Positions 1 to 55,188 of a stretch of 55,188 nt of DNA are shown here, piece after piece. The DNA comes from Ilumatobacter nonamiensis YM16-303. GTDB taxonomy: Bacteria; Actinomycetota; Acidimicrobiia; Acidimicrobiales; Ilumatobacteraceae. Position numbers and translations under genes: made by a program. The stretch covers positions 1 through 55,188 of the forward strand of contig NZ_BAOL01000040.1 in assembly GCF_000350145.1 (NCBI RefSeq), read 5' to 3'. The notes beneath the pieces were generated by a model that saw only the letters and a program-made list of their open reading frames with translations, was not told where the DNA came from and did no database searches. Position 1 is the stretch's first letter. Each line of letters begins with the position of its first letter.

Positions 1-52
1 GCTCCGTGCGCGAACTGTTCACGAGTTGGCCAGGGCTTGTAGCGTGCGGGCG

Positions 53-736
53 ATGGCCCGACCCGTGATGATCGCCCCGTCGGTGCTGCCCGCCGACTTC
101 TCCAAGCTCGGCGAGGAAGTCGCCGCCCTCGAAGCGGCCGGCGTCGACCTGATCCAGTGGGACGTGATGGACGGCCAGTTCGTGCCGAACCTGACATTCG
201 GACCCGATGTGATCAGATCGGCTCGGCAACACTGCTCGGTGCCGTTCGAGGCGCACCTGATGGTCCACACGCCCGACGTGATGGCCGAGAACTACGTCGA
301 TGCCGGTTGCTCGCGCCTGATCGTGCACGCCGAGGCCTGCACCCACCTCCACCGCACATGCGGGAACATCAACGAACTCGGCGCCTCGGCAGCCGTCGCG
401 CTCAACCCTGCCACGCCGGTGTCCGCGGTCGAGCACGTCCTCGACCTGATCGACCTCGTGCTGGTGATGACCGTGAACCCCGGTTTCGGCGGTCAGGCCT
501 ACATCTCCACGATGGAGCCGAAGATCGCGGAGGTCCGGACGATGTTGGAAGCCGCCGGCCGAGCCGACGACGTGCACATCGAGGTCGACGGCGGGATCGG
601 ACCCACCACGATCGCCGGTGCGGCGGCGGCCGGCGCGAACGTGCTCATCGCGGGAAGTGCGCTGTATCGCGATCCGGAGGGTCTGGAACACGCCGTGTCG
701 GACCTGCGGGCGCGCGCCGAAGCCGCCCGCAGCTGA
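53..736 (+). CDS. rpe: Ribulose-phosphate 3-epimerase
   Basis: Interconverts ribulose 5-phosphate and xylulose 5-phosphate in the cytosolic pentose phosphate pathway. The product begins with the family hallmark IAPSVLPADF, followed by DVMDGQFVPN (metal-binding His replaced in the usual 'D-hydrophobic-MDG' loop), HLMV, the NPGFGGQ phosphate loop and EVDGGIGP near the C-terminus, all in TIM-barrel order. About 227 aa, which is normal for the family. I chose ATG 53; ATG 68 (MIAPSV) is equally possible, and a TTG at 26 lacks a convincing ribosome site. Left-hand neighbours are outside the window. Confidence 0.95.
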   Translation: MARPVMIAPSVLPADFSKLGEEVAALEAAGVDLIQWDVMDGQFVPNLTFGPDVIRSARQHCSVPFEAHLMVHTPDVMAENYVDAGCSRLIVHAEACTHLHRTCGNINELGASAAVALNPATPVSAVEHVLDLIDLVLVMTVNPGFGGQAYISTMEPKIAEVRTMLEAAGRADDVHIEVDGGIGPTTIAGAAAAGANVLIAGSALYRDPEGLEHAVSDLRARAEAARS

Positions 737-746
737 CCCACTCCGG

Positions 747-1373
747 TCATCGGGGCTGTCGATCCATCCCCCACATGTGCGGGCCGACCTCGGACGTTGG
801 ATCGCCGTCCCACGACGAGAAACGATGGAGGTGCTCACCGGTCGGGACGTCGAACTCCGCCTCGACCTCGAACCCGTGTCGACGGTAGTAGGCGACGTTC
901 ACGAGCGTCTCGGTCTCGAGGTGGCAGAGCAGCCCCTCGCGGTCGGCACGCTCGAACATCACGCCCATCAGCGCGCCACCGAGTCCCTGGCGCTGCCAAT
1001 CCGGATGCGTCGCGAGCAACTGGAGATACCAGTGCGGCTCCTCGGGAGTGTGCTCGTTCAACAACGGACCGATGATCTCGAAACGCTGGAGCAGTTCGGG
1101 TGACGGTGGAGCGACGGGAGGATCGGCTTCACTCGTCGACTCCGGTCGACCCGGTGGGATCCACACCGCCAAGGCGCTCACGTCGTCCGTGCACCACACT
1201 TCGTCGTGGTCGAGCCAACCGGTCATCGCCCCACGCAAGACCTCACCGCCGTCCTCGAGATACGCCTCGTCATCCGGGTGCAGCCAACGCATCACCGGGT
1301 CGTCCGCGAACGCGCGCATGGCCGTCACACAGAGTTGACGAAGGTCGGAGCGTGTGGCGCGACGAATCTGCAT
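747..1373 (-). CDS. GNAT-family N-acetyltransferase
   Basis: Predicted acetyl-CoA-dependent N-acyltransferase of unknown substrate, 208 aa. The acetyl-CoA loop is visible as HPDWQRQGLGGALM around residues 128-141 (the R/Q-x-x-G-x-G motif A), followed by an ETE strand and NVAYYRRHGFE, the typical motif B and C-terminal Tyr region. The start is ATG 1373 (MQIRRATRSDL), the usual GNAT beginning; an upstream in-frame start at 1415 would add an untypical leader. It is divergent from the GHMP kinase, with about 50 bp between starts that probably hold both promoters. It converges on rpe with a 10-bp gap. Confidence 0.85.
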   Translation of the reverse strand: MQIRRATRSDLRQLCVTAMRAFADDPVMRWLHPDDEAYLEDGGEVLRGAMTGWLDHDEVWCTDDVSALAVWIPPGRPESTSEADPPVAPPSPELLQRFEIIGPLLNEHTPEEPHWYLQLLATHPDWQRQGLGGALMGVMFERADREGLLCHLETETLVNVAYYRRHGFEVEAEFDVPTGEHLHRFSSWDGDPTSEVGPHMWGMDRQPR

Positions 1374-1423
1374 CGACCCAACGTACGCAACCCGTCCTGG
1401 CCGACAGTGATACAACGAGTTCG

Positions 1424-2422
1424 ATGACCGCAGCCGACAGGACCTCGACTGCGTCCTGTCCGGCGCGAGCCGCGCTCGCGGGGAATCCGTCGGACGGGCA
1501 CGGCGGCGCGGTGGTCGCGATGACCGTCAACCGCTTGAACGCGACCGTCGAGGTCACGGACGCCGACGTGTTCCGCATCGACGGAACGATCCCGACGTTC
1601 CGATCCGTCGACCAGATGGCGGAGTACGTCACCTCCGTCCCCACCGACATCGACCACCCGCTCATCCCCGCCGCGCTGATCGCTCTTCGAGAACACCTCG
1701 GAGCCGATCTGCAACCCGTCGCCATCGAGCTCGAGACGACGATCCCGCGCTCGGTCGGGCTCGCGGGGTCGAGTGCGATCATCATCGCAACGCTGCGTGC
1801 GATCGCCAGGCATCGCCCACACGAGAGTTGGTCGAGACGACTCGACGACGATCCGTCGCTCCTCGCGTCGCTGGCGCTCGCAGCGGAACGAGACGTGCTC
1901 GGCATCGCGGCGGGCCTGCAGGACCGGGTGGTCCAGTCGTTCGGCGGGACCGTCGCGATGGAATTCGGCGAGGCCCACCTCCGCACGATCGACCGCCTCG
2001 CGGCCGGAACGTACCGATCCCTCGCCGCACCACCCGGCGCGCTCGCGATCGCCTATCGCCCCGACACCGGCGGCGACAGCGGCGCGGTCCATCGCCGCCC
2101 GGAAGGAACCGACCCCGCATTCGTCGCGACGATGGCCGAATCCGCCGAGCAGGCACGTCGGGCGTTCCGGGCGATCGATGCGGCAGATCGCGTGGCGCTC
2201 GGTCGAGCGATGGACGCAACGTTCGACCTGCGCGCCTCGGTCATGGATCTCGACGTGCGACACGTGCAGATGATCGAGGTCGCTCGGGCCCACGGAGCGT
2301 CGGCCAACTACACGGGCTCGGGTGGTGCCGTGGTGGTGCTCGCTGCCGACCAGGAATCACTCGCACCGATCTGCGCTGCGCTCCGGCACGACCTCGGGTG
2401 TCTCACCGTTCCGATCCCCTGA
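1424..2422 (+). CDS. GHMP kinase, glucuronokinase-like
   Basis: Likely ATP-dependent sugar-1-kinase, 332 aa. All three GHMP elements are present: the N-terminal ARAALAGNPSDGHGG, the ATP loop IPRSVGLAGSSAII near residue 110, and the C-terminal GASANYTGSGGAVV. The stretch AAERDVLGIAAGLQDRVVQ followed by FGG closely resembles plant glucuronokinase (ILAAEEELGIVAGLQDRV-type), which makes glucuronate 1-phosphate for UDP-glucuronate salvage. The start is ATG 1424; the long upstream in-frame extension would overlap the divergent acetyltransferase gene. The gene lies just before the AddB-like gene (25 bp), but I see no functional link. The kinase fold is confident; the substrate is inference. Confidence 0.8.
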   Translation: MTAADRTSTASCPARAALAGNPSDGHGGAVVAMTVNRLNATVEVTDADVFRIDGTIPTFRSVDQMAEYVTSVPTDIDHPLIPAALIALREHLGADLQPVAIELETTIPRSVGLAGSSAIIIATLRAIARHRPHESWSRRLDDDPSLLASLALAAERDVLGIAAGLQDRVVQSFGGTVAMEFGEAHLRTIDRLAAGTYRSLAAPPGALAIAYRPDTGGDSGAVHRRPEGTDPAFVATMAESAEQARRAFRAIDAADRVALGRAMDATFDLRASVMDLDVRHVQMIEVARAHGASANYTGSGGAVVVLAADQESLAPICAALRHDLGCLTVPIP

Positions 2423-2447
2423 AACTCTGGAGCACCCCGTCCCTACC

Positions 2448-5400
2448 ATGGCACGGGTGACCTTCCAGCCTCTGATCTGCTCGCCATCCGCGGCGCTCTC
2501 GACGCTGGCAACCGCGATCGCACAGGCGAAGGGGTCTGATCCGCTTGCGTCGGTGACGGTCGTCGTGCCCACGAATGTCGCCGGCGTCATGGCGCGGCGA
2601 GCGCTCGGTTCCGATTCGGGGATCCTCCGGGTCGACATGGTCACGATCAATCGGCTGGCCGAGTTGCTCGCCGGTCCGTCGCTTGCTCACGACAAGCGCC
2701 AGCCGGTCTCCACCCCGCTCCTGGAACTCACCGTGCGGCGGGTCCTCGACGAGGCGCCGGGGAGCTACGGCGTCGTTGCGCATCACCCCGCCACGGTGGT
2801 GGCGCTTCGCGAGTTGCATCAAGAGCTCCGGCTCGCCGGCGAGTCGGGAGCCGAGCTGCTCGCCCAGAGCGCTCGTGGCCGAGAGGCGGTCCGGGTGAGC
2901 CGCGCGGTGACCCGGATTCTCCAACGTCGATGGTACGACGAGGCCGACCTCCTGGCCGGGGCGACCGACCGCCTCAGGTCCGAACAGGTTCCCGGGCTGG
3001 ACCGAGTCGTGCTCTATCTCCCCGCGCCGTTCGACGCGCTCGGATCCGAGTTCGTCCGCCAACTCTCGACCGACCGTGTCGTCCACCTGGTCACCGCACT
3101 CACCGGGAACCGGACCGCCGACCACGAACAGCACCGCCTGCTCGAACAGCTCGGGATCTCGATCCGCGAGGACGACACGGAGCCGGTCGAACACCGGGCC
3201 AGGCCCGCTCGGGTCGTCTCCACCACCGACGCCGACGACGAGGTCCGAGTCGCCGTCCGCACGATCATCGACGCGGCCCGTGGCGCCGTCACCGGCGACC
3301 CGGTCCCGTTCGAACGCATCGCCGTGCTGTGGCCGACGCAGCAGCCCTACGCCCGGCTCGTCGAGCACCACCTCAACGCGGATGGAATCCCGTGGAACGG
3401 GCGAAGTGGTACCGAACTCACCGAACGCATCGCGCCACGGTTCCTGCTCGACCTGCTCGCCGTCGACCGTCGCGGCCTCCAACGGCGCTCGCTCTTCGAA
3501 CTCCTCGCCGACGTCCCCGCCAAGGGCGCCGACGGTCTCACGCTGCCCACCGCCGAGTGGGAGCGGGTGAGCCGACGCGCCGGCGTGAGCCGTGACGAAG
3601 ACTGGCTTCCACGCCTCGGCGCGCTCAGCGAACACAAGCGCTGGGGTCCGCCGGCCACGTCGCTCCGCGAGTTCATCGTCGAACTGCGCAGCATCCTCGG
3701 CCACCCTCAGGCGACGCGGACCTGGGCCGAGTGGGTCGACTGGTGCGATGAGCAACTCGCCTCCCGGCTCGGGTCCAATGCCATCGCCCACCTGAGTGAC
3801 TCCGAGTACCGCGCATGGGAAGCGCTGGTGAGTGCGCTCGAGCGCCTGAAGTTCCTCGACACGGTGGCCGAACCGGTCACGCGCTCCGAGTTCCGCACGG
3901 TGCTCGAGAACGAACTCGCCGACGCCGCAGTGCGCGACGGCAGGATCGGAACCGGCGTCGCGATCGGTTCACTGGCGTCGGCAGGAGGGCTGGTCATCGA
4001 CGTCGCGATCGTGCTCGGCGCCGCAGAGGGTCTCCTGCCTCCCAGCCCACGGACCGATCCGCTGCTCAGCGCAGCCGATCGGGAGCGAGCCGGGTTGGCA
4101 TCCGCCGATCAACGGGCGCATCGCCTCCACCACGAGTTCGTCTCCACGCTCGGCTCCGCCCACACGGTGGTCACCATGCCACGTGGCGACCTTCGGTCCA
4201 CCACCGTGAACCAGGCGTCCCACTGGATCCCCGCCGAGGAGGCAGGTGAATCGCCCGACATCGACGAGGTCGATTCGTCGACGCTCGGACTTCAGCAGTT
4301 GCCGTTCGCTCCGTGCGAGCGCGAACGACGCCTCCGAGACCGTCTCCGCCACGTTGCGGCCACCGGGCTGCTCACCCACGGCGACACGATGGTCGACGAC
4401 ATCACGACGCGACGCGGGTTGGCGTTGGTCGAGGCACGTCGCGGCGAAACGCTCAGCGAGTTCGACGGCGACCTCTCGCTTATCGATCTCCCGACGTTGT
4501 CCGTGCCGACGGGCTCCGGCTTCGACCCGCGCCGGTCGATTTCACCCACACAGATCCAGCAATGGGTGTCGTGCCCGCACGGCTACTTCGTGCACTACCT
4601 CCTCGGCGTCTCGCCGGTCGACGAGCCCGACAGCCAGCTCAGCATCAACGCACTCGACCGCGGATCGCTCCACCACGACGCGCTCGATGCGCTGCACCGT
4701 GATGTTCTCAGCGGAGTGCTGCCTCAGCCGACCGACACCGGTTGGACCGATGAACATCGCCAGGCACTCGAGGCCCACTTCGACACCGCCTGTGCCGACG
4801 CCGAACGCCTGGGTCGAACCGGTCGACCGGCCGTCTGGGCATCCGAGCGCGAACGCATGCACCGCGACCTGTTCGGATGGTTCGAGCGTGACAGCGAGGA
4901 GAATCGAGCGCGAGGAATCACGATCATCGGGTCGGAGCTGCGCTTCCCCGACGGGTCCGACGAAGACGCTGCAGCGGTCGTCCTCGCTCTCCCCGGAGAC
5001 CGTCAGCTCCCGGTGCGGGGTTCGATCGACCGCCTCGACCGGCGGCGCGACGGCGGCCTGATCGTCACCGACCACAAGACCGGCGGCGTCGGACGATACA
5101 AGAAGCTGTCCGCCGCGGATCCCACGCTCGACGGAACCGTCTTCCAGCTCCCCACCTACGCTGCGGCGGCACGTGCCGTGACCGAGGGGGCGAACGACCG
5201 CGTGCTCGCCGAGTACTCGATGTTCGGGCGGGGCAAGTACGAACGGTTCGGCATCGAGTTCGACGACGAGGTCTGGTCGGTCGTCGGCGAGCACCTCGGC
5301 GACGTGATCGACGGCATCGAGTCCGGCTGGTTTCCGCAGGTGCCGCAGGCACCCGGCTTTCGGATGTGGGTCGACTGTCACTACTGCGAACCCGACGAAC

Positions 5401-5516
5401 TCGGAACGACCGATGCTTTCGAACGCTGGACCGCCAAACGATCCGATGAGCGGATCGCCCGCTGGTTCGGCCCCGACGTCCAGGACGATCCCGACGGAGT
5501 CACCTCCGATGACTGA
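2448..5516 (+). CDS. AddB-like PD-(D/E)XK exonuclease subunit
   Basis: Probable second subunit of a RecBCD/AddAB-type double-strand-break resection complex, 1022 aa. The N-terminal part (TVVVPTNVAGVMARRALG) looks like an SF1-type helicase fold but lacks a GxGKT Walker A, as in AddB. The C-terminal nuclease shows GSIDRLDR near residue 857 and TDHKTGG near 874 (the D...DxK catalytic set). Cysteines that could bind a 4Fe-4S cluster occur before the nuclease (WVSCPHGYF, about residue 708) and after it (CHYC, about 977). I see only three, whereas AddB uses four. The start is ATG 2448. The stop overlaps the next gene by 8 bp, indicating translational coupling. Confidence 0.82.
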   Translation: MARVTFQPLICSPSAALSTLATAIAQAKGSDPLASVTVVVPTNVAGVMARRALGSDSGILRVDMVTINRLAELLAGPSLAHDKRQPVSTPLLELTVRRVLDEAPGSYGVVAHHPATVVALRELHQELRLAGESGAELLAQSARGREAVRVSRAVTRILQRRWYDEADLLAGATDRLRSEQVPGLDRVVLYLPAPFDALGSEFVRQLSTDRVVHLVTALTGNRTADHEQHRLLEQLGISIREDDTEPVEHRARPARVVSTTDADDEVRVAVRTIIDAARGAVTGDPVPFERIAVLWPTQQPYARLVEHHLNADGIPWNGRSGTELTERIAPRFLLDLLAVDRRGLQRRSLFELLADVPAKGADGLTLPTAEWERVSRRAGVSRDEDWLPRLGALSEHKRWGPPATSLREFIVELRSILGHPQATRTWAEWVDWCDEQLASRLGSNAIAHLSDSEYRAWEALVSALERLKFLDTVAEPVTRSEFRTVLENELADAAVRDGRIGTGVAIGSLASAGGLVIDVAIVLGAAEGLLPPSPRTDPLLSAADRERAGLASADQRAHRLHHEFVSTLGSAHTVVTMPRGDLRSTTVNQASHWIPAEEAGESPDIDEVDSSTLGLQQLPFAPCERERRLRDRLRHVAATGLLTHGDTMVDDITTRRGLALVEARRGETLSEFDGDLSLIDLPTLSVPTGSGFDPRRSISPTQIQQWVSCPHGYFVHYLLGVSPVDEPDSQLSINALDRGSLHHDALDALHRDVLSGVLPQPTDTGWTDEHRQALEAHFDTACADAERLGRTGRPAVWASERERMHRDLFGWFERDSEENRARGITIIGSELRFPDGSDEDAAAVVLALPGDRQLPVRGSIDRLDRRRDGGLIVTDHKTGGVGRYKKLSAADPTLDGTVFQLPTYAAAARAVTEGANDRVLAEYSMFGRGKYERFGIEFDDEVWSVVGEHLGDVIDGIESGWFPQVPQAPGFRMWVDCHYCEPDELGTTDAFERWTAKRSDERIARWFGPDVQDDPDGVTSDD

Positions 5517-8500
5517 TCAGATGACGCCGCCCCCGGACGAGAGCGACCGCATTCGCATCCGCTCCGACCTGGACTCCACCCTCTTCGTCGAGGCCGGCGC
5601 GGGCGCGGGCAAGACCTCGTCGCTCGTGCAGCGCGTCGTGAACCTGGTCGAGTCGGGCGTCCCCATCGTCGGAATCGCAGCGATCACGTTCACCGAGAAG
5701 GCCGCTGCCGAACTGCGCACCCGTGTCCGCCGCGAGCTCACTCAGCGAGACTCCGCCGAATCCTCACGGGCGCTCATGGACCTCGACCACGCGCCGATCG
5801 GCACACTCCACGCGTTCGCGCGGCGGATCCTCAACGACTTCCCCATCGAGGCGAGCCTGCCACCCGGCTTCGGCGTCCTCGACGAACTCGAGAGCAACCT
5901 TCGCTTCGACGACGAGTGGACCGAACTGCTCGACACGCTGCTGAACGAGCCGAACCCGGCCAGCCCACTCGACGGTGGTCGTGTGCTGGTCGAGCTCTGC
6001 GACTTCGAGAACTTCGGCGTCGACAAGGACCTCAAGCGGGTTGCCATCGACTTCCGCTACAACTGGGACCTCGTCGAGTCGTTCGTCGACCGCTCCGATC
6101 CCGGACCGTTCGTACTTCCGTTGGCTCCGGTCATCGATGAGGCGCGCGACCTCGGACGGACCGAGACGCCTCCGGGCGACAAACAGGCGGCGCTGGTCGC
6201 CACGATCGCCGCTGCAGCCGAGGAGCTCGCGTCCGCCGGCCAACTGTCGGTTCAGCTCGAGCTCCTCACGGCGCTGGCCAAGACGATCGGCAAGCCCGAC
6301 CGGAAGGGGTCGAAGGCGAACTGGAAAGCACTCGGAGAAGCCGCACTCCACGAACTCCGCGACCGCGAAGCCGACCTCGTCGAACGGATCGAGACCACGC
6401 TCGACCAGGTTCGTCGCTACCGGAAGCGGCTGGCGGGAGCGATCTGTGGGCGCTTCGTCCTCGACGCTGCAGCGAGCCGGGTCGACGCCGGCGTCCTCGA
6501 CTTCCACGATCTGCTGGTGCGCGCCCGCCGGTTGCTCGCCACCGACGCCACCGTGCGCGCGGCTCTCCACGACCGCTATCCCCGGGTGCTGCTCGACGAG
6601 TTCCAGGACACCGACCCGATTCAGCTCGAGATCGCCGTGCGCCTCACCGCGGACCCGTCCGATGCGGGCCAGGACGGCGACTGGCGCAGCCTCACGCCGA
6701 TCCCCGGCCGGCTGTTCATCGTCGGCGATCCGAAGCAATCGATCTACCGGTTCCGTCGAGCGGACATCAAGCAATACCTCCAGGCCGCCGATCAGGTCGG
6801 CGCCGACACGGCTCGGCTGACCGCCAACTTCCGTTCCACTTCGTCGGTGATCTCCTTCACGAACGACGTCTTCGGTCGGATGATCACCGAACAGACCGAC
6901 ACCCAACCGGGGTTCCAGACCCTCGATGCGTGCCGCGACGACCGGCTGCTGCATCACGGGTCGGTCTCCGTGTTGGGAGCGGAGCACCACGAGGACCTGG
7001 CCGACAAGACCTGGGTCGGAGAAACGGGTGCCGCCGACGAACTGCGGCGACGTGAGGCGGTCGACGTGGTCGGTGCGGTCACCACGGCACTCGACGAGGG
7101 CTGGCAGGTCGTCGACGAGGACACCAAGCAACTGCGTCCGTGCCGACCCGGCGACATCTGCATCCTGCTTCCCACCCGACTCTCCCTCCCCGCGCTCGAG
7201 GCTGCGCTCCGTTCGATCGAGGTGCCGTATCGTGCCGAGAACGCATCGGTGGTCTACGCCAGCGCCGAGGTCCGCGACCTGCTGATCGCACTGCGCGCCG
7301 CCGACGATCCGACCGACGAGCTCGCGCTCGTCGCCGCGCTGCGCTCACCGCTGTACGCGTGCAGTGATGTCGAACTGTGGGAGTGGAAGCAGGCCGGCGG
7401 TACGTGGGGCATGTTCCGCTCACCACCGGAGGGCCTCGACGAGCATCCGGTCGCAGAGTCGATCCGCCACATCCGATCGTTGAACGCTCGCGTACCCGTC
7501 CTGGGCGCGGCCGACCTGCTGAGCGCTCTGGCCGAGGAGCGCCGGGTCTTCGACGTCGCCCTGGCCAGCACCGACGCGCGCGACGTGTGGCGTCGGTTGC
7601 GCTTCGTGATCGACCAGGCCCGCGCATGGGCCGATGCCGGAGGTCGAGGCATCCGCCGCTACCTCGCATGGGCGCGGTTGCAGGCCTCCGACGCGCAGGT
7701 GTCCGAGACGATCCTCCCCGAGCGCGACCACGACGCTGTGCGGATCATGACGATCCACGCGTCGAAGGGACTCGAATTCCCGATCACCGTGGTGAGCGGT
7801 ATGACCACCCAGCCCAACCGACGTCGAGGGGTGCAAGTCGTCTGGCACGACGACGAATGGCACCTCACCGGTCGCGGCGACGACGGCAGCTTCGCCGATG
7901 TCAAGCCGATCGACGAGCTGATGAGCGACGCCGAGCGTCGTCGCCTGCTCTACGTGGCGTGCACGCGCGCCGTCGACCACCTGGTGGTCTCCCTGCATCG
8001 CAAATCCGCCGACGACCACGTTCCGAATCAGGGCGCCGAGGGCTACACCTCGGCCGAGCTGCTGTTCCACTGCGATGCCGCCGGCGACGCGTCGGGCTCG
8101 ATCGCTCGCACCTTCACGGCGGTTGAGGTCGCTCGCTCCGGCACCCACGACGCTCCCGACCCGGTCGACGACATCGAGGCCTGGCGCGCCGAACTGTCGG
8201 CGGTGACCGCACACGCCCGTCGGCGAAGTGCCGTTGCCGCCACGCGCTTGGCCGACGAGGTGCGACTGTTGCGGGATCGAGAGCGCGAGGACGATCCGGG
8301 GCTCGACAAACAGCCGGTCAACATCGATCTTCCCCCGTGGCAACGTGGGCGTTACGGAACGTCGATCGGTCGGGCGGTTCACGGCACGCTGCAGTTCTGC
8401 GACCTCGCGAGCGGCGACGACATCGACGACCTGGCGCTCTCGCAGTGCGCAGCCGAGTCGATCCTCGGACTCGACCGAACCGTGGCGGCGCTCGCCCGTT

Positions 8501-8883
8501 CGGCGATCGAGGCACCCATCGTGCGTGAGGTCGTCAACGGAGCCGAGCACTGGCGGGAGTTGTTCATCGCCGCGCCCGTCGGCTCGCGCGTGCTGGAGGG
8601 CTACATCGACCTGCTCGTGCGCACCGACCGCGGGCTGGTCATCGTCGACTACAAGACCGACAAGTGGTCCGGACCGGTCCAGACCGCCGAGCGGATCGGC
8701 CGCTACCGCACGCAGCTGGCCGCGTACGGTGCCGCGCTCGAAGCGACCCTCGACGAAGCGGTGGTCGGCGGGGTCCTCGTGCGCTGTCGAGCAGGTGAGC
8801 CGCCGGAGCAGATCGAGATTCCCGACTGGTCGGCCGCTCTCGACGAGGTGCGCTCGATCGTCACCTCCGACCAACTCGTGTGA
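5509..8883 (+). CDS. AddA-like UvrD/RecB-family helicase-nuclease
   Basis: ATP-dependent DNA helicase with a C-terminal RecB-type nuclease, 1124 aa, and the motor partner of the overlapping upstream AddB-like gene. Seen in order: Walker A GAGAGKT (residues 30-36), ITFTEKAAAELR (motif Ia), LLDEFQDTDPIQ (motif II, about 361), GDPKQSIYRFRRAD (motif III, about 405), ANFRS (motif IV), IMTIHASKGLEFP (motif V), and YVACTRAVDHLVV (motif VI). The nuclease is at the end: GYIDLLV (about 1030) and VDYKTDK (about 1047). The start ATG 5509 lies within the last codons of the upstream gene. Together the pair should degrade or resect broken DNA ends for homologous recombination. Confidence 0.9.
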   Translation: MTDQMTPPPDESDRIRIRSDLDSTLFVEAGAGAGKTSSLVQRVVNLVESGVPIVGIAAITFTEKAAAELRTRVRRELTQRDSAESSRALMDLDHAPIGTLHAFARRILNDFPIEASLPPGFGVLDELESNLRFDDEWTELLDTLLNEPNPASPLDGGRVLVELCDFENFGVDKDLKRVAIDFRYNWDLVESFVDRSDPGPFVLPLAPVIDEARDLGRTETPPGDKQAALVATIAAAAEELASAGQLSVQLELLTALAKTIGKPDRKGSKANWKALGEAALHELRDREADLVERIETTLDQVRRYRKRLAGAICGRFVLDAAASRVDAGVLDFHDLLVRARRLLATDATVRAALHDRYPRVLLDEFQDTDPIQLEIAVRLTADPSDAGQDGDWRSLTPIPGRLFIVGDPKQSIYRFRRADIKQYLQAADQVGADTARLTANFRSTSSVISFTNDVFGRMITEQTDTQPGFQTLDACRDDRLLHHGSVSVLGAEHHEDLADKTWVGETGAADELRRREAVDVVGAVTTALDEGWQVVDEDTKQLRPCRPGDICILLPTRLSLPALEAALRSIEVPYRAENASVVYASAEVRDLLIALRAADDPTDELALVAALRSPLYACSDVELWEWKQAGGTWGMFRSPPEGLDEHPVAESIRHIRSLNARVPVLGAADLLSALAEERRVFDVALASTDARDVWRRLRFVIDQARAWADAGGRGIRRYLAWARLQASDAQVSETILPERDHDAVRIMTIHASKGLEFPITVVSGMTTQPNRRRGVQVVWHDDEWHLTGRGDDGSFADVKPIDELMSDAERRRLLYVACTRAVDHLVVSLHRKSADDHVPNQGAEGYTSAELLFHCDAAGDASGSIARTFTAVEVARSGTHDAPDPVDDIEAWRAELSAVTAHARRRSAVAATRLADEVRLLRDREREDDPGLDKQPVNIDLPPWQRGRYGTSIGRAVHGTLQFCDLASGDDIDDLALSQCAAESILGLDRTVAALARSAIEAPIVREVVNGAEHWRELFIAAPVGSRVLEGYIDLLVRTDRGLVIVDYKTDKWSGPVQTAERIGRYRTQLAAYGAALEATLDEAVVGGVLVRCRAGEPPEQIEIPDWSAALDEVRSIVTSDQLV

Positions 8884-8940
8884 CCGGGCGGCCGACCGAA
8901 TCTCGGTGCACGCACGGCATCGAGGTGAGAAGATTCGGGC

Positions 8941-9801
8941 ATGGTGTCTCGATCGATCAACGAGACCATGCTCGACGTCGCCGAGGCGGGTGGCGGCGAC
9001 CCGGTGGTCCTCGTTCACGGGTCCGCGAGTGACGCCCGCACCTGGACCGGCCAGATCGAACCGCTCGCCGAACGGTTTCGGGTCGTCACGTACAGCCGTC
9101 GGTCCCACTGGCCGAACGAACCCGCACCCGACGGCGCCACCTACTCGATGTCCGAACACGTCGAGGATCTGGCGGCTCTGGTCCGATCACTCGATATCGG
9201 GCCCGCACATGTCGTCGGACACTCCTACGGGGGCGTCGTCGCGCTGACCACGGCGATTCGTCACCCGAGTCTCGTCCGCAGCCTCGTGCTGATCGAGCCG
9301 CCGGTGATCGCGCTGTTCCTGAGCGAACCACCGAAGCCATCCGAGATGCTTCGGGTCGTCACCCGCTCACCAGCGCTCGCTCTCGCACTGGTCAGATTCG
9401 GCGCGACGGGTGTCGCTCCGGCGAAGAAAGCCGCGAAGCAGAATGACATGGACCACGCCATCCGCAAGTTCGGCACGGCCGTTCTCGGCGCGCAGAGCTT
9501 CGCGAACCTCGGTGACGATCGGTGGCAACAGATCCTCGACAACAACATCCGGGCGGAGTACCTGAGTGAGATCTTCGATCCGATGACGGAGACCGAAGTG
9601 CGCTCGGTGCAGTCGTCGACACTGCTCGTGTCCGGAGCCGACAGTCCGCGGCTGTGGCGGCTGCTGACCGACCACCTGGATTCGTTGATGGCTCACTCGA
9701 GCCGGGTGGAGATCCCCGGAGCGTCGCACATCGTGCACGAGGACAATACGGCCGCGTTCAATCGGCACCTCGTCGAGTTCTTGACCGACGCCGCCCGCTG
9801 A
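8941..9801 (+). CDS. Alpha/beta-fold hydrolase
   Basis: Predicted serine hydrolase of the alpha/beta fold, 286 aa, substrate unknown. Visible elements are the oxyanion strand VVLVHGSASDARTW near residue 21, the nucleophile elbow VVGHSYGG near residue 95, and a C-terminal catalytic-His candidate in GASHIVHED near 263. The acid residue is probably the Asp in LLVSGADSP. There is no signal peptide, so it is likely cytosolic. It starts 57 bp downstream of the helicase-nuclease with a possible GGTGAGAAG ribosome site. It could be an esterase, epoxide hydrolase or haloperoxidase relative; the sequence alone does not decide. Confidence 0.85.
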   Translation: MVSRSINETMLDVAEAGGGDPVVLVHGSASDARTWTGQIEPLAERFRVVTYSRRSHWPNEPAPDGATYSMSEHVEDLAALVRSLDIGPAHVVGHSYGGVVALTTAIRHPSLVRSLVLIEPPVIALFLSEPPKPSEMLRVVTRSPALALALVRFGATGVAPAKKAAKQNDMDHAIRKFGTAVLGAQSFANLGDDRWQQILDNNIRAEYLSEIFDPMTETEVRSVQSSTLLVSGADSPRLWRLLTDHLDSLMAHSSRVEIPGASHIVHEDNTAAFNRHLVEFLTDAAR

Positions 9802-9824
9802 CCGCTGGGTCGCTGCGACGCGGC

Positions 9825-10736
9825 CTACACGTCGATCAGTTTGGACTCGGCTCGATCGCTGTCCGCCGCGTCATCGTCCGCGTCCGCGACGTCGTCGTCA
9901 TCATCGATGTCGTCGATGTCCAACCCGAGGCGGTGTGCCTCGGTGTCACTCACGTGCCGACGAACCCGCGCAGCACGGTGATCACCCGTCGGCATCACGG
10001 CCGCCCGACCGAGCGCGAAGATCCCCCGGAACCCGAGATCGATTCCCCGTCGCAGGAGCACCAAGCCGATGAGGACGACACCGACGATCGCTGCCGGTAC
10101 CGCGATCGTCGACAGCAACAGTCGCTTGTCATCGAGCAACGGGGTGAACAGACTCGATTCGATCGGCGTCCCGTCGACGTTGATCGTCTGCACCGGATCG
10201 TCGACGACCGGACAGATCACCTCGGTGTCCTCCAACCCGACGACGGCGTCCCCGCCGAACAACGGGGATTCCGGCGCCACCTTCGACGCGAGGGCGCCGA
10301 TGTTCGCGTCGACAGCCGCCGAGACGAGCACCTGATCGTCGATGTCGATGTACTGCGAGTCGGGTCCGTAGCGGACGTCGATCACCCCGTCGACCGCGTA
10401 CGGGATCGCGCTTCCTGCACGGACGTGATCGATCTGGAAACGGACGGTGCCCTTCTCGACGAACTCGTCCTTGGCGAGCACCGTGCCGACGAATGCCAAC
10501 TCGGCGGGTTCCGGCGCGGGGCAACCGGAGGGAATCTGGATCAGCGCCGACGGTGGTGTCACGAAGTCGGTCGCAGGGGACGGAGCCGGCGCCGGTTCGG
10601 ACGGCGTCGCCGGCTCCGCCGGGGGCGGTGGCTCCGGTGCCGCGGCGGCCGGTGATGCTCCCACGACGGCCGCAGCCAGTCCGACGAGCACCACCTTCCA
10701 CCAGTTCACGTTGACGAGGCTAACGACACCGCTCAC
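9825..10736 (-). CDS. Exported, membrane-anchored protein of unknown function
   Basis: 303 aa with a clear layout. An N-terminal signal peptide (hydrophobic VVLVGLAAAVVG ending in SPAAAAPE) is followed by a Pro/Ala/Glu-rich linker, then an extracellular domain of about 140 residues with one Cys at its start (SGCPAPEP) and one at its end (EVICPVV). A transmembrane helix follows (AVPAAIVGVVLIGLVLL), and a cytosolic tail ends in a run of aspartates (DDIDDDDDVADADDD). The domain's AFVGTVLAKDEF and VRFQIDHVRAG resemble secreted OB-fold (netrin/TIMP-like) domains, which is an inference from pattern only. The GTG start at 10736 is uncertain; GTG 10709 is an alternative. It converges on the hydrolase gene. 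Confidence 0.72.
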   Translation of the reverse strand: MSGVVSLVNVNWWKVVLVGLAAAVVGASPAAAAPEPPPPAEPATPSEPAPAPSPATDFVTPPSALIQIPSGCPAPEPAELAFVGTVLAKDEFVEKGTVRFQIDHVRAGSAIPYAVDGVIDVRYGPDSQYIDIDDQVLVSAAVDANIGALASKVAPESPLFGGDAVVGLEDTEVICPVVDDPVQTINVDGTPIESSLFTPLLDDKRLLLSTIAVPAAIVGVVLIGLVLLRRGIDLGFRGIFALGRAAVMPTGDHRAARVRRHVSDTEAHRLGLDIDDIDDDDDVADADDDAADSDRAESKLIDV

Positions 10737-10761
10737 GCCGGTGGCGGCACTCGTTCGGGTT

Positions 10762-11589
10762 TCAGCGACCGGTGAAGTTCGGGTCGCGCTTCTCGACGAA
10801 GGCGCGCATCGCCTCCGCGGTGTCGGCCGTCGAGAAATTCACGGTCTGCGAGAGCCCCTCGTCGTCGAGGGCCTCCTCGAGGGTCACGTTCATCGAGTTG
10901 TTCAGCAGGCGCTTCGTCATCGCGAGCGCGATCGGCGGACCAGCCGCGAGCCGCGCCGCCCAGTCGTCGACGAACGCGTCGAGGTCGCCGCTCGGAACGA
11001 TGCGATTGACGAGACCGATCGACTCGGCCTCCTTGGCGTCGATGACCTCGGCCAGGAGGGCCAGCTCCTTCGCCTTGTGCAGTCCGATTCGTCGCGGCAG
11101 CAGGAACGAACCGCCGAAGTCGACGCTCAGTCCACGCCGAGCGAAGATCTCGGAATAGCGGGATGTCTCGTCACCGACCACGAGGTCGCACGACAACGCC
11201 ATGTTGAGTCCGGCTCCGACCGCCACACCACGCACCTTCGCAATGGTGGGTTGACGCAACCGGTTGAGCGTCAAGCAGATGTCGGTGATGTGACGCATCG
11301 ACGCGAGCTGGTGCTTGGGGGGCGCAGCCGCTTGCTCCGACGACTCGTCGGATGAGTTGGTCGTCTCGTCCATCCCGCCGACATCGGCGCCCGAACAGAA
11401 GTCGCCCTCGGCCCCGGTGAGGACCAACACCCGGTCCGTCGTGCTGTCGTCGATCTCGCGGAACACGTCGAGCAGTTCGTTCCACATCACCCCGCTCGCA
11501 GCGTTCTTGCGGTGCGGTCGGTTCATCGTGACGGTCACGATGCCCTCCTCGCGCTCGACGATGATGGTCTCTCGGGTGTCAGTGGCCAT
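10762..11589 (-). CDS. Enoyl-CoA hydratase/isomerase (crotonase) family protein
   Basis: Crotonase-fold acyl-CoA enzyme, 275 aa. The oxyanion-hole signatures are DFCSGADVGGM (about residue 62) and KVRGVAVGAGLNMALSCD (about 118). Both catalytic glutamates of classical hydratases are absent: Asn stands where the first Glu is expected, and the second region reads RRGLSVDFGGSFLLPR. An Asp before GG is reminiscent of PaaG-type isomerases, so double-bond isomerisation or another acyl-CoA reaction is as likely as hydration. An insert rich in Ser/Glu (about residues 75-90) is unusual. It lies 25 bp upstream of the exported protein gene on the same strand. The start is ATG 11589. Confidence 0.88.
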   Translation of the reverse strand: MATDTRETIIVEREEGIVTVTMNRPHRKNAASGVMWNELLDVFREIDDSTTDRVLVLTGAEGDFCSGADVGGMDETTNSSDESSEQAAAPPKHQLASMRHITDICLTLNRLRQPTIAKVRGVAVGAGLNMALSCDLVVGDETSRYSEIFARRGLSVDFGGSFLLPRRIGLHKAKELALLAEVIDAKEAESIGLVNRIVPSGDLDAFVDDWAARLAAGPPIALAMTKRLLNNSMNVTLEEALDDEGLSQTVNFSTADTAEAMRAFVEKRDPNFTGR

Positions 11590-11611
11590 GTTGGCGACGA
11601 TACTGAGGATC

Positions 11612-11722
11612 GTGGGCTACAACCCGTATCGGAAGTTCAAGGCGCGCTCGAGCGACTACGTCCTCGTGGCGTGCGCCGTTCTCGTCGCCATCGCCCTCGT
11701 CGCCTGGGCCTTCCTCGGCTGA
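11612..11722 (+). CDS. Small single-pass membrane protein
   Basis: Short reading frame encoding about 36 aa from GTG 11612 (GYNPYRKFKARSSDY, then one hydrophobic helix VLVACAVLVAIALVAWAFLG to the C-terminus). A basic, tyrosine-rich head followed by a helix that ends the protein is typical of tail-anchored small membrane peptides. An upstream ATG at 11588 would give 44 aa but overlaps the start of the divergent crotonase gene. It ends one base before the end of the convergent yraN. No function can be assigned. It is supported only by the clean amphipathic-then-hydrophobic pattern and by filling the gap between the two genes. Confidence 0.45.
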   Translation: MGYNPYRKFKARSSDYVLVACAVLVAIALVAWAFLG

Positions 11723-11723
11723 A

Positions 11724-12107
11724 TCAGAAGGCGGCTTCGATCACCTGGATGCGCACGCCGGTGATCGCGACGACATCGAAGCGCACCCCGCCACGGGGGC
11801 GTCGATGTGCGTCGAGGTACTCGATCGCGAGCTGACGGATGCGGCGCTGTTTCGTGGGGCCGACCGCCGCTGCGGCGGGACCGTATCGATCGGAGCGCCG
11901 CGCCTTCACCTCGCTGAACACGATGATTCCGTCGCGTTCGACGATCAGGTCGAGTTCACCCGACGGTGATCGCCAGTTGCGGTCGAGGACGTCATAGCCG
12001 AGCCGCCGATAGTGAGCGGCGGCGAGGTCCTCGCCCCACTGTCCACGGGCGCGTTTCGACAGGTCGTGTGGAGCCGGTACCGGCTCGCGTGGGGATGAAG
12101 AGTGCAT
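11724..12107 (-). CDS. YraN family (UPF0102) endonuclease-like protein
   Basis: 127-aa member of the YraN/UPF0102 family, which has a restriction-endonuclease-like fold but no settled cellular role. Typical blocks are GQWGEDLAAAHYRRLGYDVLDRNWR, GELDLIVERDG and VFSEVKARRSDRYG (the D...ExK nuclease-like set), then a C-terminal RFDVVAI. It is the last gene of the minus-strand run rpsP-khpA-rimM-trmD-rplS-yraN, a position common in actinobacteria. About 100 bp separate it from rplS. Confidence 0.9.
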   Translation of the reverse strand: MHSSSPREPVPAPHDLSKRARGQWGEDLAAAHYRRLGYDVLDRNWRSPSGELDLIVERDGIIVFSEVKARRSDRYGPAAAAVGPTKQRRIRQLAIEYLDAHRRPRGGVRFDVVAITGVRIQVIEAAF

Positions 12108-12209
12108 CGACGGTCCTTTCGTCGTGGACGACGGGCCGGAACGGCCGAACGGACGCTCGTGCGTCGATGCGATGTCGATGTGATCGCGTGGCGTGCACGC
12201 GATCGGCGC

Positions 12210-12557
12210 TCAGAAGTCGCGCTTCTCGCGGATCTTCGTGGCCTTGCCCTTGCGGTCACGCAGGTAGTACAGCTTGGCCCGACGGACGTCGCCGCGCTTG
12301 ACGACCTCGATCTTCTGCACGGTCGGCGCGTGGAGCGGGAACGTCCGCTCGACTCCGACGCCGTAGCTGAGCTTGCGGACCGTGTAGGTCTCCTGCAACC
12401 CGCCACCCTGACGAGCGATCACGTCGCCCTGGAAGATCTGGACGCGCTCCTTGCCGCCCTCGACGACGCGCACGTGCACCTTCAGCTCGTCGCCCGCCTG
12501 AAAGTCGGGAATGTCGTCACGAATCGAATCGGAATCGATGAAGTCGGTGGCTTGCAT
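12210..12557 (-). CDS. rplS: 50S ribosomal protein L19
   Basis: 115-aa ribosomal protein at the 30S-50S interface of the large subunit. Recognised from [37 protein letters not shown], the [20 protein letters not shown] block and the C-terminal [18 protein letters not shown]. Length and start (ATG 12557, MQATDFID) are standard. It is downstream of trmD in the same direction, separated by 90 bp that contain a strong hairpin (12625-12644), so L19 may be made partly from its own promoter or by readthrough. Confidence 0.98.
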
Positions 12558-12624
12558 GGCGTCTACCTGCTGGGTCGAGTCGAAAGATGTGCCCGCGACC
12601 GTCGGATCACTGGCTGTCTGCGTT

Positions 12625-12644
12625 GCCCACCGGTCCCGGTGGGC
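12625..12644. terminator. Hairpin between trmD and rplS
   Basis: Perfect 9-bp inverted repeat GCCCACCGG / CCGGTGGGC with a 2-nt spacer, three bases after the trmD stop and upstream of rplS on the same strand. No T-run follows, so it is at best a weak terminator. It could be an attenuator or RNA-stabilising 3' structure that uncouples rplS from trmD. Confidence 0.5.
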
Positions 12645-12647
12645 CGG

Positions 12648-13439
12648 TCAATGATACGGGTCAGGAGGGAACTCTTCCAACAGCGACTGTTCGTCCACGG
12701 TCACACCGCCTCGCGACTCGACGAGATCGGGACGCTCGCGGATCGTGCGATGCAGCCGTTGCGCTTGGCGATATCGCTCGATTCGGGCGTGATCGCCGCT
12801 GCGGAGGACCTCGGGAACGTCCCAGCCACGAAACTCGAGCGGCCGGGTGTACTGCGGTTCCTCGAGGAGTCCGGATGCACCGAAACTCTCGGTGATCGGG
12901 CTCTGTGTGTTGCCCATCGCTCCCGCTCGCAGGCGGGTGACCGCCTCGATGATGAGGCACGCTGCGACCTCGCCGCCGCTGAGCACCACGTCCCCGATGC
13001 TCACCTCGTCGTCGACGAGGTGGCGTCGGACACGATGGTCGACTCCCTCGTAGCGGCCGCACAGCAGGCTGAATCCACCCGTCGTCTCCGCCAGGTCACC
13101 GAGCTCGGCCGCCATCGACTGGTCGAAGCGCCGTCCACCGGGGCTCAGGAGCAACAGCGGACGGGGAGGATCGTTCGCTTCGACCGAGGCGAAGATCGGG
13201 TCCGGCTTCATCACCATGCCCGCTCCCCCACCGTACGGAGCGTCGTCGACGGTCCGATGGACGTCGGTCGCCTGGTCACGGATGTCGTGGCAACGCAGGT
13301 CGAGCACCCCGCCGGATCGCGCCTTGCCGAGCAGACTCTCGGCGCAGAACTGATCGACGAGATCGGGGAAGAGTGAGAAGACGTCGATCCGCAGCGTCGC
13401 CGACGAGGACGAAGCTGCGCCGGACGCCGATTCAGTCAT
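12648..13439 (-). CDS. trmD: tRNA (guanine-N1-)-methyltransferase TrmD
   Basis: SAM-dependent methyltransferase making m1G37 in tRNAs with G36, which prevents +1 frameshifting. 263 aa. SPOUT trefoil-knot features are visible: [11 protein letters not shown], the [17 protein letters not shown] active loop, [20 protein letters not shown] and [13 protein letters not shown], then the C-terminal DPRTF-like basic tail replaced by [13 protein letters not shown]. The first ~16 residues are a Ser/Ala-rich extension. The start ATG 13439 overlaps the end of rimM by 8 bp, so the two are translationally coupled. Confidence 0.97.
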
Positions 13440-13938
13440 CGTTCAGCTCGAACAGCCCGTCGGGCACATCGACCGTGATCGTGCCGTCCGCGGCGGTCAC
13501 GACGAAGTTCGCGGGAACGAGCGCACCGGTGTCGGTCTCGATGATCTCCGCGGCAGGGTTCTCGAGGACCGCGGTGCAGACTCCCCGATCGATGCCGTCC
13601 TGGTCGACCACCCGTTGACCGATCAACTCGTGAACCCAGAGGGCTGACGGATCGTCGATCGGCGCGGCGAACAGCTCGACGTTGGTCCACTTCTCGGCGT
13701 CGGTCCGATCGGCGATCTGCTCGAACCGAGCGATGATCCGGCCGTTTCCGAGCACGCGACTCGACACGACGGACAGCATCTGCCCACGGGCGAAGAGTTC
13801 GGCACCGGCGTCGACGCGTTCGCGACGATCGGTGGTCAGCTGGACGAAGATGTCGCCCTTCAGGCCGTGCGGTCGCCGCAAGTGCCCGATGGTGAGCCAA
13901 CCAGCCGGTGGTGTGTCCTGGCGGCCTGACGGCCTCAT
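13432..13938 (-). CDS. rimM: 16S rRNA processing protein RimM
   Basis: Ribosome maturation factor that binds S19 and assists assembly of the 30S head; 168 aa. The N-terminal RimM domain shows [19 protein letters not shown] and the C-terminal PRC-barrel part shows [15 protein letters not shown] and [11 protein letters not shown] 13938 (MRPSGRQD) is chosen because longer versions run into the khpA gene. It lies between khpA (10 bp) and trmD (overlap) in the usual order. Confidence 0.95.
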
Positions 13939-13948
13939 CGGAACGCGC

Positions 13949-14215
13949 TCAGTCGAGGAACTCGATGTCGATCTCGACATCGTCCTTGCTCGCAGCCGCC
14001 CGGGTGACGGTGCGGATGCTTGCAGCGGTGCGCCCACGGCGGCCGATGACGCGACCGAGGTCGCCGTCGCCCACGCGGACGTTCAGCGCCGGACGGTTGC
14101 CCGACTCGTCGACCTCGACGGTGACGGCATCGGGATCATCGACGATCGACTTGACGATGTGGGTCAGGACCGCAACCGCGGTGCCGGCGAACTCGTTGTT
14201 GGCGTCGTCGCTCAC
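13949..14215 (-). CDS. khpA: KH-domain RNA-binding protein KhpA
   Basis: 88-aa RNA-binding protein with one KH domain. The signature loop is GRVIGRRGRTAASIR (GxxG = GRRG), preceded by HIVKSIVDDPDAVTVEV. In Gram-positives KhpA partners with KhpB/Jag and affects cell elongation and division; here that is by homology only. The start is GTG 14215, overlapping the rpsP stop by 4 bp (GTGA), so translation is coupled. An ATG start would require extending through rpsP. Confidence 0.93.
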   Translation of the reverse strand: MSDDANNEFAGTAVAVLTHIVKSIVDDPDAVTVEVDESGNRPALNVRVGDGDLGRVIGRRGRTAASIRTVTRAAASKDDVEIDIEFLD

Positions 14216-14484
14216 TTCGATGCCTTGGAGGCTTCGAACTGCTCCTGCGCTCCCGAGATCTTGATGATCTTGGCGACGCGCTCGGTCGGCTGCGCACCCT
14301 CGCTCAGCCACTTCACGATCTTGTCGTTGTCGACGTTGATCAGCGAGGGCTCCTCGCGGGGGTTGTACTGGCCGAGAATCTCGATGAAACGGCCGTCGCG
14401 GGGCGAGCGGGAGTCCGCCGCCACGATGCGGTACTGGGGTTGCTTGGTCTTGCCGACACGTGTGAGTCGCAGTTTGACTGCCAT
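14212..14484 (-). CDS. rpsP: 30S ribosomal protein S16
   Basis: 90-aa small-subunit protein recognised from MAVKLRLTRVGKTKQPQYRI, VAADSRSPRDGRFIEILGQYNP and the DKIVKWLSEGAQPTERV block. The start is ATG 14484 with an AGGAG ribosome site about 12 nt upstream. It is the first gene of the rpsP-khpA-rimM-trmD-rplS-yraN run. The 116 bp to the divergent permease gene should contain its promoter. Confidence 0.98.
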   Translation of the reverse strand: MAVKLRLTRVGKTKQPQYRIVAADSRSPRDGRFIEILGQYNPREEPSLINVDNDKIVKWLSEGAQPTERVAKIIKISGAQEQFEASKASK

Positions 14485-14600
14485 CTTGATCGTCACTCCT
14501 GGGGATCGAATTCGAGAACGTCGAAAGGCTAGCGGCGACACGATCGTTCCCCTCGTCGGCATCTTCGCTGATCGGCTGGTCAGCGGCTACCGTCGCACCG

Positions 14601-16373
14601 ATGAGCGCCGACTCGTGGATCGCTCTGATCGTCCTCATCGCCACGATCGCCGTGCTCGTCACAGATCGGCTCCCGCCCGTCGTGGTTCTCGGATGTGCGG
14701 TCGGTGCGCTGCTGTTCACGGACGTGATCCAGCCCGACGTGGCCCTGAGCGGATTGTCGAGCCCGGCACCCGCCACGATCGCCGCCCTCTACGTGCTCGC
14801 CGGCGCGGCCACGGCGACGGGGACCTTCGCCGGGCTGGTCGATCGCACGCTGAACCGACGCGGTGCACTCCCCGCGCTCGCCGGGAGCACGGCGGCGCTC
14901 TCCGCGGTCGTACCGAACACTCCCCTGATCGCAATGTTCGCGCCACGCGTCGTCCGCTGGTCGCAACGCACGGGGAACGACGCGTCTCGATATCTGCTCC
15001 CGCTGTCGTTCGCCAGCATCCTCGGTGGAGTCGTCACGCTGATCGGCACATCGACCAACCTGGTCGTCTCCGATCTGCTCGAGCAATCCGGAGACGAACC
15101 GCTCGGGGTCTTCGAGATCACCGTCGTCGGTCTTCCTGTCGCCGTCGTCGGTGTCGTGGTGTTGTCCACCATCGGCGTCCGTCTGCTCCCCGAGCGGACC
15201 GGGATCGCCGACGACCTGGGCCAGCGTGCACGCGAGTTCCAGATGGCCGCGCGGGTCACGACGGGCGGGCCCCTCGTCGGGCGAACGATCGGCGAATCGG
15301 GACTCCGAAATCTCGACGGGATCTTCCTGGCGATGATCGAGCGCGGCGGATCCGACGGCGGCGAGATCGCGTCGGTCTCCGCGGCACCCGACACGATGCT
15401 CGAGGCGGGTGACGTGTGCTGCTTCGTCGGCGACGCTGCACGGGTCATCGATCTCCACGAACTCGCCGGCCTCGAAGCAACCGAGCAATCACATGTGCTG
15501 GGGGCCGAGGGGGCCGGAACGCAGGTGTTCGAGGCCGTGGTCTCGCCCACGTCGCGCCTCGTCGGCCAGTCGCTGCGTTCGGTCGACTTTCGCAGCCGGT
15601 ACCGCGGGGCGGTGATGGCGATCCACCGCTCCGACGCCACGCTCGGCGGTCAACTCGGACGCATTCCGCTCCGCGCCGGCGACGTGCTGCTCGTGCTCGC
15701 CGAGGAGTCGTTCAGCAAGCGGTGGCGGGGAGATGCCGACTTCTCACTCGTCGCCGCCATCAGCGAGCCGCCTCCCGCCCGTCGCAGCCGGAGTTGGCTC
15801 GTTGTCACGGCGACGATCGCGATGGTGGCGATCGCGGCAACGGGGTGGTTGTCGCTGTTCGAATCGGCGCTGATCGCCGCAGCCGCCGTGATCCTCGGTG
15901 GAGCGATCACGCTGCGCGAAGGCTGGCGCGCCGTGAACCTCAACGTCGTCCTGACGATGGCCGCTGCGATCAGCCTCGGCGCCGGGGTCGCTCAAAGTGG
16001 ACTCGCGGGCGAGATCGCCGGGCTGGTCGAGCGTTCCGACGATCTCGGCTTCGGCAACGTCGGACTCGTGGTCGCGGTGATGCTCGCGACGCTCGTGATG
16101 ACCGAGCTGCTCACGAACACCGCGGCGGCAGCCGTGATGTTGCCGATTGCGCTCTCGGTCGCAGCCGACGCCGAGGCCGAACCGCGGATGCTCGCCATCG
16201 CGGTGTTGATCGGAGCGTCGTGTTCGTTCCTGTCACCCGTCGGGTATCAGACGAACCTGATGGTGTACGGCCTGGGCGGCTACAAGTTCAGCGACTTCAC
16301 GCGCGTCGGAGCGCCGCTCACCGTGGCGACCGTGATCACATCGGCGATCATCATCCCCGTCGCGTTCGGCTGA
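14601..16373 (+). CDS. SLC13-type anion permease with TrkA-C (RCK-C) domains
   Basis: 590-aa polytopic membrane protein, predicted sodium-coupled anion (dicarboxylate, sulfate or similar) transporter. Two transmembrane halves flank a soluble centre. The first half contains VVPNTPLIAMFAP and LIGTSTNLVVSD, the second TNTAAAAVMLPIALS and SPVGYQTNLMVYGLGGY, the paired SNT/TN-type signatures of the SLC13/CitT superfamily. Between them (about residues 215-375) lie two TrkA-C-like regulatory domains (GRTIGESGLRN...GDVCCFVGDAARV and GQSLRSVDFRSRY...GDVLLVLAEE). It is divergent from rpsP and convergent with ffh, an island inside a minus-strand cluster. The substrate is unknown. Confidence 0.9.
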   Translation: MSADSWIALIVLIATIAVLVTDRLPPVVVLGCAVGALLFTDVIQPDVALSGLSSPAPATIAALYVLAGAATATGTFAGLVDRTLNRRGALPALAGSTAALSAVVPNTPLIAMFAPRVVRWSQRTGNDASRYLLPLSFASILGGVVTLIGTSTNLVVSDLLEQSGDEPLGVFEITVVGLPVAVVGVVVLSTIGVRLLPERTGIADDLGQRAREFQMAARVTTGGPLVGRTIGESGLRNLDGIFLAMIERGGSDGGEIASVSAAPDTMLEAGDVCCFVGDAARVIDLHELAGLEATEQSHVLGAEGAGTQVFEAVVSPTSRLVGQSLRSVDFRSRYRGAVMAIHRSDATLGGQLGRIPLRAGDVLLVLAEESFSKRWRGDADFSLVAAISEPPPARRSRSWLVVTATIAMVAIAATGWLSLFESALIAAAAVILGGAITLREGWRAVNLNVVLTMAAAISLGAGVAQSGLAGEIAGLVERSDDLGFGNVGLVVAVMLATLVMTELLTNTAAAAVMLPIALSVAADAEAEPRMLAIAVLIGASCSFLSPVGYQTNLMVYGLGGYKFSDFTRVGAPLTVATVITSAIIIPVAFG

Positions 16374-16389
16374 CGACCGACGCCCTCGA

Positions 16390-17835
16390 TCAGCGTGGGA
16401 GTCCGGGCATCCCGGGGCCACCCGGGCCGCCGGGCATGCCGGGCAGATCCATGTTCTCGAGGTCGAGACCGGCGGGCAGTCCCTGCGGACGCTTCGGGCC
16501 GCCCTTGCCCTTCTTCCCCTTCTTGCCACGCTTTCCGCCCGGCATTCCGCCGCCCAGCACGCCCATCTTCTTCATCATCTTCTGCATCTCGTCGAACTGC
16601 TTCACGAGACGGTTGACGTCGCCCACCTGGGTGCCGGACCCTGCGGCGATCCGAACGCGCCGACTGCCGTTGATCACCTTCGGGAACGTGCGCTCCTCCA
16701 TCGTCATCGACCGAATGATCGCTTCGACCGGCTTGAGGTCGTCGTCGTCGATGTTCGCGTCCTTCAGTTCCTTCGGGATGCCCGGCATCATCGACATCAG
16801 ACTGCCGAGCGAACCCATCTTCTTGATCTGCTGCATCTGGTCGAGGAAGTCGTCGAGGGTGAACTGCCCCTCCATCATCTTCTGCGCGGCCTGTTCGGCC
16901 TGGTCCGCTTCGAATGCCTGCTCGGCCTGCTCGATCAGCGTGAGCATGTCGCCCATCCCGAGGATGCGGCTCGCCATCCGGTCGGGGTGGAACTGCTCGA
17001 ACTCGTTGATCTTCTCGCCCGTGGAAGCGAACGCGATGGGTCGCCCGATCACTTCCTTGACCGACAGCGCGGCGCCACCGCGGGCGTCGCCGTCCATCTT
17101 CGACATGATCACGCCATCGATCTTCAGCGTCTCGTGGAACGCTTCGGCGGTCTGCACGGCGTCCTGGCCGGTCATCGCGTCGATCACGAGGAACGTGTAG
17201 TCGGGATCGACCGCTCCCGAGATCAACCGGACCTGCTCCATCATCTCGGCGTCGATCGACAAGCGTCCGGCCGTGTCGACGATGAGGACGTCGCGCCCGA
17301 GCCGCTTCGCCTCCTCGAGTCCCTGGAAGGCGGTGAGCACCGGATCCTCGGGATCGGAATAGACCGGCACGTCGATCTGGGCGCCGAGCGTACGGAGCTG
17401 CTCGACGGCGGCCGGTCGCTGGAGGTCGGCACCGACGAGGAGCGGCTGGCGTCCCTGGGCCTTGAACCAGCTCGCGAGCTTCGCGGTGTTGGTGGTCTTG
17501 CCCGAGCCCTGCAGACCGGCCATCAACACCACCGTCGGCGGCTTCGAGGCGAACTGGATCGAGAGGGTTTCGCCACCGAGCGCTCGGGTGAGCTCGTCGT
17601 TGACGGCCTTGACGACCTGCTGGCCCGGGTCGAGCGCCTTCGACCGGGTTGCGCCGATCGCGTGCTCGCGGATGCGGTTGCAGACGGACCGGACGACGGT
17701 CACGTTGACGTCCGCCTCGAGGAGCGCCGAGCGGATCTCCTTCATCACGTCGTCGACGTCGGACTCCGTGAGGCGGCCCTTGCCGCGGATCTTCTTGACG
17801 ATGCCTTCGAGCCGGCCGGAGAGATTGTCGAACAT
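16390..17835 (-). CDS. ffh: Signal recognition particle protein Ffh
   Basis: SRP54 GTPase that binds 4.5S RNA and signal sequences and docks to FtsY for co-translational membrane insertion; 481 aa. The NG domain has GLQGSGKTTNTAKLA (G1), DTAGRLSID (G3) and SKMDGDARGG (G4 region). The methionine-rich M domain follows (GMGDMLTLIEQAEQAF, MMPGIPK, RRVRIAAGSGT). The last ~55 residues are a basic Gly/Lys stretch and then a collagen-like Gly-Pro-Met tail (MPGGPGGPGMPGLPR), an extension beyond the usual end. It follows ftsY, with a REP-like palindrome filling most of the 67-bp gap. Confidence 0.98.
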   Translation of the reverse strand: MFDNLSGRLEGIVKKIRGKGRLTESDVDDVMKEIRSALLEADVNVTVVRSVCNRIREHAIGATRSKALDPGQQVVKAVNDELTRALGGETLSIQFASKPPTVVLMAGLQGSGKTTNTAKLASWFKAQGRQPLLVGADLQRPAAVEQLRTLGAQIDVPVYSDPEDPVLTAFQGLEEAKRLGRDVLIVDTAGRLSIDAEMMEQVRLISGAVDPDYTFLVIDAMTGQDAVQTAEAFHETLKIDGVIMSKMDGDARGGAALSVKEVIGRPIAFASTGEKINEFEQFHPDRMASRILGMGDMLTLIEQAEQAFEADQAEQAAQKMMEGQFTLDDFLDQMQQIKKMGSLGSLMSMMPGIPKELKDANIDDDDLKPVEAIIRSMTMEERTFPKVINGSRRVRIAAGSGTQVGDVNRLVKQFDEMQKMMKKMGVLGGGMPGGKRGKKGKKGKGGPKRPQGLPAGLDLENMDLPGMPGGPGGPGMPGLPR

Positions 17836-17868
17836 ACGTCGATCAACGCTACCGGCGACCGTTCCAGG

Positions 17869-17901
17869 CGTTACGTAACGGGTCTGACCCGTGACGTAAC
17901 G
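17869..17901. repeat. REP-like palindrome, family 1, copy A
   Basis: 33-bp near-perfect palindrome (one mismatched pair) with arms CGTTACGTAACGGGTC and GACCCGTGACGTAACG around a single central T. It lies between ftsY and ffh, ending one base before the ftsY stop codon. The same sequence, with one base difference, recurs after pckG at 43462-43494, so it is a dispersed repeat rather than a local terminator. Confidence 0.8.
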
Positions 17902-17902
17902 G

Positions 17903-19069
17903 TCAGCGTTCGAAGAGGGCGTTGACGAATTCGTCGGGGTCGAACGGGATCAGGTCGCCGATCGTCTCGCCGATGCCGACCAGCTTCACCGGGATCCCGA
18001 GGTCGGTCTCGATCGCGAACACGATTCCGCCCTTCGCCGAGCCGTCGAGCTTGGTCAACACCACTCCGGTCACGTCGGTGGCCTCGTGGAACTCGCGCGC
18101 CTGGATCAGACCGTTCTGACCGGTGGTCGCGTCGATCACCAGCAGCGTCTCGGTCACCTCGCCCGCGCCCTTCTCGGCCACGCGGCGCACCTTCTTCAGC
18201 TCGTCCATCAGGTTCGACTTCGTGTGCAGCCGACCGGCGGTGTCGGCCATCACGAGATCGGTGTTGCGTGCCGCGGCCCGCTCGACTCCGTCGAACACGA
18301 CGGAACTGGGGTCGCCACCCTCGGCTCCGCGGACGAAATCCGCTCCCGCTCGTTCGGCCCACGTGCTCAGCTGCTCGGCGGCAGCGGCGCGGAACGTGTC
18401 GCCCGCCGCGAGGAGCACGGAACGACCCTCGACGGTCTGTTGGTTCGCGAGCTTGCCGATCGTCGTGGTCTTTCCGACGCCGTTCACGCCGACGAACATC
18501 CAGACGTTCGGCTCGCCCTCGGCGCGCGCCTCGAATGTGAGCGAACGCTCGCTCCCCCGCAGGCGGCTCGCCATCTCCTCCTGCAACGCGTCGAGCAGCT
18601 CGCTCGGCTCGGTGATCTCCTTCGCGGCGACCCGCTCGCGCAGGCCTTCCAGCAGCTCGTCGGTGATCTTGACGCCGACATCGGCGCGCAACAGCGCCTC
18701 CTCGAGATCGTCGAAGCTCTCGTCGGTGATCCCGGAGCGACCGAGGACGCCCGAGATCGCACCGGCGAACGTCGACCGGGCCTTGGCGAGACGCTCGCGC
18801 AGCGTTCCCGGGGCGGGTTCCGGCTCGACCTCGGGTTCGACGACCGCGGTGTCAGCCTCATCCTCGTCGGTGATCGTCGCCGACGAACGCTCCTCGAGAA
18901 TCGTGCCCGACTTCGTACCGGCTCCGCCTCTGCCCGGACCGTCGACGCCGGGAGACGACGGCGGAAGCTGTCGCTGGTTGCGACGGTTCAGGACCACCAC
19001 GCCCACGCCGAAGACGAGGACGAAGGCGAGCAGTACGAGCAGGAGAACTTCTACGGCACCCATCGCCAT
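17903..19069 (-). CDS. ftsY: SRP receptor FtsY
   Basis: SRP receptor GTPase, 388 aa. An N-terminal transmembrane segment (VEVLLLVLLAFVLVFGVGVVVL) anchors it to the membrane, which is the actinobacterial form. It is followed by an acidic linker and the NG domain with GVNGVGKTTTIGKLA (G1), DTAGRLHTKSNLM (G3) and TKLDGSAKGG (G4). The start is ATG 19069; ATG 19063 (MGAVEV) is an alternative. It sits between smc (41 bp upstream) and ffh in the conserved smc-ftsY-ffh order. Confidence 0.97.
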   Translation of the reverse strand: MAMGAVEVLLLVLLAFVLVFGVGVVVLNRRNQRQLPPSSPGVDGPGRGGAGTKSGTILEERSSATITDEDEADTAVVEPEVEPEPAPGTLRERLAKARSTFAGAISGVLGRSGITDESFDDLEEALLRADVGVKITDELLEGLRERVAAKEITEPSELLDALQEEMASRLRGSERSLTFEARAEGEPNVWMFVGVNGVGKTTTIGKLANQQTVEGRSVLLAAGDTFRAAAAEQLSTWAERAGADFVRGAEGGDPSSVVFDGVERAAARNTDLVMADTAGRLHTKSNLMDELKKVRRVAEKGAGEVTETLLVIDATTGQNGLIQAREFHEATDVTGVVLTKLDGSAKGGIVFAIETDLGIPVKLVGIGETIGDLIPFDPDEFVNALFER

Positions 19070-19110
19070 GCGACGCTACCGCCGCCGGCCCCGGCACTGA
19101 GCAGGCTGGT

Positions 19111-22100
19111 TCAGGTGTCGGCCGACGAGCGCGCCGTGTCGATGCGTTCGGTGATCACCTTCGACGAACCGCCCGGCTGCATGCTCACGCCGAGCAGGCA
19201 GTCGCCGGCCTCCATCGTCCGCTTCTGGTGCGACACGATGATCAGCTGGGCGTCCTTGCGGAACTCCTGGATCAACCCCAGGAACCGGTGCAGGTTCACG
19301 TCGTCGAGGGCGGCCTCGACCTCGTCCATCACGTAGAACGGCGACGGACGCGAACGGAACACGGCGAACAGATACGCGAGCGCGGTGAGGCTGCGTTCTC
19401 CGCCGGACAGCAGCGACAGCTTCTTGACGTTCTTTCCGCTCGGCTTCGCCTCGACCTCGATACCGGTCTGCAGCAAGTCGTCGGGATGGGTCAGCTTCAG
19501 CCGGCCCGTGCCGCCCGGGAACAGCAGCCCGAAGAGTTCGGTGAAGTTGGCACTCACGTCGGCGAACGCGGCCGCGAACACGTTCTGGATCTCGGCGTCG
19601 ACCGCGGCGATCACCCGCGCGAGTTCGCGCCGGGTGCTGCGCACATCCTCCAGCTGCGTTTCGAGGAAGGCGTGACGGGTCTCCAGTTCGTTGAACTCCT
19701 CGAGTGCCAACGGGTTGATCGGGCCGAGCAGCCGGAGCTCGCGTTCGAGTTCGCGGACGCGCCCCGCAGGAGTCGCCCCCTCGGGGATCTCCGGCATCTC
19801 CGCTGCGACCGCGACCGCCGGTTCGATGTCCAGGTCGCGGCGCAGCGTCTCGATCGAGTTCTCCAGACGGAGCTTCGCCTCGGCCTCTTCGATCTCGGCC
19901 TTCCGGGCGCGTTCGCGAGTGACATCGAGTTCGCGTTCTTTGTCCGTACGTTCGCGGCGCAACGTATCCAGTTCGGTCGTGAGGCCGCGCACCTCGACGC
20001 TCTGCTTCCGGCGAGCCTCGACGAGTTCGCCATGGTGCGCCTCGACGACCTCCTGATGGGAGCCGACGACCGCCGCCAAGCGATCGATCACACCCATCGA
20101 TCGTTCGATGACGACGCGCCGTTCCTCTGCCGATGCTCGAGCCTCCGCGTCGGCTTCCAGTCGCCGCTCCGTCTCGGCGATGCGCTTCTCGAGGATCTGA
20201 CGGTGCTCGATCAAACCGGCGTTGCGAACCTCGAGGTCCTTGCGCTTCGATGCCAGGGCGGCTGCGCGCTGCTCGAGGTTGGCCCGCAGTTCACCGCGAG
20301 CCCGTGCCGCATCGGCCTCGGCCTGCTCGTCGGACTCCAAGGCAGGGAGCAGCGCTTCGAGTTCGTCGACCCGCCGCTGCTCACGCTCGCTGTTCTCCGC
20401 CGCCTCCTCGATCGACCTGCCGACCGATTCGAGCTCTGCCTGCACGCTGCGCTGCTCGCCTTGCGCCCGCGCCAAACCATCCGAGGCGGCCGACAACTTG
20501 GTGTCGTTGTCGTCGAGGAGTCGACTCACGTCGGACTCGCTCCGGCGTGCCGCTGCCAGTTCTGCCGTCGCCGTAGCGAGCGCGGCATCGGCGATCTCCA
20601 GACGCGACGAGGCCCCATCGGCCAGAGCCTGCGCCTCGTCGAGCGCCGCCGCCGTCGCACCAGAACCTGCTGCTCCGATCCGCCAACCGCTCAGGCCGAA
20701 ACGATCGCCGGCCTCGGTGACGATCACGGCGTCCGGATGGGTGATCGCTGCGTCGAGCGCAGCAGGCATGTCATCGATGCGGACGGCCCCGCCGAGCAAC
20801 CCGTCGAGCAGTGCACGCACGTCGGGGTTCGCCGAGCGGGCGTGTTCCCGAACGGGCCGACCGGACGTGGTCGGCTCGTGTGCGGAGAACTTCGATCCGA
20901 GTGCGAGCACGGCTCCGCTCGTGTCCGACGAACGCAGCGCATCGAGCGCGTTGCGCGCTGAATCGGGATCCGACACGACGACCGCGGTCAACGACTCGCC
21001 GAGTGCCGCCTCGACGGCGGCCTCCCACCCGGCATCGATCTCGATCAGATCGAGCAGCGTGCCGAGCACACCATCGACACCTTGCAGACGCTCGGCCCCA
21101 GCCCGCGCTCGCGCCGAGTCGAGCGCCAACTGCAACGCCTCCACCCGCGCCGTCGCCGTGGATGCGGCATCGGCGGCCTCCGCTCGCTCGACGCGCGCCG
21201 CCTCGGCATCCGACTCGGCCGTCGCGAGGGCGTCCTCGGCAGCGGCCAGGCGATCGAAGAGCGGCCCCTCGACCGAGCCCGCCTGCTCGCACTCGGCTCG
21301 GTATCGCTCGGCCTCGTCCACCGCCAACTGCATGCGTTCGGTGAGAGACTCCTGGCGGCTCCGCGAGCGTCGGAGATCGCCCAGCGAGCGTTCGAGGCTC
21401 GCCTTGACCGATCGTGCCTCACCACGGACCTCCGCAGCGGCGCTGGCAGCCTGAGCGGTCGGCTGATCCGAGCCGACTGCGTCGAGCACCTGGGAGCGCT
21501 CCGCGGCGAACGCCTGCTCTTCGTCGAGCAACTCCGCGGCGGCCGGCTCGAACGTCTCCAGTTCGGCGACGACGTCGATGAGTTCGGACCGGAATCGTGC
21601 GGCGTCCGCCTCGAGGTTGGCGACGACACCGGCATCGATCAGCTGCCCCTTGTCCCGCTCGAGCGACCGTCGACGCTCGACCAGCACGGCGGTCAGTCCG
21701 CGAGCCCGTTCGCGCAGTTGCTCGACCCGGACGAGCTTGTCGCTGACGTCGCTCGCACCACGGGCGCTGAGTTGGGCCTCGATCGACATCACCGAGGTGT
21801 CGAGTCCCGACAGCGTCGTCTTGATCTCCTGCTCGGCGCTCGCTGCATCGAGTTTCGTCGTGGCCAGAGCTTCGAGCTTCGTGCGGAATCCGTCGATCTC
21901 GCGACCGGCGACGAACGTCTTCAGGTCGGTCAACTCCACGATCAGCGATCCGTGGCGTTCGGCCGCCTTCGCCTGCCGTTCGAGTGGTCGCAACTGTCGC
22001 CGCACCTCACGCAGGAGGTCCTGGACCCGCAGCAGGTTCGCCTCGGTCGCATCGAGGCGACGCTCGGCCTTCTCCTTGCGCTTGCGGAACTTGAGCACCC

Positions 22101-22605
22101 CGGCGGCTTCCTCGATGATCGCTCGGCGTTCCTCGGGCCGCGCGTTGAGGACGGCGTCGATCTGGCCCTGGCTGACGATCACGTGCTGCTGGCGACCGAC
22201 TCCCGCGTCGGACAGCATCTCCTGGACGTCGAGCAGACGACACGCCACGCCGTTGATCTGGTACTCCGATTCTCCGGTGCGGAACAGCACACGGGTGATC
22301 GTCACTTCGTTGAACTCGACGCCGAGCGTTCCGTCCGAGTTGTCGATCGTGATGCTGACCTCGGCACGGCCGAGCGCCGGTCGGGTCGCCGTGCCGGCGA
22401 AGATCACGTCGTCCATCTTCTGGCTGCGCACGGCCTTGGGCGACTGGGCACCGAGCACCCACGCCATCGCGTCGACGACGTTGGACTTGCCCGACCCGTT
22501 CGGCCCGACCACGACGGTGACGCCGGGTTCGAGGACCATGTTCGTCGAATCGGCAAACGACTTGAAGCCCTTGAGGGCGAGACTCTTCAAGAACACAGCG
22601 TCCAA
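19111..22605 (-). CDS. smc: Chromosome segregation protein SMC
   Basis: 1164-aa condensin ATPase for chromosome compaction and segregation with ScpA/ScpB (not in this window). The N-terminal head has LALKGFKSFADS and the Walker A GPNGSGKSN (residues 34-42), then the Q-loop region MDDVIFAG. Two long coiled coils flank a hinge (about residues 508-650, beginning LQGVDGVLGTLLDLI). The C-terminal head has the ABC signature LLSGGERSLTALAYLF and the Walker B region VMDEVEAALDDVN. Length is standard. It is downstream of mutM by 42 bp and upstream of ftsY. Confidence 0.98.
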   Translation of the reverse strand: MDAVFLKSLALKGFKSFADSTNMVLEPGVTVVVGPNGSGKSNVVDAMAWVLGAQSPKAVRSQKMDDVIFAGTATRPALGRAEVSITIDNSDGTLGVEFNEVTITRVLFRTGESEYQINGVACRLLDVQEMLSDAGVGRQQHVIVSQGQIDAVLNARPEERRAIIEEAAGVLKFRKRKEKAERRLDATEANLLRVQDLLREVRRQLRPLERQAKAAERHGSLIVELTDLKTFVAGREIDGFRTKLEALATTKLDAASAEQEIKTTLSGLDTSVMSIEAQLSARGASDVSDKLVRVEQLRERARGLTAVLVERRRSLERDKGQLIDAGVVANLEADAARFRSELIDVVAELETFEPAAAELLDEEQAFAAERSQVLDAVGSDQPTAQAASAAAEVRGEARSVKASLERSLGDLRRSRSRQESLTERMQLAVDEAERYRAECEQAGSVEGPLFDRLAAAEDALATAESDAEAARVERAEAADAASTATARVEALQLALDSARARAGAERLQGVDGVLGTLLDLIEIDAGWEAAVEAALGESLTAVVVSDPDSARNALDALRSSDTSGAVLALGSKFSAHEPTTSGRPVREHARSANPDVRALLDGLLGGAVRIDDMPAALDAAITHPDAVIVTEAGDRFGLSGWRIGAAGSGATAAALDEAQALADGASSRLEIADAALATATAELAAARRSESDVSRLLDDNDTKLSAASDGLARAQGEQRSVQAELESVGRSIEEAAENSEREQRRVDELEALLPALESDEQAEADAARARGELRANLEQRAAALASKRKDLEVRNAGLIEHRQILEKRIAETERRLEADAEARASAEERRVVIERSMGVIDRLAAVVGSHQEVVEAHHGELVEARRKQSVEVRGLTTELDTLRRERTDKERELDVTRERARKAEIEEAEAKLRLENSIETLRRDLDIEPAVAVAAEMPEIPEGATPAGRVRELERELRLLGPINPLALEEFNELETRHAFLETQLEDVRSTRRELARVIAAVDAEIQNVFAAAFADVSANFTELFGLLFPGGTGRLKLTHPDDLLQTGIEVEAKPSGKNVKKLSLLSGGERSLTALAYLFAVFRSRPSPFYVMDEVEAALDDVNLHRFLGLIQEFRKDAQLIIVSHQKRTMEAGDCLLGVSMQPGGSSKVITERIDTARSSADT

Positions 22606-22647
22606 GAAGCTACTTGCTCCGCCCCCGAACCCACCGTGACCGCCGGG

Positions 22648-23484
22648 TCAGCGCTGGCAGACGGGACAGAAGTGGGTGCTGCGGCCACCGCTCACGGTGC
22701 GCCGGATCCAGCCTCGTCCGCACGTCGAACAGCGCTCGCCGGTGCGGCCGTACACTCGGTGGTCGTCCTGATACGACCCGGACTGCCCCATCAGGTCGAC
22801 GTACTGGTTGTCGCCGAGCGTCGATCCGCCGGCGGCGATCGAGGCCGACAGGATGTCGACGATCGCGTCGTGCATCCTCCAGGTCGCCGGGGCATCGATC
22901 GAGTTCGCCGCACGATCTGGGCGCAGACGGGACCGGTGCAGCACCTCGTCGGCGTAGATGTTGCCGATCCCGGCGATCACGTGTTGGTCGAGCAGCAGCG
23001 GCTTCAACGCCCGCGACGTCGACCGGACGATCCGCCGGAGTTCGGTCCGCGGGAACTCGTCGGCGATCGGATCGACGCCCAACGCCGCCACACCGGGAAG
23101 CTGCTCCTCGATGAGGTCCGGATCGAACACCACCACCTCACCGAACGTTCGAGGGTCCACGAACCACGCCTCGCGTCCGTCGTCGAGATGCATCACGACA
23201 TGCGTGTGCGGCGGGCGGACGGCGCCACCCTCGGCGAGCAGCACCTGCCCGGTCATCCGGAGGTGGATCATCATCGACTCGCCGCTGTCGAGGGGACACA
23301 ACAGGTACTTCCCGCGCCGATCGGCAGCGAGCACCACGGTGTCGGTGAGCCCGGCGATCAGCTCCTCGCGCGACGTGCGCCGCACCACTCGTTCCCGACC
23401 GACCTCGACCCGGGTGATGCGACGCCCCACCAGGTGTCGATCGAGTCCACGCCGGACCGTCTCGACCTCGGGGAGTTCGGGCAT
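22648..23484 (-). CDS. mutM: Formamidopyrimidine-DNA glycosylase
   Basis: Base-excision repair glycosylase/AP lyase removing 8-oxoguanine and FapyG; 278 aa. The catalytic N-terminus PELPEVETVRRGL (Pro1, Glu2 after Met removal) is intact. The Lys in RRGKYLL, the H2TH region (LLLDQHVIAGIGNIYADEVLH) and the C-terminal zinc finger (CSTCGRGW...HFCPVCQR) are all present. The start ATG 23484 lies one base after the rnc stop, consistent with co-translation. Confidence 0.97.
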   Translation of the reverse strand: MPELPEVETVRRGLDRHLVGRRITRVEVGRERVVRRTSREELIAGLTDTVVLAADRRGKYLLCPLDSGESMMIHLRMTGQVLLAEGGAVRPPHTHVVMHLDDGREAWFVDPRTFGEVVVFDPDLIEEQLPGVAALGVDPIADEFPRTELRRIVRSTSRALKPLLLDQHVIAGIGNIYADEVLHRSRLRPDRAANSIDAPATWRMHDAIVDILSASIAAGGSTLGDNQYVDLMGQSGSYQDDHRVYGRTGERCSTCGRGWIRRTVSGGRSTHFCPVCQR

Positions 23485-23485
23485 G

Positions 23486-24160
23486 TCAGTCGAGTACGCG
23501 GCACGCCGCTTCGGCAGCGATCTGCTCGGCGGCCTTTTTCGAGCGTCCCTCACCTGTGCCGAGCCGGTCGTCGCCGACGCGCACGACGGCGGTGAACACC
23601 TTCTCGTGGTCGGGACCGGTCGAGGTGAGTTGGTACTCGGGTGCGGGACGACCGTGACGAGCGCACCGCTCCTGCAGCTCGGTCTTCCAGTCGAGATGGC
23701 CGAGACCGTCGATCGTCGCGGCGAGCCGGGTGGCGACATGTCGTTCGACGAGATCGAACGCGGCCTCGGTGCCACCATCGAGGTAGACGGCGCCCAGCAC
23801 CGCTTCGAACGCGTCCGACAGGATCGACGGCTTTCCGGCTCCGTCGGCCGCAGCTTCTCCGCGACCCAGTTTGATGTAGGCACCGAGACCGATCTCGCCG
23901 GCGACCGAGGCCAGCGTGTGGGCATTCACCACACTCTTCCGGAGGTCGGTCAGACGACCCTCCGAGAGGTCGTCGAAACGGCGATATGCGATGTCGGCGA
24001 TCGCCCAGCCGAGCACTGCGTCGCCCAGGAACTCGAGCCGCTCGTTGCTGTCGGCACCGTCGTGCTCCGCGCACCAGGAACGATGCGCCAACGCCCGATC
24101 GAGGAGTTCGACGCGCTCGAATCGGTAGCCGATCCGTTCGCTCAGCTCGTCGAGGTCCAC
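23486..24160 (-). CDS. rnc: Ribonuclease III
   Basis: 224-aa double-strand-specific endoribonuclease for rRNA and mRNA processing. The nuclease domain carries the signature NERLEFLGDAVLGWAIADIAY, the later acidic residue cluster (DAFEAVLGAVYLDGG), and a C-terminal dsRBD (DWKTELQERCARHG ... GEGRSKKAAEQIAAEAAC). It lies 25 bp after acpP and is immediately followed by mutM, the common acpP-rnc-mutM-smc order. Confidence 0.97.
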   Translation of the reverse strand: MDLDELSERIGYRFERVELLDRALAHRSWCAEHDGADSNERLEFLGDAVLGWAIADIAYRRFDDLSEGRLTDLRKSVVNAHTLASVAGEIGLGAYIKLGRGEAAADGAGKPSILSDAFEAVLGAVYLDGGTEAAFDLVERHVATRLAATIDGLGHLDWKTELQERCARHGRPAPEYQLTSTGPDHEKVFTAVVRVGDDRLGTGEGRSKKAAEQIAAEAACRVLD

Positions 24161-24185
24161 CGCAGTCGTCGAAGCCGTGGGAGCG

Positions 24186-24464
24186 TCAGTCGTTGGCGTT
24201 CTCGAAGACGTAGTCGACGGCGTCGCGCACCGTCTTCAGGTCTTCGAGGTCCTCGTCCTCGATGCGGAAACCGGCGGCCCGTTCGCCGACTTCCTCTTCG
24301 AGCGATTCGACCAGTTCGATCAACGCCAACGAGTCGGCATCGAGGTCATCGACGAAGGACTGCCCTTCGGAGATGGTGTCGGGCTCGATCTCGAGAATGT
24401 CGGCGAGGCGGTCACGCACGATCCGGAGGATCTCGTCGCGCTCGATGGTGTTTTCCGAGGACAT
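24186..24464 (-). CDS. acpP: Acyl carrier protein
   Basis: 92-aa acyl carrier protein for fatty-acid synthesis. Helix I (ILRIVRDRLADILEIEPDTI) leads to the phosphopantetheine site DLDADSLALIELVESLEEE, whose Ser is the attachment residue. It is a little longer than the usual ~78 aa because of an extended loop (GERAAGFRIEDEDLEDLKT) before the last helix. The start is ATG 24464 (MSSENTIERDE). It is between plsX and rnc, a classical lipid-gene location. Confidence 0.95.
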   Translation of the reverse strand: MSSENTIERDEILRIVRDRLADILEIEPDTISEGQSFVDDLDADSLALIELVESLEEEVGERAAGFRIEDEDLEDLKTVRDAVDYVFENAND

Positions 24465-24511
24465 TGCGCAGACCCTACCTGGGGCATCCCGTCCGGAAGG
24501 GAGCGCTGCGC

Positions 24512-25495
24512 TCAGCGAGTGGCAGCGATCGCCGCGGTGATCTCGGCGGTGATCTCGTGGTCGACCATGTCCCGCGCGACCCCGATCCCGTTCCGGATCG
24601 CCTCGGCGCTGGATGAACCGTGGGAGATGATGCACACGCCGTCGACCCCGAGCAGGATCGCCCCGCCGTAGGTGTCCGGGCTGAGCGCCGAGTACAGCGG
24701 CATCAGCGCCGGCATCAGCGCCTCGGCGTGTTCCTGGTACTCCTCGGCGGAGAACGCTTCGAGGAGCGCGCCGATGATGGCCTTCATCCCACCTTCGAGG
24801 GTCTTCAGCACCACGTTGCCGGTGAACCCGTCGGTGACGCACACGTCGAGTTCGTCGCTCATGATGTCGCGACCTTCGACGTTGCCGATGAAGTTGATGC
24901 CCGGCGTCTGCACGAGCAGTTCGTGGGTCTCCTTGCGGAGGGTGTCACCCTTGGTCGCCTCCTCGCCGATCGACAGCAGCCCGACGCGCGGGTTGTCGAT
25001 GTCGAAGCGATGGCGGGCGTAGATCGAGCCCATCTGCGCGAACTGGGCGAGCCAGTCGGGCTGCACCTCGGCGTTGGCACCGGCATCGAGCATGACCGTC
25101 GGGGACGAGCCGGGAACGGGAATCGGTGTGGCGATCGCGGGTCGCTTGACGCCTTTGATCCGGCCCATCCGCAACAGCGCGGAGGCCATCGTCGCGCCGG
25201 TGTTGCCCGCAGAGATCATCGCTGCGGCGCGTCCGTCGCGGACCGCCTCGGCGGCGCGGACGAGCGTGGAGTCCTTCTTCCGACGGACTCCGGACGCGGG
25301 GTCGTCGTGCATGCCGATGACTTCGGACGCCTCGATCAGGTCGAGAACAGTGCCATCGGCGGATTCCCGCCCCTGGAGGTCGGGGGGTCCGACGAGCACG
25401 ACGGGAATCCCTGCGGCGACGGCCGCGTGGGCTCCGTCGAGGTTCGGGCCGGGGCCGTGATCGCCGCCCATGGCGTCGAGAGCGACGGGGAGCAT
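24512..25495 (-). CDS. plsX: Phosphate acyltransferase PlsX
   Basis: Converts acyl-ACP to acyl-phosphate, the first step of phospholipid synthesis through PlsY. 327 aa. Family blocks: LPVALDAMGGDHGPGPN, MISAGNTGATMASALLRMGRI, VMLDAGANAEVQP, LLSIGEEATKGD, VCVTDGFTGNVVLKTLEG and GGAILLGVDGVCIISHGSS. ATG 25495 gives the canonical start; an upstream in-frame start would overlap the rpmF end region. It is followed by acpP, which supplies its acyl-ACP substrate. Confidence 0.96.
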   Translation of the reverse strand: MLPVALDAMGGDHGPGPNLDGAHAAVAAGIPVVLVGPPDLQGRESADGTVLDLIEASEVIGMHDDPASGVRRKKDSTLVRAAEAVRDGRAAAMISAGNTGATMASALLRMGRIKGVKRPAIATPIPVPGSSPTVMLDAGANAEVQPDWLAQFAQMGSIYARHRFDIDNPRVGLLSIGEEATKGDTLRKETHELLVQTPGINFIGNVEGRDIMSDELDVCVTDGFTGNVVLKTLEGGMKAIIGALLEAFSAEEYQEHAEALMPALMPLYSALSPDTYGGAILLGVDGVCIISHGSSSAEAIRNGIGVARDMVDHEITAEITAAIAATR

Positions 25496-25520
25496 GTCGG
25501 TCAGCGTGAGGACCGCAGCG

Positions 25521-25700
25521 TCAGCTGACGTCGATGGCGTACCGGTCGCGGTACCAACCACAGGTGCCACACACCGTGTGCGGTGTCTTGGCGGCGCTGC
25601 ACTTGGGGCAGACGCTGCGCGACGGAGCCTTCAGCTGCCACGCGCTGGCGCGGCGGCTGCGGGTCTTCATCTTGGAAGTCTTCTTCTTCGGGACAGCCAT
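25521..25700 (-). CDS. rpmF: 50S ribosomal protein L32
   Basis: 59-aa ribosomal protein with the typical start MAVPKKKTSKMKTRSRRASAW and a zinc-binding CPKC...CGTC pair. ATG 25700 is chosen over an in-frame start 45 bp upstream because it matches the family N-terminus. It sits between the DUF177 gene and plsX, the standard pairing. Confidence 0.97.
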   Translation of the reverse strand: MAVPKKKTSKMKTRSRRASAWQLKAPSRSVCPKCSAAKTPHTVCGTCGWYRDRYAIDVS

Positions 25701-25838
25701 CTCTTGCTCTCGTTCTCTCCGTGCGACGATGTCCTGAGCGGTCACTCAGGTCGGGTCAGGGCCGGTCGTCAGGGCCGCATCACGTTATCGGGACCTCGTG
25801 GCGCTCCAACGTGCCGGTCCGCACTCCTCGACCGCCGA

Positions 25839-26351
25839 TCAGTCGTCGAGCACCAGGCCGTCGAGGGCCGCCCACCGGTGGTCCTTGACCTCGGTGTCGC
25901 ACGCACAACTCTCCACATTGCGATCGACCCCACACTGCGGGCACAACCCGGCGCACGCTTCCCGGCACAGCCGTTCGTCGTCGAGTTCCAGCAAGGCGGC
26001 CTGCCGAGCCATCGGTGCCAGGTCGAGCTGTCCGTCCTCGATCGGATAGGCGTCCTCGTCCAAGACCTCCACCTGATAGAGCTCGTCGATCGTTGCCGAG
26101 GCCACTCCCGACAGCTGCTTCAGGCATCGACGGCACGGCCGGGCCCACGGTGCGGCCACGTGTCCGCGCACGACGATCCCGTCGTTGAGCGCTTCGAGGT
26201 CCACCTCGATCGCAATGTCGCCGGCGAGTGCATCGTGCACGACGTCCAGGTCCTCGCCGGAGACCTCGACGTCGACGGTCTTGACCGCACCGGGCTGACG
26301 CAGCAGCTCGATCGCGTTGATCCGTAGTGCACGTTTCGTCGGTGCATCCAT
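25839..26351 (-). CDS. DUF177 family protein (YceD-like)
   Basis: 170-aa DUF177 protein, a family co-transcribed with rpmF and implicated in 23S rRNA processing or accumulation in other bacteria. It shows the conserved N-terminal beta region, a PCRRCL motif near the middle and a C-terminal Cys-rich segment (CREACAGLCPQCGVDRN) that could bind zinc. It is 138 bp upstream of rpmF; the gap includes the rpmF leader and probably a promoter. Confidence 0.92.
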   Translation of the reverse strand: MDAPTKRALRINAIELLRQPGAVKTVDVEVSGEDLDVVHDALAGDIAIEVDLEALNDGIVVRGHVAAPWARPCRRCLKQLSGVASATIDELYQVEVLDEDAYPIEDGQLDLAPMARQAALLELDDERLCREACAGLCPQCGVDRNVESCACDTEVKDHRWAALDGLVLDD

Positions 26352-26360
26352 GCTCGCAGC

Positions 26361-26711
26361 CTACGACCGAACGCTGTCCGTCCCGGATGTCCCTGCCGCT
26401 CGCGTGAGCTCGTCGTGGAGGCGCGCGGTGTGTGGGCCACCGACCAGCGGGTGGATGATCGCGGCCCTGGCGATCATTCGCAGCAGGGCGACCGGGGCGT
26501 CATCGCCGCTGAACTTCCATCCGACGCCCGAGAGCAGTGCCAGTTCGGCGGCAGCAGCGGCGAGGAAGGGGACCAGGCGTTCGTCCACGTCGGCGACCTC
26601 GACTCGGGCCAACAGCCCGTTGACATCTGCCGCCGTTGCACCCATCGGTCGACGGGCGGGCGGTTCGGTGATCCAATCGGTCTCAATTGGCTCTGTCGTG
26701 AGGGAAGTCAT
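26361..26711 (-). CDS. Hypothetical protein, unrecognised
   Basis: 116-aa predicted protein with Ala/Leu-rich helices (ADVNGLLARVEVADVDERLVPFLAAAAAELALL, given here only as composition) and an end rich in Thr/Ser. I do not recognise a family. It lies 9 bp upstream of the DUF177 gene in the same direction and could be the first gene of that run. The start is doubtful. ATG 26711 would overlap the start of the divergent MocR gene by 2 bp, and the N-terminal 20 residues are encoded by AT-richer DNA that looks like an operator. ATG 26645 (94 aa) is the more conservative alternative. Confidence 0.5.
   Translation of the reverse strand: MTSLTTEPIETDWITEPPARRPMGATAADVNGLLARVEVADVDERLVPFLAAAAAELALLSGVGWKFSGDDAPVALLRMIARAAIIHPLVGGPHTARLHDELTRAAGTSGTDSVRS
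26673..26690. promoter_or_regulatory. Possible MocR operator, CCAAT-N8-ATTGG
   Basis: Inverted repeat CCAAT / ATTGG with an 8-bp spacer in a locally AT-rich patch, about 20 bp before the MocR start. Further CCAAT copies follow at 26771 and 26783 together with TTGGTCC. Such clustered half-sites are what a GntR/MocR regulator would bind for autoregulation. Inference only. Confidence 0.3.
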
Positions 26712-28185
26712 GGACCTATTCTCGAACTCCATGGCCCCGATTTCGAGCTCCAATGCCCCGAAGGTGGGTACCAATCGACTGGTCCAATTACTTGGTCCGT
26801 GGTCCACTCACGACGGACCGCTCTATCAGCAGCTGGCGGCCGAGATCACCACGCTGATCGCGTCCGGCAGCCTCCGGGCGGGGGAACAACTCCCTCCGGA
26901 ACGGACACTCGCGAGCGCCCTCTCGGTCTCGCGTGGAACCATCGTGCGAGCGTTCGACCAGCTCGCGTCGGATGGGGCCGTCGAACGACTCCGCGGGAGT
27001 GGGACGATCGTCGCCGGTCGGCCGGTCACCACGGGAACGCGCTCGGACGACTTCATCGGCGAACGCCTGTGGGCCACCGAAGGCGCAGCAGTCGATCTGC
27101 TCAAGGCGATTCCGATCATGCTGCCCGAGGTCGCCGACCTCGTGAGCTCGATCGATCTCACCCCGCACGCAGCCGACCTCGATGGCGCCGAGCCACTCGG
27201 ATGGTGGCGGCTCCGCGAGTCCATCGCCGCCCTGCACACTCGCCAAGGGCTGCCGACATCACCGCACCAGGTCCTCGTCACCTCCGGCGCGCAGCAGGCG
27301 ATCTCGTTGGTTGCCGGCGCGATGGCGCATCCGGGCGAGGTGGTTCTCGGAGAGGAGGACACCTGGCCTGGGCTGATCGATGCCGTTCAGCACATCGGCG
27401 CTCGCTTCGAACCGGTGCAGCTCGACCGCGACGGACTCGTCGTCGACGATCTCGAAGCGAAGATCGACCGCTTTCGACCCAGCCTGATGGCGTTCAATCC
27501 CCAGCACCAGAACCCCACCGGTTCACGGCTGCCTCCCGAACGAGTGGCCGCCGTCGCAGCACTCGCGCGTCGCTACCGCATTCCCACCCTCGAGGATCGA
27601 GTCGCAGCGGACCTCGGTTTCGACCGCCGACACCTGCCAGCGATCGACGAGCACGACACCGGCGGATACGGACTGATCGCCGGTTCGATCTGCAAGGTCG
27701 CCTGGCCCGGTTTGCGGCTCGGATGGCTCCGTGCCGACGCCCAGGTGATCAACCGGCTCCGGTCCCACAAAGCGGTGGCCGACATGTTCACACCGGCGAT
27801 CAGCCAGGCACTCGGTCTCGCCGTGGTCGAACGCTACGACGAGTTGACGGGCCGTCGGCTGGACCAGCTTCGTCCGGCCGCCGATCTCGTTCTCGCCACG
27901 CTGCGCGAACAGTTGGACGACTGGTCGTACGCCCCGCTCCGAGGTGGGCTGTCGGTGTGGGCGTCGCTCCCGGAGCACACCTCGGCGACGGCGTTCGTCC
28001 AACACGCCAATCGCCACGGTGTGCTCATCGCCTCCGGGCGTCAGTTCGGTGCGATCGACGCCGACTGCCCGAACATTCGCATCCCCTTCACCGCTCCGTA
28101 CCCGCAGCTGGCCGAAGGTCTCCAACGCCTCAGCCATGCCTGGCGCACATTCGACCGGCAACCCGTCGCGGCGACCGTGGTCTGA
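26710..28185 (+). CDS. MocR-type regulator: GntR HTH fused to aminotransferase-like domain
   Basis: 491-aa PLP-dependent transcription factor. An N-terminal winged HTH of GntR type (GPLYQQLAAEITTLIASG, EQLPPERTLASALSVSRGTI) is joined to a class I aminotransferase fold with VTSGAQQAISLVAGAM, FNPQHQNPTGSRLP and a PLP-Lys candidate in SICKVAWPGLRLGWL (about residue 328). MocR proteins usually control genes of amine, GABA, vitamin B6 or amino-acid metabolism. The following dehydrogenase pair (HIBADH-like and PuuC-like) fits that. The start ATG 26710 has AGGG five bases upstream; ATG 26731 or GTG 26764 are alternatives, since the HTH begins only after residue 30. Confidence 0.9.
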   Translation: MDLFSNSMAPISSSNAPKVGTNRLVQLLGPWSTHDGPLYQQLAAEITTLIASGSLRAGEQLPPERTLASALSVSRGTIVRAFDQLASDGAVERLRGSGTIVAGRPVTTGTRSDDFIGERLWATEGAAVDLLKAIPIMLPEVADLVSSIDLTPHAADLDGAEPLGWWRLRESIAALHTRQGLPTSPHQVLVTSGAQQAISLVAGAMAHPGEVVLGEEDTWPGLIDAVQHIGARFEPVQLDRDGLVVDDLEAKIDRFRPSLMAFNPQHQNPTGSRLPPERVAAVAALARRYRIPTLEDRVAADLGFDRRHLPAIDEHDTGGYGLIAGSICKVAWPGLRLGWLRADAQVINRLRSHKAVADMFTPAISQALGLAVVERYDELTGRRLDQLRPAADLVLATLREQLDDWSYAPLRGGLSVWASLPEHTSATAFVQHANRHGVLIASGRQFGAIDADCPNIRIPFTAPYPQLAEGLQRLSHAWRTFDRQPVAATVV

Positions 28186-28269
28186 TCCGGGAACCTCGAT
28201 TGTCGACACCCGTGGGTCTACCCTGGCGACTCTCGGAAACGAGAAATCCCCGAAGCACCAGGAGTGTTC

Positions 28270-29307
28270 GTGCCCAGTTCTTCCACTGACCCTCAGTCCC
28301 GCACCGTCGAGCACATCGGCTTCATCGGACTCGGCAACGTCGGCGGCAAACTCGCCGCCAACCTCGCACGGAACGGCTTCGACGTGACCGTGCACGACCT
28401 CGACGGGGCCGCGGCTCAGCGGCTCGTCGACCTCGGTGCCCGCCGCGCCGACAGCGTCGCGCAGCTCGCCGCAGACTCCGACCTGGTCATCACCTGCTTG
28501 CCGTCGCCGGCGATCAGCGCTGCGGTGATGGAGGCCCCGGACGGAGTGCTCTCGGCGTTGACACCCGGAGCGCTCTGGTTGGAGATGAGCACGACCGACG
28601 CATCGGAGGTCCGCCGCCTCGGTGAACTCGTCGCGGAACGGGGAGCCCGACCCCTCGATGCCCCGGTCTCGGGTGGCTGCCACCGCGCCGCGACCGGCAA
28701 CATCTCCATCTTCGTCGGTGGTGAGCGGGCTGCCTTCGAGCAAGCCTTTCCCGTGCTCCAGTGTCTCGGTCGACGGATCCTGCACACCGGCGAGCTCGGC
28801 ACCGCATCGGTCCAGAAGGTCATCACGAACTACCTCGCGTCCGCCCATCTGGCCGCGCTGGCCGAAGCCTGGACGGTCGCCAAGAAGGCCGGGATGGACA
28901 TGGCGACCACCTACGAGGCGATCAAGGCGTCGTCGGGCAACTCGTTCGTCCACGAGACCGAGAGCCAGGTCATCCTCAACGGGAGTTACGACATCAACTT
29001 CACGCTCGATCTCGTCGCCAAGGACCTCGGCCTGTTCACGGCCCTCGCCGACCGGTACGAGGTTCCGACCGACGTCGCCACGGCGGTCACCGACGCGTTC
29101 GCCGACTCGGCCGTCCGGTACGGCGGGCGTGCCTGGTCGCCGATGGTCACGCGACGGCTGGAGGAACAGTGCGGTGTCGAGATACGCGCGCCGGGATTCC
29201 CCGCCCAGATCGTCGATGACGAACCCGAGGCGCTCGGTTGGGAGGTCATGATCGACCGACTCGACGATCTGGCCGTGGTCGTCGGATCCGAGGACGCCGG
29301 ATCGTGA
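28270..29307 (+). CDS. NAD(P)-dependent beta-hydroxyacid dehydrogenase (HIBADH family)
   Basis: 345-aa oxidoreductase of the 3-hydroxyisobutyrate/tartronate semialdehyde dehydrogenase family. Seen: the dinucleotide loop GFIGLGNVGGKLAANLA, the substrate signature DAPVSGGCHRAATG (about residue 131), and the catalytic Lys with downstream Asn in VQKVITNYL. The C-terminal ~45 residues exceed the usual length. GTG 28270 is chosen because AGGAG lies 5 bases upstream; GTG 28264 overlaps that site. Its stop overlaps the next start by 4 bp (GTGA), so it is coupled to the aldehyde dehydrogenase. The two may act in sequence on a hydroxyacid/semialdehyde; the substrate is unknown. Confidence 0.9.
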   Translation: MPSSSTDPQSRTVEHIGFIGLGNVGGKLAANLARNGFDVTVHDLDGAAAQRLVDLGARRADSVAQLAADSDLVITCLPSPAISAAVMEAPDGVLSALTPGALWLEMSTTDASEVRRLGELVAERGARPLDAPVSGGCHRAATGNISIFVGGERAAFEQAFPVLQCLGRRILHTGELGTASVQKVITNYLASAHLAALAEAWTVAKKAGMDMATTYEAIKASSGNSFVHETESQVILNGSYDINFTLDLVAKDLGLFTALADRYEVPTDVATAVTDAFADSAVRYGGRAWSPMVTRRLEEQCGVEIRAPGFPAQIVDDEPEALGWEVMIDRLDDLAVVVGSEDAGS

Positions 29308-30839
29308 CCGACACATCACTGCAGGCGATCGCCGAGTGGGACCACGCGACCTGGAAGTCCTTCGCCGCCGAACTGACGGTCGACGGGCGCAACGTGATCG
29401 ACGGTGAACGTCGGGACGCGCTCGACGGGAGCGTGATCGACTCGGTCGACCCGACGACGGGCCGGATCGTCGGACGGATCGCCGGAAGCGGTGCGTCCGA
29501 CGTCGATGCCGCGGTTGCGACCGCCCGGGCCACACACCGGCGCGGCGACTGGTCACGGCTCCCTCCACGAGAGCGTGCCGCCGTGCTGTTCCGCTGGGCC
29601 GACCTGGTCGAGACCAACGCCGCCGAACTCTGCGCGCTCGACACCGTCGAGATGGGCCGCCCCATCTCGGACATGGTCCAGTACGACCTTCCCGAGGTGG
29701 TCACGACCATCCGCTTCTTCGCCGAAGCCATCGACAAGATCACCGGGACCACCACCGCGACCGATCCCGCGGTGCTGCACTACACGCTGCGTCAGCCGTA
29801 CGGAGTGGTCGCCGCGATCTCCCCGTGGAACTACCCGCTCCTCATGGCGACCTGGAAGTTCACGCCCGCTCTGGCGGCGGGCAACTGCGTGATCCTGAAG
29901 CCGGCCGAACAGGCTGCGCTGAGCGCGCTGCGCATGGCGGACCTGTTCCTCGAGGCCGGCGGACCGCCCGGCGCGTTCGCCGCGCTCGCCGGTCTCGGTG
30001 AGCACGCGGGACGCGCGCTCGGACTCCACGCCGGCGTCGACAAGATCACCTTCACCGGCTCGACCGAAGTGGGCAAGGAGCTGCTCGTCAGCGCCGGCAA
30101 CTCCAACATGAAGGAAGTCGCGCTCGAGTGCGGCGGCAAGAGCCCCCAACTGTTCTTCGCCGACCTCGACGACCTCGACACCGCGGTCGACTCGGCCATC
30201 GACGGAATCTTCGACAACATGGGCGAGGTGTGCAACGCCGGTTCACGGTTGCTCGTCGACGTCGCGATCCATGACGAGTTCTGCGAGCGATTCGCGGAAC
30301 GGGCCGCCGGTCGCTACGTACCTGGTGACCCGCTCGACCCTGCGACCCGCTGCGGTCCACTCGTCGACCAGGAGTCCTGCGCGAGGGTGACGGAGCACAT
30401 CGCAACGGCCGCTCGCCAGGGGGCGCGCAGCATCTTCGCCGAAGTGATGCCGGGCGGACTCCGCGACGGGGCCTTCGTCGCACCGATCGCCTACGCCGAC
30501 GTCGATCCCTCGATGACGATCGCGCGCGACGAGATCTTCGGACCGGTCGCAGCGATCATTCCGTTCAGCTCGGAGCGAGAGGCCATCGATCTCGCCAACG
30601 ACTCCGAGTACGGGCTCGCGGCCGGAATCTGGACGAGCGACCTCGACCGCGCACACCGCTGTGTCCGCGACCTCGAGGCGGGCACGATCTGGGTGAACAC
30701 CTTCAACGACGGCGACATGACCCAGCCCTTCGGCGGGTGGAAGCAGTCGGGGAACTCCCGCGACAAATGCATCGAGAGCCTCATCGAGTACACCCAGGAG
30801 AAGTCCGCCTGGTTCTCGCTGGGCGAGAGCGCTTCCTGA
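29304..30839 (+). CDS. NAD(P)-dependent aldehyde dehydrogenase, PuuC-like
   Basis: 511-aa aldehyde dehydrogenase. Catalytic residues are visible: the Asn in SPWNYPL (about residue 173), the general-base Glu in LECGGKSP (about 274), the nucleophile Cys in GEVCNAGSR (about 307), and the cofactor Glu in DEIFGPV (about 410). The stretch GKSPQLFFADLDDLDTAVDSA and GEVCNAGSRLLV resemble gamma-glutamyl-gamma-aminobutyraldehyde dehydrogenase (PuuC) and similar aminoaldehyde enzymes. The start is GTG 29304, overlapping the upstream stop. With the MocR regulator it suggests an amine or amino-acid catabolic unit. It ends 6 bp from the convergent sepIVA-like gene. Confidence 0.92.
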   Translation: MTDTSLQAIAEWDHATWKSFAAELTVDGRNVIDGERRDALDGSVIDSVDPTTGRIVGRIAGSGASDVDAAVATARATHRRGDWSRLPPRERAAVLFRWADLVETNAAELCALDTVEMGRPISDMVQYDLPEVVTTIRFFAEAIDKITGTTTATDPAVLHYTLRQPYGVVAAISPWNYPLLMATWKFTPALAAGNCVILKPAEQAALSALRMADLFLEAGGPPGAFAALAGLGEHAGRALGLHAGVDKITFTGSTEVGKELLVSAGNSNMKEVALECGGKSPQLFFADLDDLDTAVDSAIDGIFDNMGEVCNAGSRLLVDVAIHDEFCERFAERAAGRYVPGDPLDPATRCGPLVDQESCARVTEHIATAARQGARSIFAEVMPGGLRDGAFVAPIAYADVDPSMTIARDEIFGPVAAIIPFSSEREAIDLANDSEYGLAAGIWTSDLDRAHRCVRDLEAGTIWVNTFNDGDMTQPFGGWKQSGNSRDKCIESLIEYTQEKSAWFSLGESAS

Positions 30840-30845
30840 TCCGGG

Positions 30846-31481
30846 TCAGGCTTCCTGATCGAAGAATCCGTGGTCGTCGACGGTGTCGTCGGCAACCTCG
30901 ACCACTTCGCCGCCGATCGACAGGCGCTGGCGGCCCGCGTGGACGGTCTTGCCGAGCTTGTCGAGCAGGATCTCGAAGGAGCCGAGACGCTGGTCGAGGA
31001 AGTCCTCGGTCTCGTGCTTCAGTCGACGTGAATCCGCTTCGGCCGTCTCCATGACCTGCCGCGCCCGCTGTTCGGCGGCGCGGACGACTTCGGTGCGCTG
31101 CACCATCCGCTCGGCGCGCACCCGGGCGGCCTCGAGCAGCTCATCGGCCTCGCGACGGGTCTTGCCGACGAATTCCTGGCGCTCCTTGAGCATCCAGCGC
31201 GCCTGACGGAGTTCGTCCGGCAGACGGTTGAGCGACTCCTCGAGCAACTCGATGATCTCGTCACGGTCGATGCGCGGTGACGACGACAGCGGCATCGTCG
31301 GAGCGGTGGCGACGATGTCGATCGCCCGCCGGAGCAGCGTTTCCGCGTCGCCGACGAAGTTGCCGGCCTCCCCGACCGCCGAATAGTCGTTGTCGTCGAC
31401 GACGTCGTCGTAGGCGTCTCGGGGGTCCCGTTGCTCGTAGGTCTCGTCGTACCGGTCGTCGTAGCGATCGTCGTAGGTCAT
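30846..31481 (-). CDS. SepIVA/DivIVA-like coiled-coil septation protein
   Basis: 211-aa protein. The N-terminus is acidic and tyrosine-rich with a tandem YDDRYDDRYDETYEQ repeat. A helical domain then begins at LLRRAIDIVATAPTMPLS and continues into a long coiled coil (RREADELLEAARVRAERMVQ, VVRAAEQRARQVMETAEAD) and a C-terminal FLDQRLGSFEILLDKL block. The layout matches the actinobacterial SepIVA family (mycobacterial septum protein with DivIVA-like coil), which in mycobacteria lies near the rnc/DUF177 cluster. Here it is 7 bp after coaD. The start ATG 31481 omits an untypical upstream extension. Confidence 0.82.
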   Translation of the reverse strand: MTYDDRYDDRYDETYEQRDPRDAYDDVVDDNDYSAVGEAGNFVGDAETLLRRAIDIVATAPTMPLSSSPRIDRDEIIELLEESLNRLPDELRQARWMLKERQEFVGKTRREADELLEAARVRAERMVQRTEVVRAAEQRARQVMETAEADSRRLKHETEDFLDQRLGSFEILLDKLGKTVHAGRQRLSIGGEVVEVADDTVDDHGFFDQEA

Positions 31482-31488
31482 GGCGCGT

Positions 31489-32010
31489 TCAGTCCTCTTC
31501 GTCTTCCGCCACCCGGCGAGCCAGAGCGTCGGCGACGACCGGCGGTACCAGGTGGGATACGTCCCCACCGTAGTTGGCGATCTCACGGACGAAACGGCTA
31601 CTCACGAAACCGAGGTCGGGACGGCACGGGACGAACACGGTCCGCATCCCGGTCACCGACTGGTTCATCTGGGCCATCTGCTGTTCGATCTCGAAGTCTC
31701 CGGGTGTCCGCAGGCCCTTGACGACGAAGTCGGCGCCGGCGTCCGCGGCGGCCTGAACGGCCAGGCGGGAGTGCTTTTCGACCGTGACGCCGCCGAGGTG
31801 GTCGGTCGCCGACTCGATCAATGCAACTCGCTCGTCGACCTCGAACATCCCCGCGGGCTTCGCGAAGTTGTACATGACGGCGACCACGACCTCCCCGAAG
31901 AGTTCGTGTGCCTGCTCGATCACGTCGAGGTGACCCAGGTGCAGCGGGTCGAAGCTCCCCGGATAGAGCACCCGCCGTGCCGGCGCCGTCGCAGTGGGAT
32001 CGTCACTCAT
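31489..32010 (-). CDS. coaD: Phosphopantetheine adenylyltransferase
   Basis: Adds AMP from ATP to 4'-phosphopantetheine in coenzyme A synthesis; 173 aa. The nucleotidyltransferase motif is LYPGSFDPLHLGHLDVI, followed by the family blocks FVVKGLRTPGDFEIEQQMAQMN and FVSSRFVREIANYGGDVSHLVP. It is 12 bp downstream of rsmD and 7 bp upstream of the sepIVA-like gene, a typical rsmD-coaD pair. Confidence 0.97.
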   Translation of the reverse strand: MSDDPTATAPARRVLYPGSFDPLHLGHLDVIEQAHELFGEVVVAVMYNFAKPAGMFEVDERVALIESATDHLGGVTVEKHSRLAVQAAADAGADFVVKGLRTPGDFEIEQQMAQMNQSVTGMRTVFVPCRPDLGFVSSRFVREIANYGGDVSHLVPPVVADALARRVAEDEED

Positions 32011-32022
32011 GCCTGCGGAACG

Positions 32023-32541
32023 CTACTGCGCCGTTCGTTCGAGAAAGGTCACCCACGTTCGCCCGTACCGCTTGGAACGCACGACGGTCCAGCCGTCGGC
32101 CTCGCTCAACGGGCGCCCCGACTCGGCCACGACGAAGGGAGCACTCACACTTCCGAGCAACGCCTCCCACCCGTCGAAGTCGTAGGGCGGGTCGGCGAAC
32201 ACGATGTCGACGTCGAGATGTCCAGCGGCCTGCGCCGCGTCCGACCGGACGACTTTCGAACGCCCGCCGAGGTCGAGTGTGTCGAGATTCTCCTCCAGCG
32301 CACGAAGCGCCACGCGATCGCGTTCGACGAACGTGCACCGTTCCGCTCCGCGACTGAGCGCCTCGATCCCGATCGCACCGGTGCCGGCGAACAGGTCCGC
32401 AACGAGCGCTCCGTCGATCAGACCAGCGGACCCGAGCGCATTGAAGATCGCCTCACGAACCCGGTCCGTGGTCGGCCGCGTCGACGTTCCCTCCGGCGAC
32501 ACCAGCTTGCGACCACCGAGTTCTCCCGCTACAACGCGCAT
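32023..32541 (-). CDS. rsmD: 16S rRNA (guanine966-N2)-methyltransferase RsmD
   Basis: 172-aa SAM-dependent methyltransferase for G966 of 16S rRNA. It starts MRVVAGELGGRKLVSPEG and has the RPTTDRVREAIFNAL block, the SAM loop DLFAGTGAIGIEALSRGA and the catalytic DPPYDF. The usual length and its adjacency to coaD support the call. The start ATG 32541 is divergent from a small zinc-ribbon gene, with 74 bp between them. Confidence 0.96.
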   Translation of the reverse strand: MRVVAGELGGRKLVSPEGTSTRPTTDRVREAIFNALGSAGLIDGALVADLFAGTGAIGIEALSRGAERCTFVERDRVALRALEENLDTLDLGGRSKVVRSDAAQAAGHLDVDIVFADPPYDFDGWEALLGSVSAPFVVAESGRPLSEADGWTVVRSKRYGRTWVTFLERTAQ

Positions 32542-32615
32542 CGGCGCACTGTATCGACGCCACCCGTCGTCGACCGGTCGACCGGACCACCCGCACGAGC
32601 AGGCAGACTGGTTCC

Positions 32616-32807
32616 ATGTTCGCTCCGCCTCCGCAGATCACGTGCATCGACTGCGGTGGACGGTGTTTTCTCCTGACCGCGCCACGGGAGGACGGCTACT
32701 GGGAGGCCGGCGACGCCGTCGCGTACCGGTGCGAGGACTGCCTCGACCGCTGGGACCTCGTGCTGGAGGACTCCGACATCGAGAGCGACGGTCGCGCCGA
32801 TTGGTGA
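32616..32807 (+). CDS. Small zinc-ribbon protein
   Basis: 63-aa acidic protein with two CxxC knuckles (C10/C13 in ITCIDCGG and C39/C42 in YRCEDCLD), hence a probable rubredoxin-like or zinc-ribbon fold. No family is recognised beyond this. The spacing of the knuckles, the WDLVLED tail and a clean start (ATG 32616) make it a credible gene. It stands alone on the plus strand between rsmD (divergent) and the antiporter (convergent, 20 bp). Confidence 0.65.
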   Translation: MFAPPPQITCIDCGGRCFLLTAPREDGYWEAGDAVAYRCEDCLDRWDLVLEDSDIESDGRADW

Positions 32808-32827
32808 CACCGGGGCGGGCGCGAGCG

Positions 32828-34150
32828 TCACCGCTTCAGCGACCAGCGGCCCTTCGGGATCATCGATCGCTCCTCATCGCTGAGCTCGTGCTCCATCATC
32901 ATCTCGGCACGATCGGACTCGTCGCCGGTCTCCATCGCCCGCGCCGCCCATGCTCCGTAGAGACGGGCACCTGGAGCCGCCGTGGCACCGTGGAGCACGA
33001 TCGAGAACGCGACCGTCAACGCGATCACGCCGAACACCTGCTCCCCGACGCCGACGAGCGACTCGGTGTCCTCGAGCAACAGCAGGCCGAAGACGATCGA
33101 GGCGAGTCCGCGCGGACCGAACCAGCCGAGGAACAGGCGTGAGGGTGGCTTCAGCGAGGTTCCGATGAGCGAGACCCAGACCGGGACCATCCGACCGACC
33201 GTCAGGCTCAGCACTGCGCAGACCACGATCGTCACCGTCGCGTCGGCGAGCGCATCGGCGAGCAGCACGTTGCCGAACACGAAGAACGCGGCCAATCCGA
33301 AGAGTTGTGCGGCATCTTCGGTGAAGGCACCCAGCCGCACCGGAAGCGTGGGAACCGCTTCGTCCGGGCGCGACCGGAACGAGCCGAACATCAGCCCGGC
33401 CACGAACGCGGCGATGAACGAGTTGCCCTCCACGACCTCGGCAGCGAACAGCGCCACGATCGGGACCACGAAGGTGGCGAGTTGCTGGAACCGGGCGTCG
33501 GCCCAGTTCCGATCGTCCGACCACCGCAGCGCCATGATCGTCCCACCGCCGACGACCACCCCGAGCACGATCCCGAGGCCGATCTGTTGCGTCACGAAGA
33601 CCACCCAGTCGGCGGCGCTCTGCTCCTCTTCGAGGATGATCGCGGTCATCACCGCCACGACGGGAACGACGAGTCCGTCGTTGACCCCCGACTCGACGTT
33701 GAGCGCGAGCCGGTCGCGCACCGGAACGGTCTCGTCTTCGACGACCGCGGTTCCGAGCGCCGCGTCGGTCGGCGCCAGAATCGCGGCGATGAGCGCGACC
33801 TGGACCAGCGGCAGCTCCGGGAACAGCAACGCGTTGATCAGGGTGCCGAGCACGATCGTGAGCGGGAGGCCGATGGCAAGCAGCCGGGACGGGATCACGA
33901 GATAGCGCCTCAGGCGGCGGATGTCGATGCGCACGGCATCGCTGAAGAGAATGATCGCGAGCGTGACTTCGGCGAGCAGAACGATCGTCTCGTTGTCCGG
34001 AGCAACGTCCACCATGTCGGTGGCGTCGCCGAGTACTCCCGCGGCGACGAAGACCATCGGCATCGTCAGCGGCCACCGCTCGATGCGCATGGAGACCACC
34101 GCGAACGCGATCACGGCCACACCGAGCGCCGCGACTTCGCCCGGGCCCAT
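32828..34150 (-). CDS. Na+/H+ (cation:proton) antiporter, CPA1/NhaP type
   Basis: 440-aa integral membrane protein with about 12 hydrophobic helices. The CPA signatures are ALIAAILAPTDAALGTAVV (helix with the TD motif) and ALNVESGVNDGL (the ND ion-binding pair). An LGWFGPRGLASIVFGLLLL block completes the family pattern. The C-terminal ~45 residues are charged and cytosolic (MMMEHELSDEERSMIPKG). It should exchange Na+ or K+ for H+ in pH and salt homeostasis. It lies 3 bp after the start-side neighbour nth (nth stop 34154), so it is probably co-transcribed with it. The exact ion is unknown. Confidence 0.92.
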   Translation of the reverse strand: MGPGEVAALGVAVIAFAVVSMRIERWPLTMPMVFVAAGVLGDATDMVDVAPDNETIVLLAEVTLAIILFSDAVRIDIRRLRRYLVIPSRLLAIGLPLTIVLGTLINALLFPELPLVQVALIAAILAPTDAALGTAVVEDETVPVRDRLALNVESGVNDGLVVPVVAVMTAIILEEEQSAADWVVFVTQQIGLGIVLGVVVGGGTIMALRWSDDRNWADARFQQLATFVVPIVALFAAEVVEGNSFIAAFVAGLMFGSFRSRPDEAVPTLPVRLGAFTEDAAQLFGLAAFFVFGNVLLADALADATVTIVVCAVLSLTVGRMVPVWVSLIGTSLKPPSRLFLGWFGPRGLASIVFGLLLLEDTESLVGVGEQVFGVIALTVAFSIVLHGATAAPGARLYGAWAARAMETGDESDRAEMMMEHELSDEERSMIPKGRWSLKR

Positions 34151-34153
34151 GGA

Positions 34154-34801
34154 TCAGCGTCCGGACTCGAGGGCGATGCGCTTCTTGGAGGCGGCCCAGC
34201 CGCAGATCGGGCACGTCGAGAGGTCGTGGCGACGTGCCGGGCAGTACTCCCGCCCGAAGTAGATGATCTGGAGGTGCCGGTCGCCCCAGGTGTCGATGGG
34301 GAACACCGCCTTCAGGTCCCGCTCGGTCCGCTCCACGTTGGAACCGTTCGACAGTCCCCATCGCGCGGCGAGCCGATGGATGTGCGTGTCGACTGCGAAC
34401 GCCGGCACACCGAAACTCCCCGCCATCACGACGGACGCCGTCTTGTGGCCGACGCCGGCGAGCGACTCGAGGAAGTCCCAGTCGCCGTAGACCTCGCCTC
34501 CGGCGTCGATGATCTGGTTTGCCATCAGCCACAGGTTCTTCGCCTTCGTCGGCGCCAGTCCGACCGTTCGGATGTGGGCCAGGATGTCCTCGGGGTCGAG
34601 GGCCGCCATCTTCTGCGGCGTGTCGGCGACAGCGAAGAGGCCCGGGGTGACTTCGTTGACCTTCTTGTCGGTGGTCTGCGCCGACAGCATCACCGCCACG
34701 AGCAGGGTGTACGGATCGGTGTGATCGAGCGGGACCGGCGGGTTCGGGTACAGCTCGTCGAGGATCTCACCGATCCGATCGGCCTTGTCCTGGCGACGCA
34801 T
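34154..34801 (-). CDS. nth: Endonuclease III-like DNA glycosylase
   Basis: 215-aa HhH-GPD glycosylase/AP lyase for oxidised pyrimidines. The helix-hairpin-helix is LESLAGVGHKTASVVM, with the catalytic Lys in GHKTA, and the catalytic Asp is in AFAVDTHIHRLAARWGL. The C-terminal iron-sulfur loop is atypical. Cysteines occur as C-x9-C-x2-C (EYCPARRHDLSTCPICGW) with no fourth Cys after it, whereas classical Nth has C-x6-C-x2-C-x5-C. The cluster may be lost or coordinated differently. The start is ATG 34801. Confidence 0.9.
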   Translation of the reverse strand: MRRQDKADRIGEILDELYPNPPVPLDHTDPYTLLVAVMLSAQTTDKKVNEVTPGLFAVADTPQKMAALDPEDILAHIRTVGLAPTKAKNLWLMANQIIDAGGEVYGDWDFLESLAGVGHKTASVVMAGSFGVPAFAVDTHIHRLAARWGLSNGSNVERTERDLKAVFPIDTWGDRHLQIIYFGREYCPARRHDLSTCPICGWAASKKRIALESGR

Positions 34802-34842
34802 CCGGCGACCATACCCGTCGGTGCTCGCCGGGTCCCGAACCG

Positions 34843-36945
34843 CTAGCCCTTCATGAGCCGATCACGGAGGAACGTGAAGATCAGCGCCTGCATCGTCGCC
34901 TGCTGAGCCGCGTCAGCCGCTCCCCCATGGCCGCCCTCGATGTTCTCCCAGTACGTCACGTCACGATCTTCACGCTCGAGCTTGGCCGCCATCTTGCGTG
35001 CATGCCCGGGGTGGACGCGATCATCTCGCGTCGAGGTGGTCAGCAGGATCGGCGGCAGGTCGATGTCGGTGCCGCGCAGGGCGTCTGCGAGGTGATACGG
35101 CGAGTAGCCCTGGAGGTACGACCAGTCGCTCGGATCGTCCGGATCTCCGTACTCGGCCATCCACGACGCTCCGGCCAACAGCAGGTGGTAGCGCTGCATG
35201 TCGAGCAACGGCACCTGGCAGACCACGGCTCCGAAGAGCTCCGGGGTCCGCAGGTACATGTTTCCGACGAGCAGGCCGCCGTTGCTGCCGCCGGTGATCC
35301 CGAGACGGGCGGGCGACGTGATGCCGCGCTCGATGAGCGCTCGGGCGACGGCCTCGAAGTCCTCGTACACCCGTGGGCGCTGGTCACGGCGACCGGCGCG
35401 GTGCCATGCCGGGCCGTACTCACCTCCGCCGCGGATGTTCGCCAGCACGTAGACGCCGCCCTCGACGAGCCACGAGCGTCCGACGACGGGTGAGTAGGCG
35501 GCGACGCGCGGGACCTCGAAACCGCCGTATCCGGACAGCAGCGTCGGTTGCGAACCATCCGTCGACGCGAGCGCTTCACGGGTCCCCACGACGAAGTACG
35601 GGATCCGCGTGCCGTCGGCGCTCGGGGCGAAATGTTGCTCGATCGCCATCTCGGCAGCGTCGAAACGGGGCGGCGCCTGGCGCAGCAACTCGGGAGGTCC
35701 GTCGTCGGTGAGCGACGTGACGTACAGCTGCTCGGGCGTCAGGAAGTCGTTGGCGATCAACCAGATGTCGTCGCGCGCGTCGGCGTCGACCGCACTCACC
35801 GACAGCGACCAGACGTCCGGCAGTCCGGTCAACGGCTCGACCATCCAGTCACCGTCGACCGACGACGGCGGCGTTGCGACCGACAGCACGTTGCGCACGT
35901 CGTCGAGCACGTCGAGGACGACGAGGTTGCGTGTACACGTGAAGTCGACGAGCGATGCGGTCGCGCTCGGAACGAAGAGGGCCGAGAGCGACGAGCGTTC
36001 GTCGAGAAAGCCGTCGAGGTCGGAAACCAACAGCGACCCCGCCGGGTGCACCGCACCGTCGTCCTCGAGATCGCTGCGCGGCACGACGAAGATCCATCGT
36101 TCGTGGACCCGCACCTCGGCATCGTCGGGAACGGCCAGCTCAACGGTCTCGCCGTCGCGCAGGACCGCGGTGCGGCTGGTGAAGAAGTCGGGTGCTCGCT
36201 CGAACACGTGGTGTTCGAAGCCGGGCAAGGTCGACACGGACACGCCGACCGCGACGTCGGATTCCTCCCCCTCGAAAACGATCTCGGACGCCTCGATCGG
36301 TGTCCCCCGCCGCCAGCGGCGCACGGTCCGCGGGTATCCCGAGCGGGTCAGGCTTCCGGCGCCGAAGTCACTCGTGACGTACACCGTGTCGTCGTCGATC
36401 CACGTCAGGCCTCCCTTCGCCAGTGGGCGAACGAAACCGCCTTCCTCCTCCGGCACGAAGCGGTTCTCGACGAGATCGAACTCACGCGTGACCGACGCGT
36501 CGGACCCCCCGGGTGAGAGATCGATCAGTGCCCGCCGTCGATCTGGCCGTCGAACCGACGCTCCGTGGAACACCCACGACTCACCTTCGTCGGCACCGAG
36601 CGCGTCGACGTCGAGGATCGTCTCCCACGCCGGATCGCCGCCGCGGTAGTCGTCCCAGCTCGTGCGTCGCAACAGACCGCGGCGATGGTCGGCATCGGTC
36701 CAGAAGTTGTGGACGACGTCGCGGTGTCGCGTCGGATACGCGATCCGATCGTCGGCTTCGAGTACCGCGAGCGTCGAGGTGCGCAACCATTCGAACTCCG
36801 CAGAGGTGAAGAGCGACGCCTCGGCGCGCTCATTGCGTTCCCGGACCCACTCGAGCGCGTCGGACCCCTCGACGTCCTCCAACCATTGGAACTCATCAGC
36901 ATCAGTCACCCGCGTGACCGTACCGACGCACGAGAGTGGGCGCAT
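34843..36945 (-). CDS. Prolyl oligopeptidase family serine peptidase (S9A)
   Basis: 700-aa peptidase cleaving after Pro in short peptides. The N-terminal seven-bladed propeller region begins FQWLEDVEGSDALEWVRERN and includes VTSDFGAGSLTRSGYPR. The C-terminal alpha/beta-hydrolase domain has GYGGFEVPRVAAYSP, LANIRGGGEYGPAWHRAG, the nucleophile in GITGGSNGGLLVG, the Asp in TSTRDDRVHPGHARK and the His in EGGHGGAADAA. No signal peptide is seen, so it is likely cytosolic. The start is ATG 36945, immediately after the recG stop. A GTG start just before TDADEFQW would be nearer the usual family start. Confidence 0.93.
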   Translation of the reverse strand: MRPLSCVGTVTRVTDADEFQWLEDVEGSDALEWVRERNERAEASLFTSAEFEWLRTSTLAVLEADDRIAYPTRHRDVVHNFWTDADHRRGLLRRTSWDDYRGGDPAWETILDVDALGADEGESWVFHGASVRRPDRRRALIDLSPGGSDASVTREFDLVENRFVPEEEGGFVRPLAKGGLTWIDDDTVYVTSDFGAGSLTRSGYPRTVRRWRRGTPIEASEIVFEGEESDVAVGVSVSTLPGFEHHVFERAPDFFTSRTAVLRDGETVELAVPDDAEVRVHERWIFVVPRSDLEDDGAVHPAGSLLVSDLDGFLDERSSLSALFVPSATASLVDFTCTRNLVVLDVLDDVRNVLSVATPPSSVDGDWMVEPLTGLPDVWSLSVSAVDADARDDIWLIANDFLTPEQLYVTSLTDDGPPELLRQAPPRFDAAEMAIEQHFAPSADGTRIPYFVVGTREALASTDGSQPTLLSGYGGFEVPRVAAYSPVVGRSWLVEGGVYVLANIRGGGEYGPAWHRAGRRDQRPRVYEDFEAVARALIERGITSPARLGITGGSNGGLLVGNMYLRTPELFGAVVCQVPLLDMQRYHLLLAGASWMAEYGDPDDPSDWSYLQGYSPYHLADALRGTDIDLPPILLTTSTRDDRVHPGHARKMAAKLEREDRDVTYWENIEGGHGGAADAAQQATMQALIFTFLRDRLMKG

Positions 36946-39084
36946 TCACGAACGGGACAGGAACTCCTCGTCTTGGTCGCTGAAGATCATGTCGAGTTCG
37001 TCGGCCAGCAGCGGATGTTGCGCAAGATCGGGATCGGAATCGACGATCGAGAAGGCCGCCTCCCGCGCGAGTTCGACCAGGTTGCGGTCGCGTCGCAGCG
37101 ACGCCAGCTTCAGGTCGCTGCGGCCCTTCTGCGCGCTCGACATCAGAGTCCCCTCTCCCCGCAGTGCGAGATCGACCTCGGCGAGCGCGAACCCATCGGT
37201 CGTCTCGACCAGTGCCTCGACACGCGGGTTGCTCGCGTCGACCTCCGGATCGGTCTGTTGTGTGACCAACCAGCACGTCGAGGCATGTTCGCCGCGGCCG
37301 ACGCGACCGCGCAGCTGATGGAGCTGTGCGATCCCGAACCGGTCGGCGTCGAGGATCACCATCACCGTCGCGTTGGGAACATCGACTCCCACCTCGATCA
37401 CGGTCGTGGCGACGAGCACGTCGATCTCTCCGCTGCGGAAGCGATCCATGGTCGCCTCCTTCTCGTCGGGCGTGAGCTTGCCGTGCAGCAGACCCAACGA
37501 CAGCCCCTCCAGTTCGTCGTTCGCCAGACGTTCGAACGTCTCCTCGGCCGACGCCACTTCGAGCTTGTCGCTCTCGCCGATCAACGGACAGACCACGTAC
37601 GCCTGACGGCCCGCTTCGACCTCGGAGCGCACATCGCGCCACACACCGGTTTCCATCAGCGTCCCGTTGGCCCACATCGTGACGATCGGTGTCCGACCCG
37701 GCGGAAGTTCGTCGAGCACACTCACGTCGAGATCTCCGTAGACGGTCATCGCTGCCGTCCGCGGGATGGGCGTCGCGGTCATCACCAACGTGTCGGGCAT
37801 CCGGCCGCCCGCCGACTTGTCCCGCAACGCCGACCGTTGCTCCACGCCGAAGCGATGCTGTTCATCGACGACGACCATGCCGAGCGACTCGAACCCGACC
37901 GCGTCCTGGATCAACGCGTGCGTCCCGATCGCGATGTCGACCGATCCGTCGGCGAGTCCCGCGAGCACGTCCTTGCGCGCGGCGCCCGTCACCCGGTTCG
38001 TGAGCAGTTCGATCCGCAACGGGCGATCTCCGAACAGGTTGTCGGGGTCGGGCACGGTCACCCCGTCGAGCATCTCGCGAACACTCGTGGCGTGCTGTTC
38101 GGCCAACACTTCCGTCGGGGCCATGAGCGCCGCCTGGTGTCCGCTCTGCACCGCGACGAGCATGGCGGCGACCGACACCACGGTCTTGCCCGCGCCGACG
38201 TCGCCCTGGAGGAGCCGGTGCATCGGATGCGGGTTCGCGAGGTCGGCGAAGATCTCGTCGATGGTGCGTCGTTGCGCACCCGTGAGCGGATACGGCAACG
38301 AATCGTAGAAGCGCTCGACCAGTTCACCCTCGGGCGTGTGGGTGACACCGTGTTGGCCTCGTTCGAGAGCGCGCTTGCGCAGGACCAGCACCAACTGCAC
38401 CCGCAGCAGTTCGTCGAACGCGAGCCGCCGACGAGCACGTTCCTTCTGTTTCATGTCCTCGGGGAGGTGGATGCCCTCCAATGCTTCGGACCGGGGGATC
38501 AGACGGTGCTCCGAGCGCACCGCCGACGGCACGGGATCGGCAATTCCGCGAGCGGCACATCTGCGAAGCGTCTCTTCGACCCAACCCGCCATCTCCCAGG
38601 TGTTGATCTGGGCCTTCTCGCTCTGCGGATAGATCGGAACGATTCTCCCCGTGCGGTCGCCGATGAGATCGACGACGGGGTTCGACATCTGCAGGCCGCC
38701 GCGATAGGTGTCGGCCTTGCCGAAGAGTGCGATCTGCAGGCCCTCTTTCAGCTGCCGCTCGCGCCACGGCTGATTGAAGAACACGACGTCCATCCGCCCC
38801 GACCCGTCGCCGACGTTCACGTTGACCATCGCGCGCCGGTTCCGCGTCATCCGCTTGTTGACCGAGCGCACGGTGACCAGCACCAGCGCCTCCTCGCCCG
38901 GGACGAGGTCGGCGATCCGCGCCTCGTTCGTGCGATCGACCCAACGCCGCGGGTAGGTCGTGACCAGATCGAACAGGTTCTCGATCTGGACCTTCTCGAG
39001 CGAGGCCAGTTTCTTCGGGCCGACGCCCTTCAGCCGCTCGACGGACATCCCCGCCAAGTCCCGCAACGTGATCGGCTCACTCAT
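36946..39084 (-). CDS. recG: ATP-dependent DNA helicase RecG
   Basis: 712-aa SF2 helicase that regresses stalled forks and processes branched DNA. An N-terminal wedge/OB domain (LKGVGPKKLASLEKV, GRMDVVFFNQPW) precedes the motor with Walker A GDVGAGKTVVSVA, MAPTEVLAEQH (Ia), VVVDEQHRFGVEQR (II, DEQH), MTATPIPRTAAMT (III) and HQLRGRVGRGEHAS (VI). ATG 39084 (MSEPITLRDL) is preferred to an in-frame start 30 bp upstream. It is downstream of the FakA-like gene by 95 bp, as in the common rpmB-fakA-recG order. Confidence 0.97.
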   Translation of the reverse strand: MSEPITLRDLAGMSVERLKGVGPKKLASLEKVQIENLFDLVTTYPRRWVDRTNEARIADLVPGEEALVLVTVRSVNKRMTRNRRAMVNVNVGDGSGRMDVVFFNQPWRERQLKEGLQIALFGKADTYRGGLQMSNPVVDLIGDRTGRIVPIYPQSEKAQINTWEMAGWVEETLRRCAARGIADPVPSAVRSEHRLIPRSEALEGIHLPEDMKQKERARRRLAFDELLRVQLVLVLRKRALERGQHGVTHTPEGELVERFYDSLPYPLTGAQRRTIDEIFADLANPHPMHRLLQGDVGAGKTVVSVAAMLVAVQSGHQAALMAPTEVLAEQHATSVREMLDGVTVPDPDNLFGDRPLRIELLTNRVTGAARKDVLAGLADGSVDIAIGTHALIQDAVGFESLGMVVVDEQHRFGVEQRSALRDKSAGGRMPDTLVMTATPIPRTAAMTVYGDLDVSVLDELPPGRTPIVTMWANGTLMETGVWRDVRSEVEAGRQAYVVCPLIGESDKLEVASAEETFERLANDELEGLSLGLLHGKLTPDEKEATMDRFRSGEIDVLVATTVIEVGVDVPNATVMVILDADRFGIAQLHQLRGRVGRGEHASTCWLVTQQTDPEVDASNPRVEALVETTDGFALAEVDLALRGEGTLMSSAQKGRSDLKLASLRRDRNLVELAREAAFSIVDSDPDLAQHPLLADELDMIFSDQDEEFLSRS

Positions 39085-39179
39085 CGAACGCCATCCTGCC
39101 CGATCCCGCATCACCCGTCATCGGACGTGCTCGAGGCCGGTCAAAATTCTTCTCCCAGCAGCGCTCGGATGCGGCGCCT

Positions 39180-40916
39180 CTACTCCACACCGAAGAGGTA
39201 GGGGTAGAGGGGTTGTCCGCCGTCGTGGACCTCGACCCCGACGGCGCCGTGGTGATCCCCGAGCCATCCCTCGATCGATTCCGTCGTTGCGGCGTCGGCG
39301 CCATCGCCGGTGATCACGGTGATCAGCTCGGAGTCGTCGTCGAGGATCTCGTCGAGGAGACCGACGACCGTCGTGAAGAGGTCTGGCGCGCACGACACGA
39401 TGCCGTCCCCCTTGACGATGCCGATCCAATCGTCCTTGTGGATCGCTCCGACCTCGGCGTTCGTGTCCCGCACCGCCTGCGTCACCTCGCCGGTGGTCAC
39501 CGACGCCGCCGCCTCGACCATTCCGGTTCCGTTCGCGGCGCTCGTCGCCTCGGGGTCGTAGACGATGAGCGCGGCGAGGCCCTCGGCGACCGAGCGGGTG
39601 GGAACGACCACCACGGCTTTCGTGGTCAAGGCGTTGACCTGCTCGGCGACGGGGATGATGTTCTTGTTGTTCGGGAGGATGACGACCTGCTGCGCGTTGA
39701 CGTGCTCGACGGTGTCGAGCAGTTCGGCCGTGGACGGGTTCATCGTCTGTCCGCCCGTGACCACACCCTGCACGCCCAGCTGGGCGAACAGCTCGACGAG
39801 GCCGTCGCCGCTGCACACGCCGACGACGGCGGTGGTGACCGGCGGGAGACCAGCGCCGGCCGCCGCCGGCTGCGGCGCCGACGGGCTCGCTGACCGGTCC
39901 CCGGTCATGGCGGCCTCGCGTTTCGCGTGTTCGTCGTCGACTTCCTCGAACAGGTCGGTGACTCGGATCTGCTTCGGCCGACCGTCGAGGTCGAGCGCGA
40001 CCTCGACCGCGGCGCCGATGTCGTTGGTGTGAACGTGGCAGTTCCAGATCCCGTCACCGCCGACCACCACGATCGAGTCACCGATCGCACCCCATCCCTG
40101 CTTGAAATCCTCGATCCGTTCGTCGAGCAGGTCCATGAAGTACATGACCTCGTAGCGCTGGTCGGCAACGTCGACCTCGCCGGCCCCACCGACCTTCAAT
40201 GCTCCGCTCCGCTCGGGTGCGGGAGCGTCGAACGCGGCGGCCACCGCCCCGCCGGTCCCGTCGTCTTTCTCGGCCTCGGGAAGCGGGTCGCCGGCGACGA
40301 CGTGGAGCGCCGAGTCGAGCAACAGCAGGAAACCTGCGCCGCCGGCATCGACCACGCCGGCATCCTTCAGGACCTGGAGCTGTTCGGGGGTGTTGTCGAG
40401 GGCGCGTTTGCCCGCCTCGCGCGCCGTCCGCACGACGTCGGCGAGCGAGCCGCCATCGTCCGACGCGGTTCGGGCGGCCTCGGCGCTCTCGCGCACGACG
40501 GTGAGGATCGTGCCCTCGATCGGCTTCAACACCGCCTGGTAGGCACCGGCCGACGCCGCCTGGAGCGCGTCCGCGAAGCGCTTGCCCCGCTCGTCGCTGT
40601 CGGGGGTCATCGACTTCATCGTCGTCGCGAAGCCGCGCATGATCTGGCTGAGGATGACGCCGCTGTTCCCGCGTGCCCCCATGAGCGAGCCGTGGCTGAT
40701 CGCGTCACAGGTCGCATCGAGGTCGTCGGCGTCGGCCGTCTCCATCTCGGTCACGACGGCATCGAGCGTGCGCGCCATGTTCGTCCCGGTGTCGCCGTCG
40801 GGAACCGGATAGACATTGAGGCGGTTGAGTCCGCCCGCATGCGCCTTGACCGTGTCCCGGAAGGTGACGACGAGATCGCGCAGCGACTCGGTGCTGAACC
40901 GTTCCAGAGTGGGCAC
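39180..40916 (-). CDS. DAK2/FakA (YloV) family fatty acid kinase-like protein
   Basis: 578-aa protein. An N-terminal DhaL-type ATP-binding domain has NVYPVPDGDTGTNMARTLD and SLMGARGNSGVILSQIMRGF. A middle domain (RYEVMYFMDLLDERIEDF, WNCHVHTNDIGAAVEVAL) follows, and a C-terminal FakA domain ends PLYPYLFGVE. FakA phosphorylates fatty acids held by a FakB (DegV) carrier to feed PlsX/PlsY; no fakB is visible here. A proline/alanine-rich linker (PSAPQPAAAGAGLPP) joins the last two domains. The start is GTG 40916. It is divergent from rpmB, with about 138 bp between starts. Confidence 0.9.
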   Translation of the reverse strand: MPTLERFSTESLRDLVVTFRDTVKAHAGGLNRLNVYPVPDGDTGTNMARTLDAVVTEMETADADDLDATCDAISHGSLMGARGNSGVILSQIMRGFATTMKSMTPDSDERGKRFADALQAASAGAYQAVLKPIEGTILTVVRESAEAARTASDDGGSLADVVRTAREAGKRALDNTPEQLQVLKDAGVVDAGGAGFLLLLDSALHVVAGDPLPEAEKDDGTGGAVAAAFDAPAPERSGALKVGGAGEVDVADQRYEVMYFMDLLDERIEDFKQGWGAIGDSIVVVGGDGIWNCHVHTNDIGAAVEVALDLDGRPKQIRVTDLFEEVDDEHAKREAAMTGDRSASPSAPQPAAAGAGLPPVTTAVVGVCSGDGLVELFAQLGVQGVVTGGQTMNPSTAELLDTVEHVNAQQVVILPNNKNIIPVAEQVNALTTKAVVVVPTRSVAEGLAALIVYDPEATSAANGTGMVEAAASVTTGEVTQAVRDTNAEVGAIHKDDWIGIVKGDGIVSCAPDLFTTVVGLLDEILDDDSELITVITGDGADAATTESIEGWLGDHHGAVGVEVHDGGQPLYPYLFGVE

Positions 40917-41054
40917 GGCATCGGAGTGTAGAGGGGTCGTGGAGATGTGTCGGCGGTTGGACGGTGCGAAAGCGCCGCTAGCATCATCTGGCCGTTCGGT
41001 ACGCCCACACGGGGCACCCGACGCCGGACAGCAAACGTTCTCCAGGAGAAGATG

Positions 41055-41246
41055 ATGGCATCGAAGTGTGAAGTGTGCGGCAAGGGCCCGTCGTGGGGCA
41101 TGTCCGTCTCCCACTCCCACCGGCGGACCAAGCGCCGTTGGAACCCGAACATCCAACGCATCCGTGCGTCGGTGAACGGCGCGACCAAGCGCGTCAACGT
41201 CTGCACCGGCTGCATCAAGTCGGGCAAGGTCGTCAAGGCCGGCTGA
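41055..41246 (+). CDS. rpmB: 50S ribosomal protein L28
   Basis: 63-aa L28 with zinc-binding cysteines ([10 protein letters not shown] and [10 protein letters not shown]), i.e. the C+ paralogue rather than the zinc-free form. [12 protein letters not shown] is the family core. ATG 41055 is chosen because AGGAG lies 6 bases upstream; ATG 41052 is too close. It is divergent from fakA and followed after 17 bp by a small cold-shock-like gene. Confidence 0.97.
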
Positions 41247-41263
41247 CGCCGGTTCGTTCGATC

Positions 41264-41485
41264 ATGCAGGGCGTCATCAAGGCCTACGATCCCCAGACCG
41301 GTGACGGCCTCGTCATGGCCGACACCGACCTCGCCGACTACGACCTCGCCGCGAACGCGCTCGAGGGGTCGGTGTTCCGCATGCTGCGCCAGGGCCAGCG
41401 GGTCGTCTTCGACCTCGACGATGCCGGCCGCGCCACCGCGCTGCGCCTCGGCTCCGAGGTCGACATGGGCACACCCGGGCACTGA
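41264..41485 (+). CDS. Small cold-shock-domain-like protein
   Basis: 73-aa protein resembling a degenerate cold-shock domain. It begins MQGVIKAYDPQTGDGLVMAD (compare the GTVKWFN..GFGFI start of Csp), has a central Asp/Leu loop, then LRQGQRVVFDLDDAGRATAL (compare L..GQ.V.F....G..A). The aromatic RNP-1 residues of true Csp proteins are mostly replaced. It is located 17 bp after rpmB in the same direction, so it is probably co-transcribed. RNA or DNA binding is inferred from the fold pattern only. Confidence 0.65.
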   Translation: MQGVIKAYDPQTGDGLVMADTDLADYDLAANALEGSVFRMLRQGQRVVFDLDDAGRATALRLGSEVDMGTPGH

Positions 41486-41495
41486 CCCTCCCATC

Positions 41496-41512
41496 GCGGA
41501 AAGCGATTCCGC
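41496..41512. terminator. Hairpin after the rpmB/cold-shock-like unit
   Basis: Six-bp stem GCGGAA / TTCCGC with a 5-nt loop, 11 bases after the stop. It is followed by a C-rich stretch rather than T's, so it is a weak terminator or 3'-end structure. Confidence 0.4.
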
Positions 41513-41522
41513 CCCCTCCGAT

Positions 41523-41539
41523 CATCTCTTCGTGAGATG
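41523..41539. promoter_or_regulatory. Hairpin in the pckG upstream region
   Basis: Stem CATCTC / GAGATG with loop TTCGT, 126 bp before pckG. The region downstream (to 41664) is AT-richer than its surroundings and should contain the pckG promoter. The hairpin could be a second terminator stem or an operator. No specific regulator is identified. Confidence 0.3.
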
Positions 41540-41664
41540 GTTCGATGTGTGTTTGTGATGAAAGCGATTACATCCCCTCCGGTTTCGCGCGCCGTGTCAT
41601 CTCGCGTTTACCGTGGAGCACACGCGGGGAAACTCCCGTGAAACAACTCAACGGAGAGTCACAC

Positions 41665-43452
41665 ATGAGCGGAACCACCACCAACCAACGGCTGCAGGAC
41701 TGGGTCGCGGAGTGGGCCGAAATCATGGAGCCGGACGACATCTACTGGTGTGACGGCAGTGCCGAGGAATACGACCGGCTCGCGCAGGTGCTCGTCGATT
41801 CCGGCACCTTCACCAAGCTCGACGAGGCCAAGCGCCCGAACAGCTACTGGGCGCACTCCGACCCGGCCGACGTGGCCCGCGTCGAGGACCGCACGTTCAT
41901 CTGCTCGCCCACCGAGGCAGAGGCCGGCCCGAACAACAACTGGCGCGATCCCGATGAGATGCGCGCCGAGATGACCCGGCTCTACACCGGTGCGATGAAG
42001 GGCCGCACGATGTACGTCGTGCCGTTCTCGATGGGCCCGCTCGGATCGCCGATCGCCCACATCGGCGTGCAGCTCACCGACTCGGCGTACGTCGCCACCA
42101 ACATGCGGATCATGACCCGCATGGGCCAGGGCGCCCTCGACGCGCTCGGCAACGACCAGTGGGTCCCCTGCCTCCACTCCGTCGGCGCACCGCTCGCAGC
42201 CGGGGAGGAAGACGTCCCGTGGCCGTGCGACGCCGAGAACAAGTACATCGTGCACTTCCCCGAGACCCGCGAGATCATGTCGTACGGGTCCGGATACGGC
42301 GGCAACGCACTGCTCGGCAAGAAGTGCTTCGCCCTCCGCATCGCCTCCGTGATGGCCCGTGACGACGGCTGGCTCGCCGAGCACATGCTGATCCTCAAGC
42401 TCACGAACCCGCAGGGCGAGTCGAAGTACATCGCCGGCGCGTTCCCGTCCGCCTGCGGCAAGACCAACCTCGCGATGCTCGTCCCGACGATTCCGGGCTG
42501 GCGTGCCGAGACGATCGGTGACGACATCTGCTGGATGAAGTTCGGCGACGACGGCCAGCTCTACGCGATCAACCCGGAGGCCGGCTTCTTCGGGGTCGCA
42601 CCCGGTACGAGCCACGCCACGAACCACAACGCGATGGAGACCCTCTGGGGGAACTGCATCTACACCAACACCGCGCTCACCGACGACGGTGACGTGTGGT
42701 GGGAGGAGATGACCGACGATCCCCCGGCACGCGCCACCGACTGGCGCGGCAACCCGTGGAACCCGGAGATCGACACCCCCGCAGCGCATCCGAACGCCCG
42801 CTTCACCGCGCCGGCGTCACAGTGCCCGTCGATCGGCGCCGAGTGGGAAGACCCCGCCGGAGTACCGATCTCGGCGATCCTGTTCGGTGGTCGCCGCCGG
42901 ACAACGGTTCCGCTCGTGACCGAGGCGAACGACTGGGAGCACGGCGTGTTCCTGGGCTCGATCATGGCGTCGGAGAAGACCGCTGCGGCCGAGGGCGTCC
43001 AGGGTGAACTGCGTTTCGACCCGATGGCGATGCTGCCGTTCTGTGGCTACAACTACGCCGACTACTTCGCCCACTGGCTGTCGATGAACGACAAGACCGA
43101 CGCTTCCAAGCTGCCGAAGATCTTCTTCGTCAACTGGTTCCGCCGTGACGAGGACGGCCGCTTCCTGTGGCCCGGGTTCGGCGAGAACAGCCGTGTGCTC
43201 AAGTGGGTGTTCGAGCGCTGCGACGGCGCCGCCGACGCGGTCGACTCCCCGATCGGCAAGCTGCCGCCGAAGGACGCACTCGACCTCGACGGTCTCGAGA
43301 TCGACGACGCCGACCTGGATGCGATCCTGTCGGTCGACTCGGTCGGCTGGAAGGAAGCGGTCCCCCAGATCCGCGATCACTTCGCCCGCTTCGGCGACCG
43401 CCTCCCCTCCGAGCTCGTCCAGCAGGTCGACGAACTCGAAGCCGCCCTCTGA
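41665..43452 (+). CDS. pckG: Phosphoenolpyruvate carboxykinase (GTP)
   Basis: 595-aa enzyme interconverting oxaloacetate + GTP and PEP + GDP + CO2, key to gluconeogenesis. The GTP-type family is identified by [22 protein letters not shown] (P-loop with the reactive Cys), [21 protein letters not shown] (metal/kinase-2), [14 protein letters not shown] and [15 protein letters not shown]-like [11 protein letters not shown]. The C-terminal [10 protein letters not shown]-type block is present as [14 protein letters not shown]. The start is ATG 41665 with GGAG ten bases upstream. A 178-bp leader precedes it, and a REP-like palindrome plus a strong terminator follow. Confidence 0.97.
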
Positions 43453-43458
43453 TCGTCC

Positions 43459-43497
43459 GAGCGTTACGTCACGGGTCTGACCCGTGACGTAACGCTC
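43459..43497. repeat. REP-like palindrome, family 1, copy B
   Basis: Perfect palindrome with 19-nt arms (GAGCGTTACGTCACGGGTC and its complement) around one central T, 6 bp after the pckG stop. The inner 33 bp match copy A at 17869-17901 with one difference, which here restores pairing. The shared core means this is a dispersed element. Confidence 0.85.
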
Positions 43498-43517
43498 TCG
43501 ATCGACGCGCAGAACGA

Positions 43518-43549
43518 AAGAAGCCCCGGCCGATCGGCCGGGGCTTCTT
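43518..43549. terminator. Bidirectional rho-independent terminator
   Basis: Perfect inverted repeat with arms AAGAAGCCCCGGCCGA and its complement, A-rich on the left and CTTCTT on the right. It lies between the convergent pckG (plus) and rpmA (minus), so it can terminate both. It is the clearest terminator in the window. Confidence 0.85.
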
Positions 43550-43583
43550 CAGTTCATGGGGCGCTGCGTGAGCGCCGGGACGT

Positions 43584-43841
43584 TCAGTCCTGGAGTTCGA
43601 GGACGTCGACGGTCTTGCGGCCCTTGCGGGATCCGAACTTGACCGACCCGTCGATCGTCGAGAACAGCGTGTCGTCCTTGCCGATCTTCACGTTGTGGCC
43701 CGGATGGAACCGGGTGCCACGCTGGCGCACGATGATCGAGCCGGCGGTGATCTTCTCACCGTCGAAGGCCTTCACACCGAGGCGCTGTGCGTTGGAGTCG
43801 CGCCCGTTGCGGGTTGAACCGCCACCTTTGGTCTTTGACAT
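43584..43841 (-). CDS. rpmA: 50S ribosomal protein L27
   Basis: 85-aa L27, recognised from [50 protein letters not shown] and [12 protein letters not shown]. The N-terminus (MSKTKGGGS) is not of the pre-processed Firmicute type. It is 15 bp after rplU and ends before the bidirectional terminator. Confidence 0.98.
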
Positions 43842-43856
43842 GACGTGCTCCTGTTC

Positions 43857-44168
43857 TCAGCTCGCGGAGATCGAGGTGATCTCGACCATGTGGTACTTCT
43901 GACGATGGCCGTAGCGACGGCGGTACGTCGTGGAGTTCTTGTAGGTGAACCCGTTGATCTTGGGCCCCTTGGTCTTGCCGACGATCTTGCCGGTGACCGA
44001 AGCCTTCGAGAGTTCGTCGGGGGTCGAGAGGATCGTGTCGCCGTCGACGAGCATGACGGGACGCAGCGAGACCTCGCTGCCCTCGTCACCGTCGAGCAAT
44101 TCGACACGGACCTGCTGACCGGGGGCGACCTTTTCCTGCTTGCCGCCCGAAGCGATGATTGCGTACAT
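43857..44168 (-). CDS. rplU: 50S ribosomal protein L21
   Basis: 103-aa L21: MYAIIASGGKQEKVAPGQQV at the start, PVMLVDGDTILSTPDEL in the middle, and TYRRRYGHRQKYHMVEITSI at the end. ATG 44168 is canonical; an in-frame start 15 bp upstream is not needed. It pairs with rpmA as usual. The common downstream gene obg is not next to it. Confidence 0.98.
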   Translation of the reverse strand: MYAIIASGGKQEKVAPGQQVRVELLDGDEGSEVSLRPVMLVDGDTILSTPDELSKASVTGKIVGKTKGPKINGFTYKNSTTYRRRYGHRQKYHMVEITSISAS

Positions 44169-44252
44169 AGCGAGGAGCAACACTATCGGCGGGATCGCTC
44201 CCCGACACCCCGCTGACGACGCTGTCGCCCGACGACCGTCACATCGTCGGAT

Positions 44253-44564
44253 TCAGCAGACGTCGCAGCCCCCGTCGGCAGAGCCGGGCGCGGCCTGGAA
44301 CTCGACCTTCAGCTTCTTGCCGAGGCCACCCTTCGCGACGATCCGCATCGATTCGGCCATCCCGATCAGCTGCGGCGTGATCAGGATCTTGAACCGCTCG
44401 TGACGCAGCGTGCGGTACGGCTGCAGGTTCTTTCCCTTGACATTGGTGTCGACCGACACCTCGGCGACTTTGCCTCAACCGGTCGGGCGGATGAAGTCGA
44501 TCGACATCGTTCCGCCCTTCTTCTGGAGGAGGCGCTGCGCGTCGTCGGTGATCTCGATCTGCAT
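44253..44564 (-). CDS. HesB/IscA-like selenoprotein (in-frame UGA as Sec)
   Basis: Reads as one 103-residue HesB/IscA-type protein only if the TGA at 44475-44477 (codon 30) is translated. Upstream: MQIEITDDAQRLLQKKGG, MSIDFIRPTG; then U; downstream: GKVAEVSVDTNVKGKN ... GGCDVC at the C-terminus. HesB/IscA proteins start I.IT..A...L.. and have a Cys in GC(S)G at this place plus two Cys at the end (C100 and C103 here). Sec therefore replaces the first cluster- or metal-binding Cys. Both flanks keep the frame and the family pattern, which argues against decay. A SECIS-like hairpin follows the UGA. Standard gene calling would give only a 68-aa fragment from the GTG or ATG after the UGA. The role is presumably Fe-S related or redox; it is not established here. 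It is divergent from a VOC gene. Confidence 0.75.
44445..44477 (-). promoter_or_regulatory. Candidate bacterial SECIS element
   Basis: Runs from the UGA codon (44475-44477) to the end of an apical hairpin. After 14 nt comes GGUGUC, a GGUC loop, then GACACC: a 6-bp stem with a G at the loop start, 20 nt between UGA and loop. Bacterial SECIS elements need a loop with an early G about 16-37 nt after UGA. The GGUC loop also resembles the loop of E. coli fdhF, as I recall it. Confidence 0.7.
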
Positions 44565-44626
44565 GTCCCGATCGTAGGTCGTCGACCGCTCGACATCCGA
44601 GGGTGACCGGTGAAAGACTTCGCCAC

Positions 44627-45031
44627 ATGGTGCACGCGCTGCAGATCACCTTCGATGCCGCGGATCCTCGGGGACTCGGAGGATTCTGGGGCGAGGTGCT
44701 CGGCTACGTGGAAGAACCGCCGCCACCCGGATTCACGACCTGGGACGAGGCCCTCGATGCGATGGGCATCGATCGATCGGACGCCAATCGCGCCTACGCG
44801 ATCGTCGATCCCGATGGCGTCGGTCCACGAGTGTTCTTCCTGAAGGTTCCCGAGCACAAGTCCGCCAAGAACCGGATGCACCTCGATGTGCACACCGAGC
44901 CCGATCGGCTCCGGGCTCGCGCCGACGAACTGGTCGCGCTCGGCGCACAGGTCGTCCGCGAGTTCGACGAACCCGAAGGTCGCTGGATCACGTTGCTCGA
45001 TCCCGAGGGCAACGAGTTCTGCCTCCACTGA
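44627..45031 (+). CDS. VOC (glyoxalase/bleomycin-resistance fold) protein
   Basis: 134-aa protein of the vicinal oxygen chelate superfamily. It begins ALQITFDAADPRGLGGFWGEVLGY, the usual first beta-alpha-beta unit, and has FFLKVPEHKSAKNRMHLDVHT and a C-terminal WITLLDPEGNEFCLH with a conserved Glu/His. It resembles actinobacterial 'glyoxalase-like domain' proteins of unknown substrate. The start is ATG 44627 (a GTG follows directly). It is divergent from the HesB-like gene, with 62 bp shared upstream. Confidence 0.85.
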   Translation: MVHALQITFDAADPRGLGGFWGEVLGYVEEPPPPGFTTWDEALDAMGIDRSDANRAYAIVDPDGVGPRVFFLKVPEHKSAKNRMHLDVHTEPDRLRARADELVALGAQVVREFDEPEGRWITLLDPEGNEFCLH

Positions 45032-45067
45032 CGACCTGGAGAACCGACGCCGAAGGCGCGACCCCGG

Positions 45068-46858
45068 TCACTCGAGCATCGAGAAGTCGACCTGCACGCC
45101 GCGGCCGTCGCAATCCGGGCAGATCTGGCTGTACTCGGTGAGCAGCCCCTCCCCGATCCGCTTGCGCGTCATCTCGACCAGTCCGAGTTCACCGATGTCG
45201 AACACCTGCGACCGGGTCTTGTCGCGAGCCAGCGCGTCACGCAGGACCCCGACGACCTTGGCCCGGTTGTCCTTGATCTCCATGTCGATGAAGTCGATGA
45301 CGATGATGCCGCCGATGTCCCGGAGCCGCAGCTGCTTGGCGACCTCCTCGGCCGCTTCCATGTTGTTATGGAACACGGTCTCTTCGAGATTCGACTTGCC
45401 GACGTTCTTGCCGGTGTTCACGTCGATCACCGTGAGCGCTTCGGTGTGCTCGATGATGAGCGACCCACCCGACGGCAGCCACACCTTGCGGTCGAGCGCC
45501 TTGTGGACCTGCTCGTGGACGTGGAACCGCTCGAACAGCGAGAGACCCTCGTCCTCGGCGTCGTAGTACTCGATGCGATCCGCGAGTTCGGGATTGAACG
45601 CGGTGACGTAGTCCCGCAACTCCTCGTAGAGGCGCTTGTCGTCGATCATGACGCCGCGGTAGTCGGCGCTGAACTCCTCGCGGATGACGCGCACGGCGAG
45701 TTCGGGTTCGCGAGACAGCAGCGTCGGGCGTTGCACCTTGGCGGCCTTGCGTTCGATCTCCTCCCACTGCTTGAGCAGCAGGGTCATGTCGCCGACCAGC
45801 TCGTCCTCGGTCGCGTGCTCGGCCGCGGTCCGCACGATCAGACCGTGCTCGTCGGGCTTGACCCGATCGAGGATGTTGCGGAGGCGCTTGCGGACGTCGT
45901 CTGGCAGTCGCTTCGAGATGCCGTAGGTCTTCGAGTTCGGGATCAGCACGACGAACCGCCCCGGGAGCGACACCTCCTGCGTGAGCCGCGCGCCCTTGTG
46001 TGCGATCGGGTTCTTCGTGACCTGGCAGAGGATCATCTGCTTGTTCTTGAGGATGTCCTCGATGCGTGGGTTCTTGCCCTTGACCTCGATGTCGCCCGGG
46101 TCGTACTGCACGTCGCTGCGGTACAGCACGGCGTTCTTCGGGGTGGCGATGTCGACGAATGCGGCCTCCATGCCGGGAAGGACGTTCTGCACCTTGCCCA
46201 TGTAGATGTTGCCGTGGATCTGGGAGACGTCGTCGGCCGGGCGGCTGACGTAGTGCTCGATCAGGTTGCGACCTTCGAGGACGGCGACCTGTGCCATGCC
46301 CGGACGGACCTGCACGCACATGAAGTAACGGCCGACCGGCTTGCCGTTGCGCTCGCGCCCCTTGCGCTGCTCGAGGAACGCATCGTCCGCTGCGGGTTGA
46401 CGGTCGCGACCCTTGCCGCGCCCGCGCCGATTCCGCTTGGACCCGGGCGACTTGCTCTTGGCGTCGCCGCCGCCCTTGGTCTTCTGTTGCGACTGCTGCT
46501 GGTCACGACCCTCGCCGCTCTCGGACGACTTCGATCCGCCACGCCCGCGGCCGCCACGGCGACGCCGCTTGCCACCGCCACCGCCGGCGCTCGACTTCTC
46601 GTCGTCCGCTGGAGCCGATGCCGCCCGCCCGGGGGGCGGGGCACTCGGGACCGGCATGGTGTCGCCGATCTTCGGTTTCCGGACGAGTGCGCGTTCGGAC
46701 GCCGCTGCGGACGGTCGTCCTTCGGAGATCTTCTCGGGCAGTTCGACGTCGTTGCGATCGTCGTTCCCGACCGGTGCGGACCCGGATTCAGCGGAGCGAT
46801 TCGACTCCTGCGTGTCGGGCGCCGCGCTGTCTGAGGCGGTGCTCTGGTTGTTGTCCAT
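45068..46858 (-). CDS. rng: Ribonuclease E/G family endoribonuclease
   Basis: 596-aa RNase E/G that cleaves AU-rich single-stranded RNA and initiates mRNA decay and rRNA maturation. The first ~175 residues are low complexity (Gly/Arg/Ser/Lys, e.g. GGKRRRRGGRGRGG) as in actinobacterial homologues. An S1 domain follows (GNIYMGKVQNVLPGMEAAFVDI), then the DNase I-like catalytic part with two Asp sites (VIDVNTGKNVGKSN and VIDFIDMEIKDNR), and the zinc-link C-terminal CPDCDGRG. There is no long scaffold tail. It lies after the mre/rod operon; rplU-rpmA are further downstream, with a Sec gene and a VOC gene between. Confidence 0.96.
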   Translation of the reverse strand: MDNNQSTASDSAAPDTQESNRSAESGSAPVGNDDRNDVELPEKISEGRPSAAASERALVRKPKIGDTMPVPSAPPPGRAASAPADDEKSSAGGGGGKRRRRGGRGRGGSKSSESGEGRDQQQSQQKTKGGGDAKSKSPGSKRNRRGRGKGRDRQPAADDAFLEQRKGRERNGKPVGRYFMCVQVRPGMAQVAVLEGRNLIEHYVSRPADDVSQIHGNIYMGKVQNVLPGMEAAFVDIATPKNAVLYRSDVQYDPGDIEVKGKNPRIEDILKNKQMILCQVTKNPIAHKGARLTQEVSLPGRFVVLIPNSKTYGISKRLPDDVRKRLRNILDRVKPDEHGLIVRTAAEHATEDELVGDMTLLLKQWEEIERKAAKVQRPTLLSREPELAVRVIREEFSADYRGVMIDDKRLYEELRDYVTAFNPELADRIEYYDAEDEGLSLFERFHVHEQVHKALDRKVWLPSGGSLIIEHTEALTVIDVNTGKNVGKSNLEETVFHNNMEAAEEVAKQLRLRDIGGIIVIDFIDMEIKDNRAKVVGVLRDALARDKTRSQVFDIGELGLVEMTRKRIGEGLLTEYSQICPDCDGRGVQVDFSMLE

Positions 46859-47250
46859 GGTGGATGGAATCCCTTCTCAGGGGCGACAGACCATGCTGTG
46901 GCCCCGTCGCCGAGGTCGGGCCGCTCACGGGCGGACCTCGGCATTCGTGGTGTGGGTACCGCCGCATCGGCTGATGGGACGGGTCGTCGGGGTCGACACC
47001 ACCGGCGCCGCGCCGGCGACTACTGCCGGTGAGGGGGTGTGTTCATCGGTGTCGATCACTGGCGGGACATCCTACTGGGCCAAGGGTCACACCCGATGGA
47101 CCCAACCGACCGATGGACCCACCAGCCCGGAGGTCCGAGCTGCCAGGCCTCACATGCGAGCGCAGCGAGTCCGGAGGCCAGTCCGGAGAAAGGGCGGATC
47201 CTCGCCGCCAGGCGAGGTGAGGCGCCGCCAGGCGCCGGCGCTGAGCTCGC
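46859..47250. other. Intergenic region between rodA and rng with several hairpins
   Basis: This 392-bp stretch has no convincing gene on either strand. It holds the rng 5' leader with a strong hairpin (46909-46942) and a set of three short hairpins at its right end (47201-47257). A degenerate inverted repeat recalls the family-2 REP (47044-47052 / 47089-47098). The rng promoter should lie in its middle, but I cannot assign -10/-35 boxes with confidence. Confidence 0.6.
46909..46942. promoter_or_regulatory. Hairpin in the rng 5' leader
   Basis: Nine-bp stem GCCGAGGTC / GACCTCGGC with an inner CCGC / GCG(G) stem, about 50-85 nt upstream of the rng start. RNase E genes of other bacteria are autoregulated through a structured 5' leader, so this may be the equivalent. 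Inference only. Confidence 0.35.
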
Positions 47251-47257
47251 TCAGCGC
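47201..47257. terminator. Three tandem hairpins at the rodA 3' end
   Basis: CTCGCC-gcca-GGCGAG (47201-47216), GGCGCC-gcca-GGCGCC (47221-47236) and GCGCTGAG-ctcg-CTCAGCGC (47238-47257), spaced about 20 bp. The first two share the same loop with changed, still-pairing stems. The last one overlaps the rodA stop. They are probably the 3' end of the mre-rod transcript. Confidence 0.5.
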
Positions 47258-48402
47258 ATCCGCCGCATGTGGACGCTCTGCACGAGGCCGAACATCGCGA
47301 AGTAGACGATCAGTCCCGATCCGCCGTAGCTGATGAACGGCAGCGGCAGACCGGTGACCGGCATGATCTTCAACGTCATCCCGATGTTCTGGAACGTCTG
47401 CCAGAGCAACATGACGAAGACGCCGGCGCACAGATACGTGCCGAGCAGGTCTCGCGACAGGTGGGCGATGCGCCAGATCCGGACCAGACACACCGAGATC
47501 AGCGCGAGCACGACCGCGCAGCCGACCAGGCCGAACTGCTCGCCGACTGCCGCAAACGGGAAGTCCGCCCACATGACGGGAATGTCACCGTCGTTGGTGA
47601 GCGGTCCCTTCAGGTAGCCCTTGCCCCACACGCCCCCGGTTCCGAGCGCACGCATCGCGTTGTCGACCTGGTAGGTGTCGCTGGAATCGACCGCGTCGGG
47701 GTTGATGAGCGCTCGAATGCGGGCCAGCTGGTACGAGTTGACCAGTCGGCCGAAGAACGCCGCGGCGACCGTCGCGAGCGACAGGAACGAGATCAGGAAG
47801 ATGTAGCGCAGCTTCGCCCCGGCGACGAGCAGCACGCCCATCGCGATCGACACGATCACCGACGCTGAACCGAGGTCGGGTTGGATGATGATCAGCACGG
47901 CGGGGATGCCGACGATGATCAGGCCGCCCAGGAAACGGGCGTACGACACTTCGTCGCTACGTTCCTCCGCGAGGAACGAGGCGAGCATCAGCAAGGTGGT
48001 CAGCTTGGCGAACTCGGCCGGTTGGAAGTTGATCGGCCCGAGGTCGAACGAGATCAGCGCCTCGCCCTGGGCGACGGCCATCACCAGCAGCAGCACGAGG
48101 CTGACGATCGTGGCGATGTAGAGCAGTCGAGCACGTTCTTTCCAGTACTCGTAGTCGACGCTCATCATGATGATCATCGCGACGATCCCGAGGATGCCGA
48201 AGATCACCTGCTTCGTCACGAGGTCGTACTCGTCGGTGAACCGGAGTCGAGTCGCCGAGAACACGACGAAACAGCCGATCACCGCGAGCAGCATCTGCGC
48301 GGTCATCAGCACCCAGTCGATGTTGCGCGTGGGATCGGCAGGGCTGGCCCGGATGTTGCCCAGCCCCGAATCGGGCTTGCGAGAGAGGAATGAGGTCGCC
48401 AT
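47251..48402 (-). CDS. rodA: Rod-shape SEDS protein RodA (FtsW/RodA/SpoVE)
   Basis: 383-aa SEDS peptidoglycan glycosyltransferase of the elongation machinery, with about ten transmembrane helices. It shows LGPINFQPAEFAKLTTLLMLA (the NFQPAE-type signature), ALGTGGVWGKGYLKGPLTNDGDIPVMWADFPFAAVGEQFG and the closing MPVTGLPLPFISYGGSGLI, which is highly diagnostic. It follows the PBP2 gene by 45 bp and forms with it the polymerase/transpeptidase pair. Confidence 0.95.
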   Translation of the reverse strand: MATSFLSRKPDSGLGNIRASPADPTRNIDWVLMTAQMLLAVIGCFVVFSATRLRFTDEYDLVTKQVIFGILGIVAMIIMMSVDYEYWKERARLLYIATIVSLVLLLVMAVAQGEALISFDLGPINFQPAEFAKLTTLLMLASFLAEERSDEVSYARFLGGLIIVGIPAVLIIIQPDLGSASVIVSIAMGVLLVAGAKLRYIFLISFLSLATVAAAFFGRLVNSYQLARIRALINPDAVDSSDTYQVDNAMRALGTGGVWGKGYLKGPLTNDGDIPVMWADFPFAAVGEQFGLVGCAVVLALISVCLVRIWRIAHLSRDLLGTYLCAGVFVMLLWQTFQNIGMTLKIMPVTGLPLPFISYGGSGLIVYFAMFGLVQSVHMRRMR

Positions 48403-48447
48403 GTCGAACGTGTTCGGGTGTACAGGTGTGCTGACGTCGCCGTCAGC

Positions 48448-50658
48448 TCACTCGGTCACCGCTGTCGGCGAGAAACGTCCTGCATAGCACGATTGGTCGC
48501 GCAAGTGGTTCGACGGCGCCGGTTCGAGGTTCGACGTGTCGAGCGGATCGGACAACTCGACCGGGTCTGCCGCGGCCATCCCCGACAGCTGCAGGTAGAT
48601 GCATTTGACGACCGGTCCGGCCGCCTGCGACCCGTATCCGGCCTTCTCGAGGTACGCCGACACCGTGAACGGCCGCTCCGGATCGATGCTGAACGCGGCG
48701 AACGCGGACGAGTCGTTCCACGGGTAGTTGCCGGCTCCCTGTGCCGTCCCCGTCTTGCCGGCGACCGGAATGGCGCTCGACGGGTAGGTGTAGAACAGCT
48801 TCTCGCCGGTGGTCGAGTGGTAGTAGTCGCTCGTCGTTCCCGGGCCCGTGATGACACGCCGGAGACCGGTGGTGATCTCGTTCTTGATCTCGTCGGGCAT
48901 CGGGATCTGTCGGACGAGGTCGCCGCGCAGGTTCGGCTCTTCTGCGAAGCGGGCCTGCGAGAGATCGGCGAAACCGGGCTCCTCGGCGTCGGGAACACCC
49001 GGCTCGTAGACCGCCTTGATGATCTCCGGCCGCATGACGAAACCGCCGTTCGCGATCGCGCCGTACCCGGTTGCGAGTTGCAGCGGCGACGCCGAGAGCA
49101 GACCCTGCCCGATTGCCAACTGCACGTTGTCTCCGGTGAAGTACCCCGAACCCTCGTCCTCGCTGATGACGCCGAGCTCGCCGTAGCGCGCCTTCAGTTC
49201 CTTGTCCGGCACGGTGCCGTCGAACTCGAACGGCAGGTCGATCCCGGTGTCGGCGCCGAAGCCGAACAGCCGCACCTGCTCCTGCAAGATCGGCTCGTAG
49301 TCGTTCTCGACCATGATGTCTTCACCGATGCGGTAGAAGAACGCGTCGCTCGAGACCGCGAGCGCGGTCTCGACATCGACCATTCCGTACACACAGGGAC
49401 GACCCGTACCCGAGCACGTTGCGTTCTTGAACACGCAGCGCACGGCGCCCGTGTTGCACTGGTCATCCTCGATCGACGTCATCTTGTAGGTGCCGGTGTC
49501 CCGGTAGTAGTCGTTCGTCCCGAACAAGCCGGTGTTCAGCGCCGCGTAGGCGGTGAACGGCTTGAACGTGGAACCGAGGTTGTACCGACCCTGAATGGCG
49601 CGGTTCACGAGGGTCGACTTGTCCGGGTCGATCTTGGTGCCGTCCTCGTTCGTCGACGGGAAGACCTGTTCGAAGTCGTCGATGCCGAGACCCGCCTCGA
49701 ACCAGCGGTTGTCGAAGGTCGGATAGCTGGCGAGCGCGACGATGTGTCCGTTCTCGTGATTCTCGACGACGACGGCGCCCGCCGGTGCCTTGAAGGGGAC
49801 CTCGGAGGGGTAGTCGGTGAAGAAGCGCGTCTTGAAGTCGGTCTCGGGATCCAAGCCGTTCCGAGCGGTTTCCAACTGACGCAGCTTGAGCTGGCTCTCC
49901 AGCGCCTGCTCGGCGTACTGCTGTTGGTCGAGATCGATGGTGAGCTGGATGTCCTGACCGTTGACGGCGGGGATCCGCTCGATCTCGCGCACGATGCGGC
50001 TCGACTTGTCGACCTCGTACACGACCTTCCCCGGCGTTCCGTGGAGCTCCTCCTCCATCGACAGCTCGATCCCGAACTTCCCGACCCGCTCGTTCAGCTG
50101 ATAGCCGTCAGCGGTGTATGCCTCCATGGTCTCCGCGGTGATCCGACCCATGTACCCGACCACGTGACTCGCCGTCGGTGCATAGGGATAGACCCGCCGC
50201 GCCTCTTCCATGATCTGGACGCCGGGCAGGTCCTCCACGCGCTCGAGCAGGGCTGCCGCCGTCGGCTCATCGATGTCCTCGGCGACCGGCATCGGGAGAA
50301 ACGGGCTGTACACCTGGCTGTCGAAACGCTCCTCCATCTCCTCGACGGGCACGTCGATCCACCCTGACAGACGCCGGAAGATCTCGGCCCGATCGTCCTC
50401 GCGACGGATCACGTCCCAGTCGACCCCGACGGTGAGCACCCGTTCGTTGTCCGCGAGGATTCGTCCGTCCGCGTCGAAGATCCGGCCGCGTTCGGGGAGC
50501 AGCGGAACCTCGCGGCGCTTCGTCTGTTCGACCTCTTCCTGCAACCCCGCCTGCTCGACGGTCTGCAGGAACCAGAGCCGCGCGCCGACGAGTCCGAACA
50601 GCAGCATGCCGACGACGGCGAGGACGCCGAGTCGCGTTGCGCGCTTGTCGAGAGCCAT
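48448..50658 (-). CDS. mrdA: Penicillin-binding protein 2 (class B PBP)
   Basis: 736-aa membrane-anchored peptidoglycan transpeptidase. An N-terminal helix (LGVLAVVGMLLFGLVGARLWFL) is followed by the dimerisation region (LLPERGRIFDADGRILADN) and the transpeptidase with the active Ser in LGSTFKPFTAYAAL (about residue 362), the SSD second motif (about 436) and KTG in VAGKTGTAQG (about 633). An internal Cys-containing segment (DDQCNTGAVRCVFKNATCS) is an extra loop. ATG 50658 (MALDKRATRL) is preferred over an in-frame start 24 bp upstream. It lies between mreD and rodA. Confidence 0.95.
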   Translation of the reverse strand: MALDKRATRLGVLAVVGMLLFGLVGARLWFLQTVEQAGLQEEVEQTKRREVPLLPERGRIFDADGRILADNERVLTVGVDWDVIRREDDRAEIFRRLSGWIDVPVEEMEERFDSQVYSPFLPMPVAEDIDEPTAAALLERVEDLPGVQIMEEARRVYPYAPTASHVVGYMGRITAETMEAYTADGYQLNERVGKFGIELSMEEELHGTPGKVVYEVDKSSRIVREIERIPAVNGQDIQLTIDLDQQQYAEQALESQLKLRQLETARNGLDPETDFKTRFFTDYPSEVPFKAPAGAVVVENHENGHIVALASYPTFDNRWFEAGLGIDDFEQVFPSTNEDGTKIDPDKSTLVNRAIQGRYNLGSTFKPFTAYAALNTGLFGTNDYYRDTGTYKMTSIEDDQCNTGAVRCVFKNATCSGTGRPCVYGMVDVETALAVSSDAFFYRIGEDIMVENDYEPILQEQVRLFGFGADTGIDLPFEFDGTVPDKELKARYGELGVISEDEGSGYFTGDNVQLAIGQGLLSASPLQLATGYGAIANGGFVMRPEIIKAVYEPGVPDAEEPGFADLSQARFAEEPNLRGDLVRQIPMPDEIKNEITTGLRRVITGPGTTSDYYHSTTGEKLFYTYPSSAIPVAGKTGTAQGAGNYPWNDSSAFAAFSIDPERPFTVSAYLEKAGYGSQAAGPVVKCIYLQLSGMAAADPVELSDPLDTSNLEPAPSNHLRDQSCYAGRFSPTAVTE

Positions 50659-50743
50659 CGGACCAGTCTGCCCGTCACACAACCGTCATGTGGGTCAACG
50701 ATCGGAAAGTTCTCGGTTGTTCGTCACGGACAGCGTCGGTCCA

Positions 50744-51283
50744 CTACACGGGTGACTGCTCGGCGGGGGCGGTCCACTCCGACTTGCGGATCTTCAGACA
50801 CCATCGACTCAGCGGCAGGAGGATCGGCGACATGATCGCGCCCGACACCGCGACGATGAAGATCACCTTCGGCATGTTGGCCGGCCACGGATGCTCCTCG
50901 CCGATGAACAATCGAACGACGGGCAGCATCGCCTCCCCCGCAGCGCAGCCGAGCCCGACGAAGATCGCCTTCAGCCACCATTGCGGATCGGCGGCGATGA
51001 GGGCCAACAGCCCGGCGACGATGCCGGCGACGGTGAACGCGATCGCGGTCGATCCGAGTGGGGTTCCCTCGACCATGTCGTACATCGAGCCGAGGACGAA
51101 TCCCACGACCGCGCCGCGCTCGGACCCACCGCTCGCTCCCGCTGCAGCGACGAACGCCAGCACGACCTGCACCACCACACCGGACACCTTGATGTCGGCG
51201 AACACGGTGCGCTGAATCGCCAACAGGATCATCCCGACCGGAATCAATCGGATGAGTGAACTCTGGAACAGTGCCGCGAACAT
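50744..51283 (-). CDS. mreD: Rod-shape determining protein MreD
   Basis: 179-aa hydrophobic protein with about five transmembrane helices (LIRLIPVGMILLAIQ, VVQVVLAFVAAAGAS, IAFTVAGIVAGLLALIAA, VIFIVAVSGAIMSPILLPL). It carries the MreD-like GFVLGSMYDMVEGTPLGSTA block. MreD belongs to the elongasome with MreC and RodA. ATG 51283 is chosen; a longer TTG start would overlap mreC and lacks a properly spaced ribosome site. Confidence 0.88.
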   Translation of the reverse strand: MFAALFQSSLIRLIPVGMILLAIQRTVFADIKVSGVVVQVVLAFVAAAGASGGSERGAVVGFVLGSMYDMVEGTPLGSTAIAFTVAGIVAGLLALIAADPQWWLKAIFVGLGCAAGEAMLPVVRLFIGEEHPWPANMPKVIFIVAVSGAIMSPILLPLSRWCLKIRKSEWTAPAEQSPV

Positions 51284-51296
51284 CGGACGTCGCCGA

Positions 51297-52559
51297 CTAC
51301 TCGGCGACTTCCGGCTCGTCAACCTCCGTCAACGGTTGGAAGAGCACCACGCGAACGAAGTTCAGCTTGTCGAGATCGGCGTTCAACTCGATCTCGAGCA
51401 GCGGTCCGCCCACGCCGGCACGATCGGCGCGGTTGATCACGCGGCCGACCGGGATGTTGGGCGGAGCGAGGCTCTCCGAGCCGCCGGCGGTTTCGATGAG
51501 ATCGCCGACCTGCAACTCGGCCAGCGACGGAATGTCCTGCAGGAACCGGACCTGCGGCGGCCGACCCTGCCCGCGTCCCTGCAACACACCGAACTCCTTC
51601 TCCAGCTGTTCCGGATCCGGTGGCAACGTGCTCGTGGTGGTGGTCGTCGTCTCCGGCACGTCGATGGGGTTGCCGTCGGCGTCCGTGGTGAACGGTTCGA
51701 GGATCGGGTTCCCGTCGGCGTCGGTCTCCGGCGGCCCCTCCGGAAGCGTCGTGGTCGTCGAATTCGCCGGGTCGTTCGGGTCACCGGCCTGCGGGAGGTC
51801 GACCTCGTCGGCGAAGATGTCCTCCGGCGACGTGCCGGGAGGAGTCTCTTCGGCGGCAGCCTGCTCCGCCTCGGCAGCTTCGGCGGCAGCTTCCTCGGCC
51901 GCCTGCTCCGCTTCGGACTGCTCGACCAGGTCGTCGTTCTCGTCGTCGGTCCGGCCCGATGGCGTGGTGTTCGACGGATCCTCCAACTCGAGGTCGGCGG
52001 TGCCGGCGAGGATCTCGACCGGGATGGAATACCGCGGGTCGGTGACCAGCATCACGGTCGAGCTTCGCGCGTTCGCGTTCGTGATCTTGCCGATCAGCCC
52101 GGCCTGGTTGACGACCGGCATACCGACGTCGATCCCGTCATCGGTGCCCTTGTTGATCTCGACGGTTTGGTCGATGTTGTTCGTCGCGCCACCGACGACC
52201 TGCGCCTTGGCCGAATCGATCGAGGACAGCGAAGGCAGGTTGTTCAACGCGAGGAGGAGTTGGTAGTCGATGATGCTCGCCTCGGCCGCCGCCTGCGTGC
52301 CGCGCTGCCGGTCGATCTCGTCGCGCAGCGCGAGGTTCTCGCGCTCCAGATCGTCGTAGTTGTCGTAGGAGTTCCAGGCTCGCCGAACCGGCGAGGTGAC
52401 GACGTCGGCCGCCTGTTCGACGGGCGTCATCGCCCGCGAGAAGCCGTCACGGATCGTGTCGAGCACGGCGTTGCCGCGCAGGTCGAGCGTGAGCAGGAGC
52501 GCTCCCGACAGCAGCAGCGCGATGATGACTCGTCGGCGACCGACGGTGTAGATGGGCAT
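51297..52559 (-). CDS. mreC: Rod-shape determining protein MreC
   Basis: 420-aa cell-shape protein linking MreB to PBP2. An N-terminal transmembrane helix (RVIIALLLSGALLLTL) is followed by a coiled coil (YDDLERENLALRDEIDRQRG), then the two beta lobes (INKGTDDGIDVGMPVVNQAGLIGKI and VGDLIETAGG ... PIPVGRVINR-like). Between the lobes (about residues 192-320) sits a long acidic, Ala/Thr-rich low-complexity insertion, including TDADGNPI twice and runs of Thr. Typical MreC lacks this and is about 280-330 aa. It is between mreB and mreD. Confidence 0.92.
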   Translation of the reverse strand: MPIYTVGRRRVIIALLLSGALLLTLDLRGNAVLDTIRDGFSRAMTPVEQAADVVTSPVRRAWNSYDNYDDLERENLALRDEIDRQRGTQAAAEASIIDYQLLLALNNLPSLSSIDSAKAQVVGGATNNIDQTVEINKGTDDGIDVGMPVVNQAGLIGKITNANARSSTVMLVTDPRYSIPVEILAGTADLELEDPSNTTPSGRTDDENDDLVEQSEAEQAAEEAAAEAAEAEQAAAEETPPGTSPEDIFADEVDLPQAGDPNDPANSTTTTLPEGPPETDADGNPILEPFTTDADGNPIDVPETTTTTTSTLPPDPEQLEKEFGVLQGRGQGRPPQVRFLQDIPSLAELQVGDLIETAGGSESLAPPNIPVGRVINRADRAGVGGPLLEIELNADLDKLNFVRVVLFQPLTEVDEPEVAE

Positions 52560-52584
52560 GAGATGTTGACCCCTTCGGGTCGGT

Positions 52585-53619
52585 TCAGTCTTCGCCGCCC
52601 ATCGACATCAGGCCGCGCATCGCATCGATGTTCTCGAGGGCGCGACCGGATCCGATGACGACGCTGTAGAGGGGTTCGTTCGCGATCCGAATCGGCATCC
52701 CCGTCTCGTGGACCAAGCGTTCGTCGAGGCCACCGAGCAGGGCACCACCACCGGTGATGGTGATCCCGTCCTCCATGATGTCGGCCGCGAGTTCGGGCGG
52801 GGTCTTGTCGAGTGTGGTCTTCACGGCGTCCACGATCGCAGAGATCGGCTCGGCAAGGGCTTCGCGGACGTGTTCGGTCGTGAGCTGGATGGTGCGCGGC
52901 AACCCGGAGATGAGGTCGCGACCGCGGATGTCGGCGGTCAGTTCCTCCTCCATCGGCCAGGCGGTGCCCATCTGGATCTTGATCTCCTCGGCGGTGCGAT
53001 CACCGATCGCGAGGGAGAACTCCTTCTTCACGTACTGCAGGACGGCGTCGTCGAGTTCGTCGCCGGCGACCCGGACCGACTGCGCGGTGACGATGCCACC
53101 GAGCGAGATGACGGCCACCTCGGTCGTGCCGCCACCGATGTCCACGACCATGTTGCCGGAGGGTTCGTGCACCGGCAGGTCGGCACCGATCGCGGCCGCC
53201 ATCGGCTCTTCGATGATGTGCACCGGTTTGCGGGCGCCGGCGTACTCGGCGGCGTCCTGCACGGCGCGCTGCTCGACGCCGGTGATCCCGGACGGCACGC
53301 AGATCACCATGCGCGGCTTGCTCCACTTGGACGCGTGGACCTTCTGGATGAAGTAGCGCAGCATCTTCTCGCAGACCTCGAAGTCGGCGATGACACCGTC
53401 CTTCAGCGGTCGGATGGCCTTGATGTGGTTCGGCGTCCGACCCATCATCCGCTTCGCTTCGAGCCCGACCGCGACAGGGCGGCCGTCGTTCACGTTGATG
53501 GCGACGACCGACGGCTCGTCCAGGACCACGCCCTGGCCGCGCACGTAGATGAGGGTGTTCGCCGTTCCGAGGTCGATGGCGAGGTCACGCCCCAGACTGA
53601 GTGGGTTGTTGCGGGCCAC
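52585..53619 (-). CDS. mreB: Rod-shape determining protein MreB
   Basis: 344-aa bacterial actin. Phosphate-1 DLAIDLGTANTLIYVRGQG, KRMMGRTPNHIKAIRPLKDG, CVPSGITGVEQRAV, IIEEPMAAAIGADLPV, the phosphate-2 loop VVDIGGGTTEVAVISLGG and the C-terminal GITITGGGALLGGLDERL are all present. Start ATG 53619. It heads the mreBCD-PBP2-rodA operon. Its promoter should lie in the 124 bp to ndk, where I see no clear boxes. Confidence 0.98.
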   Translation of the reverse strand: MARNNPLSLGRDLAIDLGTANTLIYVRGQGVVLDEPSVVAINVNDGRPVAVGLEAKRMMGRTPNHIKAIRPLKDGVIADFEVCEKMLRYFIQKVHASKWSKPRMVICVPSGITGVEQRAVQDAAEYAGARKPVHIIEEPMAAAIGADLPVHEPSGNMVVDIGGGTTEVAVISLGGIVTAQSVRVAGDELDDAVLQYVKKEFSLAIGDRTAEEIKIQMGTAWPMEEELTADIRGRDLISGLPRTIQLTTEHVREALAEPISAIVDAVKTTLDKTPPELAADIMEDGITITGGGALLGGLDERLVHETGMPIRIANEPLYSVVIGSGRALENIDAMRGLMSMGGED

Positions 53620-53743
53620 GTCGGGCCCTCCCTTCGCGAGCTGTGAATGGTGGCGTCGAACGGACGCACGCTGGGCGTCGCACTCGACTGCGATCTGAAA
53701 CTAGTTCGGACGGACGGAGTTGGTGCTCCACCGCCTGCGAATG

Positions 53744-54154
53744 TTACAGATTGGGGAAGAAGATCCCGATCTCGCGCTGAGCCGACTCGAGCGAGTCGCT
53801 GCCGTGGACGAGGTTCTCCGTGAACAGGATTCCGAGGTCGCCGCGGATGGTTCCGGGAGCGGCGTCACGGGGGTTGGTCGTGCCCATCATCGTGCGCACG
53901 ACCTGCCAGGTGTCCTCCGGGCCTTCGACGACCATGGCGACGATCGGGCCGCGGCTCATGAACTCGACGAGCTCGGCGTAGAAGCCCTTGCCGACGTGCT
54001 CTTCGTAGTGGCGAGCGAGGGTGTCGGCATCGAGCGTGCGCAGGTCCATCGCGACGATGTCGAGGTTCTTCGCCTCGAAACGCGACACGATCTCACCGAC
54101 GAGCTTGCGCTCGACGGAATCAGGCTTCAACAGGACCAGAGTGCGATCAGACAT
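53744..54154 (-). CDS. ndk: Nucleoside diphosphate kinase
   Basis: 136-aa enzyme transferring gamma-phosphate between NTPs and NDPs. It starts MSDRTLVLLKPDSVERKLVGEIV and has the active His in ENLVHGSDSLESAQREI plus the usual RTMMGTTNPRDAAPGTIRGD block. ATG 54154 is canonical. It is next to mreB as in Streptomyces-type ndk-mre-rod-rng-rplU order; the RAYT gene lies just upstream of it. Confidence 0.97.
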   Translation of the reverse strand: MSDRTLVLLKPDSVERKLVGEIVSRFEAKNLDIVAMDLRTLDADTLARHYEEHVGKGFYAELVEFMSRGPIVAMVVEGPEDTWQVVRTMMGTTNPRDAAPGTIRGDLGILFTENLVHGSDSLESAQREIGIFFPNL

Positions 54155-54165
54155 GGCTGACAAAC

Positions 54166-55125
54166 CTATCTGGACCATCCGGTGTCAGACACCCGATGGT
54201 CCACCCCACCACGCGGATCATTCAGCTTCCATTCAGGTTCCGTGCCATCGGGTGTCAGACACGGAATGGTGCACGACCGCTCGGCGAGATCCTGTTCGTG
54301 TTCGAGCAACGAGGTGACGCGGCGAACGAGGTCAGCAGCGGGTCCCGGCCGATGGCAGCGTCGCTCGGCGCGTCGTGCGAATCGTGTCGACTGACGCTCG
54401 TCGAGGTGGGCGATCGTCGCCACGCTGGTGGCCGGGATCCCGACGGCCAGCGAGAGGTACGTCGTGACAGCGCGCACGTCGGCATCACTGTTCACGTCCG
54501 GACCGGGAGCGCGAGCGGTCGCCACCGCTGCCACGATGGAATCCGCTCCACACGTGCCGGCGAGAGCCGACTGCGGCGAGGCGCTGTCGATCCGCGACCG
54601 CTCGACAAAGGCTTCGAGCTGCGACCGGTCACCTCCGAAGCGCTCCCGGATGAACTCGGTGTGGAGCCAATTCGTGCGGTCATCGCGACCCAGTGACGCT
54701 GCAAGTCCGGACCATCGGTAGTCGGCGAGCGGTTGCTCCCATCCGAGATCGAGCGGGTTCGCGTTGACGTACCGGAAGAGCCACTCGAGATGGGCATCGC
54801 GTATCACGTGGACCGAATGGAAGCGACCGCGGAAGATCGCCCCGTCCACGTCCCGCTGGACGTTGACCCATCGCGTGTACTGCGAGCCGAGCCATGCCAT
54901 CGCCTCGGACAGCCGGCCGCCGCGAGACCTGACGAGAAGGTGGTAGTGGTTGCTCATGAGACAGTAGGCGTGGATCTCGATCTCGAACCTTCGATCCAGT
55001 TCGGACACCAACTCCACGAATGCAACCCGCTCGCGGTCGTTCCGAAACGTCACCCGTCGCCCGGCACCGCGATTCATCACGTGATGCCACGCTCCGGGTG
55101 CATCGATTCTCGTTGATCGTCCCAT
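54166..55125 (-). CDS. REP-associated tyrosine transposase (RAYT, Y1_Tnp family)
   Basis: 319-aa IS200-like single-strand transposase domesticated to mobilise REP palindromes. Start MGRSTRIDAPGAWHHVMNRG; HUH-type metal His pair in CLMSNHYHLLVRS (H60, H62); catalytic Tyr in SQYTRWVNVQ (Y83); GRFHSVHVIRD and YVNANPLDLG later. A C-terminal DnaA-like helical region follows. The last ~35 codons run through two REP palindromes (54172-54202 and 54242-54274) and end at TAG 54166; the true end may be earlier. ATG 55125 is chosen because the longer start lies inside the REP at the window edge. Confidence 0.85.
   Translation of the reverse strand: MGRSTRIDAPGAWHHVMNRGAGRRVTFRNDRERVAFVELVSELDRRFEIEIHAYCLMSNHYHLLVRSRGGRLSEAMAWLGSQYTRWVNVQRDVDGAIFRGRFHSVHVIRDAHLEWLFRYVNANPLDLGWEQPLADYRWSGLAASLGRDDRTNWLHTEFIRERFGGDRSQLEAFVERSRIDSASPQSALAGTCGADSIVAAVATARAPGPDVNSDADVRAVTTYLSLAVGIPATSVATIAHLDERQSTRFARRAERRCHRPGPAADLVRRVTSLLEHEQDLAERSCTIPCLTPDGTEPEWKLNDPRGGVDHRVSDTGWSR
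54172..54202. repeat. REP palindrome, family 2, copy A
   Basis: Arms GGACCATCCGGTGTC and GACACCCGATGGTCC around a central A (one mismatched pair), 31 bp. It lies at the 3' end of the RAYT gene, next to copy B. Confidence 0.8.
54242..54274. repeat. REP palindrome, family 2, copy B
   Basis: Less perfect member of the same family: GTGCCATCGGGTGTC-A-GACAC, then GGAATGGTGCAC. Outer GTGCCAT / ATGGTGCAC pairing is kept; the inner part has mismatches. It overlaps the RAYT C-terminal codons. Confidence 0.75.
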
Positions 55126-55163
55126 GTCCCGATCATGACGAGCGGGTACGTCAACGTTGCGTG

Positions 55164-55188
55164 CCATCGGGTGTCTGACACCCGATGG
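55164..55188. repeat. REP palindrome, family 2, copy C
   Basis: Perfect palindrome CCATCGGGTGTC-T-GACACCCGATGG at the extreme right edge, upstream of the RAYT start. With copies A and B it brackets the transposase gene. It may extend beyond the window (GTGC precedes it). Confidence 0.85.

Follow-up and report, generated by a model that had tools for sequence, protein, structure and literature searches.

A probable selenoprotein family of predicted IscA-like fold, with an in-frame SECIS hairpin, in Ilumatobacter and its relatives

Introduction

Proteins of the HesB/IscA type hold their ligand cysteines in the pattern C-x(63-65)-C-G-C, and the bacterial SECIS of Escherichia coli fdhF presents a GGUC loop and one bulged U. 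HesB-like proteins that contain selenocysteine (Sec) are known from genomes (PMC1794560). An earlier note on the DNA studied here stated that they had also been reported from metagenome surveys; in the one survey checked, that of the Sargasso Sea, HesB-like selenoproteins stand among the known families that were not detected (PMC1088965), and the statement found no support there. A 2026 inventory of 119 selenoprotein families and subfamilies (PMC13188914) holds two related entries, namely TIGR01911, with the motif UxGP in its Table 1, and NF041239, whose motif is given in the same table as CxxU, for which we found no fit on the CC site of that family; the hypothetical protein DG (NF049953, motif GUxG) is listed as well. 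The family described below was not found as such in Table 1 of this inventory, and it may have been described earlier elsewhere. The terms "acidimicrob", "actino" and "hesb" do not occur in the main text of the deep-Sep paper (PMC12013277), and literature searches on selenoproteins of the Acidimicrobiia and on selenocysteine in Ilumatobacter returned no selenoprotein paper by title.

The locus lies in a 55,188-nucleotide stretch of DNA from Ilumatobacter nonamiensis YM16-303, the whole of which is called the window hereafter. The proposal that it encodes a selenoprotein is strongly supported by the tRNA-Sec, SelA, SelB and SelD of the same genome, by Sec/Cys pairs among the relatives and by a SECIS hairpin. 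Judging from these sequence data, we put the probability that the in-frame UGA is decoded as Sec, with a bacterial SECIS hairpin inside the reading frame, at about 0.93.

The gene and its in-frame UGA

On the minus strand, positions 44564 to 44253 of the window read as an ATG that opens 29 residues to RPTG, a TGA at 44477-44475, a further 73 residues to CDVC and a closing TGA. The gene itself (44256-44564, minus strand) comprises 103 codons, the UGA being counted among them as codon 30 (44475-44477), in agreement with the 103-residue read-through protein that had been proposed; it would combine a single Sec with the C-terminal CDVC in an IscA-like predicted fold. Directly after UGA30 the protein continues with GKVAEVSVDT, and it ends in GGCDVC. 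The two C-terminal cysteines, also noted earlier, are C100 and C103 (CDVC at 44256-44267, minus strand), and the corresponding end of relatives has differently arranged Cys, C-x-H or, with a second Sec, U-x-H. None of the listed open reading frames of at least 80 amino acids in the window lies in the frame of this gene; callers that treat UGA as a stop would miss or truncate it.

Relatives with Sec or Cys at codon 30

A homologue is present in 31 of the 395 genomes of the class Acidimicrobiia, the window genome included, and a profile search recovered the same 31; all of them have a TGA inside the gene. The closest relatives that bear a name are Ilumatobacter and Ilumatobacteraceae MAGs, and in all 45 translated loci (L020-L064) the TGA falls at the aligned codon. 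Across the phylum Actinomycetota, the family was found in 14 of 396 genomes, eight with TGA, four with Cys and two represented by weak rows that were set aside (L077, E 4.7e-5, of the CC type and located where L122 is; L078, E 8.6e-4, not a convincing relative). A second class of the phylum carries the family in 21 of 66 genomes, codon 30 being TGA in ten and a Cys codon in 11. The comparison comprises 55 Sec-form loci with TGA at the aligned codon and 11 Cys-form loci, in which the codon is TGC ten times and TGT once; the homologues continue beyond codon 30, none of them stopping there. No relative was found in viral contigs and plasmids.

Some loci were handled separately. The fragment L092, lacking codon 30, was removed; the protein alignment and the tree exclude L058, L062 and L064, which run into contig ends, and the codon table excludes L029, which has one extra codon. 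Fifteen named loci may overlap the class genomes, duplicates having been removed only where 42 nucleotides were identical (51 rows, alignment A3). A quick tree built from 63 proteins requires three state changes for the Cys-30 rows, of which well-supported branches force one, and does not give their direction. Within the Sec family, L048 and L049 stand on a long branch (1.36) and share the tail APCPI[DN]L, with no C-x-H.

Inactivation or a sequencing error could also leave one in-frame stop in a gene this small. Against such a pseudogene or artefact, the codon is TGA in every one of the 31 class carriers, TAA and TAG being absent, and occupies the aligned position in 55 loci, and other relatives place Cys at codon 30. 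The protein sequence is conserved on either side of the UGA, and the class holds homologues with the in-frame TGA in 30 genomes besides that of the window, which rules against a chance occurrence. We regard the inactivated or artefactual stop as having next to no chance of being correct.

An in-frame hairpin after UGA30

Fourteen nucleotides after UGA30 begins the hairpin GGUGUC-GGUC-GACACC (44445-44460, minus strand), the apical loop of which begins 20 nucleotides after the A of the UGA. With a hairpin defined as a GGTC/GGUC loop closed by five or more base pairs, it occurs in 55/55 Sec forms and 0/11 Cys forms, the background being 6 of the 1267 TGA triplets of the window (both strands, UGA30 included). 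In an alignment of 51 distinct rows, each of the six pairs is standard throughout (306/306 cells), and two pairs are changed on both sides, a count as high as that being reached in none of 500 shuffles. One compensatory change is in L026, where U-A has become G-C and EVSVDT also reads EVAVAT; the other is in L029, from G-C to C-G. Codons +5 to +9 (GAG GTG TCG GTC GAC) show zero synonymous variation in 52-54 sequences, and conserved residues near the hairpin have two to four codons in use each.

Other measures are less telling. Folded alone, the stretch from the window has z = -2.42, and 4 of 200 shuffles are equally stable, which is not extreme. An Rfam scan of the SECIS region gave two chance matches and no other family. 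The bare pattern of UGA plus GGTC has 265 forward and 234 reverse matches in the genome itself, and its reversal has 71 and 86, counts that are uninformative because the pattern does not require a stem.

Lying inside the reading frame, the hairpin keeps EVSVDT nearly unchanged as long as codon 30 is Sec, and the Cys forms have lost it. The latter read EVAIDT, EAAIDT, EVAVDT, EIAFDT, EVVADM or EVVADV at the same site, the constraint having gone together with Sec.

Sec machinery of the genome

The genome that contains the window (4.28 Mb, 99.56% complete) has a tRNA-Sec that scores 63.2 bits against a cut-off of 47 and is also called by ARAGORN, a SelA (415.6 bits) adjoining a SelB (275.3 bits) on contig C299, and a SelD (368.6 bits) whose own reading frame contains one TGA. 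The selA, selB, selC and selD genes, for which a search had been proposed, were thus all found, and the opposing case of a genome without selB or selC did not arise. In SelD (L018; G000 contig C82, 3853-4770, minus strand), the TGA stands in the context GAG-U-GCKL, and the stable hairpin that comes after it has a loop other than GGUC. SelD is a probable second selenoprotein of this genome, and its hairpin shows that GGUC is no rule of this SelB.

UGA read-through occurs in bacteria, and codon 30 could be imagined to be read under a reassigned code or by leaky read-through, for example as Trp. A reassigned code is at odds with the neighbouring rng gene, which terminates in TGA, and Trp with the non-TGA relatives, in which the aligned residue is Cys in 11 of 11. 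The SECIS-type hairpin, present with every Sec form (55/55) and with no Cys form (0/11), and the Sec apparatus encoded in the genome likewise speak against non-Sec decoding, which we consider extremely improbable. Decoding of UGA30 as Sec is the reading retained in what follows.

In the class as a whole, all but one of the 31 carriers of the selenoprotein gene have a SelB at E <= 4.7e-78; the exception, G333 (72% complete), has no SelB at E <= 1e-60. Of the 364 class genomes that lack the gene, 229 match SelB at E <= 1e-60. SelB exceeds its curated cut-off in 221 of the 395 class genomes, and Sec use looks common in the Acidimicrobiia on these gene matches. In the second class, eight of the ten TGA carriers have a SelA above its cut-off and a ninth has a SelA fragment, compared with six of the 11 Cys carriers above the cut-off, a contrast that is weak and runs in the fitting direction; the TGA carrier G737 (80% complete) has no SelA. 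Two SelA matches over the cut-off occur in each of G707 (C306 and C426) and G772 (C74 and C7), which may stem from contamination, duplication or a SelA-like paralogue.

A second UGA and a variable C terminus

A second in-frame TGA stands near the C terminus in 16 of the 31 class carriers and in one second-class carrier (L083), 17 loci in all, separated from the stop by two or three codons (..PTURH-stop, ..GPGUQHG-stop); other relatives have Cys at this site (C-x-H). A hairpin of at least 6 bp, counted as the longest contiguous stem, with its loop 18-22 nucleotides after the second UGA was found in 15 of the 17, versus none of 12 Cys-98 loci. The latter are 12 of 13 such loci: L079, a Cys98 form that lies outside the 17 (ACRH, then TGA, then a second stop), was left out, its contig ending there. 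The exceptions among the 17 are L028, with a GGUC hairpin at 17 nucleotides, and L042, with an interrupted GGU hairpin; GGU itself is present at the loop in 16 of 17.

This second hairpin lies mostly beyond the stop codon of the gene. Shuffling of single loci gives modest p values, from 0.001 to 0.436. Ten of the hairpins (9 distinct) have a four-base loop, and their stems differ and covary, with 19 cells changed on both sides, against a shuffled mean of 5.7 and no shuffle out of 500 as high as 19. The 100% pairing in this alignment (A5) is partly a matter of choice, since A5 consists of those 10 of the 17 hairpins that share the four-base loop; the covariation is informative.

In the window, the terminal TGA (44253-44255, minus strand) was considered as a further Sec codon and rejected. 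Because a GGTC hairpin with a stem of at least five pairs follows the terminal TGA in none of the 21 single-Sec loci that end in TGA, the codon is taken as a true stop. The window does have a GGTC with a 4 bp stem at 15 nucleotides, a feature that is not common to the relatives, and the codons beyond the terminal TGA show no conservation among them.

Across the family, the C terminus carries CxxC, CC, CxI or C/U-x-H. A Sec-Cys pair is not universal, given that L041 and L063 are without any C-terminal Cys.

Predicted fold and family

The AlphaFold model of the window protein has a moderate pLDDT of 70.3 (14 sequences), with residues 95-103 under 50. A Foldseek search with this model ranks IscA, SufA, DsrR and similar entries first, and structure alignment places IscA-type entries at Z 6.3-8.7 and the next rows at 2.5 and below; only two rows reach Z >= 8, and below 8 the aligner warns of common arrangements. 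At the sequence level, a profile search found no match among solved structures up to E 10, and the window protein has no Pfam match at E <= 1. The 32 family members scanned touch three weak Pfam families of other kinds, one or two members each, and none of the 32 matches Fe-S_biosyn.

NF041239 behaves differently. It matches all 32 members scanned (best E 7.7e-8), and the window protein scores 25.6 bits, under the curated cut-off of 40. Over that cut-off, it is found in 4 of 316 phylum genomes (L118-L121), where the site reads GCCGG and no TGA lies inside the match, and one genome (G667) encodes both an NF041239 protein of this CC type and a Sec-family protein. An hhalign comparison with five CC-type proteins, the four NF041239 members over the cut-off and L122 just below it, gave 97.3% and E 2e-11, with Sec30 falling on the second Cys of the CC. 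The Sec family is accordingly predicted to be a new sister subfamily of NF041239.

Membership in the known HesB-like selenoprotein family TIGR01911 would fit the small size of the protein and its predicted fold class. The TIGR01911 model is matched at E <= 1 neither by the window protein nor by any of the 32 members, UxGP is absent from the alignment, and the window has U-G-K in place of the UxGP given in Table 1 of the inventory (PMC13188914); we consider this membership very unlikely. Neither the window protein nor any of the 32 members has NF049953, the hypothetical protein DG, among its matches. On the structure matches and the profile results together, the window protein probably has the IscA/SufA/DsrR fold and is related to NF041239 as a sister, not to TIGR01911. 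The designation HesB/IscA-like that was first given to it therefore stands for the predicted fold and fails for the sequence profiles (no Pfam, Fe-S_biosyn or TIGR01911 match).

Gene neighbourhood and proposed function

In the window, the RNase E/G gene and an opposite-strand glyoxalase-like gene lie upstream of the selenoprotein gene, and the genes for L21 and L27 lie downstream. The glyoxalase-like gene (PF18029; 44603-45031, plus strand) is situated between the RNase E/G and selenoprotein genes. The rng-rplU-rpmA setting described as conserved in the earlier note is thus real for the window and does not extend to the more distant relatives viewed, whose neighbours differ. Genes found next to the family outside the window include those of an alkyl-sulfatase-type metallo-beta-lactamase, an Rv2466c-like protein, a flavin amine oxidoreductase, LNT, an FMN reductase and an adenosine deaminase. 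The metallo-beta-lactamase gene follows the selenoprotein gene in L023 (1899-3191), L052 (3344-4612) and L055 (3346-4617) and is absent from that place in the window; its assignment comes from Pfam for L052 and from like sequence for L023 and L055, and in L052 it stands before rplU. As the neighbourhood is not constant, we draw no functional inference from it.

A selenolate at Sec30 would act together with the C-terminal Cys (C100/C103) or, in some relatives, with the second Sec. We see an even chance that the two form a redox pair, as a selenenylsulfide or diselenide. More tentatively, they could be ligands of a soft metal or an Fe-S unit, and some other role, such as that of a Se/S carrier, is less likely again.

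It is also conceivable that the selenoprotein belongs to IscA/HesB proper, as a genuine A-type Fe-S carrier whose first cluster-ligand Cys has become Sec. The predicted IscA/SufA fold, the conserved Sec/Cys at codon 30 and the C-terminal Cys of most relatives are in line with this idea, yet the window protein has no Pfam match at E <= 1 and the 32 members none to Fe-S_biosyn, the C terminus varies (CxxC, CC, CxI or C/U-x-H, with none in L041 and L063), and an Isc or Suf component was absent from the ten neighbour proteins scanned. Such a carrier seems to us unlikely. A broader and rather speculative picture is that of an IscA-fold selenoprotein family, a selenium version of the A-type carrier, where the selenolate of Sec30, alone or with that of the C-terminal Sec found beside HxH...UxH in the relatives with two UGA codons, would ligate a metal or an Fe-S/Fe-Se site or form an intramolecular diselenide, the second UGA being decoded by a hairpin largely beyond the stop.

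Irrespective of function, the family amounts to a natural experiment in which one protein occurs with Sec, the hairpin kept and EVSVDT nearly frozen, and with Cys, the hairpin lost and the residues free. The relatives with two UGA codons are also well suited to a small-scale study of SelB at work on two Sec sites, their gene being about 100 codons long.

Comparison with known systems

Among described proteins, the nearest is NF041239 (CC/Se motif, "Moor_selen_rel", a Moorella thermoacetica hypothetical protein), with which the family shares profile homology, the second Cys of the CC being the counterpart of Sec30; the two differ at the first position of the CC, where the Sec forms have Gly, Ser, Thr, Ala or His. 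With the HesB-like selenoprotein TIGR01911 it has in common an IscA-type fold class (HesB by name) and a Sec in a small protein, whereas there is no profile match between them and the motif in the window is U-G-K, not UxGP. IscA, SufA and DsrR (PDB 1r94, 2d2a, 1x0g and 2k4z) share the predicted fold, at Z 7.6-8.7 for these four, yet they show 10-17% identity to the window protein, which is further set apart by the lack of an Fe-S_biosyn match, by Sec30 and by its family's variable C terminus. In place of the three-Cys pattern of IscA, the window protein has U30-x69-C100-D-V-C103, and its relatives have CC, CxI, C/U-x-H or no such Cys. Finally, the SECIS of E. coli fdhF and the hairpin of this family are alike in lying shortly 3′ of the UGA and in presenting G and U in the apical loop, but the family's hairpin is without the bulged U and nearly invariant across two classes.
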